A stretch of DNA of 64,000 nucleotides, taken from positions 2,489,001 to 2,553,000 of the forward strand of contig NC_017857.3 of the NCBI RefSeq assembly GCF_000260985.4, read 5' to 3'. This DNA comes from Methylophaga nitratireducenticrescens. Its GTDB lineage: Bacteria; Pseudomonadota; Gammaproteobacteria; Nitrosococcales; Methylophagaceae. The position numbers and the translations under genes are program-made. Shown piece by piece: positions 1 to 64,000 of the stretch. Within the stretch, counting starts at the first letter, position 1. Every line of letters starts with the position of its first letter. Under the pieces are notes generated by a model. The model saw nothing but the letters and a program-made list of their open reading frames with translations, ran no database searches and was not told where the DNA came from.

Positions 1-75
1 TTAATCGCCGTAATGGGTTTTATGGGTACGCTCGCGCTAAGCAAATATCTGCTGCGCGGCGATATCATGGAATAG
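1..75 (+). CDS. mrpF: Mrp-type cation/proton antiporter subunit F, C-terminal end (partial)
   Basis: Only the last 24 codons and the stop are inside the window. They encode a hydrophobic stretch followed by KYLLRGDIME, which resembles the conserved C-terminus of MrpF/MnhF/PhaF subunits. The family is a small membrane subunit of the multi-subunit Na+(K+)/H+ antiporter in the inner membrane. The stop lies 8 bases before subunit G, with GAGG between them as ribosome-binding site, so the two are co-transcribed. The identification rests mainly on the neighbour and the short tail. Confidence 0.8.
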   Translation, partial: LIAVMGFMGTLALSKYLLRGDIME

Positions 76-83
76 AGGCAATT

Positions 84-401
84 ATGCTTGAGTGGATCTT
101 AGCTATCTTGATTTTAGTCGGTGCGTTTTTCACGCTGGTTGGTTCAATTGGTTTGTACAAACTATCTGATTTTTATATGCGTTTGCATGGTCCAACCAAG
201 GCCAGCACACTTGGCGTGGGGGCTATTCTGATTGCCTCGGCAATTCATTTCAGCTTTACAACGGATGGTGTCAGCTTGCATGAAATCTTGGTGACGCTTT
301 TCCTATTTATCACTGCACCGGTAAGCGCACATCTGATGGCAAAAGCCGCCATTCATATCAAAGTTAAACAGGTGGAACGCACCCGCCAGTTGGAAAAATA
401 A
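84..401 (+). CDS. mrpG: Mrp-type Na+(K+)/H+ antiporter subunit G
   Basis: The 105-residue protein has three hydrophobic segments (about 3-25, 40-60 and 65-88) and the family signature region [21 protein letters not shown] at roughly 24-44. Family members (MrpG/MnhG/PhaG) are the small last subunit of the Mrp antiporter, which exchanges monovalent cations for protons at the inner membrane and supports pH and salt homeostasis. The ATG follows GAGG at good distance. It is the last gene of the mrp operon, since the next gene belongs to an unrelated family. Length is normal for the family. Confidence 0.92.
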
Positions 402-402
402 A

Positions 403-876
403 TTGACCGAAGCTGAACCACGTAAGCCCCAAATCTGGGTCGATGCCGATGCCTGCCCGGTGGTAATAAAAGAAATCCTCTATCGTGCTGCCACCCGAAC
501 AGAAACCCACACCACCTTTATTGCCAATCATAGCTTACGATTACCGCCCTCACCTTTTCTGAAATTTCAGCAAGTGCAATCCGGTTTTGATGTGGCGGAC
601 AATGAAATTGTTGAACGCCTGCTGAAAGGTGATTTAGTCATCACTGCCGATATCCCGCTTGCTGCAGAAGCGATTGAAAAAGGCGCATTGGCTTTAAACC
701 CAAGAGGCGAACTGTATACTACAGACACTATCAGCGCCCGACTGACCATGCGTAATTTTATGGAAACCATGCGTAACAGCGGCGAACAGATGGGCGGCCC
801 CCCGGCCTTTAATCAACGGGATCGACAAGCGTTTGGCAATCAACTGGATAAGTGGCTGTTGAAAGCTAAGCGTTGA
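403..876 (+). CDS. yaiI: YaiI/YqxD family protein (UPF0178)
   Basis: The 157-residue protein has the family N-terminus [16 protein letters not shown] at about 11-26, followed by [28 protein letters not shown] and [11 protein letters not shown]. The family has a PIN-like nuclease fold with conserved Asp residues (DAD near the start, VADNEI and ITADIPLA later), but its substrate is not established. The TTG start lies one base after the mrpG stop, so it is probably translationally coupled. The last 99 bases recur in diverged form at 2628-2726, which suggests that foreign DNA was inserted at the 3' end of this gene and that this 3' end may be the incoming copy. Confidence 0.88.
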
Positions 877-959
877 ACTGAAAACCCGATATTAGTGATC
901 TGTAAAAGAGCAGCGATTTTCAGTATCTCAGCAAAGTGGTCACCTACTTGCCAAAGTCA

Positions 960-2282
960 TCAAAGATCCGGGGCGGCACTCTCGCTACGCAACTTTTCCT
1001 CACTCACAATTCGCATAGCATTCTTGAATTGTGTGTCTCCATGATAAAGATCGCGCTGGTTAGCAACCACCATATTCAGCTCGCGAGCAAGCAAACCATT
1101 TTCCGGCTGTGGAAGAATTTCAGCCCGAATGGTCAAATTGCATCCTGAGCTCCATCCTTGTCGGGTAGCGAATTGTGGCTTAAGTCCATTCACGCAAGTT
1201 TCCCAGTTCATGGCTGCATTGCTGAATTCACTGGTTGGCGGCGGGAGCGGTGTACCTTCACGTGAAGTCAACCAGACCAAGTTGGTAGAACCAGAACGAA
1301 CATGGTTAATGCGTGAATGGTTACCGGTAGCCTGGAGCTGTGGCTGACCGTACTTCTTAGTGAGTGCCTCCGAAAGCACTGAAATTGCCTGTGTATCCTC
1401 CACCGAATACAAGCTGCGTCGCCATATAACTCGTGCAACCTCCTGCTCCGGCAGACCAGTAAAGGCAACAATATATTCACGGGTGATGTCCCGCAGTGGT
1501 TCGAAATGCCCACCGCCTGTATCACAATTTTTCGCCTGCTGCTCTGTACAAGGAATTCCATCGGAAGCACGAAGCAGTTGACGAGTGGCAATACCATAGT
1601 TTTCCTGAGCACTCCACAATGCCGCAGTCTGTATTACACGAATATCATCACGACATTCGAGCAACGCTCGTACATCAGCAAATAACAGACCGGGTCGCAG
1701 CCCCACAATATCATCAACCTCTGCACCATCGGCACGTGGTTTGCTGACCAATGTTGGCGGACATTCATTGCGTAACGGTCCGAGGGGTGGAATCTGCGGC
1801 TGCTCCTCAACGATAGCGACAAGGGGAGGGCCAACACGAGTTAAAATAATGCCTGGCTGGCCCTCGTTCTCCGGGTCAAGGTAGATACGGCCATCTCGAA
1901 CCGTACCAGTAAGCGATTTGACCTGGTCACGCTGCTCCGTGTACGTCATGGTGACCTTATCATCTTCTACCGACCAGGTACCTGTGGCGTTCAAAAGATA
2001 ATCCGTTTCTTCCATCGAAAGTGACAATGAGCCATTGTCTTCAAGACTTGCTACCCATTGCATGTCATCAATCATGGCCATGACCATCTTCGCCAATCCA
2101 ACTTCCATGGGATTATTGGCTTCAGCTATTTGCTGTTTAGTCAGTTCACTCATGGCTTCGTGGTCGATTTCCCAAGTGCCGACCAAATCATCGTTTTCTG
2201 ATGCGCCACAGCCATACAAAAAACTAATAGCCAGTAGCAAGATGAACCACTCCGAAATGCTTTTAAAAGATATGTTTTTCAT
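960..2282 (-). CDS. putative lipoprotein with lipocalin-like N-terminal and DIVGL-type C-terminal domain
   Basis: The 440-residue product starts with a signal peptide ending in a lipobox (LYGC, Cys25), so it is probably an envelope lipoprotein. Residues about 30-150 resemble small beta-barrel 'VGTWEID...' lipoproteins. A linker with KPRADGAE follows, then a domain from about 190 with DIVGLRPGLLFADV and ALTKKYGQPQ. The C-terminal domain resembles the exported protein at 53159-53941, and the N-terminal part resembles its neighbour at 52857-53147. I do not recognise a function. The gene lies alone, opposite to yaiI, in a stretch bracketed by two copies of the yaiI 3' end. An AGGAGGAC-like ribosome-binding site (GGGAGGAC on the minus strand) precedes the ATG. 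Confidence 0.75.
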   Translation of the reverse strand: MKNISFKSISEWFILLLAISFLYGCGASENDDLVGTWEIDHEAMSELTKQQIAEANNPMEVGLAKMVMAMIDDMQWVASLEDNGSLSLSMEETDYLLNATGTWSVEDDKVTMTYTEQRDQVKSLTGTVRDGRIYLDPENEGQPGIILTRVGPPLVAIVEEQPQIPPLGPLRNECPPTLVSKPRADGAEVDDIVGLRPGLLFADVRALLECRDDIRVIQTAALWSAQENYGIATRQLLRASDGIPCTEQQAKNCDTGGGHFEPLRDITREYIVAFTGLPEQEVARVIWRRSLYSVEDTQAISVLSEALTKKYGQPQLQATGNHSRINHVRSGSTNLVWLTSREGTPLPPPTSEFSNAAMNWETCVNGLKPQFATRQGWSSGCNLTIRAEILPQPENGLLARELNMVVANQRDLYHGDTQFKNAMRIVSEEKLRSESAAPDL

Positions 2283-2327
2283 TTAGTCCTCCCGTTTTTC
2301 GAGTAAAACTTAACAAACTGCTAATAT

Positions 2328-2480
2328 GATCTTCGACGGCATAACAATTATTAACGTGAAAGAAACATAAAATGTCATACACGTTTCGATTATCTTTATG
2401 CTATTGAAGTTAGATGGTTTATTCAGGGTCGATGGGGTGTATTGAATTAACCGTGAATGATTTACGATTAATTTTCTGCA
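2328..2480. repeat. 150-bp intergenic repeat, copy A
   Basis: This segment lies upstream of the 440-residue lipoprotein gene and matches 11915-12065 in length, order and ends. Shared blocks are AATTATTAACGTGAA at the left end and TTAAYCGTGAATGAT at the right end; the centre is much more diverged. The right end carries an imperfect palindrome. Both copies sit just upstream of a minus-strand gene and are followed on that strand by a GTTARGTT motif. It may be a decayed recombination site or a miniature element. Confidence 0.55.
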
Positions 2481-2627
2481 TAAGCAGATGTGGAACAAGA
2501 TGGGCGTGAGATGAATAGTCATATTCAGCCATCCAGAATCAGAGATACCTATCAGTTTAGTCCTTTTTGGTTAGGTGTGACAAGTCTTTGATTTTTAGTA
2601 TATTTAGGGGTGGTCATTACATAAAGT

Positions 2628-2726
2628 AGTGGCGAACAGATGGGCGGCCCGCCAGCTTTTAATCAACGCGATCGACAAGCGTTTGGTAATCAACTGGATA
2701 AGTGGTTGCAAAAGGCAAAGCGTTAA
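2628..2726 (+). pseudogene. displaced 3' end of yaiI (33 codons)
   Basis: These 99 bases encode [20 protein letters not shown] and the rest of the YaiI C-terminus up to a stop. Compared with the intact gene (778-876) I count 13 differences in 99 bases, nearly all at third codon positions, with one residue change (Leu to Gln). The pattern shows divergence under selection as a functional gene, so the two ends come from different alleles rather than from a recent local duplication. No start codon is attached. Confidence 0.85.
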
Positions 2727-2785
2727 GTCGTAATTCTCCCTGTTATCAACTAGCCTTACTTTTGATGTCACTAGAGGTAAACAAC

Positions 2786-3052
2786 ATGAGCAATAAATCC
2801 AAAGTTACTCCGACGAAAAGTCCTAACGGCCCGGAAAGTGCTGTGGACGATAGCACCATCTCGCCTAAAAGCTCAGTTGAAGTCAGTGACAAAGAAAAAA
2901 CTAAAAAAGATAAGCCGAGAAACGAACGCGATTTGATACTGAATCATGAAGATGCGCAGGCCGCCAGCCCTGATGACATGGCCGCCTGTGGCGAGGAAGA
3001 TGTAGGTGCGGGTCTGGAATTTTTAGTGACTAAAAATGATCACCATAAGTAA
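2786..3052 (+). CDS. small hydrophilic protein of unknown function
   Basis: The 88-residue product (MSNKSKVTPTKSPNG...) is rich in Lys, Asp, Glu and Ser and has no hydrophobic segment, so it is probably soluble and largely disordered. The C-terminal part is more ordered in appearance (RDLILNHEDAQAASPDDMAA...GLEFLVTKNDHHK). The ATG at 2786 was chosen over an upstream in-frame start because AGAGG precedes it at the right distance and the upstream codons overlap the yaiI remnant. I do not recognise the family. Confidence 0.65.
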   Translation: MSNKSKVTPTKSPNGPESAVDDSTISPKSSVEVSDKEKTKKDKPRNERDLILNHEDAQAASPDDMAACGEEDVGAGLEFLVTKNDHHK

Positions 3053-3309
3053 CGGGATATAACAAATTCCTCCCTTTTCCTTTTTTCACTTTTCTCAATC
3101 AACTTCTCAGAATAAACGATATCAAAACGTTTGATTATTTTTCCCGTGACACAGCTCACTTGGGATATTGAGTTTTACTCTGACTCGGGTTTAAACATAG
3201 TTCACCTAAACCAAGATTGCTGTACTCTTCCTTGAATTTGTTTTGACAACAATCAAAATAGTGGCTTGTTGTTTACTCGCAGCAAGCTATTTTCGTTTCA
3301 GGAATCCGC

Positions 3310-4593
3310 ATGTTTTTTAAAAGAGCCTTATTACCGATTTCCTCGTTGTTCTTTTCAATCTCCCTATTAGCAACGGGTTATGGGTTATTGATGACGTTCA
3401 TCGGCATATTCCTGAAACAGAAAGGCCTCAATGAGGGCGCCATCGGCTTAATCAATTCCGCTTTTTTCCTCGGCGCGATGTTAGCCGCAATATTCAGTCA
3501 AAAACTCATCGTCACAGTAGGTCATGCACGCAGTTTTTCGGCTTTTTCTGCGATTATGGTCATGGCCTTTTTGGGCCACGCCTTATGGTTCGATCCCTGG
3601 TTTTGGGCCGTATTGCGTTTGGTGTCAGGTTTTGCCTTTTATGCCATGCTGATTGTGTTGGAAAGCTGGCTGAATGAAAAAAGCTCATCTGAAGATCGCG
3701 GCAAAATTCTTGCAATTTATACCATCGTCTTCTTCCTAGCGTTGGCATTGGGTCAATTGCTATTAATGCTGGAGATGTCAGCCAATACAATTTTCATTCT
3801 GGGTTCAATTCTGGTGCTCTGGTCGCTGGTGTTGGTCGCGGTGACGCGTGTCTCGCAACCCGTATTAAAACCCTTTGAACGTTACAGCATGCCAAAATTG
3901 TTATCGATAGCGCCGTTGGCATTGGTTGGTAGCTTTATTGGTGGAGTGTTTGTTGGCGCGTTTTACACCATGCTGCCGCTGTACGTTTTAAATCTGTTTG
4001 ATCAGCCTAAAGTCGTCTCATTGTTTATGACCATTACCATTCTGGGTGGGCTGATGGCGCAATTGCCTGTGGGCATGTTATCGGATCGATTGGGACGTCG
4101 GAAAATGCTGGCCTGGTCTGGATTTTTCAGTGTTGGTGTTTTTCTGCTAATGCTGATTTTGCCTTTGATTTGGCGTGATAGTTTGGCGTTGCTGTATACG
4201 GTTGGTTTTTTATTGGGTGTCAGTTTATTCAGCATTTATCCCTTGAGTGTAGCCCGTGCCAATGATGTGTTTGATGAAAACACAGATTTGGTCGAGATTA
4301 GCCGAACCTTATTGTTTTCGTATGGCTTCGGTTCATTTATTGCGCCGTTAATTTTAGGTTTTGTACTGGGATTTTCAGCGATCGCATTTTTTATTGTGCT
4401 GGCGTTGTTTGCCTTGGCGTTAGGTTATTATTCATTATTGAACGAGCGTATCGCAGAAGACCATATGAATGTATACGTTGCTGTTCCGGCGGCATCCGGC
4501 AGCGTTCTCGCTGAAATGGATCCACGCATGGACGAACAATGGGTAGAAGATCATCGCCCTCACCCGGAGCACACGGCAAACACGGCGCCGTAA
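3310..4593 (+). CDS. MFS transporter (YcaD-like)
   Basis: The 427-residue protein has about twelve hydrophobic segments and major-facilitator loop signatures, for example GMLSDRLGRRKMLAWSG at about 258-274 between helices 8 and 9. The opening region (ATGYGLLMTFIGIFLKQKGLNEGAIGLINSAFFLGAM) resembles the YcaD-like group of inner-membrane transporters, whose substrates are mostly unknown. The C-terminus is a long soluble tail rich in His, Asp and Glu (about 390-427). AGGA precedes the ATG. An IS element begins 30 bases after the stop. Confidence 0.82.
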   Translation: MFFKRALLPISSLFFSISLLATGYGLLMTFIGIFLKQKGLNEGAIGLINSAFFLGAMLAAIFSQKLIVTVGHARSFSAFSAIMVMAFLGHALWFDPWFWAVLRLVSGFAFYAMLIVLESWLNEKSSSEDRGKILAIYTIVFFLALALGQLLLMLEMSANTIFILGSILVLWSLVLVAVTRVSQPVLKPFERYSMPKLLSIAPLALVGSFIGGVFVGAFYTMLPLYVLNLFDQPKVVSLFMTITILGGLMAQLPVGMLSDRLGRRKMLAWSGFFSVGVFLLMLILPLIWRDSLALLYTVGFLLGVSLFSIYPLSVARANDVFDENTDLVEISRTLLFSYGFGSFIAPLILGFVLGFSAIAFFIVLALFALALGYYSLLNERIAEDHMNVYVAVPAASGSVLAEMDPRMDEQWVEDHRPHPEHTANTAP

Positions 4594-4697
4594 AACAGTC
4601 CATTAAACAGGAATGCTAATAGATGACCTTTCCCCCAAATTTAAGACCATGACATTGATGAGATTTCCAATAAACTATAGGAGTTGGAGATCTCAAA

Positions 4698-4961
4698 ATG
4701 AAAAAACGTTACAGCGAAGAACAAATCATTAAAGCCATTAAGCGGCATGAGGCTGGAACCAAAGTTGACGACCTCTGCCGTGAAATGGGGATTTCATCTG
4801 GTACTTTTTACAACTGGCGCAGTAAATACGCGGGCCTTGAAGTGAACGAAGCCAAACGCCTGAAAGAGTTGGAGTCCGAAAACAACAAGCTGAAGAAGCT
4901 GCTGGCAGACAAACTGCTGGAAGTTGAGGCAATGAAGGACGTGCTGTCAAAAAAGTGGTAA
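4698..4961 (+). CDS. IS3-family transposase OrfA
   Basis: The 87-residue protein is the DNA-binding half of the IS3 transposase. The helix-turn-helix lies in RYSEEQIIKAIKRHEAG...VDDLCREMGISSGTFYNWRSKY (about 4-44). It is followed by a leucine-rich coiled coil (KRLKELESENNKLKKLLADK) for assembly with the OrfAB fusion. The frame ends at LSKKW. An A_AAA_AAG sequence just before the stop allows a -1 shift into OrfB. Confidence 0.93.
   Translation: MKKRYSEEQIIKAIKRHEAGTKVDDLCREMGISSGTFYNWRSKYAGLEVNEAKRLKELESENNKLKKLLADKLLEVEAMKDVLSKKW
4949..4955 (+). promoter_or_regulatory. probable -1 frameshift site A_AAA_AAG
   Basis: In the OrfA frame the heptamer reads A AAA AAG, the standard slippery sequence for programmed -1 frameshifting in IS3 elements. 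Shifting here gives a continuous OrfAB fusion that enters the second frame at VVTPAARKP. Confidence 0.7.
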
Positions 4962-5773
4962 CGCCAGCGGCAAGAAAGCCGATTGTTAAACACCTTACTG
5001 AACAGTTCAAGCTCAGTGAGCGTGTGGCCTGCAAGCTGGCAGGGTTAAGTCGAACTGCTTATCGGTATCAATCCCGTTTAAGGACTGATATGCCTGCCAG
5101 GCTTGAGCTGAAATCATTGGCTGCACGCTATCCAAGATATGGTTATCTGATGTTGCATGGGCTGCTTAAAGCGCAGGGACTGGTGGTGAATAAAAAGCAT
5201 ACCTACCGACTGTATACCGAAGAAGGACTGCAGGTTCGTACCAAGAAACGTAAGAAATTAACCCGACCAAAGCAACCACTCGAAATACCGTCAGCACCAA
5301 ATCAACGGTGGTCAATGGATTTTGTCTCTGATCAACTAAGTAATGGTCGGCGGTTTCGCGTGCTTAATGTAGTAGATGATTATTCACGGGAAATGGTGGG
5401 TCAGCTTGTCTCAGTTTCAATCAGTGGCAGACAAGTCGCCAGGTTCCTTGGCCAACTGACTGAGCAACGGGATAAACCTGCCAAAATCGTCTGTGATAAT
5501 GGCACTGAATTCACTAGTAAAGCGATGTTTTTCTGGAGTAAAGAAAGTGGCATCAGTTTAGGGTTCATACAGCCTGGCAAGCCGACACAGAATGCGTTTG
5601 TAGAAAGTCTTAATGGCAAATTCAGGAATGAATGTCTTAACCAACACTGGTTTAGAACACTGGATGAAGCCAAATATGAAATTGATTTATGGCGGGAGCA
5701 TTACAACCACGTCCGACCGCATAGCTCATTGAATTACATGCCACCAGTTGAATACGCAAAACATGCAGCATAA
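4955..5773 (+). CDS. IS3-family transposase OrfB (DDE integrase)
   Basis: The frame overlaps OrfA by 7 bases in the -1 register and is normally made as an OrfAB fusion; the GTG at 4955 marks only the open-frame boundary. An HTH_21-like segment (about 40-90) precedes the rve integrase core. The catalytic triad is visible as D in WSMDFVSD, D in VCDNGTEFTS and E in NAFVESLNGKFRNECLN. The C-terminal HYNHVRPHSSLNY motif is typical for the group. No interruption is seen. Confidence 0.93.
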   Translation: MVTPAARKPIVKHLTEQFKLSERVACKLAGLSRTAYRYQSRLRTDMPARLELKSLAARYPRYGYLMLHGLLKAQGLVVNKKHTYRLYTEEGLQVRTKKRKKLTRPKQPLEIPSAPNQRWSMDFVSDQLSNGRRFRVLNVVDDYSREMVGQLVSVSISGRQVARFLGQLTEQRDKPAKIVCDNGTEFTSKAMFFWSKESGISLGFIQPGKPTQNAFVESLNGKFRNECLNQHWFRTLDEAKYEIDLWREHYNHVRPHSSLNYMPPVEYAKHAA

Positions 5774-5896
5774 AGTAACCAAATCTCATCAAAGGAATGG
5801 TACTAATTCAGGGGAAAGGTCATAGAACTTCAGGGTCTATTATTTTTCCCGACTCGATAGACTTTGGGCAGATTGACCCTTAATTTTCATAGTAGT

Positions 5897-6370
5897 TTAG
5901 ATTTGCCATTTTTCCCTAATACTTATAAATTCCTTTGATATAGCTTTGATTAAAAGTAGTTCTGCTTTTAATTCATCAACGCTATAGCGGGTTTCTTTTA
6001 AACGCTTTGTTCCAATCATTCCTGGAGCAACATTAAGAATTGCTTGATCTCCATATTGAAAACCCCAGCGACCATGCATGAATGAGTTTCTCTTCACTCT
6101 AAATTTATCTAATTTTTGGGACCATAACCTAAAATCAGAAATACACTCTGGGCTAGAGGAAAACTTTATTTCTATAATCTCATTCAAAGCATCGATCTTG
6201 CTTTTAAAAGAAAGCCTCTCAATAAGGGGGTTCACGGTGTGAAAATCTTCAGCACGAATTAACCATTGAAAACAAAGGTTAAGATTAAACTCTAATTGGG
6301 ATAACGCGAATATTATTTTGCCAACACTCTCACTGGCAATGGATTCTAAGTCGTTCTGTTCGTTTGTCAT
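5897..6370 (-). CDS. HEPN-like protein of unknown function
   Basis: The 157-residue protein looks all-helical. It contains VKRNSFMHG at about 92-100, which fits the R-x4-6-H motif (Arg94, His99) of HEPN ribonucleases; the rest gives no family I can name. It lies 72 bases downstream of the DUF3883 gene on the same strand, so the two may be one transcription unit. HEPN proteins are frequent in defence and toxin loci. The function here is inferred only from the motif and the neighbour. Confidence 0.55.
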   Translation of the reverse strand: MTNEQNDLESIASESVGKIIFALSQLEFNLNLCFQWLIRAEDFHTVNPLIERLSFKSKIDALNEIIEIKFSSSPECISDFRLWSQKLDKFRVKRNSFMHGRWGFQYGDQAILNVAPGMIGTKRLKETRYSVDELKAELLLIKAISKEFISIREKWQI

Positions 6371-6442
6371 TTCAATATCATTATATATATAAAGATAGAT
6401 GCAACTGATCTACTATCTAATCCAAAGATCAATTACTAAATT

Positions 6443-7291
6443 TTATGCTGTTCTCGCCATATACTCTGACGGTGCAAGGATGCAGCGCTCTTCAAGATTA
6501 CCTTGTAAAGCGAAAAGTCTTGGAGTATCCCGAAATTTGAATATTCGATATAGATAATAACGCGAGGAATTCTTCTGGGAAAATCGCAATTCATTTGGTG
6601 TTACAAAAAACGGCGTGTTCTTTCCGTACTTTGTTGTCTTTGCCTCAATGAAACGTTCAGCACCATTATCCTCAAAAGAACGAATATCATAACCAGCAGA
6701 TGGACCAATAGTTATTGAGATTTGTTCTATCTGGTCGGCCAGAGAATCTCTACCCGCACGTATTAAACGAGCACGTTCAAAGTTAATAACAAACTGTTCT
6801 CCAGCATCACCTAACAACTGATTTCGAGCTTCACGCTCCAGATAATTTACCCCACCAGGATTATAAATAATCTTGGGTTCTGCAATGCTGCTCTCTTTGC
6901 GATCTATTGGAGCCGGAGGCTGTTCCAGGGCGGCCAGGAAATCTTCTACTTTCGGAACAGCTGGAATAAATACCGAATCTTTCTCAAATAGCAGCTGAAT
7001 CTCAGGATTCTTTTCAAGGTAATCTGTTATTGCGAGAGGTAAAAGGGAACGTTGATAATTAAATCGAGGTTTATAACCGTCAATGTATGGAATACCCATT
7101 TCGATCAAAACGGCACTTATATTCTGATGTTTTAACTCGATCGATCCATTGGTGCGGTTATTCAGTTGTTCAATCAGAGCTCGACGGTGCTCAGTTTTAT
7201 TGTATTTCTGACCAGACAATTCGAGCCGAAGCATATTGAAGTAATCTTCAACGGCCACCTCAACTTCAAAATCTGACCAGTTGTTAGTCAT
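6443..7291 (-). CDS. DUF3883 domain protein, nuclease-like
   Basis: The 282-residue protein has two parts. Residues 1-95 (FEVEVAVEDYFNMLRLELSG...HRRALIEQLNNRTNGSIELKHQNISAVLIEMG) resemble the N-terminal module of several restriction-associated proteins. Residues about 155-270 match DUF3883, with GYDIRSFE (Asp202) and RFIEAKTTKYG (Glu216, Lys218), the D...ExK layout of PD-(D/E)xK nucleases, then FFVTPNELRFSQ. DUF3883 proteins occur in restriction and anti-phage loci. No methyltransferase is nearby. It is the first gene of a likely two-gene unit with the HEPN-like gene. Confidence 0.7.
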   Translation of the reverse strand: MTNNWSDFEVEVAVEDYFNMLRLELSGQKYNKTEHRRALIEQLNNRTNGSIELKHQNISAVLIEMGIPYIDGYKPRFNYQRSLLPLAITDYLEKNPEIQLLFEKDSVFIPAVPKVEDFLAALEQPPAPIDRKESSIAEPKIIYNPGGVNYLEREARNQLLGDAGEQFVINFERARLIRAGRDSLADQIEQISITIGPSAGYDIRSFEDNGAERFIEAKTTKYGKNTPFFVTPNELRFSQKNSSRYYLYRIFKFRDTPRLFALQGNLEERCILAPSEYMARTA

Positions 7292-7468
7292 AGCAGTTAT
7301 TTATCAATAACCAAGCAGGGATTTATCGTCATCAGCTTTGTCGAAATTAGCTACCATAAAAGTCGTTCCTAATTTTCTATTTATGCTAACAAAGATACTT
7401 ATCATCAAGTATTCTGCCCTTTAATTTGCGCAGACGGAAACAGTTCGCTAGATAGTTTTTCTTTCATG

Positions 7469-7516
7469 TGTAACCTATCAAAGTTACAAATTTAAATGTA
7501 ACTTCATCGGGTTACA
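7469..7516. promoter_or_regulatory. two palindromes TGTAAC-N8-GTTACA, 28 bp apart, at the end of the SatD/DUF3307 operon
   Basis: Two perfect 6-8-6 palindromes occupy 7469-7488 and 7497-7516. Their centres are exactly 28 bp apart. The second overlaps the DUF3307 stop codon. The same palindrome occurs three times with the same 28-bp spacing on the far side of the operon (9032-9107). The layout suggests cooperative binding by a dimeric regulator. Confidence 0.65.
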
Positions 7517-8345
7517 TAGTTAGATTTTCAACTATAAATTTGGTCATCACTCCCACTAGCAAAACGATAGCAAAACTAGCCAATGTTCCTAAAAGCACGT
7601 ATTCGTTAAGTTTTGTATCTTTTGAGTTATTTTCACCAAACCTGAGAACTGATTTAGCAGCGATAATAAATCCAATGGCAGTGTATTGATCTGCAAAAAT
7701 CAGAGTCAATATTACTACTCTCTCTATGTAGCCAATAACTTTGCCAGCGTTGGGGAGTTGCTTATCATTATCAGCTGTTACCATTTCAGTTTTCTCTGTA
7801 AACTCTGCCCGCGTCTCGCCATTATGGTCCTTAGACAAAAGTATAAGCTGCACAATTATTGAAGTTGGTTTCAATACTAAAAGATAGGCAATTACCATAA
7901 TTAGGCTTTGGAGATTTAAGCTATCCACCCAGTTTCCAAATCTATCGAAAAACCCTATCCAAATGCAGAAGATAAATACGGTATGTGCAATCTGATCAAC
8001 GATTAGCGTTGGGAAAGCATTATTTTTAAAGACGCTACACTGCGAGCTAAACCATGATTTGGAGATATCAATAAACAAATGCCCAAAGGTTAAACTAATA
8101 AACAGCAACCAAACTTCAGTTGTTGAAACTTCAATCAAATCGAGTATTCGAAAGCTTACCAACAAACCTAACACTAACCCTCCATGGATTAATGCGTGGG
8201 CTATGTGTGTAGAAAGAGGTCCCAACTTAAACCATTTTTTCTTGGAACCGAAATACTTTGCCTTGACCATTCCTTCACTTTGCAGGTAAAAATCACCTAG
8301 TAAATGTGCTAACAGCAATATGGATAAAATCAGATACTCATTCAC
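7512..8345 (-). CDS. DUF3307 family membrane protein
   Basis: The 277-residue protein has about seven hydrophobic segments. The first carries LLLAHLLGDFYLQSEGMVKAK (His14, Asp18, Gln22), followed by HIAHALIHGG (His47, His50, His54), GHLFIDISKSW and DQIAHT. Conserved His and Asp residues facing into the membrane are typical of DUF3307 and suggest metal binding or membrane-embedded catalysis, although the function is unknown. The GTG start overlaps the SatD-like gene by 8 bases and its ribosome-binding site (AAGGAG) lies inside that gene, so the two are coupled. Confidence 0.78.
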   Translation of the reverse strand: MNEYLILSILLLAHLLGDFYLQSEGMVKAKYFGSKKKWFKLGPLSTHIAHALIHGGLVLGLLVSFRILDLIEVSTTEVWLLFISLTFGHLFIDISKSWFSSQCSVFKNNAFPTLIVDQIAHTVFIFCIWIGFFDRFGNWVDSLNLQSLIMVIAYLLVLKPTSIIVQLILLSKDHNGETRAEFTEKTEMVTADNDKQLPNAGKVIGYIERVVILTLIFADQYTAIGFIIAAKSVLRFGENNSKDTKLNEYVLLGTLASFAIVLLVGVMTKFIVENLTM

Positions 8346-8976
8346 TTATTTCTCCTTTTAGCCTAATTAGCTCATAAACATAATCTAAATAGCCTTTTAC
8401 TGCTGTGTAGTGACTTGCGTTTAATAACTTGGTCGTGTTGACACGTCCTTTGTCTAATCGCTTGCCTATATGCTCGTGAGATTCATCACTATGCTGCAAA
8501 TAACAACTTAAAACGCTAGCTTTAGTGGGCGTTAATGACGATAAGTGGACATCAAGTAATGAAATAGTAGCGCTAAGGTGTTTACAAAGGACGTTGTTTG
8601 AAGATGCAAATGCAAACAATTCAGACTTCATATTATTTAGGTTTTGGCCTGACAGCACGAAAGCTTGCCCAGTTGAGCTCTTTACTTTACTTCTTAAATC
8701 ATCGATTTCCGCTACGGCAATACTTTGGCGTACATCAACTTTAATTGATAGCAGGGAAAGCCGAATAATACTTGCGATAAAAACTGATTCAGCAGGATCT
8801 TTCAAGACAACCTGAAATTCATCGCCTCTGAATATATCAAATCTCATCTCACGTTCTTGTGCCAAGTTGTGCAAAAGCTCTTTCAGGTGATTAAGCACCT
8901 CACTATACTCATCCGTGTTAATTTGACGTGAGTTTACTAGGTCACCAGTAATAACTGCTTTTAAGTTGTTTGACAA
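8338..8976 (-). CDS. SatD-like protein with cyclase-like N-terminus and HTH C-terminus
   Basis: The 212-residue protein begins AVITGDLVNSR (Asp12), then has FDIFRGDEFQVVL with RGDEF at 50-54, a motif in the position and style of the GGDEF/Palm nucleotide cyclase fold. Residues about 145-205 (LTPTKASVLSCYLQ...HEHIGKRLDKGRVNTTKLLNAS) look like a helix-turn-helix. This is the SatD family, named after a Streptococcus acid-tolerance operon; its biochemistry is not established. Start is TTG, supported by GGGAGG 7 bases upstream. It forms an operon with the DUF3307 membrane protein. Confidence 0.72.
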   Translation of the reverse strand: MSNNLKAVITGDLVNSRQINTDEYSEVLNHLKELLHNLAQEREMRFDIFRGDEFQVVLKDPAESVFIASIIRLSLLSIKVDVRQSIAVAEIDDLRSKVKSSTGQAFVLSGQNLNNMKSELFAFASSNNVLCKHLSATISLLDVHLSSLTPTKASVLSCYLQHSDESHEHIGKRLDKGRVNTTKLLNASHYTAVKGYLDYVYELIRLKGEISE

Positions 8977-9031
8977 AAACTACCTCCCTAGCGCCAGAGT
9001 AAAGCTTAATTCTAATGCCCCGTCGCTTTAC

Positions 9032-9107
9032 CATAACCAAAAACGGTTACAATTAAGAATGTAACCTAAATTGGTTACATTCGCAAATGTAACCAAAAAT
9101 GATTACA
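9032..9107. promoter_or_regulatory. three phased palindromes upstream of the SatD/DUF3307 operon
   Basis: Three 20-bp palindromes of the form TGTAAC-N8-GTTACA lie at 9032-9051 (CATAAC left arm), 9060-9079 (perfect) and 9088-9107 (ATTACA right arm). Their centres are 28 bp apart. They sit just upstream of the SatD-like gene (start 8976). They probably are operators; the HTH in the SatD-like protein makes autoregulation plausible. Confidence 0.65.
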
Positions 9108-9400
9108 TATATCACCAGATCCTATGGCCTGTCGAACTTTCATAGTCACCAATGCTGGAGGCTATTTTTTTGTCCCATAGGGCGGAAATGATGCAATGTA
9201 ATTATTTCCAATGCTGTGGGGTGAAATAATAGTACCAAGTAATTTAGGTCACCCATGATATTGATATACGATTAGACAGGTATAGAATTGCAACCGCAAT
9301 AGCGACCGAAAAAAGCCCGATAGATATGTACCTCGTAGCACGGAAGGGCATTTCTCCGGTTTTGACACGCTTCCAAAAAAGGGCAAAAAAAAAGAAAAAA
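9108..9400. other. intergenic stretch without a supported gene
   Basis: The stretch is bounded by the phased palindromes and the REPIN-like element. It ends in a run of G and A that borders the element. Open frames that cross it overlap the repeat and lack family features. I see no RNA gene. Confidence 0.5.
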
Positions 9401-9461
9401 AGGGAGCAGATTTATTTTCCATACATCCCTCAGGTTCTCTAAAATAAATCTGTCCCCTTTT
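9401..9461. repeat. REPIN-like palindromic element, copy 1
   Basis: A 61-bp sequence begins GGGAGCAGATTTATTTT and ends with the inverted form AAAATAAATCTGTCCCC. The loop contains CATCCCTCAGG. The same element, inverted, lies at 10856-10925. The 'AAATAAATCTGTCCCC' motif is typical of REP sequences mobilised by IS200-like REP-associated tyrosine transposases. It sits at the point where the AAA_28 gene is broken. A further CCCGTCCCCTTTTCC tract follows. Confidence 0.75.
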
Positions 9462-9630
9462 CCCGTCCCCTTTTCCCCCAATATAACGCTGTGCCTTGTA
9501 TCTCAACTTGCCGCTGAATCACTTTGCGGCCAACTTCTGTGGCACACTGATAATTAAGCGCTTTCAAGCGATTGATAACAGAAGTTTTGCCCGACCCTGG
9601 GCCACCGGTAAATACGATAAAATTATTCAC
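9462..9630 (-). pseudogene. truncated AAA_28-type ATPase gene
   Basis: The frame encodes about 52 recognisable residues: MNNFIVFTGGPGSGKTSVIN with a Walker A motif (GGPGSGKT), then ATEVGRKVIQRQ. This is the N-terminus of the AAA_28 (NadR/Ttd14-like) P-loop family, which is usually about 180 residues long. The homology stops where the REPIN-like element begins and the frame then reads out through the repeat to 9439. The gene lies downstream of DUF2200 on the same strand. No 3' portion was found nearby. Confidence 0.7.
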
Positions 9631-9710
9631 AAGCCACTCTTAAAAGTTTGATGCCGTATTCATAGGGAGATTTCATAGATATTGAACTGTGAAATGTTTC
9701 TTTTGAAAGA

Positions 9711-10061
9711 TTATTGCCGAAGAATCTTCTCCATCGACTTGCCTTTAGCCAGCTCATCAATCAACTTGTCCAGATAACGAATTTTCTGCATCAATGGGTC
9801 GTCGACCTCTTCAACCCGAACACCACACACCACGCCTTTGATTAGTGAACTATTGGGATGAATAGCAGGGGCTTGAGCAAAGAAGGTTTCAAAATCATTT
9901 TCCAATTCGATTTGCTGTTTTAATCCTGCTTGGTCATAACCGGTTAGCCAGAAAATGATTTGATCCACTTCCACTTTCGTTCGATTTTTACGTTCAGCCT
10001 TTTGAACATAAAGCGGATAGACCTTTGAAAATGGCATGGTGAAGATAGGATGTTTAGCCAT
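9711..10061 (-). CDS. DUF2200 family protein, intact copy
   Basis: The 116-residue protein ([20 protein letters not shown]...) has the complete DUF2200 pattern: [81 protein letters not shown]. The function of the family is unknown; it is small, cytoplasmic and widespread in bacteria. The ATG at 10061 was chosen because GGGG lies 6 bases upstream. A 3'-truncated second copy lies at 10940-11163, and about 50 bases of upstream sequence are also duplicated. Confidence 0.85.
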
Positions 10062-10151
10062 TTTTATCCCCAAATAACGTTGGTCTCATATCAAGTTTGC
10101 TGACCTCTTGATATTCCTGTCATTTCACATCCAAAAATGGTTTTGACTTAA

Positions 10152-10790
10152 TTATGGTTTAGGCCAGCGAGAAGTATAACTTTCAGGCAATGATATGCCA
10201 TTCTCTGAAGCAAATTCATGCGTATACACATCCAGATCTTTTAATAAACTGGGGTCTGATTTTTCTGTTGCACTAGCGATTGTTTTGAATATCTTTTCCA
10301 GATACGTTTGATTATTCAAATACAATCTAGGAGCAATGCCTAATTCCAATAACTCAAGACATTCGCGGCTATTCTCTCGCCTTGCTATAAGACATTTAGT
10401 TGCTATAAATTGCAGTTGTTTGGTGTTTTTTTGTTTTTGGGATACCTTTGCGTAGGACCATCTTTGAGTAAATGTTTCTGGCAAAGTGATGCTGTTCTCA
10501 GCTGAGTGCAGATAGGTTAAATCAATCGGGTTCTCCATTTCTTCTGGATCATGGCTTTCAGCTATTTCAGAGATCTCCAATTGGGAAGACTTATTACTCT
10601 TAGATGGCTCTGGTGATACTCCAAGCTCTAAAAGGTCATTACAAGCCTCGCCAGCTTCGTAAATCTGACAATCAATAACAGATGGCGCCAATTTGCCCAC
10701 TTGTTCGTTATCACTTAGCCATGAAATGACAAGTGCTAGGACAATGAAACCGAGAGTAGTTGATGTTACGGCAATTACTATTTTATTCAT
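10152..10790 (-). CDS. membrane-anchored protein with internal repeat, unknown function
   Basis: The 212-residue protein has one N-terminal transmembrane segment (IVIAVTSTTLGFIVLALVISWL, about 4-25), with the rest probably periplasmic. It shows an internal duplication: ACNDLLELGVSPE pairs with ECLELLELGIAPR, and ITLPETFTQRW pairs with ISLPESYTSRW. Two Cys per unit (CQIYEAGEAC and CLIARRENSREC) suggest disulphides. It lies between the intact and broken DUF2200 genes. I do not recognise the family. Confidence 0.65.
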   Translation of the reverse strand: MNKIVIAVTSTTLGFIVLALVISWLSDNEQVGKLAPSVIDCQIYEAGEACNDLLELGVSPEPSKSNKSSQLEISEIAESHDPEEMENPIDLTYLHSAENSITLPETFTQRWSYAKVSQKQKNTKQLQFIATKCLIARRENSRECLELLELGIAPRLYLNNQTYLEKIFKTIASATEKSDPSLLKDLDVYTHEFASENGISLPESYTSRWPKP

Positions 10791-10855
10791 TTTTTTCCTT
10801 AGTTTGTCTTCAGGTAAATAACAATGGATATTAAGTAACGAGGAAATGAATCAGG

Positions 10856-10925
10856 AAAAAAGGGGACAGATTTATTTTAGAGAACCTGAGGGATGTATGG
10901 AAAATAAATCTGTCCCCTTTTTTCT
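10856..10925. repeat. REPIN-like palindromic element, copy 2
   Basis: The element begins AAAAAAGGGGACAGATTTAT and ends with the inverted arm ATAAATCTGTCCCCTTTTTT. It is in opposite orientation to copy 1 at 9401-9461. It lies at the point where the second DUF2200 copy loses its 3' end. Confidence 0.78.
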
Positions 10926-10939
10926 GCTTTTTTCTTGGT

Positions 10940-11163
10940 TTGATTAAAGAGCTATTTGGATGAATCGCTGGGGCTTGAGCAAAAAAAGTTTCAAAATCAT
11001 TTTCCAATTCGATTTGCTGTTTTAATCCTGCTTGGTCATAACCGGTCAGCCAGCAAATGATTTGATCAACTTCCGCTTTCGTTCGTTTTTTACGTTCAGC
11101 CTTTTGAATATACAGTGGATAAACCTTGGCGAATGGTATTGAGAAAATTGAATGTTTAGTCAT
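10940..11163 (-). pseudogene. 3'-truncated second DUF2200 gene
   Basis: The first 74 codons (MTKHSIFSIPFAKVYPLYIQ ... NSSLIK) are very similar to the DUF2200 protein at 9711-10061. After NSSLIK the frame runs into the REPIN-like element and encodes unrelated residues up to a stop at 10831. The conserved C-terminal half ([11 protein letters not shown]...) is missing. The truncation at the repeat suggests that repeat insertion or repeat-mediated deletion broke the gene. Confidence 0.85.
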
Positions 11164-11242
11164 TTTTATATTCCCAAATAACGTTGCTCTCATATCAAGT
11201 TGGCTGACCCCTTGATTTCCCTCAACCAGATTCTCCTCGCAA

Positions 11243-11340
11243 CATAACGTCGAGAATGACCGGCAAGCAAAATTGGCGCGCCCTTTGCGTAAGCAAAGCG
11301 CGTGACACTTTTGATTGTCCGCTCCATTCTTTTGTTAGGT
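11243..11340 (-). other. integron attC recombination site
   Basis: Read on the minus strand, the 98-bp site starts with ACCTAAC (R'' box) and ends with CGTTATG (R' box). The interior is an imperfect inverted repeat: AATGGAGCGGACAATCAAAA pairs with TTTTGCTTGCCGGTCATT, and the tip is GCGCTTTGC-TTAC-GCAAAGGGCGC. Small asymmetries give extrahelical bases as in folded attC sites. It lies directly downstream of the zinc-ribbon/membrane protein gene, the standard place in a gene cassette. No integron integrase gene is inside the window. Confidence 0.82.
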
Positions 11341-11362
11341 TTCAGATTCGCCTCCGAAGCGC

Positions 11363-11842
11363 TTAGCTTGATGTCGTTCTTTCAATAATTCCCCAGATTA
11401 TCCCGCCTACGAACGCTAGCGTTATCCCCACACAGGCGATATAGAATATCCATTTCATCATTGTCGGGATTATCTTCCTTAATAACACGGCTAGCACAAT
11501 TGGGATGGCCATGGCCGAGAAGCCGTACCAATTCGGGAGATCATTCAGGCCCGTTGTGGACAAGCCCAGTACGGGCGCAATGGACAGCAACAGTCCGAAG
11601 CAGATGAGCCAGAATCCGACAAACGAAAATACCGGATGCAGGAATAGCGCCGCGATAACCGCCATGAGTCCATTTCCGAGCTCCTGACCGCCTCCAGCTC
11701 CTGATGTGCCATGAACAACACCTTGGCCAGCGCATCTATCGCATCGGTGCATACCCATTCCCGCGCCGACCTTGTTCGCGTCATAGAGATTAAGATGTGA
11801 AAGAACGCTGCCTGAACCGTTGCACTTCGGACATTTAGCCAT
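11363..11842 (-). CDS. integron cassette protein: zinc ribbon plus membrane segments
   Basis: The 159-residue product begins MAKCPKCNGSGSV and has a second Cys pair (HRCDRCAGQG), a DnaJ-like CxxCxGxG zinc-binding pattern. From about residue 57 there are three to four hydrophobic segments (MAVIAALFLHPVFSFVGFWL, GFSAMAIPIVLAVLL, WIFYIACVGITLAFVGGIIW). The ATG at 11842 follows GGAGGTG by 8 bases. An attC site follows the gene and GTTAGGTT core motifs precede it, so this is a gene cassette. The function is unknown. Confidence 0.78.
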   Translation of the reverse strand: MAKCPKCNGSGSVLSHLNLYDANKVGAGMGMHRCDRCAGQGVVHGTSGAGGGQELGNGLMAVIAALFLHPVFSFVGFWLICFGLLLSIAPVLGLSTTGLNDLPNWYGFSAMAIPIVLAVLLRKIIPTMMKWIFYIACVGITLAFVGGIIWGIIERTTSS

Positions 11843-11867
11843 AGTCAAGTCACCTCCCTCGATTTGC

Positions 11868-11907
11868 TGATGAACCTAACAGTATGTTGATGAACCTAAC
11901 AGTATGT
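11868..11907. repeat. 20-bp tandem duplication containing the cassette core GTTAGGTT
   Basis: The unit TGATGAACCTAACAGTATGT occurs twice head to tail, followed by TGATG. On the minus strand each unit carries CTGTTAGGTTC, which fits the GTTRRRY core at the 5' boundary of integron cassettes. It may reflect slippage or the excision and re-insertion of a cassette. Confidence 0.6.
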
Positions 11908-11914
11908 TGATGAG

Positions 11915-12065
11915 GTCTGCGACCTCATATTAATTATTAACGTGAAGGGATCATAAATTGATCGAAAATTCACAGATAATTTTACGAAATCGAATCTAAA
12001 TAGATTTTTTTGAATGATTTTGATGATTGGAGTTAATCGTGAATGATTCACGATTAGTTTTTTGC
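11915..12065. repeat. 150-bp intergenic repeat, copy B
   Basis: Counterpart of 2328-2480. The right end holds a perfect 11-1-11 palindrome (TAATCGTGAAT-G-ATTCACGATTA, 12034-12056). The left part contains GGTCTGCGACC, also a small palindrome. It lies directly upstream of the cassette core motifs. Confidence 0.55.
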
Positions 12066-12274
12066 CCGAACAGGCTTTAGTTGGTGCGAACTGAATATCC
12101 ATATCGACCACCAAAGTGTGAGATTGTTCTCAATTTAAACCGTTTTTTTAAATATCGCAACCCCCTGATTTGCATAAAATAGTTAATAATTGAAGATGAA
12201 ATTGTGTACTTCAGGTTGCTCAAATACCGGTCACACAGCAATTCAAATTTATTCTCCATGCCCTCTGTGTCTTA
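12066..12274. other. stretch between repeat B and the IS110 element
   Basis: A 60-codon minus-strand frame is open here but shows no recognisable family, so I do not call it a gene. The stretch ends with CCCTCTGTGTCT (12261-12272), the left half of an intergenic repeat that continues beyond the IS as TCTGTGGTTAATTT. Confidence 0.5.
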
Positions 12275-13600
12275 TATGGACTCCCTCAATGTTGTCAATT
12301 AAATTACACAATTAAACGAGAATAGATGCGAGCTTATATACGGGCTCTGATTGAGTAGCGAACTCGGCCCTATGATGTATTCGCCCCTTCATGACTCATC
12401 TCTGTGGCGGCATTTTTTGCCTTGACACAAAACAGTCTCTTGAAGGTCGGTCTTACCCGTTAACTAACGTCTTAATTGACCAACATATCCTGGACTATCC
12501 AACCAACAAAGCTGGCTGGTAGTCGGTATTCTTTTTCAGCATGGCATAAGCCGTTCTGACTGTCTTGTTAGCCAACGCTATCGCCGTGACCTTCTTACCT
12601 CGCCGGTGGATTAATTGCTTTAACCATTGCTCTTTGATGGTTTTCGCTTCCCGCTTGTCCAAGCTTCGGATAACTGCTAATGCCCCTTCAAATAGGACGC
12701 TACGCAGCTTTTTATCACCCGCCAACTTGCTAATAGAGCCCTTTCCTCCAGAACTGTGCTGTACTGGGGTGACGCCAACGCAGGCTGCCGCCTGTCGGGC
12801 ATTGTTAAAATGTCCCGGCTGGCTCAGTGCCAGTTTCAACAGCATGGCGCCAACCGGACCGACGCCTTCTAAAGCGCTTAAACGACGGCACACCGGATCT
12901 TGCCTGACCGCTTCTTTGAAACGTTGTTCTAAAGCTTCAGCATGGGCGAGCAAGTCCCTTAGTTGCTGGTATTGGTGGTAGAGCGCTTCACGGTAAAAAT
13001 CAGGTAATCCATTTTCGGCGTCTTCTACTATTTCAGGCACACATCGTAGCAACGCGGCATCGCCTTTATTAATCGGATGGCCTAGCTCTAGTAACTGGTC
13101 GCGTAACTGTTTGGCCAGGGCAACCTTTTGCCGAACCGCCAAATCCCGCATCATCGTGATACCTTGCTGACATTGCTCTTCCAGTGTGATGGTTCGGCTT
13201 GATTTGACCGCTGGTTGCAAGGCGGCCAGACCAATCGCTATCGCATCGTTGGCATCCGTTTTATGGCCTTGCAAAAATGCTTTTACCCGTCGTGCAGACA
13301 TCGCTTTAATGCTGTGCCCGCACGTCTTGGCGTAACGTGCCCAGTAATGGGTTCCACCGCAGGACTCCATCGCTACCAGCGAGACAGGTTCATTGACTAA
13401 TAGCGCTATCAGCTTTGAGCGGTTAACTTGTTTATTCCAAATGACATGTCCTCTGGGGGACAACTTGCACACCTGAAAAACATTTTTTGCGAGGTCTATC
13501 GCGATTACATTAGACTCAATCATGTATGGACTCCTTATGTGTAAAAGCAAGCTGCTAACTCGCTTATGACGTTATCCCCACAAGGGGGAGGGAGTCCATA
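12275..13600 (-). mobile_element. IS110-family insertion sequence
   Basis: The transposase gene is flanked by TATGGACTCCCTC (12275-12287) and its inverted copy GAGGGAGTCCATA (13588-13600); a third TATGGACTCC lies at 13525-13534 between the right end and the transposase start. Inverted repeats near the ends fit the IS1111 branch of the family. About 200 bases of non-coding sequence lie downstream of the transposase, the place where some IS110 elements encode their guide RNA. Exact tips may extend a few bases further. It appears to have inserted into a CTCTGTG-type intergenic repeat. Confidence 0.82.
12495..13523 (-). CDS. IS110-family transposase
   Basis: The 342-residue protein has the DEDD RuvC-like N-terminal domain: Asp in VIAIDLAKNVFQV, Glu in VAMESCGGTHYWAR, and two Asp in HKTDANDAIAI. 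The C-terminal Transposase_20 domain has LSALEGVGPVGAMLLKLAL and GVTPVQHSSGGKG, with the catalytic serine expected in HSSGGKG. The ATG at 13523 was chosen over an upstream in-frame start because AAGGAG lies 7 bases before it. The gene looks intact. Confidence 0.92.
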   Translation of the reverse strand: MIESNVIAIDLAKNVFQVCKLSPRGHVIWNKQVNRSKLIALLVNEPVSLVAMESCGGTHYWARYAKTCGHSIKAMSARRVKAFLQGHKTDANDAIAIGLAALQPAVKSSRTITLEEQCQQGITMMRDLAVRQKVALAKQLRDQLLELGHPINKGDAALLRCVPEIVEDAENGLPDFYREALYHQYQQLRDLLAHAEALEQRFKEAVRQDPVCRRLSALEGVGPVGAMLLKLALSQPGHFNNARQAAACVGVTPVQHSSGGKGSISKLAGDKKLRSVLFEGALAVIRSLDKREAKTIKEQWLKQLIHRRGKKVTAIALANKTVRTAYAMLKKNTDYQPALLVG

Positions 13601-13602
13601 CA

Positions 13603-13690
13603 TTTCTGTGGTTAATTTCTGAAACCCGATGATTTATCAAATAACTAACAAAAAATGGCCCAGTTTTAGTTAAAAACTGAGCCAGTTTAT
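13603..13690. repeat. intergenic repeat with terminator hairpin, copy 1
   Basis: The unit begins CTGTGGTTAATTTCT, contains a short variable part and ends in the hairpin AATGGCCCAG...CTGAGCCAGTTT (13650-13690). On the minus strand the hairpin is followed by a T run, so it should terminate the beta-CASP hydrolase gene. Similar units lie at 15342-15441 and, without an intact hairpin, at 16229-16311. Confidence 0.65.
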
Positions 13691-13718
13691 TAGGCCAGAT
13701 GTGATTAATAGCCTTGTT

Positions 13719-15080
13719 TCAGATTTCAACTTCCTCAAACAGTTCTGGCACTTCGGCATCCCAGCCGAATTTTTCAGTGATGTGTTTACGCATGGTGTCG
13801 CTGGCAACGACTTCGCCATGGGTGACGTAAACTTTATCGGGTTTGAGGTTGCCCTGCTCCAACCAGGTGAGGATTTCGTTGTAATCACCGTGGGCTGACA
13901 TGGAATCCATATTATGAATTTCGGCTTTTACCGGCCAGTATGCACCATGGATTTTGACCGATTGAGCACCATTAACCAAAGCATCACCGCGAGTACCAGG
14001 AGCCTGGAAGCCGGCGAAGACAATACTGTTACGTGGATTGGGTAATAGGGTTTTGAGATGATGTAATACCCGACCACCGGAGGCCATACCGCTTGCCGAT
14101 ACAATTACACAAGGGTAACGCATGCTGTCCAGTTCTATGGCTTCCTCTACGGTACGAATGTATTGAGTTTGATTATCAATAAGCGCGCACTGGCTTTGGT
14201 CCAGCTTATGTTCTTTATGGTGTTTGATGAATGCCTCGGTAGCCTTGATTGCCATTGGGCTGTTCAGGTAGACCGGCATTTCGGGGATTTTGCCTTCTCC
14301 CATAAGTTTATGTACCACATATAGCAGCATTTGTGCACGGCCAACGGCAAAGGCTGGCATCAGCGTGATACCACCTCGGCCTGCGGTTTTGGTAATGATT
14401 TCTGCAAGTACAGCTTCTGGATCTGATTCACCATGGAGTCGGTCGCCGTAGGTCGATTCGCATACCAATACGTCTGCGTGCTGCAACGGTTCCGGCGGAC
14501 GCATGATAATGTCGTTTTGTCGACCTACATCACCCGTAAATACTACCGTTCGGTCTGAACCTTTGTGATGAACATGAACACAGGATGAGCCCAGAATATG
14601 TCCCGCTGGTGTGAAGCTGACTTCAAAGCCTTTTACCGGCTCGAATGTCTCGTGGTAGTGCAGGGATTCGAAGTGTTTTAACGCTTCTCGGGCATCTTTT
14701 TCGGTAAATAGTGGTTCCGGACTCTCGTGTTTAGAGAACTTCTTGCGAAAAGCATACTTGGCATCTTCTTCCTGCAGATAACCGGCATCGGGCAACAACA
14801 CATTACACAGCTGATGGGTTGCCTTAGTGCAGTATATTTTGCCTTTGAAACCATTTTTTACCAGCGCTGGCAGATAGCCGGAATGATCGATATGAGCATG
14901 AGTCAGTACCACGGCATTGATAGTTGAAGGATCTACCGGAAACGGTGCCCAGTTTCGCCGCCGCAGAGTTTTCACCCCTTGATACAAACCACAATCCACC
15001 AGCAATCGATGGTTATCATCAGAAAGCAGATAGCGGGAACCGGTTACTGTGCTGGTACCACCGAGAAAGCGAAGTTTCAT
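13719..15080 (-). CDS. MBL-fold beta-CASP metallo-hydrolase with RNA specificity domain
   Basis: The 453-residue protein begins MKLRFLGGTSTVTGSRYLL and carries the zinc motif VLTHAHIDHSGYLP, then CTKATHQLC, HILGSSCVHVH and FTGDVGR. The beta-CASP region and C-terminal RMMBL segment follow (GFQAPGTRGDALVNG, HNMDSMSAHGDYNEIL, YVTHGE). Members hydrolyse RNA or other phosphodiesters and resemble the CPSF73/RNase J class; the substrate of this bacterial group is not settled. The ATG at 15080 is preceded by AAGGA. A terminator follows at 13650-13690. Confidence 0.88.
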   Translation of the reverse strand: MKLRFLGGTSTVTGSRYLLSDDNHRLLVDCGLYQGVKTLRRRNWAPFPVDPSTINAVVLTHAHIDHSGYLPALVKNGFKGKIYCTKATHQLCNVLLPDAGYLQEEDAKYAFRKKFSKHESPEPLFTEKDAREALKHFESLHYHETFEPVKGFEVSFTPAGHILGSSCVHVHHKGSDRTVVFTGDVGRQNDIIMRPPEPLQHADVLVCESTYGDRLHGESDPEAVLAEIITKTAGRGGITLMPAFAVGRAQMLLYVVHKLMGEGKIPEMPVYLNSPMAIKATEAFIKHHKEHKLDQSQCALIDNQTQYIRTVEEAIELDSMRYPCVIVSASGMASGGRVLHHLKTLLPNPRNSIVFAGFQAPGTRGDALVNGAQSVKIHGAYWPVKAEIHNMDSMSAHGDYNEILTWLEQGNLKPDKVYVTHGEVVASDTMRKHITEKFGWDAEVPELFEEVEI

Positions 15081-15341
15081 ATGCGTGTGATCCTTGTCTG
15101 GCAAATATTGTTTTATCTAGAAAACAAGTTTACTGGGGTTGGACTTACTAACAATTGATATGGGTCAAATCTTTGATGACCCATGCTTTCCCAATCTTAC
15201 CAGAGACGCAACCTATCCCAGGACTGCCTTTATGCTGAAAGAGCACCCAGCATTGATCGCCTAATTTAAAAGGTTCGGTAATAACTGGAATATAGAGATG
15301 TCTTTCATGTTGAGGATTGACATAGGTAGTAGATCTTATTT

Positions 15342-15441
15342 TCTCTGTGCTCTCTGTGGTTAATTTTCAAAAGCTCATAAGTAATCAAATCCCGGACAAA
15401 AAAATGGCTCAGTTGTAATTAAAAAACTGAGCCATTTTATT
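15342..15441. repeat. intergenic repeat with terminator hairpin, copy 2
   Basis: It starts TCTCTGTGCTCTCTGTGGTT, contains CCCGGACAAAAAAATGGCTC and ends in the hairpin ATGGCTCAGTTG...CTGAGCCAT (15398-15441), which should terminate the cupin gene on the minus strand. The remainder of 15081-15341 contains no gene I can support. Confidence 0.65.
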
Positions 15442-15479
15442 CAACAAGAAGGTTTTAAACCTCAACGTTGTAGTGTTAT

Positions 15480-15953
15480 TCAGTTACGCGGATCGTCATC
15501 AGGATTAATATATTCAATACCCCATGGGCCCGTTCCATGCAGCTGAATGATGGTCTGTCCTTCTGCATAGCCAAACATGGGGTCACCGGAAGGCATGATC
15601 GCCACGCTGCCGACAGGCAGACGTTGGGTGGCATCTTTGTTGAAGGTTTTACCATGGGCAAAATGCAATGTACCTTCCAGCACGGTTACCCGTTCATAGG
15701 CAGGATGTTTATGAGGCAGAATTTCATAGCCATCCTGTAATCTAAGGCGAAAATTGAATGGCTCTTCAGCCGAAATATCACCCTCAATAAAAGCGATCTC
15801 AGCCCCCTCACCCATGGATGCGACTGGCCCCCAATTCAGTTGATCCGGTGTCATCATCATATGACCATCACCACGATAGCGATCACCCGCCAACGAACCT
15901 GATGAGATAAGCATCATACCGAGTAGTAATAGTGTGAAAATATTCGATTTCAT
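15480..15953 (-). CDS. exported cupin-domain protein
   Basis: The 157-residue protein has a signal peptide (MKSNIFTLLLLGMMLISSGSLAG, about 1-23), so it is periplasmic. The cupin barrel follows: FNFRLRLQDGYEILPHKHPAYERVTVLEGTLHFAHG with a His-x-His-x5-Glu metal site, then LPVGSVAIMPSG. The ATG at 15953 is preceded by GGAG. Small single-domain cupins of this kind have varied substrates, so no function is assigned. It stands alone between repeat-type terminators. Confidence 0.82.
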   Translation of the reverse strand: MKSNIFTLLLLGMMLISSGSLAGDRYRGDGHMMMTPDQLNWGPVASMGEGAEIAFIEGDISAEEPFNFRLRLQDGYEILPHKHPAYERVTVLEGTLHFAHGKTFNKDATQRLPVGSVAIMPSGDPMFGYAEGQTIIQLHGTGPWGIEYINPDDDPRN

Positions 15954-16602
15954 AACTGGCTCCTTCAAAGGTTAGCCCTTTGTAATTAAATAATGGAACC
16001 CGAACATGACAGAAGCTGCGTTGAGTATTCAAGGGGATTATAGGTTCTGCCAATTGATAGAGATTGGTCTGAACGTTGCAAAATTTGATAAGCCTAGAGA
16101 CAACTATTTGTCATGTTATTCCCCTTCACCAATGAGTCTAACAGGGGAAAACCGGATGCTCAAAGTCTATGATTTTTATAGGTCGTTTACAATTTGTTGG
16201 GTTTCATTGCATTCAACCCAACCTTCGACCTGTGGTTAATTTCTATAATTTAATGCGTTATTACATCCCGGGCAAAAATGCCCCGTTTATTTAAAAATCA
16301 GAAAGTTAGTATTAATTCAAATCCAGGTTGGCCAAAATACCGGGCAGAATTCACTGAACATAATTCAGGAGCAACTTAACCCATGTTGTTGTATTTTTGT
16401 TTATATAAGTTACTGTAGAAAACACTAAAGCATTTCAATTCAGTAAATCTCTAAGCAGGTTATTCGCTAGGCGAATTCATTTTTCACCTTGAGATATTGT
16501 TAGTCACATTGAATGGTTAAACCCTGCGAATTATCGAGTTAGTCATTCCAGTCTTGTCATTGCTGCAAGACATCTTCTTTAAACACTTTAAGGAAATCAC
16601 AT
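15954..16602. other. non-coding stretch with a decayed intergenic repeat
   Basis: At 16229-16311 there is a third CTGTGGTTAATTTCT unit, followed by CATCCCGGGCAAAAATGCCCCG, with a shortened hairpin. An open frame at 16006-16239 has no family features and I do not call it. The last part (about 16430-16600) is the leader of the small protein that starts at 16603; AAGGAA precedes that ATG. Confidence 0.5.
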
Positions 16603-16821
16603 ATGACACTACAACAAATCCATAAAGCAAGCTCAGTGAGTATCTTCACTATTATCGCCGCTTCTAAAAAGTCTGAATATGACGACAAAGAAGCTGAAAA
16701 ATCGCCTCAGGTTCCAAACCCTTCAAAAGGAACCTATCAACCGGCAGATGACCCGGATGATGATAAACAGAAAGAGGCCGAAAAAGCACCGCCTATGCCT
16801 CAGCCACCTACTCCTCCATAA
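16603..16821 (+). CDS. small acidic Pro-rich protein of unknown function
   Basis: The 72-residue product has a short, moderately hydrophobic N-terminus (SSVSIFTIIAAS, about 10-21) and then a charged, Pro-rich tail with a repeated pattern (DDKEAEKSPQVPNPS and DDKQKEAEKAPPMPQPP). AAGGAA precedes the ATG at a suitable distance, and a hairpin terminator follows the stop by 25 bases. It may be a small anchored or secreted protein. I do not recognise a family. Confidence 0.6.
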   Translation: MTLQQIHKASSVSIFTIIAASKKSEYDDKEAEKSPQVPNPSKGTYQPADDPDDDKQKEAEKAPPMPQPPTPP

Positions 16822-16845
16822 GCTCTAAAACAAGCAGGAATACAT

Positions 16846-16888
16846 AAAAAAATGGCCCAGTTTGAGTTAAAAACTGGGCCATTTTTAT
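16846..16888. terminator. bidirectional terminator, third member of the ATGGCCCAG hairpin family
   Basis: The hairpin AATGGCCCAGTTT-GAGTTA-AAAACTGGGCCATT has A and T runs on both sides. It lies between a plus-strand gene ending at 16821 and a minus-strand gene ending at 16903, so it can serve both. The stem matches the terminators at 13650-13690 and 15398-15441. Confidence 0.8.
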
Positions 16889-16902
16889 TCAGCTAGATAG
16901 AA

Positions 16903-17754
16903 TTAATGGTGGTGATGTTCACCCGTACCATCCACAACTTTCACAAACGGTGCCGGATATTGCAGCGTTGATTGTCCATGGCCTGCGTGAGCAGAATGAT
17001 CCATCTCATCATCCTCTTTCATCATCTCCATCTGTTGACCATGCTGATGTTGGTGGGCTTTCGGTTCACCGTGATTGCCTATGTGTTTGGCCTCATCCTC
17101 ATCTTTTGACTGGCCGTGTTGATGTTTATGCTGATGCGCTTTGGGTTGGCTATGCTCGCCAGCATGTTCGGCATCTTCAGTATCCTGCCCATGTTGATGC
17201 TGATGTGCTTTTTGCTGATCAGCTTGATCTTCAGCCAGCTCATCTAAATCTTCCATCAGATCCTTCACCGCTTTGGGGCCGGTTTCTTTGGGCATGGTGT
17301 TTTTAACTGGCTCTTCTTCAGCAATCTGGTCCCAATGCAATTCGCCTGTTTCACATTTTTGGGTAACCGGGAAATACAACACACTGGTAGCACCTACACC
17401 AACACGTCCCCGGAAGACAAATTCATCAAAATGAATATCATGCAAAGAATTACCAGACCATGTGATCTGGCGTACGGCTTCTGTTATCTCGATGCCATCG
17501 CGAAAGAAAGGGCGTTCAACCGGTTTCTTCACGATTTCTACTTGCCAGCCTGCTTTGGGCATGGGCTGAGCAAATTGCAGCCCTTCAGGAATATCTACCG
17601 TTATTGCTGTGGTAGTCGAACCATCACAACCTTGCGTAACGGTCAAAACACCTTTGTAATAGCTTCCGCTTTCGGCCTGATTCTGTTCCAGCATTACTTG
17701 AGCATTTGCCATACCGGGAACCAACATCGCCAACATAAGTAGTTTTGTTTTCAT
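16903..17754 (-). CDS. YcnI-like (DUF1775) exported protein with His-rich tail
   Basis: The 283-residue protein has a signal peptide (about 1-18, ...GMANA|QVMLEQ). Residues about 19-150 form a DUF1775/YcnI domain: YYKGVLTVTQGCDGSTTTAITVDIPEGLQFAQPMPKAGWQVE and ITWSGNSLHDIHFDEFVFRG. YcnI domains bind copper. From about 170 to the end the protein is low-complexity, with repeated HQHQHGQ and KAHQHQHG blocks and a final GEHHHH, suited to binding Cu, Ni or Zn. The tail is far longer than in typical YcnI proteins. It probably acts in periplasmic metal handling. Confidence 0.82.
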   Translation of the reverse strand: MKTKLLMLAMLVPGMANAQVMLEQNQAESGSYYKGVLTVTQGCDGSTTTAITVDIPEGLQFAQPMPKAGWQVEIVKKPVERPFFRDGIEITEAVRQITWSGNSLHDIHFDEFVFRGRVGVGATSVLYFPVTQKCETGELHWDQIAEEEPVKNTMPKETGPKAVKDLMEDLDELAEDQADQQKAHQHQHGQDTEDAEHAGEHSQPKAHQHKHQHGQSKDEDEAKHIGNHGEPKAHQHQHGQQMEMMKEDDEMDHSAHAGHGQSTLQYPAPFVKVVDGTGEHHHH

Positions 17755-17797
17755 ATTTTTTCCTTAGCCACCACTAATTGGTCATTCTATTAATAAG

Positions 17798-19810
17798 TTA
17801 CTTAAGCATATCGCGAATATTGGATAAATGCGCTTTACCACGCTCTTTTCGCTCTTCAGGATCTACCTGAGTTTTTTCGGTCATCCAGATCAGATCTTCC
17901 GGCGGTAACTCGCGAAGAAAACGACTTTCTTCACAGTCCACCTTTTCACCATAACGTTTACGGGTATTGGCCAGCGTCATCACCAGACTACGTTGTGCCC
18001 GAGTGATACCAACATACGCCAGACGCCGTTCTTCTTCGATGGAATCCTCTTCAATACTGGTTCGATGTGGCAGAATTTCTTCTTCCATACCGACAATGAA
18101 GACATGTGGGAATTCCAGTCCTTTAGCGGCATGTAATGTCATCAGATGCACCGCATCAGCCTGATTTTCATCAGCCTGCCGGTCCATGATATCCATCAGC
18201 GTTAAACGGGCAGCAATATCACCAATCGATTTTTCTTCGGTGTCCTGATCAATCATTCGTTCGATCCAGCTGACCAGTTCATCGACATTTTCCATACGAC
18301 GATTGGCTTTATTGGGATCACCACTGACCTCCTCCAGCCAGCCGCGATAATTGATTTCTTCGATCATATCCTTGATAGCGTCCAGCAGATTGCCTCGGGC
18401 AGCACGATCGGCAATATCAATCAGCCAGCGGGTAAAGACTTCCAGATTCTGCACTGATTTAGCTGGCAGGCTTTCCGCCAGTCCCATTTCAAAACAGGCG
18501 CCAAACATGCTGGTGTTGCGTTTGGCAGCGTATTCTCCAAGCGCCTGTAAGGTGGATGAACCGATACCTCGACGTGGGGTGTTAATGACTCGCAGAAACG
18601 CATTATCATCATCCTGATTGGCCAGTAGGCGCAGATAGGCCATGATGTCTTTAACTTCGACCCGTGAGAAAAACGAGGTTCCTCCGGTCAGAAAATACGG
18701 CACGTTATGTTCACGTAATACTTTTTCCAGCGAACGGGATTGATGATTACTGCGATACAAAATCGCATAGTCCTTGAAACTCGCCTGGTGTTTGAGCTTG
18801 TGATACAGCAGCTCGGAAATGACTTTTTCCGATTCATGCTCGTCATCACGACAGCCAATGATCCGAATGGCATCGCCCTCACCCATAGCGCTCCATAATC
18901 GCTTTTCAAACACGTGGGGGTTATGACTGATAAGTTTATTGGCAACACGCAGGATACGGCCCATGGAACGATAGTTCTGTTCCAGTTTAATCAGATTTAA
19001 TCGCGGAAAGTCCGTTTGCAGCTGCACCAGATTTTCAGGGCGTGCGCCACGCCAGGAATAAACCGATTGATCATCATCCCCTACCACGGTGAGCTTTTCA
19101 CGAATGCCAACCAATTGTTTAACCAACTCGTACTGACAGCCGTTGGTATCCTGGTATTCATCCACCAGCAGATAATGTATTTTCGCCTGCCATTTCTGCA
19201 AAACATCTCGATGTTCGCGAAACAGAATCACTGGCTTTAAAATCAAATCGTCAAAATCCACAGCGTTATAGGCCTGCAATGCCTGCACGTAACGTGGATA
19301 AACCCTGGCAGCAAATTCCTCTTGAGCACCATCGGCAATCTGGGCAGCTTGTTCGGGCAAAATTAGCTGGTTTTTCCAGTTTGAAATCAGGTTTTGTACT
19401 TCCTGAGCATGATCGCTGTCAGCCGCAAAATCACGGCCCATCAGATCCCGAAAAACCGCCAAAGAATCCTGGGCATCAAAAATGGAAAAACCAGGACGAT
19501 AGCCTAGCGATTTGCCATCACGACGCAGGATGTTCAAACCAAGCGTATGGAATGTGGAGACCATCAAACCACGCGCTGAAGCTTGTCGGGTAGACATCAA
19601 ATCAGCAACCCGCTCCTTCATCTCACGAGCAGCTTTATTGGTAAAGGTTACGGCAGCGATATTGCTGGCTTTCATACCGCATTGCTCGATCAGATAGGCA
19701 ATCTTACGGGTAATAACCCGCGTCTTGCCACTGCCGGCACCAGCTAACACTAACAACGGTCCATCGATGTAACGCACAGCTTCCCGCTGTTCCGGATTGA
19801 GATCTTTCAC
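17798..19810 (-). CDS. rep: ATP-dependent DNA helicase Rep
   Basis: The 670-residue superfamily 1A helicase begins LNPEQREAVRYIDGPLLVLAGAGSGKTRVITRKI with the Q motif and Walker A (23-30). Further motifs are TFTNKAAREMKERV (Ia), LLVDEYQDTN (II), VGDDDQSVYSWRGA (III), LEQNYRS (IV), LMTLHAAKGLEFPHVFIVG (V) and EERRLAYVGITRAQ (VI). Length and sequence fit Rep (about 673 residues) better than UvrD. Rep unwinds DNA 3' to 5' and clears proteins ahead of replication forks. It starts 6 bases after yifB, so they share a transcript. Confidence 0.92.
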   Translation of the reverse strand: MKDLNPEQREAVRYIDGPLLVLAGAGSGKTRVITRKIAYLIEQCGMKASNIAAVTFTNKAAREMKERVADLMSTRQASARGLMVSTFHTLGLNILRRDGKSLGYRPGFSIFDAQDSLAVFRDLMGRDFAADSDHAQEVQNLISNWKNQLILPEQAAQIADGAQEEFAARVYPRYVQALQAYNAVDFDDLILKPVILFREHRDVLQKWQAKIHYLLVDEYQDTNGCQYELVKQLVGIREKLTVVGDDDQSVYSWRGARPENLVQLQTDFPRLNLIKLEQNYRSMGRILRVANKLISHNPHVFEKRLWSAMGEGDAIRIIGCRDDEHESEKVISELLYHKLKHQASFKDYAILYRSNHQSRSLEKVLREHNVPYFLTGGTSFFSRVEVKDIMAYLRLLANQDDDNAFLRVINTPRRGIGSSTLQALGEYAAKRNTSMFGACFEMGLAESLPAKSVQNLEVFTRWLIDIADRAARGNLLDAIKDMIEEINYRGWLEEVSGDPNKANRRMENVDELVSWIERMIDQDTEEKSIGDIAARLTLMDIMDRQADENQADAVHLMTLHAAKGLEFPHVFIVGMEEEILPHRTSIEEDSIEEERRLAYVGITRAQRSLVMTLANTRKRYGEKVDCEESRFLRELPPEDLIWMTEKTQVDPEERKERGKAHLSNIRDMLK

Positions 19811-19816
19811 TAAATA

Positions 19817-21319
19817 TTAATTCGCTGTGTCGAGGCGTCGATAGCCGATGGCTTCTGTTAAATGGACTGTTTGAATGTCAGATGAACCGACCAAATCAGC
19901 AATGGTGCGGGCCACTTTTAAAATACGATGATAAGCACGCGCCGACAGACCAAAACGGCTGATAGCTTTTTCTACTAATTGAAAATCCTGATCTGACAAG
20001 GTGCAAAAAACCTCTAGTTCTTTATGTTGCAGGGACGCATTGGCTTTGTTGGCACGATCAAGTTGAATCTGCCGTGCCTGAATCACCCGCTGACGAACCA
20101 CTTCACTGGACTCAGGCGGCACATCATCAGGCTGAGGTCGCAACAGTTTTTTATCCACTGCCGGTACCTCCATTAACATATCAATGCGATCCAATAACGG
20201 GCCGGAGATCTTACCACGGTAGCGTCTGACTTGCTCTTCTGTGCAATGGCATCTTGCCTGCCCCAGATAACCACACGGACAGGGATTCATTGCGGCAACT
20301 AATTGAAATTTAGACGGAAAATCTGCTTGATTGGCAGCACGGGAAATAGTTATTTTTCCGGATTCAATTGGCTCGCGTAAAACTTCTAATACTTTACGGT
20401 CATATTCAGGCAATTCATCAAGAAATAAGACGCCGTTGTTTGCTAAAGAAATTTCACCCGGTTTAGGCTGACTGCCACCACCAACCAAAGCCACCGCCGA
20501 AGCCGTATGATGTGGCGCTCGAAAAGGTCGCTGCATCCAGTTTTCAACTTGAAATCCCGCTGATGAAATTGAATGAATGGTCGCCGTTTCAATTGCTTCC
20601 TGCTCACTCATTGGTGGCAAAATTCCCGGCAAACGACTGGCCAACATGGTTTTGCCCGTACCGGGTGGCCCGGCAAATAAAATGCTATGTGATCCAGCTG
20701 CAGCAATTTCCAGAGCTCGTCTGGCGGATGCCTGACCACGCACATCGGCTAAGTCAGCATAATTATTTTGACTATGCTGCTGTTGATTCAGATTGGCTGG
20801 TAACCGCAATTGGTCATGCAAATGTGCACAGACTTCCAACAAGGTCTTCGCAGCAAAACTCTCACCCTGTTCAGTAAGCGCCGCCTCTTCAGCATTCTCA
20901 AATGGCACCATTAATTGTCGGTTAGCCTCAGATGTGGCTAACGCAGTGGGTAATACACCTCGAACCGCACGTAATTCACCCGTCAGACCCAGCTCACCGA
21001 TAAACTCCATATTGCTTAATGATTGCACGGGTATTTGATTGGAAGCTGCCAGAATACCCAACGCTATCGGTAAATCAAAACGCCCGCCTTCTTTGGGCAA
21101 ATCTGCCGGAGCCAGATTAATAGTGATACGTTGCTGAGGAAAAGTGAACTGAGAGTTTATCAATGCCGAACGAACGCGATCCTTGCTTTCCTTCACCGCC
21201 GTTTCCGCCATGCCGACAATCGATAAACTAGGCAGACCATTGGAAAGATGCACTTCAACCGTCACTGCCTGAGCATAAATACCGGTCAAAGCACGACTGT
21301 AAACCGTGGCAATACTCAT
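19817..21319 (-). CDS. comM: YifB/ComM family Mg-chelatase-like AAA ATPase
   Basis: The 500-residue protein shows the N-terminal Lon-like fold (VEVHLSNGLPSLSIVGMAETAVKESKDRVRSALINS), the central Mg-chelatase ATPase with Walker A GPPGTGKTM and GVLFLDELPEYDRKVLEVLREP, a Cys set (NPCPCGYLGQARCHC), and the C-terminal domain (LSARAYHRILKVARTIADL). ComM is a hexameric helicase that promotes branch migration during natural transformation; yifB is the older name. It is upstream of rep in the same operon. Confidence 0.92.
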   Translation of the reverse strand: MSIATVYSRALTGIYAQAVTVEVHLSNGLPSLSIVGMAETAVKESKDRVRSALINSQFTFPQQRITINLAPADLPKEGGRFDLPIALGILAASNQIPVQSLSNMEFIGELGLTGELRAVRGVLPTALATSEANRQLMVPFENAEEAALTEQGESFAAKTLLEVCAHLHDQLRLPANLNQQQHSQNNYADLADVRGQASARRALEIAAAGSHSILFAGPPGTGKTMLASRLPGILPPMSEQEAIETATIHSISSAGFQVENWMQRPFRAPHHTASAVALVGGGSQPKPGEISLANNGVLFLDELPEYDRKVLEVLREPIESGKITISRAANQADFPSKFQLVAAMNPCPCGYLGQARCHCTEEQVRRYRGKISGPLLDRIDMLMEVPAVDKKLLRPQPDDVPPESSEVVRQRVIQARQIQLDRANKANASLQHKELEVFCTLSDQDFQLVEKAISRFGLSARAYHRILKVARTIADLVGSSDIQTVHLTEAIGYRRLDTAN

Positions 21320-21700
21320 ATTCCTTCCCTGGAAAATTAGTGTGTTTTTGATTTTAGCGGATAAGCGCTATCAGATGAAACCCAAACCAGTCTTAATCAA
21401 AACTGGTTATCATTTTTTTGTATATTTAATGCTTTGAATTCAAAGATTTTTTGTTTTGGGTTAAGCGTCCAATTTTCCTCTGGTTCTCTGGTTTGTTCAA
21501 GCAATAAGCTGTCCAAAAATTTATCTGCTTTTATATTCTGTTTGATGCTGGTTTGCTCGTTCAGTCATAAAGTCTCACTGCGTTATATGATGAGGTGTAT
21601 TCTGAAATGATGATTCTTGCCTGCCGTGGCAGTTATTTTTATTGAACTAAATCAACTCGATAAATCCCCCTTTTCCGCAACTTCTCATTCTCTCGCCTGA
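21320..21700. other. intergenic stretch without a supported gene
   Basis: The part next to 21319 must hold the promoter and leader of the minus-strand yifB-rep operon. I see no complete reading frame, RNA gene or clear terminator in the rest. Confidence 0.5.
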
Positions 21701-21967
21701 CTAGCGATCACGAGGCCAAATACTGCCAAGCAGTTCACGTCCCAGCCTTCCTAGATAGACATAGCTGCAAACAGCTAACAAAACCAGTAAAAATAACCAC
21801 CAGCTCGAGTAGATGAAACTGCAAACGGTAAGTATCAGTGCACTTAATAATGAGCCCACCAAAGCCCACAGGTATAGGATCTGTCCAAGACCATTCCCAC
21901 CTTTAAAAACAAAGAGCAGGTATTTATCAACGACTGATTCCGGTTGTCTGATATTACTTTCTGTCAT
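21701..21967 (-). CDS. small two-helix membrane protein of unknown function
   Basis: The 88-residue product (MTESNIRQPESVVDKYLLFV...) has two long hydrophobic segments, about 32-52 (ILYLWALVGSLLSALILTVC) and 55-75 (YSSWWLFLLVLLAVCSYVYL). The ATG at 21967 follows GGGGAG on the minus strand, which supports it over an upstream in-frame start. It is divergent from the LysR gene at 22088, with 120 bases between, so that regulator could control it. I do not recognise the family. Confidence 0.6.
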   Translation of the reverse strand: MTESNIRQPESVVDKYLLFVFKGGNGLGQILYLWALVGSLLSALILTVCSFIYSSWWLFLLVLLAVCSYVYLGRLGRELLGSIWPRDR

Positions 21968-22087
21968 GATGATTCTCCCCGCACAACTTATCATGTCATT
22001 ACTTTAAGCTTTTCCCTTTAGATTACACAAACTAAAAATTATCATCGATAATATGACAAATTGTTATACATGTTTATGGAGTTGATT

Positions 22088-22963
22088 ATGGATACCGAGT
22101 TTGTCCGCACTTTTCTGAAAATTGTTGATACTGGAAGTTTTATTTCAGCAGCAAAGAGTCTCCATCTGACACAAGCAGCCGTGAGTCGAAGAATACGTTC
22201 ACTGGAAGAATATATGGGCTGTGAACTTTTCGTTCGCAACAGATCGGGTGCCAGTCTGACGGCGAGCGGTAGACGCTTTCTACAGTATGGGGTCAATATC
22301 GTCCAAACACTTGAACATGCAAGGTATGAAGTGGGTATTGCCCCTTCATTTAACGGATCGCTGGTTGTTGGTGGACGTTTTGGATTGTGGCAGGGCCTGT
22401 TAATTGATTGGCTAGATATCTTGAGTACTCAACTACCTCAAAGTCAGATTCGGGCTCTCACAGGTTTTGAAGATGGATTGATGCAGAGCTTGGTAGATGG
22501 CAGTATGGATATCGGTATTATGTACACGCCCCAGCATAGACCCACCTTACAGGTGGAAAGACTGCTGGAAGAAGAGCTTATTTTGGTCACCACTGAAAAA
22601 CTTGCAGGAAATCCGCCGAATCCTGCGAACTATGTTCATGTTGACTGGGGACCAGAATTCCGTTCGCAACTTAATGTCAACTTACCGGAACTGAGTAGCC
22701 CTCGTGTGACAGTTGGAATCAGTTGGCTGGGTTTACAACGAATCCTTCAGTCTGGAGGCTCAGGCTATTTTCCCCGTCGGCTGGTTACTGAGTTGATACA
22801 GAACAAACAGTTATACTCTGTAGAAGCTGCTCCGAGTTTCAAGCTGCCTGTTTATGTTGTTTATCCAAACCATCAGGAAAACCCGTTAATTTCCACCGCC
22901 ATAGCGTTGCTGCATCAAACAACAGAATCCATTCTGAATGACACTGAAAACCAGACAGCTTAA
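22088..22963 (+). CDS. LysR-type transcriptional regulator
   Basis: The 291-residue protein begins with the LysR winged HTH: EFVRTFLKIVDTGSFISAAKSLHLTQAAVSRRIRSLEEYMGCELFVRN. A substrate-binding domain follows from about residue 88. The ATG at 22088 follows GGAG; an earlier in-frame start adds only nine residues without a better site. The effector cannot be predicted. It is divergent from the small membrane protein gene and convergent with the chemotaxis receptor gene, with only 2 bases between the stops. Confidence 0.85.
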   Translation: MDTEFVRTFLKIVDTGSFISAAKSLHLTQAAVSRRIRSLEEYMGCELFVRNRSGASLTASGRRFLQYGVNIVQTLEHARYEVGIAPSFNGSLVVGGRFGLWQGLLIDWLDILSTQLPQSQIRALTGFEDGLMQSLVDGSMDIGIMYTPQHRPTLQVERLLEEELILVTTEKLAGNPPNPANYVHVDWGPEFRSQLNVNLPELSSPRVTVGISWLGLQRILQSGGSGYFPRRLVTELIQNKQLYSVEAAPSFKLPVYVVYPNHQENPLISTAIALLHQTTESILNDTENQTA

Positions 22964-22965
22964 CG

Positions 22966-24666
22966 TTACGAAATTTTAAATTGTCTGACCATTGCTGTAA
23001 GTTCTTCACTCAGTTTGGCAATTTCCTGGCTGGCTTTGGAAACTTGTTCCGAACCTTCTGCAGTGCTTTCTGACACGTATTGAATTGTTTGGATATTCCT
23101 GTTGATATCATTGACCACCTGACTTTGTTCTTCTGCCGCTGTGGTAATTGATAAGTTCATTTCTGTGATAGCTCTTACTGACTGCGTGATCGCCTGTAAA
23201 GAATCTGTCGCTTCAGTCCCTTTGGCAACTAGCTGGGTGATGCTGGATTGGTTTTGTTCCATGGATTGAACCGCATTATCTGAGCCGGCCTGCAGTGTGG
23301 AAATAAGTGATTCAATTTCTTGTGTAGATTGTTGGGTCCGTTGTGCAAGTGTACGAACTTCATCGGCCACAACCGCAAAACCACGCCCCTGATCCCCGGC
23401 TCTGGCCGCTTCTATAGCCGCATTCAGTGCCAAAAGATTTGTTTGTTCGGCGATATTTTTGATGACATCCAGAATAAGCCCGATGTTTTCGCTATCCATT
23501 TTCACCTTTCTAATCACATCAGATGAATCATTGATCTCAGAAGCTAACGCATTGATTGATGTAATGATTTGCTCAACAACGTTTCTTCCAACATTTGAAT
23601 CGGTTTCACCTTTGTGGGCTGCATTTGATGCTTTCTCTGCATTCGCTGCCACTTCTTCTACCGTTGCCGTCATTTGAGTAATGGCAGTGGCAACCTGTAC
23701 TGTTTCATTTTTCTGTTTTGCAATATTGGTATTGGTTGTTTCACTGACTACCGAGGTTTCTTCAGCGGCGGTAGATAACTGCTCTGATGCAGAAGTGATT
23801 CCAAGAACCAGCTCCTGAAGCTTTTCCACAAACGAATTAAATACACTGCCCATAGCACCAACTTCATCTTTGCTGGTGAAGGTCATTCGTCTGGTGAGAT
23901 CGTTATCCTGCGCCATTGCGCTGAGGGTGTTCATAACGTCCTTGATTGGGCGGACAATGTTATTAATGATAATCTTTGATATGAGCACGCCGATAATTAA
24001 AGATACAGCGGCAATTGCTATCAGGTTGAAAACACCGCTTGTCTGCTTCTGTTCAACATTGCTGACAGCACGTTGTGAGATATTATCAATACTCAACTGC
24101 ATCGCTGCCAATGTCAGGAATAAATCTGCTTCAATATTTTTGAGTTCCCGCTGTTCTTCTTCAGACAAATAACCACCACCGGACATGCTGCCGCCGCGTT
24201 TAATGATTTTGATGGCGGCATCGACATAAGTTTGATAATTCTGCTGTTGCTGAACAACTTTTTCAGTGTTATCGGCCATGCTTGTCACATCAACTAACAT
24301 ATCAGCTTGCAGATCGGTGCTATTGGCTTGTTCCAGAATTTGTACAATTTCACTCAAAACAAGTTGGTTCTCAGCGGTGATATCTTCTATCTCAGCAAAA
24401 TGTGACTTGATGATACTTCTTGGTGCTCCGGAACGCGCATCCAGTAAGAGTGCTTGTAAAACAGCCGATTTTTTATACTGAAGTTCGCTTGTCTTCGCGA
24501 CACGTCGTTCCAGCGGGATAACCATCTCATTCATTACCGAAAACTCTTCGGCAATGTCTCGCATCTTTAAAATTGCAAACGCAGCAATAAAGAGCTGTGC
24601 AATCGTTAAAGCAATAACCACTGTAAAAATCTTCTTGCCAATCGACAGGTTATTTAAAAACTTCAT
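22966..24666 (-). CDS. methyl-accepting chemotaxis protein
   Basis: The 566-residue receptor has a first transmembrane segment at about 12-32, a periplasmic four-helix-bundle-like sensor domain (about 33-210), a second transmembrane segment at about 213-235 ([20 protein letters not shown]), a HAMP domain ([23 protein letters not shown]) and a long cytoplasmic signalling domain. The hairpin tip reads [40 protein letters not shown], which binds CheA and CheW. The ligand is unknown. No chemotaxis operon lies within the window. Confidence 0.92.
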
Positions 24667-24845
24667 TCATTATCCCGATAATTAAATAATTGATATTCCG
24701 CTATTACTGATGCAGTGTTAGCCGAAGAGACTGAAGATTATAACGGCAGATAAAGGATAAACCTGAGAAATATTCCTAAAATAACGTTATTACAAAGCGG
24801 TCATTCAGTCTAAGTTTCTCAGGGCAGTGCCCTTCATTTCACATG

Positions 24846-25357
24846 ATGAACAAATCGAAAACGAGAGACTGGCTGGTATTAAAATTAGAATGTGATATCA
24901 GTGAAAACTATTTTGCCCGTGGCAGCGTCGATTTTGAAATTGATGATTTTGAAGAACTGGATTTACGGGCAATTGCCACCGCCAGTCCGGGTCGCGGTTT
25001 TTTATTCAGGAACCGGATTTAATCTTTAAAGGCTTTGCCGGTGTGGGTTATCGGTTTGAAAGTTACTCTGATGGCACCACTGAAAAAGATCCAACCGGTG
25101 TTTTAGGCTACGAAACCAATTATAACCTCAACAGCCGTCTGAATCTATTTCATGATTTAACTTATTACCCTTCGTTTAGCAGCCCCGGACAGAATTATCT
25201 GCTGGTCACCAACTTTGGTGCTGAAATGCCGATTACCAATGACGAAGCCTGGAAGTTACGGGCCAGTCTACGTAGCCAGTACAACAGTCAACCGGCTCTT
25301 GATGCAGAAACGACTGATACCAATTATCGGCTGAATCTGGTTTACGATTGGGAATAA
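24846..25357 (+). pseudogene. DUF481 (YdiY-like) outer-membrane protein gene, truncated and frameshifted
   Basis: Two frames together encode the second half of a DUF481 beta-barrel protein. The first gives NYFARGSVDFEIDDFEELDLRAIATASPGRG and stops at about 25021. A shift of one base in the T run of GGTTTTTTATTCAGG joins it to EPDLIFKGFAGVGYRFESYSDG..., which continues to LVYDWE at 25357. The N-terminal half and signal peptide are missing. Its end overlaps the end of the LysR gene ptxE by 16 bases on the opposite strand. Confidence 0.75.
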
Positions 25358-26238
25358 ACGCCTTGGGGATTATCCTGTAGCAGGTAATCGACAAAACCCG
25401 GCCGTTTCTGTAGAGCGGTCGGGTGTTGTCGCCACACCAGTTGAATGGACTTTTTTAAAGCATTATCTTCAATGGGAATGGCACACAAACTTCCATGCCT
25501 GACCTCATCGGCCACGGAAGAGGCAAATACCAGTGATATGCCCAGACCCGCCCGAACTGCCTGTTTCACAGCCTCGGTACTGCCCAATTGCATTGTGACT
25601 TTAGGCATCTGCTGAAAATCCTGTAGATACGTTTTCAGCAACCGACCTGTTCCACTACCCGATTCACCACCGATCAAATCCAGCCCGGCTAACATTGATT
25701 TGCTTATTGATGGCAGCTTTGCCAGCGGATGATCCATGGGTGTAATTAACACCAACGGTTCCGTTTTCCAGGTTTTCGATTCAAACCCGGCTTTTGGCGA
25801 CCACCATTCCATCAGGGCAATATCGATTTCAGCATTTTCCAGTTTGTCAGCAACCGTTGGATTGTTATCAATCAGCAAGTCCAGCTTGTCCTGTTCCAGC
25901 GATTGCTGACGAAGGAAGTCATGTAAATAAGGCTGCAATAGATAAATACCGATATTGGAGCTGGCGCCCACTTTAAGCGTGGGGGATTGGATTGCCAGTA
26001 ATGCTCTGTCCTGGAGACGTAACATGCTCTCAGCATATGGCAACAAACGTAAGGCATGTTCTGTCGGCTGGCAGCCACTTCGTCCCCGCTGAATCAATGA
26101 CACTTTCAGCATTTCTTCCAGCTTTTGAATATGCTGAGTGATGGTCGGTTGTGCCAATCCCAACTCGATAGCAGCAGCCTGAAAGCTGTGCTGTTCAATC
26201 ACTGTTATCAGGCTTTTCAGCCAGATTAGGTTGAGCAT
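25342..26238 (-). CDS. ptxE: LysR-type regulator of the phosphite operon, PtxE
   Basis: The 298-residue protein starts with a LysR winged HTH ([48 protein letters not shown]). The effector domain follows from about residue 88. Its start overlaps the end of ptxD by 13 bases, the arrangement known for ptxE at the end of ptxABCDE operons in phosphite oxidisers. It is therefore named from position as well as family. The direct effector is not known. Confidence 0.82.
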
Positions 26239-27242
26239 GACATTTCCTTTGGTGTTTCAAGTTGATTCGCTGGATCCAATGGCTTTTCGCCCTGCAGCAC
26301 ATTGAGAATATTCTCGGCAGCCCGTTTTTCGATCGACAATCGCACATTGCTCACTGCTGAACCGATATGCGCGGTAAACAAGGTATTCGGATGCGCTAAC
26401 AAATTTTCATCAATCTCATTGGGTCGATAATCTCGAGCCCAGTCTTCCATTTCAAACACATCACTGGCGTATCCGGCTAAATGGCCACTATTCAGCATTC
26501 GTAAAATGGCCGCCTCATCAACCACTGAACCACGACACGGGTTGACCAGAAAAGATCCCGGTTGCATCTGCTGCAAACGTTGTTCATTTATCAGATGCTG
26601 AGTTTGGGAATTGAGTGGCAGCGCCATAATCACAATATCGGCCTGAGCAAGTGCCTCATCCAGCGACAGAAACTCAAGTTGCAAATCTGCTTGTTGTTCA
26701 GCAGTCAAAGGCTGTTGGTCGGTATATATTAATTTTGCATCCCAGCCAGACAGTCTTTGAGCAATAGCCTGACCAATCGCTCCCATGCCGATAATGGCAA
26801 TGGTCGAACCTTCAACGCCCAGCCCGTAAAACTGTGGTCGCCAGCCTTTAAAATAGCCGCTTCGCACATGTTCATCTGCTGCTTTAATATGCCGTATCAG
26901 GCCAACCATCAAACCGATGGTTAATTCTGCGGTAGGAACCGTTAATAAATCCGGCACAAAGGTCAGCCAGACGTCATTGTCTGTGCAGGCTTTCACATCA
27001 AAATTGTCATAGCCTTTTAATGCAGCACCGATTACTTTCAACTTCGGGCAGGCCTTTAGGAAGTCTGCATCCACCCGGTCCGGCATAAACACCATCAACG
27101 CGTCAGCATCATGTGCCAGTTGAATCGTATCGTTTCTCGATAAACTGAAAGTGGTCTGATTGGTTATCACATCACAATGTGGCGTCAGCATTTCCAGCAC
27201 TTCATCATGCACTTTATGGGTAATCACCAGTTTTGGTTTCAT
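26226..27242 (-). CDS. ptxD: phosphite dehydrogenase (phosphonate dehydrogenase) PtxD
   Basis: The 338-residue D-2-hydroxyacid dehydrogenase-family enzyme oxidises phosphite to phosphate with reduction of NAD. It matches the Pseudomonas stutzeri enzyme closely as I recall it, including [43 protein letters not shown] and VFEMEDWAR. The known active-site residues fall at the same numbers: Met53, Lys76, Arg237, Glu266, His292. The NAD fold has IIGMGAIGQ (151-158) and an acidic residue at position 175, which favours NAD over NADP. The ATG at 27242 follows AGGA by 5 bases. Confidence 0.95.
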
Positions 27243-27251
27243 CGTCATCCT

Positions 27252-28058
27252 TTACTTGAATTTTTTGCGTAATACACCGCTTAACGCGTCAACCAGCGTA
27301 ACCATCACCAAAATCACCAACAAAATCGCAAATACTTCCTGATACTGCATAATCCGCAGTGAGCCCATCAGCTCAAAGCCAATACCACCGGCGCCAACCA
27401 TGCCCATCACCGTAGAAGCCCGGAAGTTGTATTCCCAACGGTAAATTGATACGTCGGCAAATTGAGGCATTACCTGCGGTAACACCGCGTGATATAAAAT
27501 CTGCATTTTCGAGGCACCTGCGGCTCTGGCAGCCTCCACTGGCGCTTCATCAACATGCTCAATGGCCTCGGCAAAAAACTTACCAACCATACCTATAGAA
27601 TGCAGACCCAACGCCAATACGCCAGGCAAGGCACCAAAACCCACTGCCGCGACAAATATTATCCCCATAATCAGTTCCGGCACACTTCGCAAGGAATTGA
27701 GAATCACCCTTGATACCTGAAAAACCAGCGGATGCGGTGACGTATTGCGGGCTGCCAAAAACGCCATTGGTATTGAAAAAATAACTGCCATGGCCGTCCC
27801 GGCAATACTCATTGCCAGCGTATCCATCAGGGGTGAAAACCAGTTACGGACATTAGTAAAATCTGGTGGGAAAGATTCGGCCCCCAAGGTGCCAATCGCT
27901 GGTATACCCTGGGCTAACTTTTCAAAATTCAGCAGATCGACATACCAGCTGGCCAGCAAAATGATGGCCAAAACGGCCATCACCTGCAGGGTTTGTTTTT
28001 GCCAGCGCTGACTGTAACGCTTAAGTAAATTTTGTTCAGCAGTTGCTTGTAAACTCAT
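27252..28058 (-). CDS. ptxC: phosphite ABC transporter permease PtxC
   Basis: The 268-residue inner-membrane permease belongs to the PhnE family. It has about six transmembrane segments and the cytoplasmic EAA-type loop EAPVEAARAAGASKMQILYHAVLPQVMP that contacts the ATPase. The motif YRWEYNFRASTVMGMVGAGGIGFEL near the C-terminus is typical for phosphonate and phosphite permeases. It lies between ptxB and ptxD with spacings of 9 bases, in one operon. Confidence 0.93.
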   Translation of the reverse strand: MSLQATAEQNLLKRYSQRWQKQTLQVMAVLAIILLASWYVDLLNFEKLAQGIPAIGTLGAESFPPDFTNVRNWFSPLMDTLAMSIAGTAMAVIFSIPMAFLAARNTSPHPLVFQVSRVILNSLRSVPELIMGIIFVAAVGFGALPGVLALGLHSIGMVGKFFAEAIEHVDEAPVEAARAAGASKMQILYHAVLPQVMPQFADVSIYRWEYNFRASTVMGMVGAGGIGFELMGSLRIMQYQEVFAILLVILVMVTLVDALSGVLRKKFK

Positions 28059-28067
28059 ACCCCCTCC

Positions 28068-29785
<1,718 letters not shown>

Positions 29786-29852
29786 ATCATCACCTTTCAC
29801 AATATTAAGCACCGCAGTATTGCGGTTCACAATGAAATGCTAAGGTTTAAAT

Positions 29853-29881
29853 ATGACTGGCAAATTAAGATTAGATGACCA
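29853..29881 (-). promoter_or_regulatory. candidate Pho box upstream of ptxABCDE
   Basis: On the minus strand three heptamers follow each other at 11-bp steps: TGGTCAT, TCTTAAT and CAGTCAT. The outer two match the PhoB repeat CTGTCAT in five of seven positions. PhoB control would make phosphite use respond to phosphate starvation, as in known ptx operons. Seen by eye only. Confidence 0.4.
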
Positions 29882-29926
29882 TTTAGTTACACAGACGGGG
29901 GTTAATTCCCAAATCTGGTCATAAAA

Positions 29927-29956
29927 AAACCGCCAGTCCATAACAGACGGCGGTTT
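29927..29956. terminator. hairpin terminator between ppnP and the ptx promoter region
   Basis: The stem AAAACCGCC...GGCGGTTTT has an A run before it on the plus strand and so a T run after it on the minus strand. It should terminate ppnP, which reads leftward and ends at 29981. Confidence 0.8.
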
Positions 29957-29980
29957 TGATAAAACATATTAAGTGAAAAC

Positions 29981-30295
29981 TTAATCGAGATAGCTGCAGC
30001 AATAATCGACTAATTCCATGATTTCGATATCAAATGATGAATTGGCCGGAACATTGAATGACTGACCATAAGTAATCGGCGTCCATTCCGTGTCGCCATC
30101 AAGACGGTAACGCAGCTGGCCGGCGAGAATTTCCATTAACTCGGCTTTCTCGGTGCCAAATTTATATTCACCCGGCATCATAATGCCAAGCGTTTTATAA
30201 CTGCCATCCTCAAAGGTCACTTTGCGGCTGGTTACTTTGCCATCGAAATAGATATTGGCTTCACGGGTTACCGTGACATTTTCAAATGTAGACAT
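29981..30295 (-). CDS. ppnP: pyrimidine/purine nucleoside phosphorylase PpnP
   Basis: The 104-residue single-domain cupin (formerly UPF0345/YaiE) shows ANIYFDGKVTSRKVTFEDGSYKTLGIMMPGEYKFGTEKAELMEILAG and YGQSFNVPANSSFDIEI, the family pattern at full length. The enzyme splits various nucleosides with phosphate to free base and ribose 1-phosphate. It is a single gene with its own terminator. Confidence 0.93.
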   Translation of the reverse strand: MSTFENVTVTREANIYFDGKVTSRKVTFEDGSYKTLGIMMPGEYKFGTEKAELMEILAGQLRYRLDGDTEWTPITYGQSFNVPANSSFDIEIMELVDYCCSYLD

Positions 30296-30355
30296 TGGCT
30301 TCTCTGAAAATAAAAATGTGATGAAATATACGCTGGTGTGATCAAGATAAAACGT

Positions 30356-30604
30356 TTATTTTTTATTTAGCTGTTCCAATTCTGCTACACGTTTTTCCAA
30401 TGCTTCCAACTTCTCACGGGTACGCAACAAAACCTGGGACTGAACCTCAAACTCTTCTCTGGTCACTAAATCCAGTTTGTTAAAAGTAGAGCTCATTGCA
30501 GCACGGATATTTTTTTCAGCATCTTCACGCATCTGTAGTAAACCAGGCGGCAAGGCACGAGTGATCGTGTCGGCGATTTCATCGAATTTTTTCGGATCGA
30601 TCAT
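30356..30604 (-). CDS. ubiK: ubiquinone biosynthesis accessory factor UbiK
   Basis: The 82-residue protein (IDPKKFDEIADTITRALPPGLLQMREDAEKNIRAAMSSTFNKLDLVTREEFEVQSQVL...) fits the YqiC/BMFP family, with an amphipathic N-terminus and a C-terminal trimeric coiled coil (LLRTREKLEALEKRVAELEQL). UbiK helps the aerobic ubiquinone complex together with UbiJ. A stand-alone gene is normal. Confidence 0.9.
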   Translation of the reverse strand: MIDPKKFDEIADTITRALPPGLLQMREDAEKNIRAAMSSTFNKLDLVTREEFEVQSQVLLRTREKLEALEKRVAELEQLNKK

Positions 30605-30863
30605 ATTGATTCCTTGGTTGAGTAGTTCAGCTATATTCTACGGTAAAGCAGAACAGACTGAAATTATGTTGTCGGGGCCTGTTGATAATCTACTGCTTAA
30701 TGGCCGTTGATATGTAAAGTGTTTTATCACTGGGAATCCTGATTCTATCGTTATAAAACACAATTCAGCAGTTACAAATGTGACAAAATTATTACAAACA
30801 ACTTGAATATACACATGGTTATGCAATATTCTCAGCTACTATTCTAATTTTATTGGCACCAGG

Positions 30864-31634
30864 ATGGTATTTAAATTGTTTTTTACCAACAAGTCCTCAT
30901 CCCCACACAACAGCCTTAACTTTGATTTACTTTGGCATCTTTATACGAATTGGTTTGAAGAGCCCAACATTCGTCGAGGCGGTTGGAGTGGTGTGATAAA
31001 ACACCCCATTCAAATAGACTCAGAAGCCGTCGATGTTTTTATCAAGCGTCAGGAAAATCACCTCAGTAAAACACTATTTCATCCGTTCAAAGGCGAAGCG
31101 ACTTTCTACAAGGAATACCGTAATATCCAACGATTAACCAAAAAAAACATCCCTACTCTTAATGCTTTATTCTTTGGCCAACGCGGTACGAAAGCCATCT
31201 TGGTGACCACGGCATTAAATGATTATGAACCATTGGATATTGCTGCACTGAAACTGGATCGTCTGCAAAAACGTGCGTTACTCACCGAAGTTGCCAAAAA
31301 CCTGAAATTACTGCATCAATACCACTATCAACATAATTGCCTTTACCCAAAACATATCTTTGTTAAAAATGTAAAAGGTGCATGGCGAGTCCGGTTTATT
31401 GATCTGGAAAAACTCAAATGGCAACTTTTTAAACGTAATGCTATTCATCGTGATTTGATTACACTCTATCGGCACTCTGATAGTAACTGGTCAGAGAAAG
31501 ACCGTTTGTTTTTTTTCCGTGCTTATCAACAGGAAAAAAAGCTTTCACCCCGTTCCAAAAAATTATGGCGAAAGTTACAAATAAAAAATGCCACAAAAAG
31601 TAAAATGTTATTTACTAAATTGTCAGCTACATAA
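30864..31634 (+). CDS. InaA/WaaP-like lipopolysaccharide kinase family protein
   Basis: The 256-residue protein resembles the InaA branch of the Kdo/LPS kinase-like fold: GGWSGV near the start as the glycine loop, FIKRQENH with the ATP-binding lysine, FKGEATFYKEYRNIQRL with the alpha-C Glu, HQYHYQHNCLYPKHIFVK as catalytic loop and FIDLEKLK with the metal-binding Asp. InaA proteins occur in many gammaproteobacteria; the substrate is unknown, probably an envelope component. It is convergent with the HerA-like gene, 8 bases apart. Confidence 0.8.
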   Translation: MVFKLFFTNKSSSPHNSLNFDLLWHLYTNWFEEPNIRRGGWSGVIKHPIQIDSEAVDVFIKRQENHLSKTLFHPFKGEATFYKEYRNIQRLTKKNIPTLNALFFGQRGTKAILVTTALNDYEPLDIAALKLDRLQKRALLTEVAKNLKLLHQYHYQHNCLYPKHIFVKNVKGAWRVRFIDLEKLKWQLFKRNAIHRDLITLYRHSDSNWSEKDRLFFFRAYQQEKKLSPRSKKLWRKLQIKNATKSKMLFTKLSAT

Positions 31635-31642
31635 TCAGTAAA

Positions 31643-33103
31643 TCATTTCCCCCTCAACAAAGAACCTAAAATTCCACGTACTAAGCGTCGACCAATCTGG
31701 CTTCCAATCGAGCGCATCGCACTTTTGGCAAAGGCTTCAAAAATGGATTGACGATTGCTCGCACGCGATGGTTTCACCGTTTCCTTAACTGCTTCATTCT
31801 TTTCTGCCAACGCTGCCTGTTGCATTTTTTCAGCGCGTTCAGCTAGCACTTCATGGGCAGACTCACGATCCAGAATTTTGTCATACACACCCGCCAGCAG
31901 AGAGCTTTGCAATAACTGCAGACGTTGCTGGGGAGTAATTGGACCAATCTGACTTTGAGGCGGCTTGATCATGGTGCGTTGCACAATCTGCGGACGCCCC
32001 TTTTCATCCAGCATTGAGACCAGCGCCTCTCCAACGCCCAAATCAGTAATCACTTCCATGGTGGAAAACGCCGGATTATCACGAAAGGTTTCCGCCGCCG
32101 CTTTGACCACTTTTTGATCTTTGGCGGTATAAGCACGCAGGGCATGTTGAATACGGTTACCCAGCTGACCTAATACACTATCGGGAATATCAGTCGGATT
32201 CTGCGTCACAAAATAGACGCCAACACCTTTGGAGCGAATTAAACGCACCACTTGTTCAATCTTGTCCAATAAGGCTTTTGGCGCATCATCAAATATCAGA
32301 TGCGCTTCATCAAAAAATAACACCAATTTTGGTTTTTCCGGATCACCGATTTCCGGCAACTGATCAAACAATTCTGCCAGCAGCCATAATAAAAAGGTAC
32401 TGTATAACTGCGGTGACTGCATCATTTTGTCGGCTGTCAGCAAATTAATAATGCCTTTGCCATGCACATCGGTTTGCAGCAAATCATCGAGATTTAATAC
32501 CGGTTCCGCAAACAGCTTGTCCGCCCCCTGCTCTTCCAACACCAATAGCCGTCGTTGAATGGCCCCGACACTGGCCGCAGAAATATTGCCATACAAGGTC
32601 CGAAATTCGCCGGCATTTTCAGCAACGAACTGCAGCATGGCACGCAAATCCTTCAGATCCAACACCAGCCAGCCATTATCATCCGCTACCCGGAAAATCA
32701 GTGTTAACACACCTTGCTGTGTATCGTTGAGATTCATCAACCGGGATAACAGTAATGGGCCCATATCGGAAATGGTGGTGCGAACCGGATGTCCCTGTTC
32801 ACCAAACACATCCCAGAAGGTCGTTGGAAATCCTGAGAACTGAAAATCCTCCAGTTGCATTAAGGTAACGCGTTCACTGATTTTGGGATGCGCTTTACCC
32901 GGCTGGCTGATACCGGACAAATCACCTTTAATATCGGCAGCAAACACGGGGACACCAATATTACTGAACGCTTCAGCAAGTCCTTGCAGGGTCACTGTTT
33001 TCCCGGTGCCAGTAGCGCCAGCAACCAGGCCATGACGATTGGCCATTTGTGGTAATAAAAAAAACGGCAGCTCTGCCTGTCCTACAAACATGGGTTGTAC
33101 CAT
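31643..33103 (-). CDS. HerA-like ATPase, DUF853/YjgR family
   Basis: The 486-residue protein has Walker A GATGTGKTVTLQGLAEAF (about 28-45), VFAADIKGDLSGIS, Walker B KLVLFFDEAHLIFDD, an arginine/sensor segment GVGVYFVTQNPTDIPDSVLGQLGNRIQHALRA and a basic C-terminal tail. These are the features of the HerA/FtsK superfamily branch DUF853 (YjgR in E. coli), which is widespread and not characterised in detail. It is a single gene. Confidence 0.88.
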   Translation of the reverse strand: MVQPMFVGQAELPFFLLPQMANRHGLVAGATGTGKTVTLQGLAEAFSNIGVPVFAADIKGDLSGISQPGKAHPKISERVTLMQLEDFQFSGFPTTFWDVFGEQGHPVRTTISDMGPLLLSRLMNLNDTQQGVLTLIFRVADDNGWLVLDLKDLRAMLQFVAENAGEFRTLYGNISAASVGAIQRRLLVLEEQGADKLFAEPVLNLDDLLQTDVHGKGIINLLTADKMMQSPQLYSTFLLWLLAELFDQLPEIGDPEKPKLVLFFDEAHLIFDDAPKALLDKIEQVVRLIRSKGVGVYFVTQNPTDIPDSVLGQLGNRIQHALRAYTAKDQKVVKAAAETFRDNPAFSTMEVITDLGVGEALVSMLDEKGRPQIVQRTMIKPPQSQIGPITPQQRLQLLQSSLLAGVYDKILDRESAHEVLAERAEKMQQAALAEKNEAVKETVKPSRASNRQSIFEAFAKSAMRSIGSQIGRRLVRGILGSLLRGK

Positions 33104-33314
33104 ATGCTCTCCTTATCTGCACCCGTGCTGTCACGTTGTACTAACGGGATATTTAACACGTTAATCTGGTCACATTTAAAGGTCTTGTATATCAGCTTAT
33201 CGGTTTGCGGACTATTCTGATGCAAGCTATGCTGTAGTCAGTCACAGCAGAATTTCTGCCACATCGTAACGTTAAATAATAAGCTTTTTAAAAAGATTTC
33301 ATTAGGGATTTGTC

Positions 33315-33752
33315 ATGACATCAATCGAAATATGGGCCATCGGCATTGTTGCAGTAGTCATTGCTGGCATTTTGGGCTTCCTGTTGGGTCGTCGGCAACC
33401 GGTTGGCAGCCCGGAACAGATGAAACAACTGACCGACGCGCACGAACGTCAATTAGCGCAGACACAAGCTGAATTTGATGCCTACCGAGAAGAAGTACAT
33501 AGCTATCATGAAAAAACAGCCAATCTGTTTGTTTCCATCGCAGCACCTTATAAAGAAATGTTTGATCATCTGACTGAAGGTTATGACAAACTCGGTAACT
33601 TCACTGAAAAAAAAGTATTACCTGATCGTGCCGGTGCATTATTAGATGGACCAGATGCCAATAAACATATACCGCCCGAATTAACAGAAGATTTAAAACC
33701 CAACCCCGATTACAGTAAAGTGAATCCGACGACTGTACAAAAGGATTATTAA
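33315..33752 (+). CDS. zapG: YhcB family protein (ZapG)
   Basis: The 145-residue protein has an N-terminal transmembrane helix (IWAIGIVAVVIAGILGFLLGR, about 6-26), a coiled coil (EQMKQLTDAHERQLAQTQAEFDAYREEVHSYHEKTANLF) and the YhcB motif IAAPYKEMFDHLTEGYDKL. YhcB/ZapG (DUF1043) acts at the divisome and envelope. Its stop overlaps the stop of recD by 4 bases on the opposite strand. Confidence 0.9.
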   Translation: MTSIEIWAIGIVAVVIAGILGFLLGRRQPVGSPEQMKQLTDAHERQLAQTQAEFDAYREEVHSYHEKTANLFVSIAAPYKEMFDHLTEGYDKLGNFTEKKVLPDRAGALLDGPDANKHIPPELTEDLKPNPDYSKVNPTTVQKDY

Positions 33753-35503
33753 GAAATCGTCTGGCGGATATTGGCAAGTAACTGCGCCAAACCACTTTCC
33801 CGTTGATGTCGACGTAAAACAGCCTGCTGCAAAACAGGCTGTGTCGACAAGATATTCACCGTTTGTCGCGCTCTGGTGAGCGCGGTATAAACCAGCTCCC
33901 GACTTAACACGGCCGAATCTTCCTGGGGTAGTAACAGTGAGACGTGGTCAAACTCTGATCCCTGGCTTTTATGCACCGTCATCGCAAACACTGTTTCATG
34001 CGCCGGTAAACGGCTTAATGGCAACCAGCGTAACTCCTCACCGAATAGAAAACAGGCCTGCAGTTCACCGTCGGCATTCGGCAACACCAAACCAATATCG
34101 CCATTAAACAGATTCTGCCGATAATGATTCTGCGTAATCATCACTGGCCGTCCGGGATAATATGGCTGCGCTGTTCGCCAGCCACGTTTTGCCAGCAACT
34201 GGCTCATCAGCTGATTCACTGAATACACCGATTGCGGTCTATTTTTCACCGCACAAAGCATTCGATACGCTTCAAATGCCTGAATACAACTCACCGCATC
34301 TGCCCGTTTTTCGATAGTCTCGATAAAACGCTGATATCCGTTGAGTAACTGGGTTTGTATATTCTCTGTTGAAGGCACACTTAAGGCGGATAAAGATTGA
34401 TTTACCAATAAATCCGTCACCTGACCAGCATCTCCTCTATTGACTGCCTGAGCCAGTTGACCGACCAGTCCTCCCGCTGCAAAACGATAGCTGTGCTTTA
34501 ATTTGACCAGCGAATCCTGCAAGAGATTGTCATCCCTCGAAACCGGTAGCTCTATTTCGCTGATCTGTTTCACCCAGGATCTGAAATCAGCCGAAAAATC
34601 CGGTGTGTCGGCACATAAGTTAGCGAGTACTGCGCCGGATTCGACTGAGGCTAATTGATCGCTGTCGCCCAATAAAATCAACCTCGCGTGCAATGGTAAA
34701 ACTTTCAGTGTAGTCGCCATCAGATTGATATCAATCATCGACGCTTCATCAACAATCAGCACATCAACCGGCAATGGCCGTTCTGCTGAATAGCGCCCCT
34801 GATCAAAACGTGCACTGATGCCCAGTAAGCGATGCAGCGTTTTAGCAACATATTGCTCACCAGTATGCTGACTGATTGCTTGTTGCAGTCTAGCCGCAGC
34901 TTTGCCTGTAGGAGCCGCCAAAGCTACCCGCGGTTTATCGTCGTTTAATTGCAGACATTGCAGAATTTTTAACACCACCGTGGTTTTCCCGGTGCCGGGA
35001 CCACCTGAAATCACACACAACTGTCGGCGTAATGCACTTAACACCGCAACTTTCTGCCAGTCGGTATCGGGTAGGTGATTTTGCCAATCCGCCATAAATG
35101 TCGACAGATTTTCTGCAGCTGGCAGGGTTTCCCCGTCCTTCAGTCGCTGTTGTATGGCAATTGCTACCTGTTGTTCTGATTGCCAGTAGCGATACAGGTA
35201 CAACAAGCCATCGGTTGTCAGCACTAACGGTTTAAACTCGCCGGGAGCACCGATAATTTCACTGTTTTGCAGATGGTCCAACCACAGTGTCGCTTCAGGG
35301 ATCGCGCTCTGAATAACCGGATTAAGTGATTGAAAGTCATTCAGATTCAGACACACATGGCCTTCACTAACGGTTTCGCTAAGCAGCCCAGCCGTCAGGG
35401 TAACGATTGGCTCTTCATTCTGTTGCTGACGGCTAATATAGGCTGCAAACTGATAAGCCAGCTCGGAAAACCCCGCTTCTCGCAGTAGTTTCAAGGCATT
35501 CAT
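33749..35503 (-). CDS. recD: exodeoxyribonuclease V alpha subunit RecD
   Basis: The 584-residue SF1B helicase has Walker A ISGGPGTGKTTVVLKIL, VALAAPTGKAAARL, Walker B VLIVDEASMIDINLM, ILLGDSDQLASVESGAVL and the C-terminal AMTVHKSQGSEFDHV and YTALTRAR. RecD is the fast 5' to 3' motor of RecBCD. The start overlaps the recB stop by 4 bases (ATGA). It is the last gene of recC-recB-recD. Confidence 0.95.
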   Translation of the reverse strand: MNALKLLREAGFSELAYQFAAYISRQQQNEEPIVTLTAGLLSETVSEGHVCLNLNDFQSLNPVIQSAIPEATLWLDHLQNSEIIGAPGEFKPLVLTTDGLLYLYRYWQSEQQVAIAIQQRLKDGETLPAAENLSTFMADWQNHLPDTDWQKVAVLSALRRQLCVISGGPGTGKTTVVLKILQCLQLNDDKPRVALAAPTGKAAARLQQAISQHTGEQYVAKTLHRLLGISARFDQGRYSAERPLPVDVLIVDEASMIDINLMATTLKVLPLHARLILLGDSDQLASVESGAVLANLCADTPDFSADFRSWVKQISEIELPVSRDDNLLQDSLVKLKHSYRFAAGGLVGQLAQAVNRGDAGQVTDLLVNQSLSALSVPSTENIQTQLLNGYQRFIETIEKRADAVSCIQAFEAYRMLCAVKNRPQSVYSVNQLMSQLLAKRGWRTAQPYYPGRPVMITQNHYRQNLFNGDIGLVLPNADGELQACFLFGEELRWLPLSRLPAHETVFAMTVHKSQGSEFDHVSLLLPQEDSAVLSRELVYTALTRARQTVNILSTQPVLQQAVLRRHQRESGLAQLLANIRQTIS

Positions 35504-38500
35504 TGAACACCTGCCATAAGCTGATCCACAGCTTCCAGTAATGTCCTGTCCAGCCGGTCATAAAATACGCCGGTTTGCGACCACTCCGGCTGCATGCCGC
35601 GTAAAAACAGGTAATAAATTCCACCAAAATGCTGTTCCGGATCATAATCCGGTAAACGTTGTTGTAAATGTCGATGTAACGCCAGGCTGTAAATCAGATA
35701 TTGCAGGGGATAACCATGACTGAGCATCGCATTCTGCAATGCTTCACCTTGATACTGGGATAGCTCAGCGCCCAGGTGATTGGATTTATAGTCGGCCACA
35801 TAAAAACGGCCCTGATATTCAAATACCAGATCGATAAAGCCTTTCATAAAGCCGGTGAGTTCGTGAAAGTGTAGATCGGCTGCCAGTTTCTGCCAGATGG
35901 AATCTTTGGCCGTCTGCTGCAACGCCTTTTTTAAGCCGGCCATATTCAAACCGGCCACCGGAAAATAAAAGGCCATTTCATTAATTCGCTGGCTTGCCAG
36001 TAAATCACATAATCTCAGGCCATTGTCAGTATTCAAAGGTGTTTGCAACACGGCTTGTAACCAGTCAGTAACCACTTCAGTCCACTGCAGATCCAGACCA
36101 AACTGTGGCAATAAACGTGATACCGTTTGGCTGATTTGGGTGATATCAGCTGAATCAAATTCAATATTTTCCAGACATTTGTGTAGAAAATTACCGGCCT
36201 GACGACCTCTTTCAAAGCCAAATCGGTCTTTGCTGCTACGCTGTATCACCATCTCGATATCTATTGTCACCAGTTCAGCGTCATAATCCGGTTGTTCTGA
36301 TACATGGCCACGACTTAACAACGAGAAACTGCCAATCCGCCACGGTTTATGGATTTCGCCTTTAAAGCGACGCGCCTGATAAATGGCAGTGCGTGACTGA
36401 GCAGACTGATATACCACGGGTGGTTGAGGCTGATACTGCGTCACGGCAATGCTGCCCGCACTGCTGGCTGCCAGATGTTGTAAATCTTCACGCATGCCCT
36501 CTGAACTGTCACCGTGCAAAAGTTGATACAGAGCGGATTTCTGCACATCTCTCACATTGCCCCAGACAATAATGCAACGTTCTCTGGCACGGGTTAACGC
36601 CACATACAACAGACGTAACGACTCTGCCTGCTGTTCCTGCTCTGCCACTGACTGAGCTTCGGATAAAAGTGGTTCGGCCAGTGCCACACTGGGCTGATGC
36701 TGATTTTGTGGATCATGAAATTCGACGATATCCGTCTTGGTTCTATTGGATTTTGCCGTCCAGTTAAAGGGACAGAATACAATCGGATATTCCAGCCCTT
36801 TACTGGAATGAATGGTCATGATTTTGACCAGCGCCGCATCACTTTCCAGTCGCAACTGTGCTGTTTCGTCTTCTGTCGCACTGGCTTCCTGCTGTCTGGC
36901 AAACCACTGGTTCACTGCTTCAATATGATTATTCTGTCGGGCGGATTCAGCCTGGATTAATTCGGCAAGATGCAGAAAGTTGGTTAACTGTCGTTCACCA
37001 TCAGCCTGTTCAAGTAACCGTTGCAGACCATTATCCAGCTGCAGTAATGCCCGGAACATCGCCATAAAACCCGATTGCTGCCAGCGTTGCTGTAAAAGTT
37101 GCAGCTGATCCATTAATGCATTCCACCGCAATTCATCCTGCTGAATCGCATACAGCTCTTCCGCAGAGTACTGAAATAATGGACCTGCCAATACCGTACT
37201 GAGTCGTTGATGATGATCGGGCTGTGCCAATGCCAGCATTAAACAGGACAAATCGGCAGCCTGCCGGGAAGCAAACACATTTTCCCTACCCTGCTGCACG
37301 CTGTTAATGCCTCGACGCCGTAATGCCTGCTGAATCAATTCGGCCTGTGCATGGCTGGGCACTAATACGGCAATATCGCCGCCGGTTAGCGGTCTTGTCT
37401 GTTGACTGTCCTCATCCAGCAATCGGGCTTTATTATCGGCAGCCAGAATCAGTAAGCGGGCAATTTCGTTAGTAGTCACTTCGACTGCCGTGCTTTTCAT
37501 AGGGTCAATGTTTAACGGTTTGTCGCTTTCCACATAACAGAACTGCAAGGCCGCCTGCTCACCTTCATCGACTTGCAATGCTGGCTTTTGATCACGCGAA
37601 GCATCTACTTCAACAAACGGGATTTGCTCATAAATAAACGGCGTAGCGGTTTGCATAAACAGGCGATTAACGGCCCCGACCAACGAAATATGTGAGCGCC
37701 AGTTTTTACCTAAGGTATAGGTTTCATTAGCATCCTGTTTCGCTTTGAGGTAAGTAAAAATATCGGCGCCACGGAAGCTGTAGATCGCCTGTTTGGGATC
37801 GCCGACAAAAAAGACCGGCAGGCCACTATCAGCAAATACCCGCCGGAAGTTATCGTACTGCACCGGATCGGTATCCTGAAACTCATCAATCAAGGCGGCC
37901 TTGAACTGTTCACGCAATCGTGTAATTAACCACTCACCTTGTGGGCCTTGCAGTGCCTGAGCAAGATTGATCAGCAGATCATCGTAGGACTGCACTTGCT
38001 GCTGGATTTTCTGTTGTGGCAGTTGGTCCCGGATATAGCTCAGTAATTGCAGGCGTAACTGCTGTAATTGCAATGCCCGAACAGTGTCCAGATCCTGATA
38101 ACGTTGTTTTAACGTATCCATAGCTGACCAGAATCTCAGCTCTGGTAACGCCGTGCCTTTTTTCAAACTGGCCTCGGCTTTTTCCAGCGTGGCTAATTCC
38201 AGCAGTTCATCCCAGGCTAACGGACAGGATTGTTCATTGAAAATAATTTGTAGCAGAGCCAGCAGTCTTTCGACTTTTTCAGGTTTGTAACTGGTTTTGC
38301 TCAGACTACCGCTGTGAAGAAAGGCGGAGATTTGTTCAGACTCTTTTTGCCAGCATTGGCTGGCATGCCAAAAGGCATTAGTTAAAGCTTCTGCGACCGC
38401 CTCTGCGTCAACTTCCGGCAAAGCCTGAATCTGCAGATAGGGTTTCGCCACCAGATTACGGATCGATTGCAGCAGGGTTTCCGGAGTTTGTTTCCTGACC

Positions 38501-38976
38501 AGTAAATAAGCACTGAAATCATTATCCGCCTGCACCACATTTTGTCGCCAGAAGTCATCTGTGACAGAGAGTAATAACTCACGATCATCACCAATCAAAT
38601 CCATTTCAAACGGACTGCCAGACTCAAAGGCAAAGTCTTTCAATACCTGCTGACAGAAACTGTGAATGGTGTAAATCGCTGCTTCATCAAAACTCTGAAT
38701 CGCCAGATCCAGTCGTTTCAAATCTTCGTTGCGGTGTGGCTGTTCATTGAGAATCAGCTTGCGTTCATCACTGAGTTTTTTACGCAGACGATCCCGTAAT
38801 TCCTGTGTTGCAGCTCGGGTATAGGTGACCACCAGAATCTGATCGACATTGAGCTGATGTTCGAGAATCAAACGCAGATACAAACCCGCCAGAGTGAAGG
38901 TTTTACCGGTACCGGCACTGGCCTCAATCAGATTGACATCGTGTAGCGGGGTTTGCAGCAGATCAAACTGTTTCAT
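35500..38976 (-). CDS. recB: exodeoxyribonuclease V beta subunit RecB
   Basis: The 1158-residue protein has an N-terminal UvrD-type helicase (IEASAGTGKTFTLAGLYLRL; LIDEFQDTDPVQYDNFRRVF; VGDPKQAIYSFRGADIFTYL; IMTIHSSKGLEYPIVF; LYVALTRARERC) and a C-terminal nuclease domain with GFMKGFIDLVFEYQGRFYVADYKSNHLG, where D and DYK are catalytic. Length is normal (about 1180 in E. coli). The ATG at 38976 overlaps the recC stop and is preceded by GGGAG. Confidence 0.95.
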   Translation of the reverse strand: MKQFDLLQTPLHDVNLIEASAGTGKTFTLAGLYLRLILEHQLNVDQILVVTYTRAATQELRDRLRKKLSDERKLILNEQPHRNEDLKRLDLAIQSFDEAAIYTIHSFCQQVLKDFAFESGSPFEMDLIGDDRELLLSVTDDFWRQNVVQADNDFSAYLLVRKQTPETLLQSIRNLVAKPYLQIQALPEVDAEAVAEALTNAFWHASQCWQKESEQISAFLHSGSLSKTSYKPEKVERLLALLQIIFNEQSCPLAWDELLELATLEKAEASLKKGTALPELRFWSAMDTLKQRYQDLDTVRALQLQQLRLQLLSYIRDQLPQQKIQQQVQSYDDLLINLAQALQGPQGEWLITRLREQFKAALIDEFQDTDPVQYDNFRRVFADSGLPVFFVGDPKQAIYSFRGADIFTYLKAKQDANETYTLGKNWRSHISLVGAVNRLFMQTATPFIYEQIPFVEVDASRDQKPALQVDEGEQAALQFCYVESDKPLNIDPMKSTAVEVTTNEIARLLILAADNKARLLDEDSQQTRPLTGGDIAVLVPSHAQAELIQQALRRRGINSVQQGRENVFASRQAADLSCLMLALAQPDHHQRLSTVLAGPLFQYSAEELYAIQQDELRWNALMDQLQLLQQRWQQSGFMAMFRALLQLDNGLQRLLEQADGERQLTNFLHLAELIQAESARQNNHIEAVNQWFARQQEASATEDETAQLRLESDAALVKIMTIHSSKGLEYPIVFCPFNWTAKSNRTKTDIVEFHDPQNQHQPSVALAEPLLSEAQSVAEQEQQAESLRLLYVALTRARERCIIVWGNVRDVQKSALYQLLHGDSSEGMREDLQHLAASSAGSIAVTQYQPQPPVVYQSAQSRTAIYQARRFKGEIHKPWRIGSFSLLSRGHVSEQPDYDAELVTIDIEMVIQRSSKDRFGFERGRQAGNFLHKCLENIEFDSADITQISQTVSRLLPQFGLDLQWTEVVTDWLQAVLQTPLNTDNGLRLCDLLASQRINEMAFYFPVAGLNMAGLKKALQQTAKDSIWQKLAADLHFHELTGFMKGFIDLVFEYQGRFYVADYKSNHLGAELSQYQGEALQNAMLSHGYPLQYLIYSLALHRHLQQRLPDYDPEQHFGGIYYLFLRGMQPEWSQTGVFYDRLDRTLLEAVDQLMAGVQ

Positions 38977-41900
38977 AGCTTGTCTCCCTGCAGCACATCC
39001 CATAAAGGCTGATAGACTCGCAGCGCCAAGTCACGGAATGGATCATTCAGAGGCAATTCGCTGAACAGTAATTGATGGTAGGGATCAGACTCTTCACCCT
39101 GATGAAATCTTGATGATTGCCAGGCTTTATAGGCTTCTTTTTCCGGATCGGCTTTTCCGGCATTTAGCTCTGCTAACGCATAAGCCATGCTGGTTTGTGG
39201 CAATAGTGGAATGGGTTGATGCAAGCCTTGCCAGTAAATCGCCAGTAAATCTCCCAGCAATTGTTCCGGCTCGTTCACAGGATTCAGTTGCAGGTAGTTG
39301 TCTTCACATTGCAGCTGGCTATGTAAGGCAACGCCTTGCGGTTTTAAGCAATTCAACAACAGATGTGAACACCATAAGCCCAGCAGATCCTTGGCTTTCA
39401 TTTTCGCCAGCCGGTAATGCAACAGTCCTGATGCTGAAAGTCCCTCCAACTGGCCGGTCAAGGTGAAGTCATCAAGATCAAATTCAAAAGCCAATGGTTG
39501 CATCGGCTGAGAGCTGGTTAACGGTTGTAATTTCTCCGTAAAGGCATCGACCGTTTCCAGCTGCTGGTCAAATAACAAATCGGCAAAATGTCCTTGTGGT
39601 AATACCCCTGTCGCCTGTATCACCGGTTGGATTTGCGCTTTATCCAGTGCGTTTAATCTGCCATCCAGCATTTGCTGACGAACAGACCAGGCTTCCAGAC
39701 CATTCAATACAAATGGTTCACGTATTTCCAGCGTCGCATCGTCATTTTCAAAGTTGATACCCAATCGCTGCTGGGCCAGAAATCGTGCCGGATGACTGAA
39801 AAAGCTGATCAGTTGATGCAGACTGACAAAGCGCCAGCTTTCATCGGCTTCAGGCAGTGGTCTGGCAAACCAGTTTGTCGCTTCAGACAGTTTTTGTACC
39901 GGTGGACAGGCCTCAGCATTAAAGCTGAATAATGTTTCATCTTGACCCGAAAAATAGCGTGAGCTGAATGCCTGTAAGGGATGTCGCGTAAGTAACTGCT
40001 CCCAGATCTCGGTGCCTTCAACGGTCTGAAAGCGCCTGGTGATTACATCAGCAAAATCACTGACCAGCACCGAAGGTGGGATTGGCGAGTTATCATGAAT
40101 ACTGGCCCCAACGTAGCTGATATACAGATGCCGATTAGACGACAGAATTGCTTCCAGAAACAGATAACGGTCATCATCCCGACGTGAGCGGTCACCCCGC
40201 CGATAATCACTTGAAAGCAAATCAAATCCCGGTTTGGGTTGACGACGCGGATAGCTGTTGTCATTCATGCCAATCAGGCAGACCATATCAAACGGAATAC
40301 TACGCATCGGCACCATATCGCAGAAGGTCAGGCCACGACCCATAAACTGATGCTCGGCACTGGGCAGTTCAATGTGCAGATCCAGCCAGTCACGCAACAG
40401 CTCAATCGATATTTTTTGTTCAAAACCAACCTGCACTGCCGCTTCGGTCAGCGAATCTATCGCTTTCAAAATCGCATCCAGTTGCAGTTGCTCGTTTTCT
40501 TCTCGTACCAAAAAAAATTTTCGCAGCCAGTCCATAAGCAATATTTGCCAGTCAGCCGGCGTTCTCGTCCGCTTTAATTCATTACGTAACAGGCTGATTT
40601 GATCAATAAACGCATTGAGCTGTGCCATTAATTGGGCACGATCACCGGAAATACCACCGACCGGTAACTGCGCATTAAATAACTGCCATTGATCACGTTC
40701 TGCCGGTGGTAAGGCATATCCCAGTAATAATCTGTCCAGCCCGGCTCGCCAGGTATTGGCATCCAACGCAGGTAAACCCAATGCCTGCTTGTCCTTGCCA
40801 TCCAACCCCCAACGGATCTGGGTCTCGCGTAACCAGCCACGAATGGTATCCAGATCAGTATGATCCAGTCTGAACTCGCGCTGGATAGCCGCACACTCCA
40901 AAAGCCGCATAATGGTTTCAGCATCAAAGCGGGATTGGGGCAAACTGAGTAAATCAGTAAACGTCTCAATAATGGTCTGCTGTTGTGCATCACCACGGTT
41001 AGCGATACTAAACGGAATGAACCGTTCAGCTGGCTGGCTACTGAAAACGGCTTCTATCGCCGGAGCGTACACTTCGATATCCGGTGTCATCACCACCACA
41101 TCGGTGGGCGATAAATCAGGGTAGTTTTCAAACAAATTTAATAATTGATCGTGTAATACTTCTGCTTCACGCATCGCGCTGTGGCAACTGTGGATCTGCA
41201 CTGAATCATCATCACTGGCCACCGTCACCAGCTCATCTGCATTATCCAGTTGATAGATATCCTGCTTAAGCTGGCTGAGGATGTCAGTGGCCTGGGGTTG
41301 CAGATACAGCATCTCCGCTTCATGTGGAATCGCCTGTAGCTGCTCAAAAAATGTCTGGCCCAGTTTCCCAAGGCTAGCCAGTAAAGGATGACCGTTATCG
41401 GTGAAGTCATCTTCGTCATCAAACAACAGGCGTTGTTTGGCCTGTGATTTTTGATTCAGCAGATCACCCCAATAACCCTCACTGGGTGACAGAAAATAAA
41501 TCGACACCTCGGTGAATTCAGCAATTTCTGCCAGCAAATCCAGATAGATTGGTGGCATCGCTGTCAGACCGAAAATGGCAATACGCGGGGGTAATATTGA
41601 AGTTGGAAACTGTTTGCTTTTAAGCGCCTGCTGCATCTTTTGCAGCAAACGTGCCCGGTGCATCGGCTCAGGATCATCCCTGGTTAACAACTGCCATAAA
41701 GCACCCTGCCAGTTATTTGTTTTACCGGCTTCCCATTGGGCAATCCAATCAGGACGATACATCAGATACTGGTCAAAACTGTCGGCAATGCGTTGTGACA
41801 AGTCCAGCATTCTTCGAGCATCATCAGCTTCGCCAAGATAACGACCAATCGCCTCAAATTCCGGCTGATTTTTGATCGTTGGCAACAATTCGAAGATTTT

Positions 41901-42176
41901 CAGGCTCATCGCATCGGTTGAATATGGCGATTCGCGGGGAATATCCGGCCAGACCTGACGGAATAACTTCCATAACCAGGCAGACGGAAACGGAAATTCA
42001 ATATGTGCAGCAATCGATTGATTAGACGCCAGGAATAAATTAAGCCAGCGCGCCAGCTCATTACTCTGCACCATCACGGTTTCAGCCTGCAGCGGTGGTA
42101 AAGGATCCTGTTGCTGGGTTTCCGCCAGATGTGCAGCCAGCTGCGACATCGAATTGCTGTAGATCACTTTCAGCAT
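38973..42176 (-). CDS. recC: exodeoxyribonuclease V gamma subunit RecC
   Basis: The 1067-residue protein shows RecC features: an N-terminus of the form VIYSNSMSQLAAHLAETQQ...ETVMVQSNELARWLNLFLA, PRIAIFGLTAMPPIYLDLLAEIA, VVVMTPDIEVYAPAIEAVF, FCDMVPMRSIPFDMVCLIGMNDNSYPR and YLFLEAILSSNRHLYISYVG. RecC is an inactivated helicase-like subunit that holds the other two together and recognises Chi. It is the first gene of the operon. It is slightly shorter than the E. coli protein. Confidence 0.94.
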   Translation of the reverse strand: MLKVIYSNSMSQLAAHLAETQQQDPLPPLQAETVMVQSNELARWLNLFLASNQSIAAHIEFPFPSAWLWKLFRQVWPDIPRESPYSTDAMSLKIFELLPTIKNQPEFEAIGRYLGEADDARRMLDLSQRIADSFDQYLMYRPDWIAQWEAGKTNNWQGALWQLLTRDDPEPMHRARLLQKMQQALKSKQFPTSILPPRIAIFGLTAMPPIYLDLLAEIAEFTEVSIYFLSPSEGYWGDLLNQKSQAKQRLLFDDEDDFTDNGHPLLASLGKLGQTFFEQLQAIPHEAEMLYLQPQATDILSQLKQDIYQLDNADELVTVASDDDSVQIHSCHSAMREAEVLHDQLLNLFENYPDLSPTDVVVMTPDIEVYAPAIEAVFSSQPAERFIPFSIANRGDAQQQTIIETFTDLLSLPQSRFDAETIMRLLECAAIQREFRLDHTDLDTIRGWLRETQIRWGLDGKDKQALGLPALDANTWRAGLDRLLLGYALPPAERDQWQLFNAQLPVGGISGDRAQLMAQLNAFIDQISLLRNELKRTRTPADWQILLMDWLRKFFLVREENEQLQLDAILKAIDSLTEAAVQVGFEQKISIELLRDWLDLHIELPSAEHQFMGRGLTFCDMVPMRSIPFDMVCLIGMNDNSYPRRQPKPGFDLLSSDYRRGDRSRRDDDRYLFLEAILSSNRHLYISYVGASIHDNSPIPPSVLVSDFADVITRRFQTVEGTEIWEQLLTRHPLQAFSSRYFSGQDETLFSFNAEACPPVQKLSEATNWFARPLPEADESWRFVSLHQLISFFSHPARFLAQQRLGINFENDDATLEIREPFVLNGLEAWSVRQQMLDGRLNALDKAQIQPVIQATGVLPQGHFADLLFDQQLETVDAFTEKLQPLTSSQPMQPLAFEFDLDDFTLTGQLEGLSASGLLHYRLAKMKAKDLLGLWCSHLLLNCLKPQGVALHSQLQCEDNYLQLNPVNEPEQLLGDLLAIYWQGLHQPIPLLPQTSMAYALAELNAGKADPEKEAYKAWQSSRFHQGEESDPYHQLLFSELPLNDPFRDLALRVYQPLWDVLQGDKL

Positions 42177-42462
42177 GGCATCCTTCCCAGAATCAAAAAT
42201 AGTATTATCCTTGAAAGCTTACCATTCATCGAGTCAGGCTTGATTTTAGTAGATACGGATCGGTCAAAATCAGGTTATTGCTTGCAAAGCGATTGACGCA
42301 TTGAAAAAATATAATCGACAAGGCTTTTTACCGGTTGTTCATCTCTACTATTAATGACAAGAAACGCTTTTAACTTATTACAAAGCAACATGCCGGAGTC
42401 CGTTGATGCTATTATAATTCGCTTTTTATTAAGCCAAAAATAAGCCTCAAAAGGAGGTCCTT

Positions 42463-42864
42463 TTGAATCACGCACATTACTTTAAACGCAATATGGTCTA
42501 TAGAATCGAGTCGGATAGCGTCTCTGCCATAGATGTTCAAGAAAGCAATAGCACTATTCCACTCGAACCATGGATGGGTGTAATCGTCACTCTCGCAGAT
42601 GGTCAGCATACTATCGCTGAACTCATTCAGCATATGGCCAGACAGTACCCTGATGGTGCCCCAGAAAATATGGTCGATACCATTGAGTCGATAATCACGC
42701 GCCTTATTAAAAGCAATATAATTGAACTAACACCACGCCCTACTATGCTTCCCTATTATTTGCGTGTTGCCTTTGATGATCAGGATCCTGAGGAAGCAAC
42801 AAAAAAGATGATTCAAGATGGTTTTATTCAATTGCCTGGGAATAAGTTGACTGGGCCATCGTAA
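42463..42864 (+). CDS. PqqD-like protein (RiPP recognition element domain)
   Basis: The 133-residue protein has a PqqD-type winged fold at about 8-88: NMVYRIESDSVSAIDVQESNSTIPLEPWMGVIVTLADGQHTIAELIQHMARQY...VDTIESIITRLIKSNIIEL. PqqD domains bind precursor peptides and hand them to radical SAM enzymes. A C-terminal extension of about 45 residues is unfamiliar. The start is TTG, preceded by a perfect AAGGAGG 5 bases away. It is the first of three same-strand genes, with a 135-base gap before the second. Confidence 0.78.
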   Translation: MNHAHYFKRNMVYRIESDSVSAIDVQESNSTIPLEPWMGVIVTLADGQHTIAELIQHMARQYPDGAPENMVDTIESIITRLIKSNIIELTPRPTMLPYYLRVAFDDQDPEEATKKMIQDGFIQLPGNKLTGPS

Positions 42865-42999
42865 GGTTTATATTCCAACCCTTCAGCAACAGGGCTAACC
42901 TTCAAAATACCATGTCTAATTAGTCCGTATTTTAAGTCTGTCTTAAGATTTCATTGATATTCTTAGGCTAATGTAGCTAGTACATGGTGAATATCTATA

Positions 43000-43512
43000 A
43001 TGAATGATCCGAATTTTCATAGTGGTGAACTCGAAGCACAGGAAAAATGGAATACTGCTTATTACTGGGATAAACCACGTCGAAACAAACTTCTCTGGAA
43101 CCACATTCCTGAGCCCTTTTTCTACCGAATAGAGCAGGCTGAGTTTTTCTTTTTAGCAACCAGTGATAATCAAGGAAAATGTGATTGTTCCTTTAAAGGT
43201 GGTGGCCCTAATCTTATCCGCATGTTAGATACCAAGCACCTTGCCTTCCCGGACATCGATGGCAACGGTGCCTTTATGAGTATTGGCAATATTATTCAAA
43301 ACCCTCATGTTGGCTGTTTGTTTATAGACTTCTCAACTGGAGAACGTTTGCGGGTTAATGGTAAAGCAAGCATCCATACAGAGGGGGAAGTTAAACGTTT
43401 ATTCCCGACCTATCCACGTGCAATATTAGTCGAAATAGAGCAGGTTGTTCCTAATTGCTCAGCACATATTCCAAGACTAGTTCCTGAAAAACAGCATCAT
43501 GAAACCGTATAA
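43000..43512 (+). CDS. pyridoxamine 5'-phosphate oxidase-family (PPOX) flavoprotein
   Basis: The 170-residue protein shows a split-barrel flavin-binding pattern: FFFLATSDNQGKCDCSFKGGGPNLIRMLDTKHLAFPDIDGNGAFMSIGNIIQNPHVGCLFIDFSTGERLRVNGKASI. Such proteins use FMN, F420 or haem and have many substrates. The gene overlaps the radical SAM gene by 14 bases, which implies tight co-expression. Its role next to PqqD and radical SAM proteins is not known to me. Confidence 0.8.
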   Translation: MNDPNFHSGELEAQEKWNTAYYWDKPRRNKLLWNHIPEPFFYRIEQAEFFFLATSDNQGKCDCSFKGGGPNLIRMLDTKHLAFPDIDGNGAFMSIGNIIQNPHVGCLFIDFSTGERLRVNGKASIHTEGEVKRLFPTYPRAILVEIEQVVPNCSAHIPRLVPEKQHHETV

Positions 43513-44428
43513 AGTCGCAGTTAACTTTGAGTGGACAAGTAAGTGCAACGCTCGTTGCAGTATGTGTCCACAAGGCCTAATTGAGCATCCTCAATTGATG
43601 AAAGAGGATATTTTTTATAATTCCCTTGGTCGAATTAATACTGATGATGTTTTTCGTACTGTAATTGCTGGATATGGGGAACCGACTTCCCATCCAAAGT
43701 TTATGGAATACACCTCTGCAATAGGTGACCATCCTGCACGCTTTGATATGGTTACCAACGGACAGCTTCTTGATAAAAAACGCATAAAACATATAGATGG
43801 CAAGTTAGAACTTTTAATGCTGTCATTTTCAAGTATCGATCCTCGCGTATATAAGCGGGTTCATGTCAATTTAGACCATGAAAAAGTTAAAGAAAACATA
43901 ATACTTGCACAAAAGTATCTCAGTAATACGCAACTTGGCATTAGCCTTACACCTCTCGTCGAATGTATCGACACCTTACCTGAAACGATTTCATGGTTAA
44001 AAAAACATGGTGTTAAATTACTCACAATGTCACCCACGCTCTATAACCGTGCGGGCGCAATGAGTGAACATAAGCAATCAACCAAAAATTTAAGAAATAT
44101 TATTGATGAATACCATTTACGTTCACAGGAGTTAGATTTCGTTCCATCAATAAAGGATGCCCTTAAACAAAAGTGGAAAAACAAATTCAAATGTTCACCA
44201 AGAAACAGTGATTTGTTCATTGCTGCAAGCGGGGATTACTTATATTGTTACAATGACATAGCACATAAGCATGTGTTATCAAATATAAATTTGATGAGTA
44301 TTCGACAGGTTTTATTATTAAGAGAACAAACAGGCCTTCTCCTAGAAATTTGTGATCAGTGTAATATGCTGAACCGCTATAAATTCCGTGAAAGTCTTCA
44401 AGTAATAAAAAACAAGCTATTGAGTTAA
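43499..44428 (+). CDS. radical SAM protein with SPASM/twitch-like C-terminus
   Basis: The 309-residue protein has the [4Fe-4S]-SAM motif CNARCSMC (Cys16, Cys20, Cys23), AGYGEPTSHP (about 58-66) in the GGEP position, and a TIM-barrel core. The C-terminal part has FKCSP (Cys232), YLYCYND (Cys250) and CDQC (Cys285, Cys288), enough to bind one auxiliary cluster as in twitch/SPASM domains. These domains are typical of peptide-modifying and anaerobic maturase enzymes. Together with the PqqD-like protein this suggests a peptide substrate. The substrate is unknown. Confidence 0.82.
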   Translation: MKPYKVAVNFEWTSKCNARCSMCPQGLIEHPQLMKEDIFYNSLGRINTDDVFRTVIAGYGEPTSHPKFMEYTSAIGDHPARFDMVTNGQLLDKKRIKHIDGKLELLMLSFSSIDPRVYKRVHVNLDHEKVKENIILAQKYLSNTQLGISLTPLVECIDTLPETISWLKKHGVKLLTMSPTLYNRAGAMSEHKQSTKNLRNIIDEYHLRSQELDFVPSIKDALKQKWKNKFKCSPRNSDLFIAASGDYLYCYNDIAHKHVLSNINLMSIRQVLLLREQTGLLLEICDQCNMLNRYKFRESLQVIKNKLLS

Positions 44429-44803
44429 TTAAAGGTAAGCATCCCTGAGGTCTTAACTTAATAGCCTAACTTCACATATGAGGCTGACACATTTATTTTG
44501 TGCACACCTGTTCGCCAACCATCGCTGGTCAAAAATTACCAACAACGATATATCTTCTTTACACCAAAGACGCGACCAATAGTGAGATTCCGGTCGATCA
44601 AAACGATAGTTATGATGCAGAGACAACCTCACCGCTGACTTTCAAAGTAGCACCGGCCATATATGTAAAACTGACTGAATCGTTGTCTAGCGGTTAATAT
44701 CAAATGAACGGTGCATTTCCGTACTTCGTGAGAATATTCCAACCTTTTGTTCATAAGCTAACTCTCACGAGAAAGCTCGTCTCTGATAACCCGGGCGAAT
44801 TGA
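44429..44803. other. stretch downstream of the radical SAM gene with a possible gene fragment
   Basis: A 65-codon frame at 44500-44697 on the plus strand (GTG start, no clear ribosome-binding site) encodes TIAGQKLPTTIYLLYTKDAT...PLTFKVAPAIYVKLTESLSSG. The alternating polar and hydrophobic residues look like beta strands of an exported protein, but I cannot name a family. It may be the tail of a lost gene. It is not a convincing precursor peptide: it has no leader/core layout and few Cys. Confidence 0.35.
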
Positions 44804-46087
44804 TCATAAGCTCGTGGATCCATCTCTCTCTTTTTGTTGAAAAATCACTGTTACTATTGTTCCGTGACCAAGAGTGCTATCTAGGGTGATAGTCCAGTGC
44901 AATCGATCACAAATTCTTCTAACGATATTCAGTCCTAGTCCTGTGCCCCCAACCTTGGAACTGTAACTACGCTCAAACACTTGTGACAGTTTGTCAGCAG
45001 GGATACCTTCACCTGTGTCGCTGACGGAAAATTCTTTGTCACGGAGGTGAATCCTTATGTTTCCTCCATGAGTATGCTCGATGGCATTTCGCAGCAGATT
45101 GCTAATGGTTATTTGCACCAGATTAACGGGCAGAAATAATTGTGGCGAGCCCACATAATTACGTTCTATCAGCACTGAATTGTCAGCGATCTGGTCTGCA
45201 TAATCTTCCAGACATTGATCTATCAAAGCTACGAGATCGATAGGGCTGTCCTGATAGATCTGGCTGCTTTCTTCGCGCGACAAAAGAAGCGTTGCTTCGA
45301 TGAAGGCAAGCATTTCTGTGCAAGCTCGGTTTATACGTTCCAACGCTCGCTGCGACGCAGGGCTATGAGTATCGGCCGAGAGTACATCCAGGGCGCCCAT
45401 CATCACTGTCAGCGGCGTGCGTAGCTCGTGACTTGCGGCTGCAGTAAAAGATCGCTCCCTTTCGACAAATTTTTCCAAACGTTCCTGATACTTGTCAAAC
45501 GAGGAAGCAATCTGACCGATCTCCGTGCCGACATAATCATCAGCAATACGTAAGCCGGTTTGTCCCGGCTCAATATCAGTGAGTCGCCGCGACAGATTCT
45601 GCACCGGTGCCAATATAGCCCGTGTAGCACTCAAACCCATGACAATCGCCACGATCAATACCAGAAAAAGACCATAGAGAAGCATACGTAATACAGCATG
45701 TTCCTGTGCTTCCCACTCGGTAATATCGTAGGTCAAATAAACAGGACTCCCATTCCATTCGCCCACTTCAACCTGATAAACCGAACCTCCCATCGAGACC
45801 GTGTGATGAGATCCTGGCTCCAACTCAGCAAACTCGGGGGCAATATTTGTGCTTTTCTCACCAATATGAAACTCCCAGCCGGTGAACAATGTATTTTCAT
45901 GATAAGTACCATCATCCAGTTGTGCCGTTAGCACCCGCAACTGCTCAGCCACCATGTCACCGAAAACTCTTGCCTCCAGTTGTGACTTGATGAGCAAAAC
46001 CCCTCCTGCAAACAAAAAACTAGTGACGCTGACGATGAGTACAAGTGCAGCGAGTATTCGAAATTTAAGGGATGCTTTAGATTTCAT
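44804..46087 (-). CDS. two-component sensor histidine kinase
   Basis: The 427-residue protein has transmembrane segments at about 10-32 and 133-155, with a periplasmic sensor region between them, then HAMP, the HisKA box (TAAASHELRTPLTVMMGALDVL) and the HATPase motifs NLLRNAIEH, VSDTGEGIPADKL and GGTGLGLNIVRRICDRL. It phosphorylates the response regulator, whose stop overlaps its start by 4 bases. The divergent RND exporter genes suggest that the signal is a metal ion or envelope stress. No obvious metal-binding cluster is seen in the sensor region. Confidence 0.9.
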   Translation of the reverse strand: MKSKASLKFRILAALVLIVSVTSFLFAGGVLLIKSQLEARVFGDMVAEQLRVLTAQLDDGTYHENTLFTGWEFHIGEKSTNIAPEFAELEPGSHHTVSMGGSVYQVEVGEWNGSPVYLTYDITEWEAQEHAVLRMLLYGLFLVLIVAIVMGLSATRAILAPVQNLSRRLTDIEPGQTGLRIADDYVGTEIGQIASSFDKYQERLEKFVERERSFTAAASHELRTPLTVMMGALDVLSADTHSPASQRALERINRACTEMLAFIEATLLLSREESSQIYQDSPIDLVALIDQCLEDYADQIADNSVLIERNYVGSPQLFLPVNLVQITISNLLRNAIEHTHGGNIRIHLRDKEFSVSDTGEGIPADKLSQVFERSYSSKVGGTGLGLNIVRRICDRLHWTITLDSTLGHGTIVTVIFQQKERDGSTSL

Positions 46088-46767
46088 GGTAGTGATGGCT
46101 CGGCAACCAGTCGGTAGCCCGCTCCATGAATAGTGTGAATCAGTTTGGTGGCGAACGGTTTATCAACCACATTGCGCAGGCTATAGATATGCATCCGCAA
46201 CACATCATTATCGGGCAGCATATCTCCCCATATGTGCTGCTCCAGTTCTTCACGGGTGACAACACGATGGGTATTTCTCATCAACAGCTCTAGCACTTTG
46301 CGTTGCACTGGATTGAGTTCCAACAGCTTACCAGCTCTTGTGGCAGCGAGAGTCTGCGGGTCGTAGTGTAAATCGCCCACTATCAACGTCCGTGGTGTGT
46401 GGAAGCTGCCACGCTTTATCAGTGCCTGCAGCCGCACTTCGAGCTCCTTCACGGAAAAGGGTTTCACAAGATAATCGTCGGCCCCCGCCTGAAACCCTTC
46501 TAACTTATCGTCAAGCTGATCACGGGCTGTCAGCATCAGCACCGGCACATCGTTGCTGCCTTCATTCCGCAGACGCCTGCATACCTCCATGCCATTAAGT
46601 CCCGGCAGCATGATATCAAGGACGATCACGTCATAACGCTCGCTAAGCGCGAGCTTCAATCCATGTGGTCCGGTTGTAGCAAAATCGAGCACATGTCCCT
46701 TGGGTTCGAGATAGTCAGCAATGTTCGCCGCGATGTCGCGGTTGTCTTCGATCACTAGCACTTTCAC
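46084..46767 (-). CDS. OmpR-family response regulator
   Basis: The 227-residue protein has a receiver domain (KVLVIEDNRDIAANIADYLEPKG; phospho-acceptor Asp in DVIVLDIMLPGLNG; LMLTARDQ; DDYLVKPF) and a C-terminal winged helix (LELNPVQRKVLELLMRNTHRVVTREELEQHIWG...LRMHIYSLRNVVDKPF...IHTIHGAGYRLV). The GTG at 46767 is the likely start because AAGGAGG lies 5 bases upstream; the frame extends further upstream. It is divergent from the RND operon. Confidence 0.9.
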   Translation of the reverse strand: MKVLVIEDNRDIAANIADYLEPKGHVLDFATTGPHGLKLALSERYDVIVLDIMLPGLNGMEVCRRLRNEGSNDVPVLMLTARDQLDDKLEGFQAGADDYLVKPFSVKELEVRLQALIKRGSFHTPRTLIVGDLHYDPQTLAATRAGKLLELNPVQRKVLELLMRNTHRVVTREELEQHIWGDMLPDNDVLRMHIYSLRNVVDKPFATKLIHTIHGAGYRLVAEPSLP

Positions 46768-46863
46768 TGCCACCTCCTTACACCAATCGATAACTTTGTC
46801 AGTCTCCATCAGCGCATGTCAAAAAAAAGTCAACTCAATGGGTTGACAATTTTTTTACAACCT

Positions 46864-46881
46864 CTGACTTAGGCTGACGTA
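46864..46881 (+). promoter_or_regulatory. possible response-regulator binding repeats in the divergent promoter region
   Basis: CTGACTTA and CTGACGTA form a direct repeat with 10-bp spacing, about 40 bases before the exporter start. Direct repeats at 10-11 bp are usual for OmpR-family regulators. A TTGACA sequence lies just upstream. Confidence 0.35.
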
Positions 46882-46923
46882 AAAGCTTTCACCCTCCCAC
46901 TTTATATAGGGAAACTTTACAAA

Positions 46924-48180
46924 GTGAAAAAAACGTACATACAACGCCTTACAACACTGACCATTTTAGTTGTGCTCATGACCACGCCAAATCTGCATGC
47001 TCAGGAACTCGATCATGCGCCACTTACCACGACTCAAAATTTAAATTTTACTACCCTGCTGGAACAAACATTGGCACACGCACCTGAAGCTTTGGAAACC
47101 GAAGTACGGACAGAGCAGGCGCAGGCCATGGTAGATGTTGGTGAAAGCTGGATTGCTGGCCGGCCAAGCGCGCAACTAGACTATATCGATGATCAAATGC
47201 TCAGTGACCTGGGTGAACGCGAGCTCACTTATGGCATCACTTTACCCCTGTGGCGATCTGGTGAGAGGAACACCATGCAAGCCCGGGGACAACAATACAA
47301 TGCCCAGGTAGCAGCGTGGCAAGAAGCTTTTACTTTGAGTATGGCAGGAAGACTACGCCAGGTACTGGCAGACATGCAGGATGCAGATACTCTATTGGCA
47401 ACAGAACAACAGGCTACAGCAGATGCTCGGCAACTATTGTCAATCGCTGAGTCCTTGCACTCTGCGGGCGAAACCGCACGGCGTGATGTTTTGCAGGCTC
47501 GTACACTGTTGCTGGCCCAGCAACGAAATGAACTGGCTGCAGAGGCTGCCCGTGTTGATGCTGAACGTAATTACCAGATGCTGACCGGTCTAACTACGCG
47601 ACCTGCAAAGCCGCATGTCGAAATAATCCAGACAACCGAAGAAGTTAGTCCAGAACATCCTCTATTGCGGCTGTTAAGAAGCGATATTGATCTGGCAGCC
47701 GCCGAAATCGACAAGACAGAATTGGATGCACTAGGCAGCCCCACTCTCAGCATTGGCTCACGTCGACAAAGAGCCGGTAACCAAAACGATTATCAAGATG
47801 CCTTGGCACTCTCAGTAACCATCCCTTTCGGTGGTCGCGCACATGTCAATGCTTCCACAAGTTCGGCGCGCCGAAACAAGGTCGACGCTGATGTGCGCTA
47901 CCTCAATACTTACCGCGAGTTGAACCTGCAACTTCACGAGGTTGCACACGAGCTTTTCACATTGAATGAATCTCTGCCACTCAGCAAGGAGCAGGCCCAG
48001 CTGGCACGTCAGCAGTGGGAGATGGCAAAAACCGCTTTCGTTACTGGCGAAACCGATATAAGTCAGGTAGTCATCGCCTTGCAGCAGACGCGCCGGAGTG
48101 CCCGTGATCTTGAAGTGATTACTCTGCGACAAGCCCGCCTGATTACTGAATTTAACCAAATCGTTGGAGTCCTGCCATGA
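46924..48180 (+). CDS. outer-membrane efflux protein, CzcC/TolC family
   Basis: The 418-residue protein has a signal peptide (about 1-26) and the OEP helical repeat structure, with TLEVITLRQARLITEFNQIVGVLP near the end and IPFGGRAHVNASTSSARRNKVDADVRY in the second repeat. It should form the outer-membrane channel of the tripartite exporter encoded by the next two genes. GTG start. The stop overlaps the next start by 4 bases (ATGA). Confidence 0.85.
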   Translation: MKKTYIQRLTTLTILVVLMTTPNLHAQELDHAPLTTTQNLNFTTLLEQTLAHAPEALETEVRTEQAQAMVDVGESWIAGRPSAQLDYIDDQMLSDLGERELTYGITLPLWRSGERNTMQARGQQYNAQVAAWQEAFTLSMAGRLRQVLADMQDADTLLATEQQATADARQLLSIAESLHSAGETARRDVLQARTLLLAQQRNELAAEAARVDAERNYQMLTGLTTRPAKPHVEIIQTTEEVSPEHPLLRLLRSDIDLAAAEIDKTELDALGSPTLSIGSRRQRAGNQNDYQDALALSVTIPFGGRAHVNASTSSARRNKVDADVRYLNTYRELNLQLHEVAHELFTLNESLPLSKEQAQLARQQWEMAKTAFVTGETDISQVVIALQQTRRSARDLEVITLRQARLITEFNQIVGVLP

Positions 48181-49268
48181 GCTTTTTTTTCCGCAAGAAA
48201 TTCATTGTGGCTGTTTTGGCAATTTTTTCCGCATCTCTCAGTGCTCAGGAGATCGTGCCTATTAACAGTGAAGATGTAACCAGGATGGGGATTGTCTTTG
48301 CTCCAGCCATACCAGTGGACACGAGCTCCGGCGCACGATATGCCGCGACAGTCGTCAACTCACCGGACAGTGCTGCAAGCCTGACAACACCTTGGGCCGG
48401 TACACTGGTTTCATGGAACCTCATACCCGGACAGAGTGCAAGTGCGGGCACTATTCTCGCCACCTTCAGTAGTCCTTCCATCTTGCCACTGCAAAATACC
48501 TGGATCGATGCCGTCTCTGCTCTGGAAGGAGCCGACTTCGAACTGCGCAAAGACGAGTCTCTATACACAGAGGGCGTTATCTCGAAACAGCGTCTGACAA
48601 AGACCCGACTGCTAAAACAACAGGCCATGTCCGCTGAACGCACTGCGCGATCACATCTGGCACAAGGCGGTTTCGATAGAGCAAAACTCGAGGCGCTGCG
48701 CAAGCAGGGTTCGGGCCTGGGAGAATTCTATTTGGTGGTGCAGGAGGATGGCGTCCTGTCCCAGCGCATGTATAACGTCGGCAGCTATGTAGAGGCTGGA
48801 CAAATCATCGCCACACTGAATGCAGGCACTCGCCGCTGGATCAGCGCTCAGGTTCCTGCCAAAGCAGCAGAAGCATTGGAGATTGGCCATCAGCTGAGTA
48901 TTGCCAATAGTGGCGAGACATTGACGTTGCGCCAGAAGGACCTGGTCATCGACAGCAGTAATCAGACTATTAAATTGCTGGCGGAGTTTGATGCCGATAC
49001 TTCCTTCACCACGGGGCAGGTCTTATCGCTTGTGCTGCCACCGGTCGGCAAGGGTGTGCTCATTCCTGACCGTGCGGTCGTGCATACTGGCGGGGAGACA
49101 ATAATTTATGTGCGAACGGCTGCAGGGATTGAAGCACGTACTTTGGAACTGCAATCCATCGGTACTGACTATCTGGCATCCGAAGGCATTGCGGTTGGCG
49201 AAGAGATCGTCATTCAGGGCACCGCCGTTCTCAAGGGTATTCAACTTGGATTAGGTGGAGCTGAATAA
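48177..49268 (+). CDS. RND efflux periplasmic adaptor (CzcB-like)
   Basis: The 363-residue membrane fusion protein has a signal peptide (about 1-22, ...ASLSAQ), a lipoyl-like part (TPWAGTLVSWNLIPGQSASAGTILATFSSP), a helical hairpin (about 115-170), the second lipoyl half (VQEDGVLSQRMYNVGSYVEAGQIIATL) and a beta-barrel end. It links the inner-membrane pump to the outer-membrane channel. There is no His-rich metal-binding region like that of some CusB/CzcB proteins. Its last base is the first base of the next start. Confidence 0.86.
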   Translation: MSFFFRKKFIVAVLAIFSASLSAQEIVPINSEDVTRMGIVFAPAIPVDTSSGARYAATVVNSPDSAASLTTPWAGTLVSWNLIPGQSASAGTILATFSSPSILPLQNTWIDAVSALEGADFELRKDESLYTEGVISKQRLTKTRLLKQQAMSAERTARSHLAQGGFDRAKLEALRKQGSGLGEFYLVVQEDGVLSQRMYNVGSYVEAGQIIATLNAGTRRWISAQVPAKAAEALEIGHQLSIANSGETLTLRQKDLVIDSSNQTIKLLAEFDADTSFTTGQVLSLVLPPVGKGVLIPDRAVVHTGGETIIYVRTAAGIEARTLELQSIGTDYLASEGIAVGEEIVIQGTAVLKGIQLGLGGAE

Positions 49269-52200
49269 TGTTGTCTTCACTGATTCAATGGTCACTCAGC
49301 CAACGGCTACTGGTCTTGTTGCTGTCAATACTGTTACTTGGCTTTGGTGGCCGCGCACTGCTCAATATTCCCATTGATGCCTTCCCCGATATTTCGCCGA
49401 CACAAGTAAAGATCATCATCAAGGCGCCGGGAATGACCCCGGAAGAAGTAGAGTCACTTATCACACAACCTGTGGAAGTAGAATTGTTGGGCATCCCGTT
49501 CCAAACCATGCTGCGCTCCATCTCCAAGTACGCACTGACCTCCATCACACTGGATTTTGAGGACGGTACCGACATCTACTGGGCTCGCCAACAGGTCACC
49601 GAACGACTCAGCAATGTCTGGGACAATCTACCCGGTGGCATCAGCGGCGGACTGGCGCCGATGAGCACACCTCTGGGCGACATGTTTATGTTCACCATCG
49701 ACAATCCATCCATGACACTGGAGGAAAAGCGCTTCCTGCTCGACTGGACCATTCGTCCGGCGCTGCGTAACGTGCCCGGAGTTGCTGATGTGAACTCGCT
49801 CGGCGGCTTTGTGCGCACCTATGAAGTCAAACCTCTTCGTGAAGCCATGAGAGCAATGGGCATTAAGTTGCAGGATATCGCCGACGCACTCAGCACCAAC
49901 AACAAAAATGATGGTGCCGGACGGATCGATCAGGGAGAGGAAGTCATTCTGGTTCGCGTAGAAGGGGCGATTAACGGCTTTGAAGACATCAGCAATACGT
50001 ACGTCGTAAATGCTGAGGGCGATCGCATTCCGCTATCAGAAGTGGCACGTATCACCACGGGTAGTATGGAGCGCTACGGCGCGGTTACCGCGGATGGTGG
50101 AGCGGAAGCCGTACAGGGCTTGGTGATCGGGCTGCGTGGAGCCAATTCCCGTGAAGTTGTGCAGGGCGTTAAATCCAGGCTGCAGGCGTTGCAAGATACC
50201 TTACCAGAAGGCACGCAGATCAGAGTCTTTTATGACCGTACGGTACTGATCGAAAGTGCTGTAGGCACAGTATCTTCTGCCCTTCTGGAAGCCGTGGTTT
50301 TGGTTATCATTCTGCTTGGTTTGTTCCTTGGCAATGTGCGTGCCGCACTTACTGTGGCTGTCATCCTGCCCTTATCAGCCTTGTTCACGTTTCTCATGAT
50401 GGGAAATATGGGGATGTCAGCCAATCTGATGAGCCTGGGGGGACTGGTTATTGCGATCGGCATGCTGGTCGACTCATCCATCGTGATCGTCGAAAACATT
50501 GTGTCATCACTTGCGCATCAGCGCGGCACACGCCGACTGCCACACCTGCATATTATCTACCGTGCCGTGCGGGATGTGGCGGCCCCTGTGACCTCCGGTA
50601 TCATCATCATTGTCATCGTGTTCCTGCCGCTACTGACACTGGAAGGGCTGGAAGGAAAACTTTTCGGTCCTGTAACGATAACCATCGTCTTCGCCTTACT
50701 TGGATCGCTGTTGTTATCCCTGACCCTGATTCCCGTCATTGCGTCATTCCTTGTCCGCTCTGATGCCCATGCTGAGCCTTGGCTGAGCCGAACCCTGGCA
50801 AAAACCTATAAGCCTTTGTTGCGTAAAGCACTGCTTCACCCCATCGTGGTTTTAAGTGCCGCAGGGGTTTTGCTGGCAGCCAGCTTTGTGGTGTTTCCAC
50901 TGATTGGCAAGACCTTCATGCCCACCATGGATGAAGGCGATATCCTCATTCAACTGGAAACAATTCCGTCGATCAGCCTCGAAGCAAACACTCGCATCGT
51001 GCTTCAGGTCGAACGTGCGATTCTCGAAGAGGTACCGGAGGTTGCACGCATCGTCTCACGTATCGGTTCAGATGAGATGGGCATGGATCCGATGGGACTG
51101 AACGAGACTGATATTTTCCTGCAGTTACGTCCCGTCGAAGAATGGGGCGTCGCGACCAAGGCAGAACTTGAACAGCATCTTCGCGAGGTAATGGATCGTT
51201 TCGTCGGTCTTAATTATGGATTTACGCAACCGATCGACATGCGCGTATCGGAGATGCTCACTGGCTCGCGTGGTGATGTCGCCATCAAACTGTTCGGCCC
51301 CGACCTGACCACACTCAACGCCCTTGCGCAACAGATCGCTACGCAAGTGGAGACCATTCCCGGTGCCATTGATACCTTTGCAACACTCAACGAGGGCGCT
51401 CAGTATCTACAGGTGAGCATCGATCGCATCATGGCCGGGCGGCTGGGGCTGGATGCTGATGCACTGCAGCTTCGTCTGCGTGCAGAGATTGAAGGTGTCA
51501 ACGTCGGCAATGTCATTGAAGGCAGTGCACGCATACCCCTGATGCTGCGCTACGCAGCCATTGAAGGTGATGGTCTGGCGCGTCTAAACGACAGCTTCAT
51601 TGACTTGCCTGATGGTGGCAAGATTCCGCTTTCAGAGATAGCCACTGTCGCCCGTGTTGAAGGACCCATTCTAATTTCCCGTGAATCCGGTCAGCGTTTC
51701 AGTGTTATCCGCACCGATGTGGCAGAACGGGATCTGGTGGGCTTTGTAGAAGATGCACAGGCTCTAATCGCAGACAATGTCGAGCTGCCGGATGGATATC
51801 ATCTGGAATGGGGCGGCGAGTTCGAGAATCAGCAGCGTGCGGCCGCACGTCTAATGCTCGTGGTGCCGCTCGCGCTTGCATTAATTGCACTACTGCTGTT
51901 TCTGACGTTCCATTCCATTAAACAGACGCTGATAATTCTGTCTAACATTCCCTTTGCCCTGACAGGCGGACTGATCGGTTTGTGGGTGACCGGTGAGTTC
52001 CTGTCTGTGCCTGCATCGGTGGGGTTCATCGCTCTGCTGGGTATTGCAGTATTGAACGGCGTGGTGATGATGACCTACTTCAATCAATTACGAGCTAAAG
52101 GTCTGGATATTGCCACGGTGGTAACTGAAGGCGCACTGCGACGGCTGCGTCCGGTGATGATGACCGCTACGATCTGTGCTTTCGGCCTGGTGCCACTGCT

Positions 52201-52354
52201 GCTGGCTACCGGCCCAGGTTCTGAAATTCAACGTCCACTGGCGATCGTCGTGATCAGTGGACTGATCAGTTCCACCCTGCTGACCCTTTTTATGCTTCCA
52301 ATCATTTATAAGGCATTTCATCGTCCCCTCAACAGCTCTGGAGACAGTGTATGA
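49268..52354 (+). CDS. heavy-metal-type RND efflux permease (CzcA/CusA family)
   Basis: The 1028-residue inner-membrane pump begins RLLVLLLSILLLGFGGRALLNIPIDAFPDISPTQVKIIIKAPGMTPEEVESLITQPVE, the pattern of the HME branch of RND permeases. Twelve transmembrane segments and two large periplasmic loops are visible. TM4 contains AIGMLVDSSIVIVENI with the proton-relay Asp. It exports metal ions driven by protons; the ion cannot be fixed from sequence by eye. It is the third gene of the cluster. Confidence 0.9.
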   Translation: MLSSLIQWSLSQRLLVLLLSILLLGFGGRALLNIPIDAFPDISPTQVKIIIKAPGMTPEEVESLITQPVEVELLGIPFQTMLRSISKYALTSITLDFEDGTDIYWARQQVTERLSNVWDNLPGGISGGLAPMSTPLGDMFMFTIDNPSMTLEEKRFLLDWTIRPALRNVPGVADVNSLGGFVRTYEVKPLREAMRAMGIKLQDIADALSTNNKNDGAGRIDQGEEVILVRVEGAINGFEDISNTYVVNAEGDRIPLSEVARITTGSMERYGAVTADGGAEAVQGLVIGLRGANSREVVQGVKSRLQALQDTLPEGTQIRVFYDRTVLIESAVGTVSSALLEAVVLVIILLGLFLGNVRAALTVAVILPLSALFTFLMMGNMGMSANLMSLGGLVIAIGMLVDSSIVIVENIVSSLAHQRGTRRLPHLHIIYRAVRDVAAPVTSGIIIIVIVFLPLLTLEGLEGKLFGPVTITIVFALLGSLLLSLTLIPVIASFLVRSDAHAEPWLSRTLAKTYKPLLRKALLHPIVVLSAAGVLLAASFVVFPLIGKTFMPTMDEGDILIQLETIPSISLEANTRIVLQVERAILEEVPEVARIVSRIGSDEMGMDPMGLNETDIFLQLRPVEEWGVATKAELEQHLREVMDRFVGLNYGFTQPIDMRVSEMLTGSRGDVAIKLFGPDLTTLNALAQQIATQVETIPGAIDTFATLNEGAQYLQVSIDRIMAGRLGLDADALQLRLRAEIEGVNVGNVIEGSARIPLMLRYAAIEGDGLARLNDSFIDLPDGGKIPLSEIATVARVEGPILISRESGQRFSVIRTDVAERDLVGFVEDAQALIADNVELPDGYHLEWGGEFENQQRAAARLMLVVPLALALIALLLFLTFHSIKQTLIILSNIPFALTGGLIGLWVTGEFLSVPASVGFIALLGIAVLNGVVMMTYFNQLRAKGLDIATVVTEGALRRLRPVMMTATICAFGLVPLLLATGPGSEIQRPLAIVVISGLISSTLLTLFMLPIIYKAFHRPLNSSGDSV

Positions 52355-52680
52355 ACACGTCAACTCACGGACAAACTACCGAGGAAATCTGCATACTGAT
52401 GCTCAACATTGCACCGGAACTCGAAGAAGATTTGGTGGATTACCTGCTTTCCATTGAGCAGATTGTGGGCTTTAGCTCATACACCGTTTACGGACATGGT
52501 CAGCAGCAAGGACTTAGCGTGGCAGAGCAGGTCTCGGGGAGGCGCAAGCGTTCGCAATACGAATTGCTCGTGAGTGCGCCGACCATACCGATCATTCTCT
52601 CAGGACTGGCTGAAGCGGTAGGACGTGGCATCGTCTATTGGCAACAGCCTGTCAGTAATTTTGGCAGAATCGAATACTGA
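52351..52680 (+). CDS. DUF3240 family protein
   Basis: The 109-residue protein (EEICILMLNIAPELEEDLVDYLLSIEQIVGFSSYTVYGHG...QYELLVSAPTIPIILSGLAEAVGRGIVYWQQPVSNFGRIE) has a PII-like ferredoxin fold pattern and fits DUF3240, which usually follows CzcA-type permease genes. It may be a regulatory or metal-sensing partner of the pump. Its start overlaps the permease stop by 4 bases. Confidence 0.82.
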   Translation: MNTSTHGQTTEEICILMLNIAPELEEDLVDYLLSIEQIVGFSSYTVYGHGQQQGLSVAEQVSGRRKRSQYELLVSAPTIPIILSGLAEAVGRGIVYWQQPVSNFGRIEY

Positions 52681-52805
52681 TAGTGTTTATTTAGCAAATA
52701 ATGTTCAGTCAGTCCGGTTGAGATTCAATATCAATTTGGGCAACTTAGAATAATAAAAGCAAGTAATGTAGCTATACGAAAATTCATAAAAACTCCAAAT
52801 GTTAA

Positions 52806-52833
52806 AAAAAAAGGCGCTAAAAGCGCCTTTTTG
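52806..52833. terminator. bidirectional hairpin terminator
   Basis: AAGGCGCT-AAA-AGCGCCTT is flanked by an A run on the left and TTT on the right. It lies between the RND operon (plus) and the small lipoprotein gene (minus) and can serve both. Confidence 0.8.
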
Positions 52834-52856
52834 AATGCGATGTTAAATTACCGAAT

Positions 52857-53147
52857 TTATTCCTGCTTGATCAAATAAATATTTTTCAAGCCTTTAGGTG
52901 ACAGCGAACCATCATCGTTAATAATCAGGATTTCCTCATCCTCTTCGCTCAACTCAATCAATATCTGGTCACCATCAACTCTATATTCATATTCCTGCAT
53001 CTGTCCTTTTTCACGAATCATGACTTTGCCATTGGGTTCAAACGTGAAGTGATAGATGCCAATGTCATCAGCATAAGTGCCCTCCAACCCTGAGCTACAG
53101 GCTGTCAGCCAAAGAGAAAGTAGGCTAATAATAAGTATTTTTTTCAT
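52857..53147 (-). CDS. small lipoprotein of unknown function
   Basis: The 96-residue product has a signal peptide with lipobox LTAC (Cys17). The rest is a small beta-rich domain: SGLEGTYADDIGIYHFTFEPNGKVMIREKGQMQEYEYRVDGDQILIELSEEDEEILIINDDGSLS. The layout resembles the N-terminal domain of the 440-residue lipoprotein at 960-2282. It lies 11 bases downstream of the exported protein at 53159-53941 in one operon. Confidence 0.75.
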   Translation of the reverse strand: MKKILIISLLSLWLTACSSGLEGTYADDIGIYHFTFEPNGKVMIREKGQMQEYEYRVDGDQILIELSEEDEEILIINDDGSLSPKGLKNIYLIKQE

Positions 53148-53158
53148 CTGATTGTTCC

Positions 53159-53941
53159 TTATAAAGTAGGTTTACTACTACCAGCCAACCTTGCTTCAGT
53201 CGCTTCGGTTTGCAGCTGCTCAACCCATTCCATCGATTTCAGGTTAGCTTTCACCCACGTCGGTGCATCTATCATGGTGGCAGTGACTCTATTGGCTGGT
53301 GCATCGGGTTGTAACATGCCCATTTCGTATACGAGATAACCAGCACAATCATCAATACTGGTAAGTTTGGTATTTTGAAACCGATCCAGGAAATAACGGT
53401 TACCACTCGACAAAAAGATACTCTTCATAATCTGGTCAATATCCGGCGACATCACCAGATTGGTAGCGGAATAACAGCTCTGTTTTCCCTCTGGAAACCA
53501 CCAGACCAGACGACTCCCGATAGTCTGAGGTTCACCATATTTATCGTTAAGGGCCGCCATGTATTGACCTACCGTCGTGGGATTATTGCGTGTGGTGACC
53601 ATTCGAGTAATCGCCACAACCCGAGACTGTTCCGGTGGAGGCGAAAAATTCACAATGAAGCTATCCTGATCCCGGCCTTTTTCCCCCATCACATCTTTTC
53701 CTGCCGTCACGCTATGCAGGAAAGTCTCTGTTTTGTGGAGTTCAGCCCCGTCGTGGTAATGAAAAAATTGATGTTGTTGCTGAATACTTTCCGGTTTCGC
53801 GCCATAATCAAGCAGCGTCTTTTCTACTTCTTCAAAGCTCATACCTAATTTCAGTCCGACAATATCAAAATCATTGGCCTGAACTGTCGTCATAAAACTA
53901 AAACAAAAAACGGTAAAAATAACCCTTTTAAGCTGTTTCAT
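53159..53941 (-). CDS. exported protein with DIVGL-type domain, unknown function
   Basis: The 260-residue protein has a signal peptide (about 1-22, ...TTVQA|NDF). The mature part begins DFDIVGLKLGMSFEEVEKTL and later has LNDKYGEPQTIGSRLVWWFPEG (about 131-152). Both motifs also occur, in the same order and spacing, in the C-terminal half of the lipoprotein at 960-2282. The ATG at 53941 follows GGAGGAGGGG directly, which supports it over an upstream start. No function is known to me. Confidence 0.72.
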   Translation of the reverse strand: MKQLKRVIFTVFCFSFMTTVQANDFDIVGLKLGMSFEEVEKTLLDYGAKPESIQQQHQFFHYHDGAELHKTETFLHSVTAGKDVMGEKGRDQDSFIVNFSPPPEQSRVVAITRMVTTRNNPTTVGQYMAALNDKYGEPQTIGSRLVWWFPEGKQSCYSATNLVMSPDIDQIMKSIFLSSGNRYFLDRFQNTKLTSIDDCAGYLVYEMGMLQPDAPANRVTATMIDAPTWVKANLKSMEWVEQLQTEATEARLAGSSKPTL

Positions 53942-54138
53942 CCCCTCCTCCTTGAAATTCGCTGGAAATAATTCCAACTTTCCTTTTAAGTTATTTTTCC
54001 ATAAAAGACAAGTACTTAAATTACTTCTTACGATGATGTTGCTTCACATTAAGGCTTAAGTAAGCAGAAGGCAGGACAATAAGTATTTAGAAGTTAAGCA
54101 ATGTCTTAACAGCATCCGCCACCATCTAGAGGTTGTGC

Positions 54139-54933
54139 ATGAAACGGATTTTACATATTTCAGATTTACATTTTGGGCGTTTGATACCCAAAGTATTGTC
54201 TGTACTTAATCAGAAAATAACTGAATTATCTCCAGAACGGGTCATTATCAGTGGTGATTTGACTCAACGAGCCAAAACCAGTGAGTTTATTCAGGCCGCA
54301 AATTTTCTTGATGGACTCATTCCCCCGTATTTGATCACCCCCGGCAATCATGATTTAAGTACCTTCCGTCTGCATGAACGGTTCCTGTATCCCTGGAAAA
54401 AGTGGCAGCAGTTTATTACTGCGGATCTGGAACCCACCATTGCAACCGAGGCATATAAGATCATCGGCATTAATACCGCCAGGCGAGTCGGTTATTCTGC
54501 TGATTGGTCCCGGGGACGTATCAATGCCCGTCAAATCAAACGTATTCAGGACTTTTTCACAACAGCGTCACCTCAGAAAATTCGGATTTTAGTGGCTCAT
54601 CATCCTTTTTGGTTACCCACGGGTCACCAACATCGCGGTTTGATTGGTGGCGCTGAAACGGCTATTCAACAGTTTCAGCAAAATGGCCCGGATATTATTC
54701 TCAGTGGTCATGTGCATTTGGATTATTGTCATGTTCATGGTGGCATTATTATCTCTCATGCCGGAACAACCACTTCAGACCGATTACTATCCGGCTATCC
54801 CAATAGTTTCAATCTGCTTGAAGTTGATCCTGACAAGATTCTGGTTTCCCGTTATCACTGGTCGGGTAATGATTTTGCTTATCTCACCAGACAGTTATTT
54901 ATCAAACAAACAGATGGTTGGTATGAACAGTAA
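54139..54933 (+). CDS. metallophosphoesterase (calcineurin-like)
   Basis: The 264-residue protein has the metal-binding motifs of the family: ILHISDLHFG, VIISGDLTQRA, ITPGNHDL, LVAHHPFW and LSGHVHLD with GGIIISHAGT. These bind two metal ions and hydrolyse phosphodiesters or monoesters; the substrate is unknown. The ATG at 54139 follows GAGG. It overlaps the diacylglycerol-kinase-like gene by 11 bases, so the products probably act in the same lipid or nucleotide pathway. Confidence 0.85.
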   Translation: MKRILHISDLHFGRLIPKVLSVLNQKITELSPERVIISGDLTQRAKTSEFIQAANFLDGLIPPYLITPGNHDLSTFRLHERFLYPWKKWQQFITADLEPTIATEAYKIIGINTARRVGYSADWSRGRINARQIKRIQDFFTTASPQKIRILVAHHPFWLPTGHQHRGLIGGAETAIQQFQQNGPDIILSGHVHLDYCHVHGGIIISHAGTTTSDRLLSGYPNSFNLLEVDPDKILVSRYHWSGNDFAYLTRQLFIKQTDGWYEQ

Positions 54934-55822
54934 TCCTGGCTTCAATTCATTGCCTGTATTTATCAACAAAAATGGTGGCAATGCCGATAAGGTGATAGCA
55001 GCCTTGTCTTCAGTGTCTAATGTCACTGTCAATATATTGGATGTAGACGAGCTGAATGCAGCTGTTCAAAAAGCTGTTGATAAGGGACTTCCACGAATTG
55101 TAGTGGCTGGTGGCGATGGAACCCTGTCACTGGCTGCTGTAATCGTGGTTGACAGTAATACTGAATTGGCCATTATTCCGGGAGGTACGCTGAATCATTT
55201 TGCCAAGCGTCTTAATATCCCTCTCGATATTGATGAAGCATTACAACTGGCTCTCAACGGACAGGCACAACCGACATCATTTGCCATGGTGAACCAGCAG
55301 CTGTTTCTAAACACCAGCTCGGTCGGGGCTTATGTGCACTTTGTAGAAAGCCGGGAAAAGCTTGAACGTCACTTGCCCTATCTGACAGCGAGCTTCATTG
55401 CTGCTGTTCGACGATTAATCAATTTCAGACGGGTAAGTGTGCATATTAACGATACCAAATTTCTCACTCCTTTAGTCTTTATTGGTGTGGGCGAGAGACA
55501 GCTTAAACTGCCAGATGTGGGGCAGAATAAACGCGGTGGTAAGCAGGGGCTACACTTCATTGTGTTACGTTGTAGTACCCGGATTGCCGCATTAACTGTA
55601 GCGGCTCAAGCGATGTTTCGTGGTGTCAATCCACTTTCACGTGAACAACAGCTGGACAATGCCGTTGTTGAACGAATCGAAGTTAATGTCCGTTCACGCA
55701 ACAAGTGGTTAACTGTCGCTGTTGATGGTGAACTGGTCAAACTTAAATCCCCATTAAAATATGCGTTTTATCAACAAGGCTTAAATGTGGTAAGCCTTCT
55801 GGAAAAGGATATCGAATCATGA
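54923..55822 (+). CDS. diacylglycerol kinase-family lipid kinase
   Basis: The 299-residue protein has the DAGK catalytic pattern: LPVFINKNGGNADKVIAALS, IVVAGGDGTLSLAAVIVV (GGDGT motif at about 64-68) and AIIPGGTLNHFAKRLNIP. The C-terminal beta-sandwich is present. It probably phosphorylates a lipid. The ATG at 54923 was chosen because the frame upstream is only a shadow of the phosphoesterase gene. The stop overlaps the next start by 4 bases. Confidence 0.85.
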   Translation: MNSNPGFNSLPVFINKNGGNADKVIAALSSVSNVTVNILDVDELNAAVQKAVDKGLPRIVVAGGDGTLSLAAVIVVDSNTELAIIPGGTLNHFAKRLNIPLDIDEALQLALNGQAQPTSFAMVNQQLFLNTSSVGAYVHFVESREKLERHLPYLTASFIAAVRRLINFRRVSVHINDTKFLTPLVFIGVGERQLKLPDVGQNKRGGKQGLHFIVLRCSTRIAALTVAAQAMFRGVNPLSREQQLDNAVVERIEVNVRSRNKWLTVAVDGELVKLKSPLKYAFYQQGLNVVSLLEKDIES

Positions 55823-56274
55823 AAACAAAAAGTCGTTTTGTTGAATGTTTAAGTTGGTTTCTGGATGAAAGCATCCCCCTGCCCGGTGGCTATAGAATTG
55901 GTCTCGATGGTTTTATTGGTCTGATACCGGGGGTCGGAGATTTTATAGGTGGCCTGTTATCCAGCGTCATTATTTATAAGGCTCATCAATTGGGCGTACC
56001 GCGAATGATCCTGGGCAGAATGATTATCAATATGATGATCGACACGGTTCTGGGTGCTATTCCGCTTGCCGGTGACGTGTTTGATTTTGTCTGGAAAGCG
56101 AATAAACGCAATGCGATGCTGCTGAACGATTATCAGCAACAGCCTCAAAAGATTTATCGCAAATCTCTGCTGGAGAACATTGTCTTTATTGCCGTGTTAT
56201 TGGGCATTCTGGTGCTGATGATTGCGTTGATCGGCTGGATAATTGGTTTGATCGTCACAGCAATAAACAGCTAG
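55819..56274 (+). CDS. DUF4112 domain membrane protein
   Basis: The 151-residue protein begins SWFLDESIPLPGGYRIGLDGFIGLIPGVGDFIGGLLSSVIIYKAHQLGVP, the DUF4112 pattern, with ...NMMIDTVLGAIPLAGDVFDFVWKANKRN. The C-terminal hydrophobic segment (about 115-148) is a membrane anchor. The function is unknown. It is the third gene of the phosphoesterase/lipid-kinase unit. Confidence 0.85.
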   Translation: MKTKSRFVECLSWFLDESIPLPGGYRIGLDGFIGLIPGVGDFIGGLLSSVIIYKAHQLGVPRMILGRMIINMMIDTVLGAIPLAGDVFDFVWKANKRNAMLLNDYQQQPQKIYRKSLLENIVFIAVLLGILVLMIALIGWIIGLIVTAINS

Positions 56275-56340
56275 GGTCATAATAAAACCACCATCATTAT
56301 CTATAGCGTTTACTGGATAATGTTTATGGAGAAAATGTTT

Positions 56341-57333
56341 ATGTTTCACCTGCTTTATATCGTTATTATGATGTTCACCCTGCCCGTTCTGGCTACGGAA
56401 AATAAGTACGGCCCCAGACTGGAAGGTTTTGAGTATCCGTTTGCCGTTGACTATTTCCAGTTTAATTCACAAGGTCAGTCCCTTGAGATGGCCTATCTGG
56501 ATATTCAGCCTGAAACACCCAATGGTCAGGCAATGGTGCTGCTGCATGGTAAAAACTTCTGCGCCGCTACCTGGGAAGGTACTATTCAGTTTCTGACAAA
56601 AAATGGTTACCGCGTTATTGCACCGGATCAGATTGGTTTTTGTAAATCCAGCAAACCTGATCATTATCAATTCAGCTTTCATCAATTATCCACCAACACC
56701 AGCAAGTTACTTGATCATTTAGCGGTTGAGCGTTATTCGGTTATGGGGCATTCAATGGGCGGTATGCTGGCCACTCGTCATGCTTTGTTAAACCCTGAAA
56801 AGGTTCAGCAGTTAGTGATGGTAAACCCCATAGGTCTGGAGGATTGGCTGGCCAAAGGGGTGCCCTACCGTGAACTTGATGATTGGTATCAAAATGCCCT
56901 GAAAACCAACGCAGAGAGCATTCGTCATTATCAAAAAAATACCTATTATGCTGGAACCTGGCAGCCGGAATATGATCGGTGGGTGGAAATGCAGGCCGGC
57001 ATGTTTCGGGGCCCGGGAAAAGAAATTGTCGCCTGGAACTCAGCGCTGACCTACGACATGATTCTGACTCAGCCAGTAGTGTATGAATTTAAAAATCTGC
57101 AAATGCCAACTTTATTGTTGATAGGTGAACAGGATAATACGGCGGTTGGTAAAAACCTGACACCAAAAGATAAACAATCTGAGCTGGGTAACTATCCAAA
57201 AATCAGCCAGCAAGTGGCTGATCAAATACCTGATGCCACTTTAATCACCTTTAAAGAGTTAGGTCATTCGCCACAAATTCAGGCTTCGGATAAATTTCAT
57301 CAGACGTTGATTGAAAATTTACACCGTTATTGA
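56341..57333 (+). CDS. exported alpha/beta hydrolase
   Basis: The 330-residue protein has a signal peptide (about 1-18, FTLPVLA|TE). The hydrolase fold shows MVLLHGKNFCAATWEG (oxyanion loop), YSVMGHSMGGMLATRHA with the nucleophile Ser, LLIGEQDNTAVG and the catalytic His in KELGHSPQIQ. The ATG at 56341 fits the GGAG 9 bases upstream better than two earlier in-frame ATGs. Substrate unknown; a periplasmic esterase or epoxide hydrolase-like role is possible. Confidence 0.83.
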   Translation: MFHLLYIVIMMFTLPVLATENKYGPRLEGFEYPFAVDYFQFNSQGQSLEMAYLDIQPETPNGQAMVLLHGKNFCAATWEGTIQFLTKNGYRVIAPDQIGFCKSSKPDHYQFSFHQLSTNTSKLLDHLAVERYSVMGHSMGGMLATRHALLNPEKVQQLVMVNPIGLEDWLAKGVPYRELDDWYQNALKTNAESIRHYQKNTYYAGTWQPEYDRWVEMQAGMFRGPGKEIVAWNSALTYDMILTQPVVYEFKNLQMPTLLLIGEQDNTAVGKNLTPKDKQSELGNYPKISQQVADQIPDATLITFKELGHSPQIQASDKFHQTLIENLHRY

Positions 57334-57351
57334 AAATCACAGTGGATATTT

Positions 57352-57382
57352 GCAAAAAAAAGGGCCGCTTAGCGACCCTTCA
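57352..57382 (-). terminator. hairpin terminator of the cytochrome b561 unit
   Basis: Stem AGGGTCGC-TAA-GCGGCCCT read on the minus strand is followed by a long T run. It follows the cytochrome b561 stop by about 23 bases. Confidence 0.78.
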
Positions 57383-57404
57383 ATTTTAACTATTACAGCG
57401 ATGC

Positions 57405-57947
57405 TTACCAACGCATCATGCGTCTGATAATACCGTCATTTCGATAAGAATGATAAATCGCGCCACTGACATGCACTGTGACTAATGCCAGCAGAATCCA
57501 TGCTGAGTAGGTGTGTAGCTCACCCCAGAATTCATTCATATCCTCATTGGCTTTAGCAATACGTGGCAAGGTAAATGACCACCACACTACGGTATCCCAC
57601 TTGGTATGTGCCGAAGAGAGATAACCACTGATACAGACAAAAAAGATAAGTCCGTAAATGGCGATGTGGGCCAGGATCGCTGACTTATGCATCCACGGCG
57701 TCATATCCTGTGCCGACGGCGGTGCCGGAGGGTATTTTAATCGCATATAAAGCATCACGATCAACAGTACTACCAGCGTCAACCCGATGTTTTTGTGCAA
57801 TTGAAATGGAAAAGCCCGAAATTGAAGTTCCTGCGATGGTAACGGTAAACCCATCATCCACCAACTGGAAATAAAGAGAAAAAAGATTGATACGGCCAGC
57901 AACCAGTGAAGGACCACGACCGCTCTGTTAAAACCTTGTCTTTGCAT
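57405..57947 (-). CDS. cytochrome b561
   Basis: The 180-residue membrane protein has four hydrophobic segments. Haem-ligand His residues are expected in VVLHWLLAVSIFF, FQLHKNIGLTL, AILAHIAIYGLI and ELHTYSAWILLALVTVHVSGAIYH. Bacterial b561 proteins move electrons from ubiquinol to periplasmic acceptors or superoxide. The ATG at 57947 follows GGAAG. It lies downstream of a membrane protein gene of unknown family on the same strand. Confidence 0.87.
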   Translation of the reverse strand: MQRQGFNRAVVVLHWLLAVSIFFLFISSWWMMGLPLPSQELQFRAFPFQLHKNIGLTLVVLLIVMLYMRLKYPPAPPSAQDMTPWMHKSAILAHIAIYGLIFFVCISGYLSSAHTKWDTVVWWSFTLPRIAKANEDMNEFWGELHTYSAWILLALVTVHVSGAIYHSYRNDGIIRRMMRW

Positions 57948-57976
57948 AATATCTTCCAATTAATTATTTGTGAGAA

Positions 57977-58549
57977 TCAGGCAACTTCACGATGAATGCG
58001 TGCCGCTTCGGTATGTCGACCAGCGAGAGCGCCAACCAATAGCATCAAATGCAAAATGAACCACAACAGGATGCTCCAAAGGTACATGCCTCGCAAAATA
58101 GGTCCCGCGTTCACCACGGTTGCAAACTGCAGCAGATCAATTATTGCCAGTCCGGCAAATATCACTACAGCCGCCATGGAAGACCATGAGGTGTAGTTCA
58201 CCAGAGCGCCACCGATAATCACTGAGGAAAACGCAAGTAAGGTACCGATTAATGCCAGAGCCATCATCGTGCCCGGAAATCCCTCGGGGGTTGATTGCAC
58301 AACACCTTGTACATAATCAACAAGGAATTCACACTGTTCAAGAGTGATGCCTTCTTCATCAAGTTCGCCTAATGGACAATCTGCCTCAGGCATTTCGCCC
58401 GATGCCGGCATATTGGAAGTAATTACTGATTGTTTCATTAACTCTGTGCCATGCATTGCTGTCAGAAAGACACCCAGCATGATCGCCACTACGCCAAGAA
58501 TACTGGCCCAGTTAGGCGTCGAGCTATTATTTAGATCGTTAGATACCAT
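57977..58549 (-). CDS. four-helix membrane protein of unknown function beside cytochrome b561
   Basis: The 190-residue protein has four hydrophobic segments at about 15-33, 95-115, 122-145 and 153-175. A periplasmic loop of about 60 residues holds two Cys (EADCPLGELDEEGITLEQCEFL) that could form a disulphide. It lies 30 bases upstream of the cytochrome b561 gene, so it may be a partner subunit. I do not recognise the family. Confidence 0.65.
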   Translation of the reverse strand: MVSNDLNNSSTPNWASILGVVAIMLGVFLTAMHGTELMKQSVITSNMPASGEMPEADCPLGELDEEGITLEQCEFLVDYVQGVVQSTPEGFPGTMMALALIGTLLAFSSVIIGGALVNYTSWSSMAAVVIFAGLAIIDLLQFATVVNAGPILRGMYLWSILLWFILHLMLLVGALAGRHTEAARIHREVA

Positions 58550-58931
58550 AAGCACCTGCCCTCAATTATTATTGATTAATTATTTTTGAACAGAAAACAG
58601 CACGTCTGGTAGACGTTTACTACTCTCTCCTTATAAGCCCTGCTCGTCAATGATAGTCTCCATTGCTGAATGGCTATCGATGAACAACAAAACCTTCAAA
58701 CGTTTGGCTAATTTCTACACAGCAGTCACGCTGATTCAGTTTTATTATGTTCAGCCGCCAAACGAATAAAGCCTCTGACTTGCAAGGCTATCATAAGTTC
58801 AAACTTCAGGAATAGCTCCTCAAAAATAAGTACCTTCAACATTAGTGAACATGGCAAACCAGGAAAATTTCTGTCATGAAAATAAGGGTGTATCCTCTAC
58901 CTAACCTTTCAATTACTGAACTTGCTGAACC
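58550..58931. other. intergenic stretch with divergent promoters
   Basis: It separates the minus-strand b561 unit from the plus-strand pxpABC operon. I see no gene or RNA. Confidence 0.5.
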
Positions 58932-59705
58932 ATGAACCATAGCCAACTCCCAATCAAAAAACTGTTATTGAACTGTGATATGGGCGAAAGTCTTGGCCAG
59001 TGGTCAATGGGAATGGATGAACAGGTTATGCCATTGGTGGATATGGCCAATATTGCCTGTGGCTTTCATGCCTCTGACCCCGTCACCATGACCCGAACCG
59101 TCTTATTGGCGAAACACTCAAAAACACAAATTGGTGCTCATCCAAGTTATCCAGATCTGATTGGCTTTGGTCGTCGCAGCATGCAATGCTCACCCTTGGA
59201 AATTATTTCCATGGTGCAATATCAGATTGGCGCTTTGGACGGCATCTGCCGCGCCCATGATGCTCGTGTTGAATATGTTAAGCCGCATGGCGCGCTGTAT
59301 AACGATATGATGCGTGATGCCGATATTCTGCGCGCAGTGCTTGAGGCTATTACCTCCTACGATAGTAACTTGCCCTTAATGGTACTGGCCTCCACTGATA
59401 ATCGTAAAACCGAATCGATTGCTGCCGAGTTTGGTATCAAATTACTCTTCGAAGCCTATGCTGATCGTGCCTATGAGAATAACGGCCAACTGCGACCCCG
59501 CACTCAGGAAGGCGCTGTTTATCATTCAGAACAACAAATCCTTGAACAGGCTTTATTGCTGGCCACCGAAGGTATTGTCATCAGCCGAAATGGTCAGCGA
59601 TTAAAGCTCGATGCTGACACTTTATGTGTACATGGGGATAACGCTGAAGCTGTGAAGGCTGTTCGACATATCCGCAATTCCTTCAACAAACTTTATCGCA
59701 GCTGA
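58932..59705 (+). CDS. pxpA: 5-oxoprolinase subunit A (LamB/YcsF family)
   Basis: The 257-residue protein shows LLNCDMGESLGQWSMGMDEQVMPLVDMANIACGFHASDPVTM and THEKY-like family blocks IGAHPSYPDLIGFGRR, VEYVKPHGALYNDM and FEAYADRAYENNGQLRPR. PxpA works with PxpBC to hydrolyse 5-oxoproline to glutamate with ATP. The three genes are adjacent with overlapping ends. Confidence 0.93.
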   Translation: MNHSQLPIKKLLLNCDMGESLGQWSMGMDEQVMPLVDMANIACGFHASDPVTMTRTVLLAKHSKTQIGAHPSYPDLIGFGRRSMQCSPLEIISMVQYQIGALDGICRAHDARVEYVKPHGALYNDMMRDADILRAVLEAITSYDSNLPLMVLASTDNRKTESIAAEFGIKLLFEAYADRAYENNGQLRPRTQEGAVYHSEQQILEQALLLATEGIVISRNGQRLKLDADTLCVHGDNAEAVKAVRHIRNSFNKLYRS

Positions 59706-60397
59706 TGAAGCTCGAGTTTCATATTGAACATGCTGGACCGGATGCCGTGTTAATCCGGTTTGGTGATCAGTTAAACACGGATCTGGTCCCCATCATTCGT
59801 GCCGCCACCAAACGGCTACAAAAAGAATTTCAGGAAGAAATTCGCGGCTTGGTGCCAAGCTATACCACCCTGATGCTTTGTTATGATCCAAGAAAGAATG
59901 ACTTCCCCAGCATTCAGCATAAAATTCAGCAGCATCTTGCCAACTTGAATATCAGCCCTACCGAAATGGGTAAATTGGTTGAAATTCCGGTGTGGTATCA
60001 CCCTGAGGTGGGGCCTGATTTACAACATGTTGCCGAGTATCATCAAATCAGCATTGATGACGTTATTCATCGGCATAGCGAAACCATTTATCAAATCTTT
60101 GCCATTGGCTTTGCACCTGGCTTTGCTTATATGGGCAATGTATCGGACCAACTCGCCACACCAAGACTGAAAACACCACGACCTCATGTTGCGGCCGGTT
60201 CAGTTGCCATTGCCGATCAACAAACTGCGGTGTATCCGATCAGTACACCCGGTGGCTGGAATATTCTAGGTCGTACGACGATGAAAATGTTTGACCGTAA
60301 CAGCCCTAAATTATGTCCAGTGCGTCCTGGTGACAGAGTGAAATTTGTATCGGTCAGCAAAGCTGAATTTCTCTTGGCAGGAGGCCAGATCGAATGA
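59705..60397 (+). CDS. pxpB: 5-oxoprolinase subunit B (KipI family)
   Basis: The 230-residue protein has PSYTTLMLCYDP and the family block YQIFAIGFAPGFAYMGNVSDQLATPRLKTPRPHVAAGSVAIADQQTAVYPISTPGGWNILGRT. With PxpC it activates 5-oxoproline by phosphorylation. Its first base is the last base of pxpA, and its end overlaps pxpC by 4 bases (ATGA). Confidence 0.93.
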   Translation: MKLEFHIEHAGPDAVLIRFGDQLNTDLVPIIRAATKRLQKEFQEEIRGLVPSYTTLMLCYDPRKNDFPSIQHKIQQHLANLNISPTEMGKLVEIPVWYHPEVGPDLQHVAEYHQISIDDVIHRHSETIYQIFAIGFAPGFAYMGNVSDQLATPRLKTPRPHVAAGSVAIADQQTAVYPISTPGGWNILGRTTMKMFDRNSPKLCPVRPGDRVKFVSVSKAEFLLAGGQIE

Positions 60398-61323
60398 CGC
60401 AGCCCGGTCTAAAAGTGCTCAAACCTGGCATTTTAACGCTGGTGCAGGATTTGGGACGCTTTGCCTATCAACATATCGGGCTCTCACCCGGCGGTGCTGC
60501 CGACGAACATGCTTTTTTATGGGCTAACCGTTTACTTAATAATCCACCTAACAGCCCGGCTTTAGAGATTTGTTTTGGTGGTTTACAACTTGAAGTATTA
60601 GCTAATACCAATATCGCCATAACCGGCGCTGAGATGAACGCCACCATCAATGATAACCCTATTGAAAACTGGCAAACGCATACCCTCAAGGTGGGCGATA
60701 AACTGAATTTTGCCCATGCGACATCCGGTATACGTAGCTATCTGGCGATACAGAATGGTTTTGAGTTGCAACCCAGCTTTGGCTCTGTCGCGACAGTCAT
60801 GCGAGAAAAAATTGGCGGCATTGACGGTTACGGCAATCCGTTAAAAACCAATGACTTTTTGCCTTGCAGTCAACACCAACCAAAATTAACTACGCGTGTC
60901 CCGCCGCTATTTATTCCAGACTATCAGCAACCTTTAATTCTCAGTGTGATGTCTGGCAATCAGACTGATGAGTTCGATGCAGCCGAACTGGGAAAGCTTT
61001 ATAACCGGATATACCGTATATCACCACAAAGCGATCGCATGGGGCTTCGACTGGAAGGCGAACCGATTATTCCTAATGTGCAAGGAATTATTTCTGAAGG
61101 CATCGCCTATGGCACCATCCAGCTGCCGCCGGATGGCCAGCCCATTATCCTGCTGAAAGATCGCCAGACCATGGGCGGCTATCCCAAACTCGGCACTTTG
61201 TTTGTGTTGGATGCTTTTTTACTGGCTCAGCAACAAGCCAATACCGAAATTCGATTCACCCAGATTTCGTTGGAAGAAGCACAGGAAAAACTGCGTTATT
61301 TCTATCGTTTTTTTGGCGTATAA
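60394..61323 (+). CDS. pxpC: 5-oxoprolinase subunit C (KipA family, biotin-dependent-carboxylase-like)
   Basis: The 309-residue protein begins LKVLKPGILTLVQDLGRFAYQHIGLSPGGAADEHAFLWANRLL, followed by ALEICFGGLQLE, ISPQSDRMGLRLEG and LPPDGQPIILLKDRQTMGGYPKLGTL, all typical for the family. It completes the pxpABC operon. A weak AT-rich hairpin lies about 140 bases after the stop. Confidence 0.93.
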   Translation: MTQPGLKVLKPGILTLVQDLGRFAYQHIGLSPGGAADEHAFLWANRLLNNPPNSPALEICFGGLQLEVLANTNIAITGAEMNATINDNPIENWQTHTLKVGDKLNFAHATSGIRSYLAIQNGFELQPSFGSVATVMREKIGGIDGYGNPLKTNDFLPCSQHQPKLTTRVPPLFIPDYQQPLILSVMSGNQTDEFDAAELGKLYNRIYRISPQSDRMGLRLEGEPIIPNVQGIISEGIAYGTIQLPPDGQPIILLKDRQTMGGYPKLGTLFVLDAFLLAQQQANTEIRFTQISLEEAQEKLRYFYRFFGV

Positions 61324-61462
61324 GTATCAGGCCGATAAAAAGTCAAGTTGTCTGATGCTCAGGCTTTACTGATATCTTTCTAAATCCGGACCATTCAACA
61401 TAAGATCAGGGTCTATTTAACCCAAAGCACCCTCATCAAATGCAAATAACGCTTCATAACCA

Positions 61463-61490
61463 GAATATTTCGCAAATGAAATATTCTTTT
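61463..61490 (+). terminator. AT-rich perfect hairpin, possible pxpABC terminator
   Basis: GAATATTTC-GCAAAT-GAAATATTC is a perfect 9-6-9 inverted repeat followed by TTTT on the plus strand. It is AT-rich, so a weak terminator or a protein-binding site are both possible. Confidence 0.4.
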
Positions 61491-61510
61491 GTCCCACCTT
61501 TACAGCGTCT

Positions 61511-62380
61511 TTAACCACGCTTACGTTTATCCATTATCCTTTCGACGAACGGTGTCAGAATGATTTCCATCGCCAGGCCCATCTTGACGCCGGGTACCAC
61601 AATATTGTTGGGACGTGACATGAACGAATCTTTCAGCATTGACAGGTAATAGGGAAAGTCCGCCACTTCCGGGTTCTTGAAACGGATCACACACAGACTT
61701 TCATCCGCCGTCGGGATTTCACGCATCACAAAGGGGTTGGAAGTATCGATGAGTGGCACCCGTTGGAAGTTGATATGGGTACGGGAAAATTGGGGTGTTA
61801 TATGGTGAATATAATCCGGCATCCGCTTGAGGATCACGTCCACCACGGCATCCTGCGAATAGCCACGGTTGGCGCAGTCACGTTTGATTTTCTGAATCCA
61901 TTCGATATTGATAACCGGTACCACACCAATCAACAAATCGGTGTACTGGGCAATATTGACTTCATCAGTGACTACACCGCCATGCAACCCCTCATAAAAC
62001 AGTAAATCACTGTCATTATCGATTTCTTGCCACTTGGTAAAGGTGCCTGGGGGTTGGTTATATCTGGTTGCTTCACACTGATCATGGATGTAGTGACGCT
62101 TTTCACCACGACCGCTTTCAGAATAGGTTTGGAACAGTTGTTCCAATTTATCCAGGCAGTTTGCTTCCGGCCCGAAGTGGGTCAGCGAACGGCCTTCTGC
62201 TTCAGCATTGATGATTTCAGCGCGCATTTCTTCACGGGTATATTTGTGAAAGCTATCGCCCTCAATAACGACGGGGTTGATATTAGCCCGGCGAAAAATA
62301 TCTTCAAAAGCATGTTTTACGGTTGAAGTACCGGCTCCTGAAGAACCGGTAACAGCAATAATCGGATGGGAAATAGACAT
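61511..62380 (-). CDS. prk: phosphoribulokinase (proteobacterial type)
   Basis: The 289-residue protein has the P-loop GSSGAGTS (12-19), VVIEGDSFHKYTREEM, THFGPEANCLDKLEQLF, LLFYEGLHGGVV (Walker B) and KRDCANRGYSQDAVVDVILKRMPDYIHHITPQFSRTHINFQRVP. It matches the octameric Rhodobacter-type CbbP/PrkA. The enzyme makes ribulose 1,5-bisphosphate from ribulose 5-phosphate and ATP, normally for Rubisco. No Rubisco gene is in the window and the two upstream Calvin-cycle genes are ruined, so its present role is uncertain. All motifs look intact. Confidence 0.92.
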   Translation of the reverse strand: MSISHPIIAVTGSSGAGTSTVKHAFEDIFRRANINPVVIEGDSFHKYTREEMRAEIINAEAEGRSLTHFGPEANCLDKLEQLFQTYSESGRGEKRHYIHDQCEATRYNQPPGTFTKWQEIDNDSDLLFYEGLHGGVVTDEVNIAQYTDLLIGVVPVINIEWIQKIKRDCANRGYSQDAVVDVILKRMPDYIHHITPQFSRTHINFQRVPLIDTSNPFVMREIPTADESLCVIRFKNPEVADFPYYLSMLKDSFMSRPNNIVVPGVKMGLAMEIILTPFVERIMDKRKRG

Positions 62381-62428
62381 TTAAGCCTTCTCCTTGGTGG
62401 TAGGCATTGGGAGGCGGATTTGACTTTC

Positions 62429-62707
62429 TTACGAGCACAATTTCCGGGCTAGGTAGCCGACCCACGAGAAGGCATCGAGCAGCATGTCATTGGCAATGAA
62501 ATCGGGCTGATGTTGGGTTTTACCTTTTAGATTGGTTGAGTTCGAGGCGCCCAACATGCCAGTAATGACGCCTCGACCAACCGTAAAAGAATTTTGTTTA
62601 CATGCTGTTGCTAGATCGTTTTGCAACAGACTTAAATAGCCCGATTCATCAGGCAGCGATTGCTGCTGTTCAAAGATGAACGGGGTTAAGGTTTTATGTG
62701 TGCTCAT
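62429..62707 (-). pseudogene. fructose-1,6-bisphosphatase class 1 fragment
   Basis: The 92-codon frame corresponds to the N-terminus of class 1 FBPase: STHKTLTPFIFEQQQSLPDESGYLSLLQNDLATACKQNSFTVGRGVITGMLGASNSTNLKGKTQHQPDFIANDMLLDAFSWVGYLA, comparable to the family pattern 'TLT.(F/Y)..EQQ ... G.LGS....N.QGE.Q..LD..(A/S)N...' The complete enzyme has about 330 residues, and the catalytic part is absent. Several conserved positions are changed. It stands between prk and the aldolase remnant. Confidence 0.72.
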
Positions 62708-62786
62708 TTATCGCTCCAAATTCTGCGAAATAACAATGAATGGTTTCATGACCTTAAATTGTCGGATTGTTGGTTATTGTTATGCG

Positions 62787-63146
62787 CTAGGCATAATCTC
62801 CCCTGGTGTATTTGTTTATCTTCAAGCATTGACCATCCATCATTAGCGAGCTGAAACCTGACTGAATTGTCCTGACGCAGACAGCCGGTGACGCACCGTG
62901 ATCTCGATGCATAACAACGGGGATATGGAGATAACGTTTAATGGACGCGAGAAATAACTGACGAAGAAATGATTTACCGGCAACATTTCTGCCACTTGCT
63001 GAACCTTGCTTGATAACCGGACTGTCTCCAGCATCTGCTGCCTGCATCTGTTCCAGATTATTGACTTTGAAGCTGGGAACTACAAAGTCATGCTCTGCGG
63101 CATAATCAAGCAGTTGTCGTAATGTTAGTAATGCCAAAATATTCAT
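62787..63146 (-). pseudogene. class II fructose-bisphosphate aldolase fragment
   Basis: About 105 codons match the N-terminal third of the CbbA-type aldolase: LLTLRQLLDYAAEHDFVVPSFKVNNLEQMQAADAGDSPVIKQGSASGRNVAGKSFLRQLFLASIKRYLHIPVVMHRDHGASPAVCVRTIQSGFSSLMMDG. The zinc ligand region MHRDHG is recognisable. A short internal deletion (after EQMQA) and loss of everything after MMDG show decay. The enzyme normally has about 350 residues. It is the first gene of the former operon fba-fbp-prk. Confidence 0.78.
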
Positions 63147-63251
63147 CCTTTCGATTTGCAATTCCATAGGTGGAAAAGCGTGTCACTGATGACCAGTCAT
63201 TTCTGATTTTTTTAATCTAGACCAAGGATGCAATAAATAAAAGACATAATT

Positions 63252-63270
63252 ATTTATGTTCGGTATAAAT
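63252..63270. promoter_or_regulatory. LysR-type palindrome upstream of the decayed Calvin-cycle operon
   Basis: ATTTAT-GTTCGGT-ATAAAT is a 6-7-6 inverted repeat of the T-N11-A kind recognised by LysR regulators such as CbbR. It lies about 100 bases upstream of the former aldolase start. Confidence 0.35.
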
Positions 63271-63498
63271 AAAATTTATAATTTAAGTTTCAACTATCAT
63301 TTCATGACAGCACAGGATGGAGTGGTCGGCCATCCTTCTTGTTTTGGCTGGATGGCTTTTTTATTGGCTTAGCCGAAGTGAGATTTAATAAGATTCGGTG
63401 AGATGGAGCTCAGGAAAAAGCAGCCATCTTTCATCGGTTTTTTGGAGTGTAAGTATCGTTGAATTCCGCTGGTTGTGATATCGCTTTTCTCATGATAA

Positions 63499-63525
63499 TG
63501 TGTATATATCTTAAATACATACACA
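63499..63525. promoter_or_regulatory. probable VapB operator
   Basis: TGTGTATAT-ATCTTAAAT-ACATACACA is an imperfect inverted repeat ending 10 bases before the vapB start. Type II antitoxins usually bind such palindromes over their own promoter. Confidence 0.5.
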
Positions 63526-63535
63526 CAGGTGATTT

Positions 63536-63730
63536 ATGAGAACCAACATTGTTATAGATGACAAATTGATGGCTGAGGCTCTAAAAGCATCGGGTTGCAC
63601 CACCAAAAAAGAAGCAGTAGAACAAGGTCTTAAACTCCTGCTTCTGCGAAGTCAGCAGCAGGATATTCGTAAGCTGCGCGGCCGGGTCAAATGGGAAGGT
63701 GATCTGGACGAAATGCGAGGAGGCAAATGA
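63536..63730 (+). CDS. vapB: VapB-type antitoxin
   Basis: The 64-residue protein has the ribbon-helix-helix-like N-terminus MRTNIVIDDKLMAEALKASGCTTKKEAVEQGLKLLLL typical of VapB family (DUF2191-like) antitoxins and a C-terminal toxin-binding tail (LRGRVKWEGDLDEMRGGK). AGGTG precedes the ATG. The stop overlaps the toxin start (ATGA). Confidence 0.9.
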   Translation: MRTNIVIDDKLMAEALKASGCTTKKEAVEQGLKLLLLRSQQQDIRKLRGRVKWEGDLDEMRGGK

Positions 63731-64000
63731 TACTGGTCGATACCAGCGTTTGGATCGATTACTTCAATGGTGTTCAAAACCAACATACCGATACGCTCGA
63801 TGCCGGGATTGTCGAAGGTACTATCGCCATGGGGGATTTGATTTTCCTGGAAATACTCCAAGGTATCCGCGACGACCGCGATTATCGTTTAACCAAGCAG
63901 ACCCTGCTTACGCTGGAACGGCTTGAAATGTTTGGCAAAGGCATGCCTGAAAAATGCGCTGAAAATTATCGTGCACTGCGCAAAAAAGGCATCACCATCC
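63727..64000 (+). CDS. vapC: VapC-type PIN-domain toxin (partial, runs off the window)
   Basis: The visible 91 codons encode ILVDTSVWIDYFNG with the first PIN Asp, GDLIFLEILQGIRDDRDYRL with the conserved Glu, and ENYRALRKKGITI, which leads to the next acidic motif. PIN toxins of this kind cleave RNA, often tRNA, when VapB is degraded. The C-terminal third lies beyond position 64000. Confidence 0.9.
   Translation, partial: MILVDTSVWIDYFNGVQNQHTDTLDAGIVEGTIAMGDLIFLEILQGIRDDRDYRLTKQTLLTLERLEMFGKGMPEKCAENYRALRKKGITI

What the first reader, a model, noticed from the sequence alone, without database searches (positions are those of the whole stretch)
42463..44428. PqqD-like protein, PPOX flavoprotein and radical SAM/twitch enzyme in one unit: possible new peptide-modification pathway
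Seen: a stand-alone PqqD-type domain, a PPOX-family protein and a radical SAM protein with CNARCSMC plus four C-terminal Cys (232, 250, 285, 288); the last two genes overlap by 14 bases. Known: PqqD domains present precursor peptides to radical SAM enzymes (PQQ, mycofactocin). Inference: the trio modifies a peptide and the flavoprotein does a redox step. I found no precursor, transporter or protease beside it, and I do not know this three-gene combination.
Basis: partly seen in the sequence, partly recalled or inferred. Interest (0 to 1): 0.75.

Follow-up and report, generated by a model that had tools for sequence, protein, structure and literature searches.

The report
Flavoprotein–radical SAM enzyme gene pair
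Two of the three reported genes form a real and rare two-enzyme unit, found almost only in bacteria that also carry a widespread but apparently unstudied small-molecule operon, while the third gene (the PqqD-like one) looks like an unrelated neighbour.

Summary
PPOX and radical SAM (rSAM) genes adjoin in 13 of 13 loci with a close rSAM homologue. The PqqD-like gene is beside none of the other 12; its relatives in 7 other genomes have no PPOX or rSAM gene nearby. No short conserved ORF that could be a precursor was found within 5 kb. The rSAM protein has a twitch domain with four Cys; by sequence its best solved relative is BtrN, a small-molecule dehydrogenase, though by fold peptide enzymes rank as high or higher. 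In two genomes the pair lies inside, or directly behind, an operon T_hemolysin–AMP-ligase–HDO–SDR–TPR. T_hemolysin and HDO are present in 12 of 13 pair-bearing genomes, the window's included; T_hemolysin is in 77 of 398 sampled genomes (Fisher p 1.1e-6 after de-duplication). Best reading: an optional redox module of that pathway, not a PqqD-guided peptide system. The duo is well supported, the operon link is statistical plus two physical cases, and the chemistry is inferred.

The parts
43000..43512 (+). PPOX-family (PNPOx-like, probably FMN-binding) protein, 170 aa, with a C61-D-C63 signature
   Evidence: PF01243 over cut-off; TIGR04025 E 3e-26 but below cut-off; beside the rSAM gene in 13 of 13 loci; CDC in 13 of 13 pair PPOX against 1 of 17 other PPOX sequences
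43499..44428 (+). Radical SAM protein with BtrN-like twitch domain, 309 aa
   Evidence: PF04055 over cut-off; profile hit to BtrN E 2.1e-12; model pLDDT 81.0, pTM 0.84
43544..43567 (+). Codons of CNARCSMC, the CxxxCxxC motif for the SAM-cleaving cluster (C16, C20, C23)
   Evidence: sequence; these Cys invariant in 12 of 12 aligned sequences
44192..44362 (+). Span holding the codons of the twitch cysteines C232, C250, C285 and C288
   Evidence: sequence; conserved in 11 of 11 sequences that reach it; aligned to BtrN's C-terminal Cys region
42463..42864 (+). PqqD-like protein, 133 aa; judged a neighbour, not a part of the unit
   Evidence: sub-threshold PqqD matches; absent beside the pair in the other 12 loci; present without the pair nearby in 7 other genomes
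42200..44900 (.). Low-G+C segment that holds the three genes, probably gained late
   Evidence: 36-42% G+C in windows starting at 42200-44300, against 47-56% further out and 43-44% at the two edges; rSAM gene absent from 23 of 23 other same-genus genomes at E 1e-8

Best explanation
PPOX and rSAM form a two-gene redox module. The rSAM protein is a twitch enzyme: SAM is cleaved at the cluster held by C16/C20/C23, a hydrogen atom is taken from the substrate, and an auxiliary cluster held by C232/C250/C285/C288 takes the second electron, as proposed for BtrN. The PPOX protein, probably FMN-bound, either carries out a coupled redox step or passes electrons to or from the rSAM protein. The substrate is most likely an intermediate or product of the T_hemolysin–AMP-ligase–HDO–SDR–TPR operon, which in the window's genome lies elsewhere on the same contig (G000:C1, 2032426-2036704). 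The PqqD-like gene is a neighbour without a part in it. Shown: conservation of the pair, its place in the operon in two genomes, co-occurrence. Inferred: cofactors, substrate and chemistry.
For: Pair adjoining in 13 of 13 loci, overlapping by 1-14 bases in 8, 3-10 bases apart in 4, order swapped in 1. In G053 the pair lies between AMP-ligase and HDO with 4-base overlaps; in L022 it starts 7 bases after the kinase gene that ends the operon. T_hemolysin and HDO in 12 of 13 pair-bearing genomes (own; G053; MAGs), against T_hemolysin in 77 of 398 sampled genomes; Fisher p 1.1e-6 with near-duplicates counted once. Profile relation to BtrN over core and twitch Cys; four twitch Cys conserved in 11 of 11. 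BtrN's auxiliary cluster is held by four Cys and BtrN does a two-electron oxidation (PMC9012708, passages).
Against: In 11 of 13 loci the pair is not physically linked to the operon; G452 has the pair and neither operon marker, though it is a MAG of unstated completeness. In G453 T_hemolysin and HDO lie on different contigs and AMP-ligase was seen on neither stretch. Most operon-bearing genomes lack the pair: 0 of 20 inspected loci, and no genome of the 398-genome sample other than the own one has the rSAM gene at E 1e-25. Distances of rSAM and operon proteins do not correlate once near-duplicates are left out, nor do those of rSAM and PPOX. Fold ranking favours anSME, SuiB and SkfB over BtrN. 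The co-occurrence test corrects for relatedness only by removing three near-identical genomes to one.
Confidence: 0.5

Rival explanations
1. The PPOX-rSAM pair has its own job, unrelated to the T_hemolysin–AMP-ligase–HDO operon; both are simply common in the same kinds of aquatic Pseudomonadota.
For: 11 of 13 loci show no physical link; one genome lacks both operon markers; no distance correlation without near-duplicates.
Against: 12 of 13 against 77 of 398, including two MAGs named as alphaproteobacteria (L024, L025); insertion with overlapping reading frames inside the operon in G053.
Confidence: 0.28
2. Maturase: the rSAM protein, helped by PPOX, modifies a protein or builds a metal site, for example in the HDO enzyme, rather than a free small molecule.
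For: The best NCBIfam hits of the window's rSAM protein are TIGR04317 and TIGR04311, both named as metalloenzyme maturases, matched by 12 of 12 members; protein- and peptide-modifying anSME, SuiB and SkfB top the fold ranking; in G053 the pair sits next to HDO.
Against: Scores far below cut-off (68.5 of 380 and 50.7 of 400 bits). The operon occurs without the pair in 20 of 20 inspected background loci, so HDO does not need it as a rule.
Confidence: 0.12
3. PqqD-guided peptide modification: the PqqD-like protein presents a peptide to the rSAM enzyme and the flavoprotein carries out a redox step.
For: Gene order in this one window; sub-threshold PqqD similarity, TIGR03859 E 7.4e-5; secondary-structure order that would suit PqqD in a poor model; rSAM fold shared with peptide enzymes.
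Against: No PqqD-like gene beside the pair in 12 of 12 other loci; PqqD-like relatives in 7 other genomes without the pair nearby; no shared short ORF in unrelated loci; PF05402 below cut-off.
Confidence: 0.06

Closest known systems
BtrN (2-deoxy-scyllo-inosamine dehydrogenase, twitch rSAM enzyme)
   Same: Best solved relative by profile (E 2.1e-12), with matched stretches over the rSAM core and the C-terminal Cys region; same CxxxCxxC positions 16/20/23 (BtrN's from PMC9012708, passages); four Cys for one auxiliary cluster.
   Different: About 40 residues longer; paired with a PPOX protein; by fold it is not the top match (Z 15.3, 211 residues, 3.3 A). Whether it uses a sugar-like substrate is unknown.
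TIGR04317 / TIGR04311 rSAM maturases (NCBIfam)
   Same: Best NCBIfam matches of the window's rSAM protein; matched by 12 of 12 members.
   Different: 68.5 of 380 bits and 50.7 of 400 bits.
PqqD-PqqE and other RRE-guided rSAM systems
   Same: rSAM enzyme with an auxiliary-cluster domain; a PqqD-like gene happens to lie upstream in this window.
   Different: PqqD-like gene not kept with the pair; no shared short ORF; four C-terminal Cys, not the seven-Cys SPASM motif (motif as given in PMC6231123, passages).
MSMEG_1061-type PPOX flavoproteins (TIGR04025)
   Same: Only NCBIfam match of PPOX; 12 of 12 members match.
   Different: 91.8 of 170 bits for the window's protein; CDC signature shared by 13 of 13 pair members and 1 of 17 others; fixed rSAM partner.
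Prokaryotic viperins (pVip)
   Same: rSAM core matches the pVip models, E 1.3e-14.
   Different: 43.6 of 180 bits for NCBIfam viperin; four-Cys C-terminal twitch, which viperins lack (recalled).

Membership tests
PqqD/RRE-guided rSAM peptide (RiPP) system | PqqD/RRE protein kept with the rSAM gene | tested here: not met
   0 of 12 other pair loci, best tblastn E 0.81; 11 of the 12 show at least 670 bases upstream of the pair, L016 only 291
PqqD/RRE-guided rSAM peptide (RiPP) system | Short precursor peptide gene shared by the loci | tested here: inconclusive
   1,324 short ORFs of 20-130 aa within 5 kb (where contigs allow): no match between unrelated loci except shadows inside AMP-ligase genes; genes further away or under 20 aa were not tested
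PqqD/RRE-guided rSAM peptide (RiPP) system | Upstream protein scores as PqqD | tested here: not met
   18.2 of 23.4 bits PF05402; 22.6 of 46 bits TIGR03859
SPASM rSAM enzymes | Seven-Cys C-terminal motif for two auxiliary clusters | tested here: not met
   Four conserved Cys only; PF13186 12.7 of 21.5 bits
Twitch rSAM enzymes, BtrN type | CxxxCxxC plus four C-terminal Cys for one auxiliary cluster | tested here: met
   Conserved in 12 of 12 and 11 of 11 sequences; aligned to BtrN; cluster binding itself not tested
Twitch rSAM enzymes, BtrN type | Two-electron dehydrogenation of a small molecule | not testable with these tools
   Needs enzyme assay
PNPOx/PPOX superfamily (PF01243) | Score over curated cut-off | tested here: met
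   42.4 against 28.1 bits
PPOX TIGR04025 | Score over curated cut-off | tested here: not met
   91.8 against 170 bits for the window's protein
Metalloenzyme maturase TIGR04317 | Score over curated cut-off | tested here: not met
   68.5 against 380 bits
Viperin (NF038283) | Score over curated cut-off | tested here: not met
   43.6 against 180 bits

The most novel reading that the evidence does not exclude
The T_hemolysin–AMP-ligase–HDO–SDR–TPR operon makes a small molecule not yet described, and the PPOX-rSAM pair is an oxygen-independent stand-in for its O2-using HDO step (or an extra step beside it), in the way HemN backs up HemF (recalled). That would explain why the pair is rare, optional, and carried by genomes that keep their HDO gene.
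Probability: 0.15. Interest if true: 0.75.

Novelty: new variant of a known kind. Interest (0 to 1): 0.5.

Why it matters
It replaces a guessed peptide pathway by a testable one: a two-gene redox module tied, by co-occurrence and two physical linkages, to a widespread operon. The operon's marker protein is called 'thermostable hemolysin', yet its constant neighbours (an AMP-forming ligase, a dimetal oxidase, a reductase) look biosynthetic. Finding the product would give a function to an operon whose marker is in about a fifth of the sampled Pseudomonadota genomes (77 of 398), and might reveal a rare pairing of an O2-using and a radical enzyme in one pathway.

Tried and rejected
Peptide pathway: no longer the best reading after the neighbourhood survey and the short-ORF scan. 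Phage or plasmid origin: no match in phage records, only partial rSAM matches of 27.5-31% identity in 12 plasmid records, none covering 80% of the query, none in viral contigs. Viperin defence: below cut-off. Wider PPOX family: 46 of 398 sampled genomes hold a PPOX at E 1e-20 (own included); in the 6 stretches inspected (8 genes, 37-42% identity, one in the own genome at C1:1593020) no rSAM homologue lies nearby at E 1e-4. The ten distant rSAM loci L027-L036 have no PPOX with E better than 1; one weak distant rSAM match in G029 (E 3e-10, 27%) was not followed. Co-evolution by distance correlation: the signal (r 0.86 rSAM/PPOX, 0.79 rSAM/HDO) vanished without near-duplicates (r -0.05 and 0.20, p 0.59 and 0.21), so it is not used. 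Promoter/terminator scan: 3 promoter-like sites against 8.4 in shuffles, given no weight. The PqqD-like model was too poor for a fold search. PDB sequence searches found nothing for PPOX and nothing believable for T_hemolysin. The single-sequence scan of species genomes found no relative; the two-sequence scan catches only genes with either of two peptide patterns, so 11 is a lower bound. Literature: (listings; one search showed 20 of 113 papers, 12 of 17) showed no title or abstract start on this pair or operon. In one search the term T_hemolysin was read as 'themolysin' and so tested nothing; PF12261 had no occurrence. Most subscription papers are not held. An Acinetobacter HDO paper (PMC13232832, passages) describes a dtpC-katE operon, a different arrangement.

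Full report
Observation. PPOX and rSAM pass Pfam cut-offs; the PqqD-like protein does not. The segment is low in G+C (36-42% in windows starting at 42200-44300, 43-44% at its edges, 47-56% further out), in third positions too (32-40% for the three genes, 45-57% for four flanking genes). None of the 23 other same-genus genomes searched has the rSAM gene at E 1e-8. I infer a late gain.

Who keeps company with whom. A search of 58 genomes (own included) gave one close homologue outside the own genome, in G053 at 50% identity, and one weak match in G029. In a sample of 398 genomes of the phylum only the own one matched at E 1e-25. A scan of the species genomes with a two-sequence alignment gave 11 close loci, 49-64% identity, all titled MAG, and 10 distant ones. 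With the window and G053 that makes 13 close loci. A PPOX gene adjoins the rSAM gene in 13 of 13: overlapping by 1-14 bases in 8, 3-10 bases apart in 4, and in swapped order 87 bases apart in 1. In the 12-member alignment its identity to the window's PPOX is 56-64%. None of the 10 distant loci has such a PPOX. A PqqD-like gene adjoins 0 of the other 12 pairs (best tblastn E 0.81). Flanks are uneven: 11 of these 12 show at least 670 bases upstream of the pair and L016 only 291, and three contigs are under 4 kb (L019, L021, L026). G053 was searched whole for the PqqD-like protein without a match; the 11 MAG genomes were not.

The PqqD-like gene has its own life. In the order, 8 of 63 genomes hold it, the own one included; the other 7 belong to one other genus of the same family. 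Around these 7 genes no PPOX or rSAM homologue was seen (G034, six loci). By eye the neighbours vary: an endonuclease-like gene in two, a topA-like gene in two, a dnaX-like gene in one. Two of the contigs are under 5 kb and two more genes lie within 0.5 kb of a contig end. G034 has no rSAM homologue genome-wide at E 1e-8; the other six were not searched for it.

No precursor seen. Among 1,324 short ORFs (20-130 aa) within 5 kb of the 13 pairs, where contigs allow, matches between loci (E 1e-3) occur among three near-identical MAGs (L019, L021, L026), plus one pair of antisense shadows of AMP-ligase genes (L012/L022).

The rSAM enzyme. Its profile finds BtrN first among solved structures, with one stretch over the core and a second, weaker one over the twitch cysteines. 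The model (pLDDT 81.0, pTM 0.84) matches SPASM/twitch enzymes: anSME Z 20.5, SuiB 20.1, SkfB 20.0, BlsE 18.6, MoaA 18.4, PqqE 17.1, BtrN 15.3 (211 residues, 3.3 A) (Foldseek likewise ranks anSME first and BtrN 37th). Fold therefore does not decide between peptide and small-molecule substrates. BtrN's auxiliary cluster is held by four Cys and BtrN carries out a two-electron oxidation (PMC9012708, passages). PMC6231123 (passages) warns that fold and function are hard to predict from similarity networks in this subfamily.

The operon link. In G053 the order is T_hemolysin–AMP-ligase–PPOX–rSAM–HDO–SDR–TPR–response regulator–kinase, with 4-base overlaps at AMP-ligase/PPOX and PPOX/rSAM. In L022 the pair starts 7 bases after the kinase gene of the same operon. 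The window's genome has the operon without the pair at C1:2032426-2036704, followed by response regulator, kinase, cupredoxin and FTR1 genes down to 2029344. Of the 11 MAG genomes, 10 have T_hemolysin and the same 10 have HDO; G452 has neither. In 9 of the 10 AMP-ligase, HDO and SDR lie beside T_hemolysin; in G453 T_hemolysin and HDO are on different contigs and no AMP-ligase was seen on either stretch. Total for T_hemolysin and HDO: 12 of 13, or 10 of 11 when three near-identical genomes (93-97% identical proteins) count once. Background for T_hemolysin: 77 of 398 over cut-off, own genome counted; by genus 32 of 213 at E 0.001. Fisher p: 1.1e-6 against genomes, 2.0e-7 against genera. The test ignores other phylogenetic structure.

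The operon itself. In 20 loci that I chose from the 77 to spread over families, T_hemolysin, AMP-ligase and HDO lie together in 20, TPR in 19, SDR in 18, PPOX or rSAM in 0 (E 1e-8). AMP-ligase and HDO are fused in 6 of 31 loci examined, so ligase and oxidase probably act in one line. HDO keeps 13 invariant His, Glu, Asp and Tyr positions in 12 of 12 sequences, among them enough His and carboxylates for a dimetal site. Its nearest solved relative is 3dde, of unknown function; those with known roles are distant (MboA E 7.7e-4, 4-aminobenzoate synthase E 0.003). The passage search of a 2026 HDO review found no 'AMP', 'ligase' or 'hemolysin' (PMC13108848).

Mechanism. Inferred: the twitch rSAM enzyme oxidises or rearranges a molecule of this pathway by hydrogen abstraction, the auxiliary cluster taking the second electron; PPOX supplies flavin chemistry or electrons. 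The CDC signature of the pair's PPOX (13 of 13, against 1 of 17 others) marks a special subfamily whose Cys may touch the partner or a metal. The oxygen-independent stand-in idea is my boldest reading. It rests on logic: HDO enzymes use O2 (PMC13108848, passages), rSAM enzymes are O2-sensitive (recalled), and pair-bearing genomes mostly keep HDO (12 of 13). The isolate names SI047 and SI072 of three MAGs (L017, L023, L024) recall Saanich Inlet, an oxygen-poor fjord (recalled, not checked).

Verdict. What remains is a rare PPOX–twitch-rSAM pair statistically tied to a conserved HDO operon for which I found no description in the library searched.

Noticed in passing
G000:C1:2029344-2036704 (L014:4344-11704); L126-L145: T_hemolysin–AMP-ligase–HDO–SDR–TPR is a strongly conserved gene block (20 of 20 chosen loci have the first three). 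The name 'thermostable hemolysin' fits its neighbours badly.
   Followed up: partly
L131, L133, L136, L144, L145, L073: AMP-ligase and HDO fused into one protein in 6 of 31 loci examined.
   Followed up: partly
L014:4344-5467; L072:14996-16178; L077:5760-6873: A cupredoxin and an FTR1-type iron permease gene follow the operon's kinase gene in the own genome, G456 and G453, hinting at an iron link.
   Followed up: no
L069, L102-L107: Family of about 125-residue PqqD-like proteins in one sister genus, in varied surroundings, of unknown role.
   Followed up: partly
L109:7878-8809: G167 has a PPOX with the same CDC signature (about 41% identity), followed by a 131-aa ORF at a contig end.
   Followed up: no
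window 42444-42467: The ribosome-binding site and TTG start of the PqqD-like gene lie in an inverted repeat that also scores as a terminator-like site on the other strand.
   Followed up: no
window 44804-52354: A histidine kinase/response regulator pair (-) divergent from genes that by eye read like a TolC/CusB/CusA-type efflux pump (+); looks ordinary (pump genes named by eye only).
   Followed up: no
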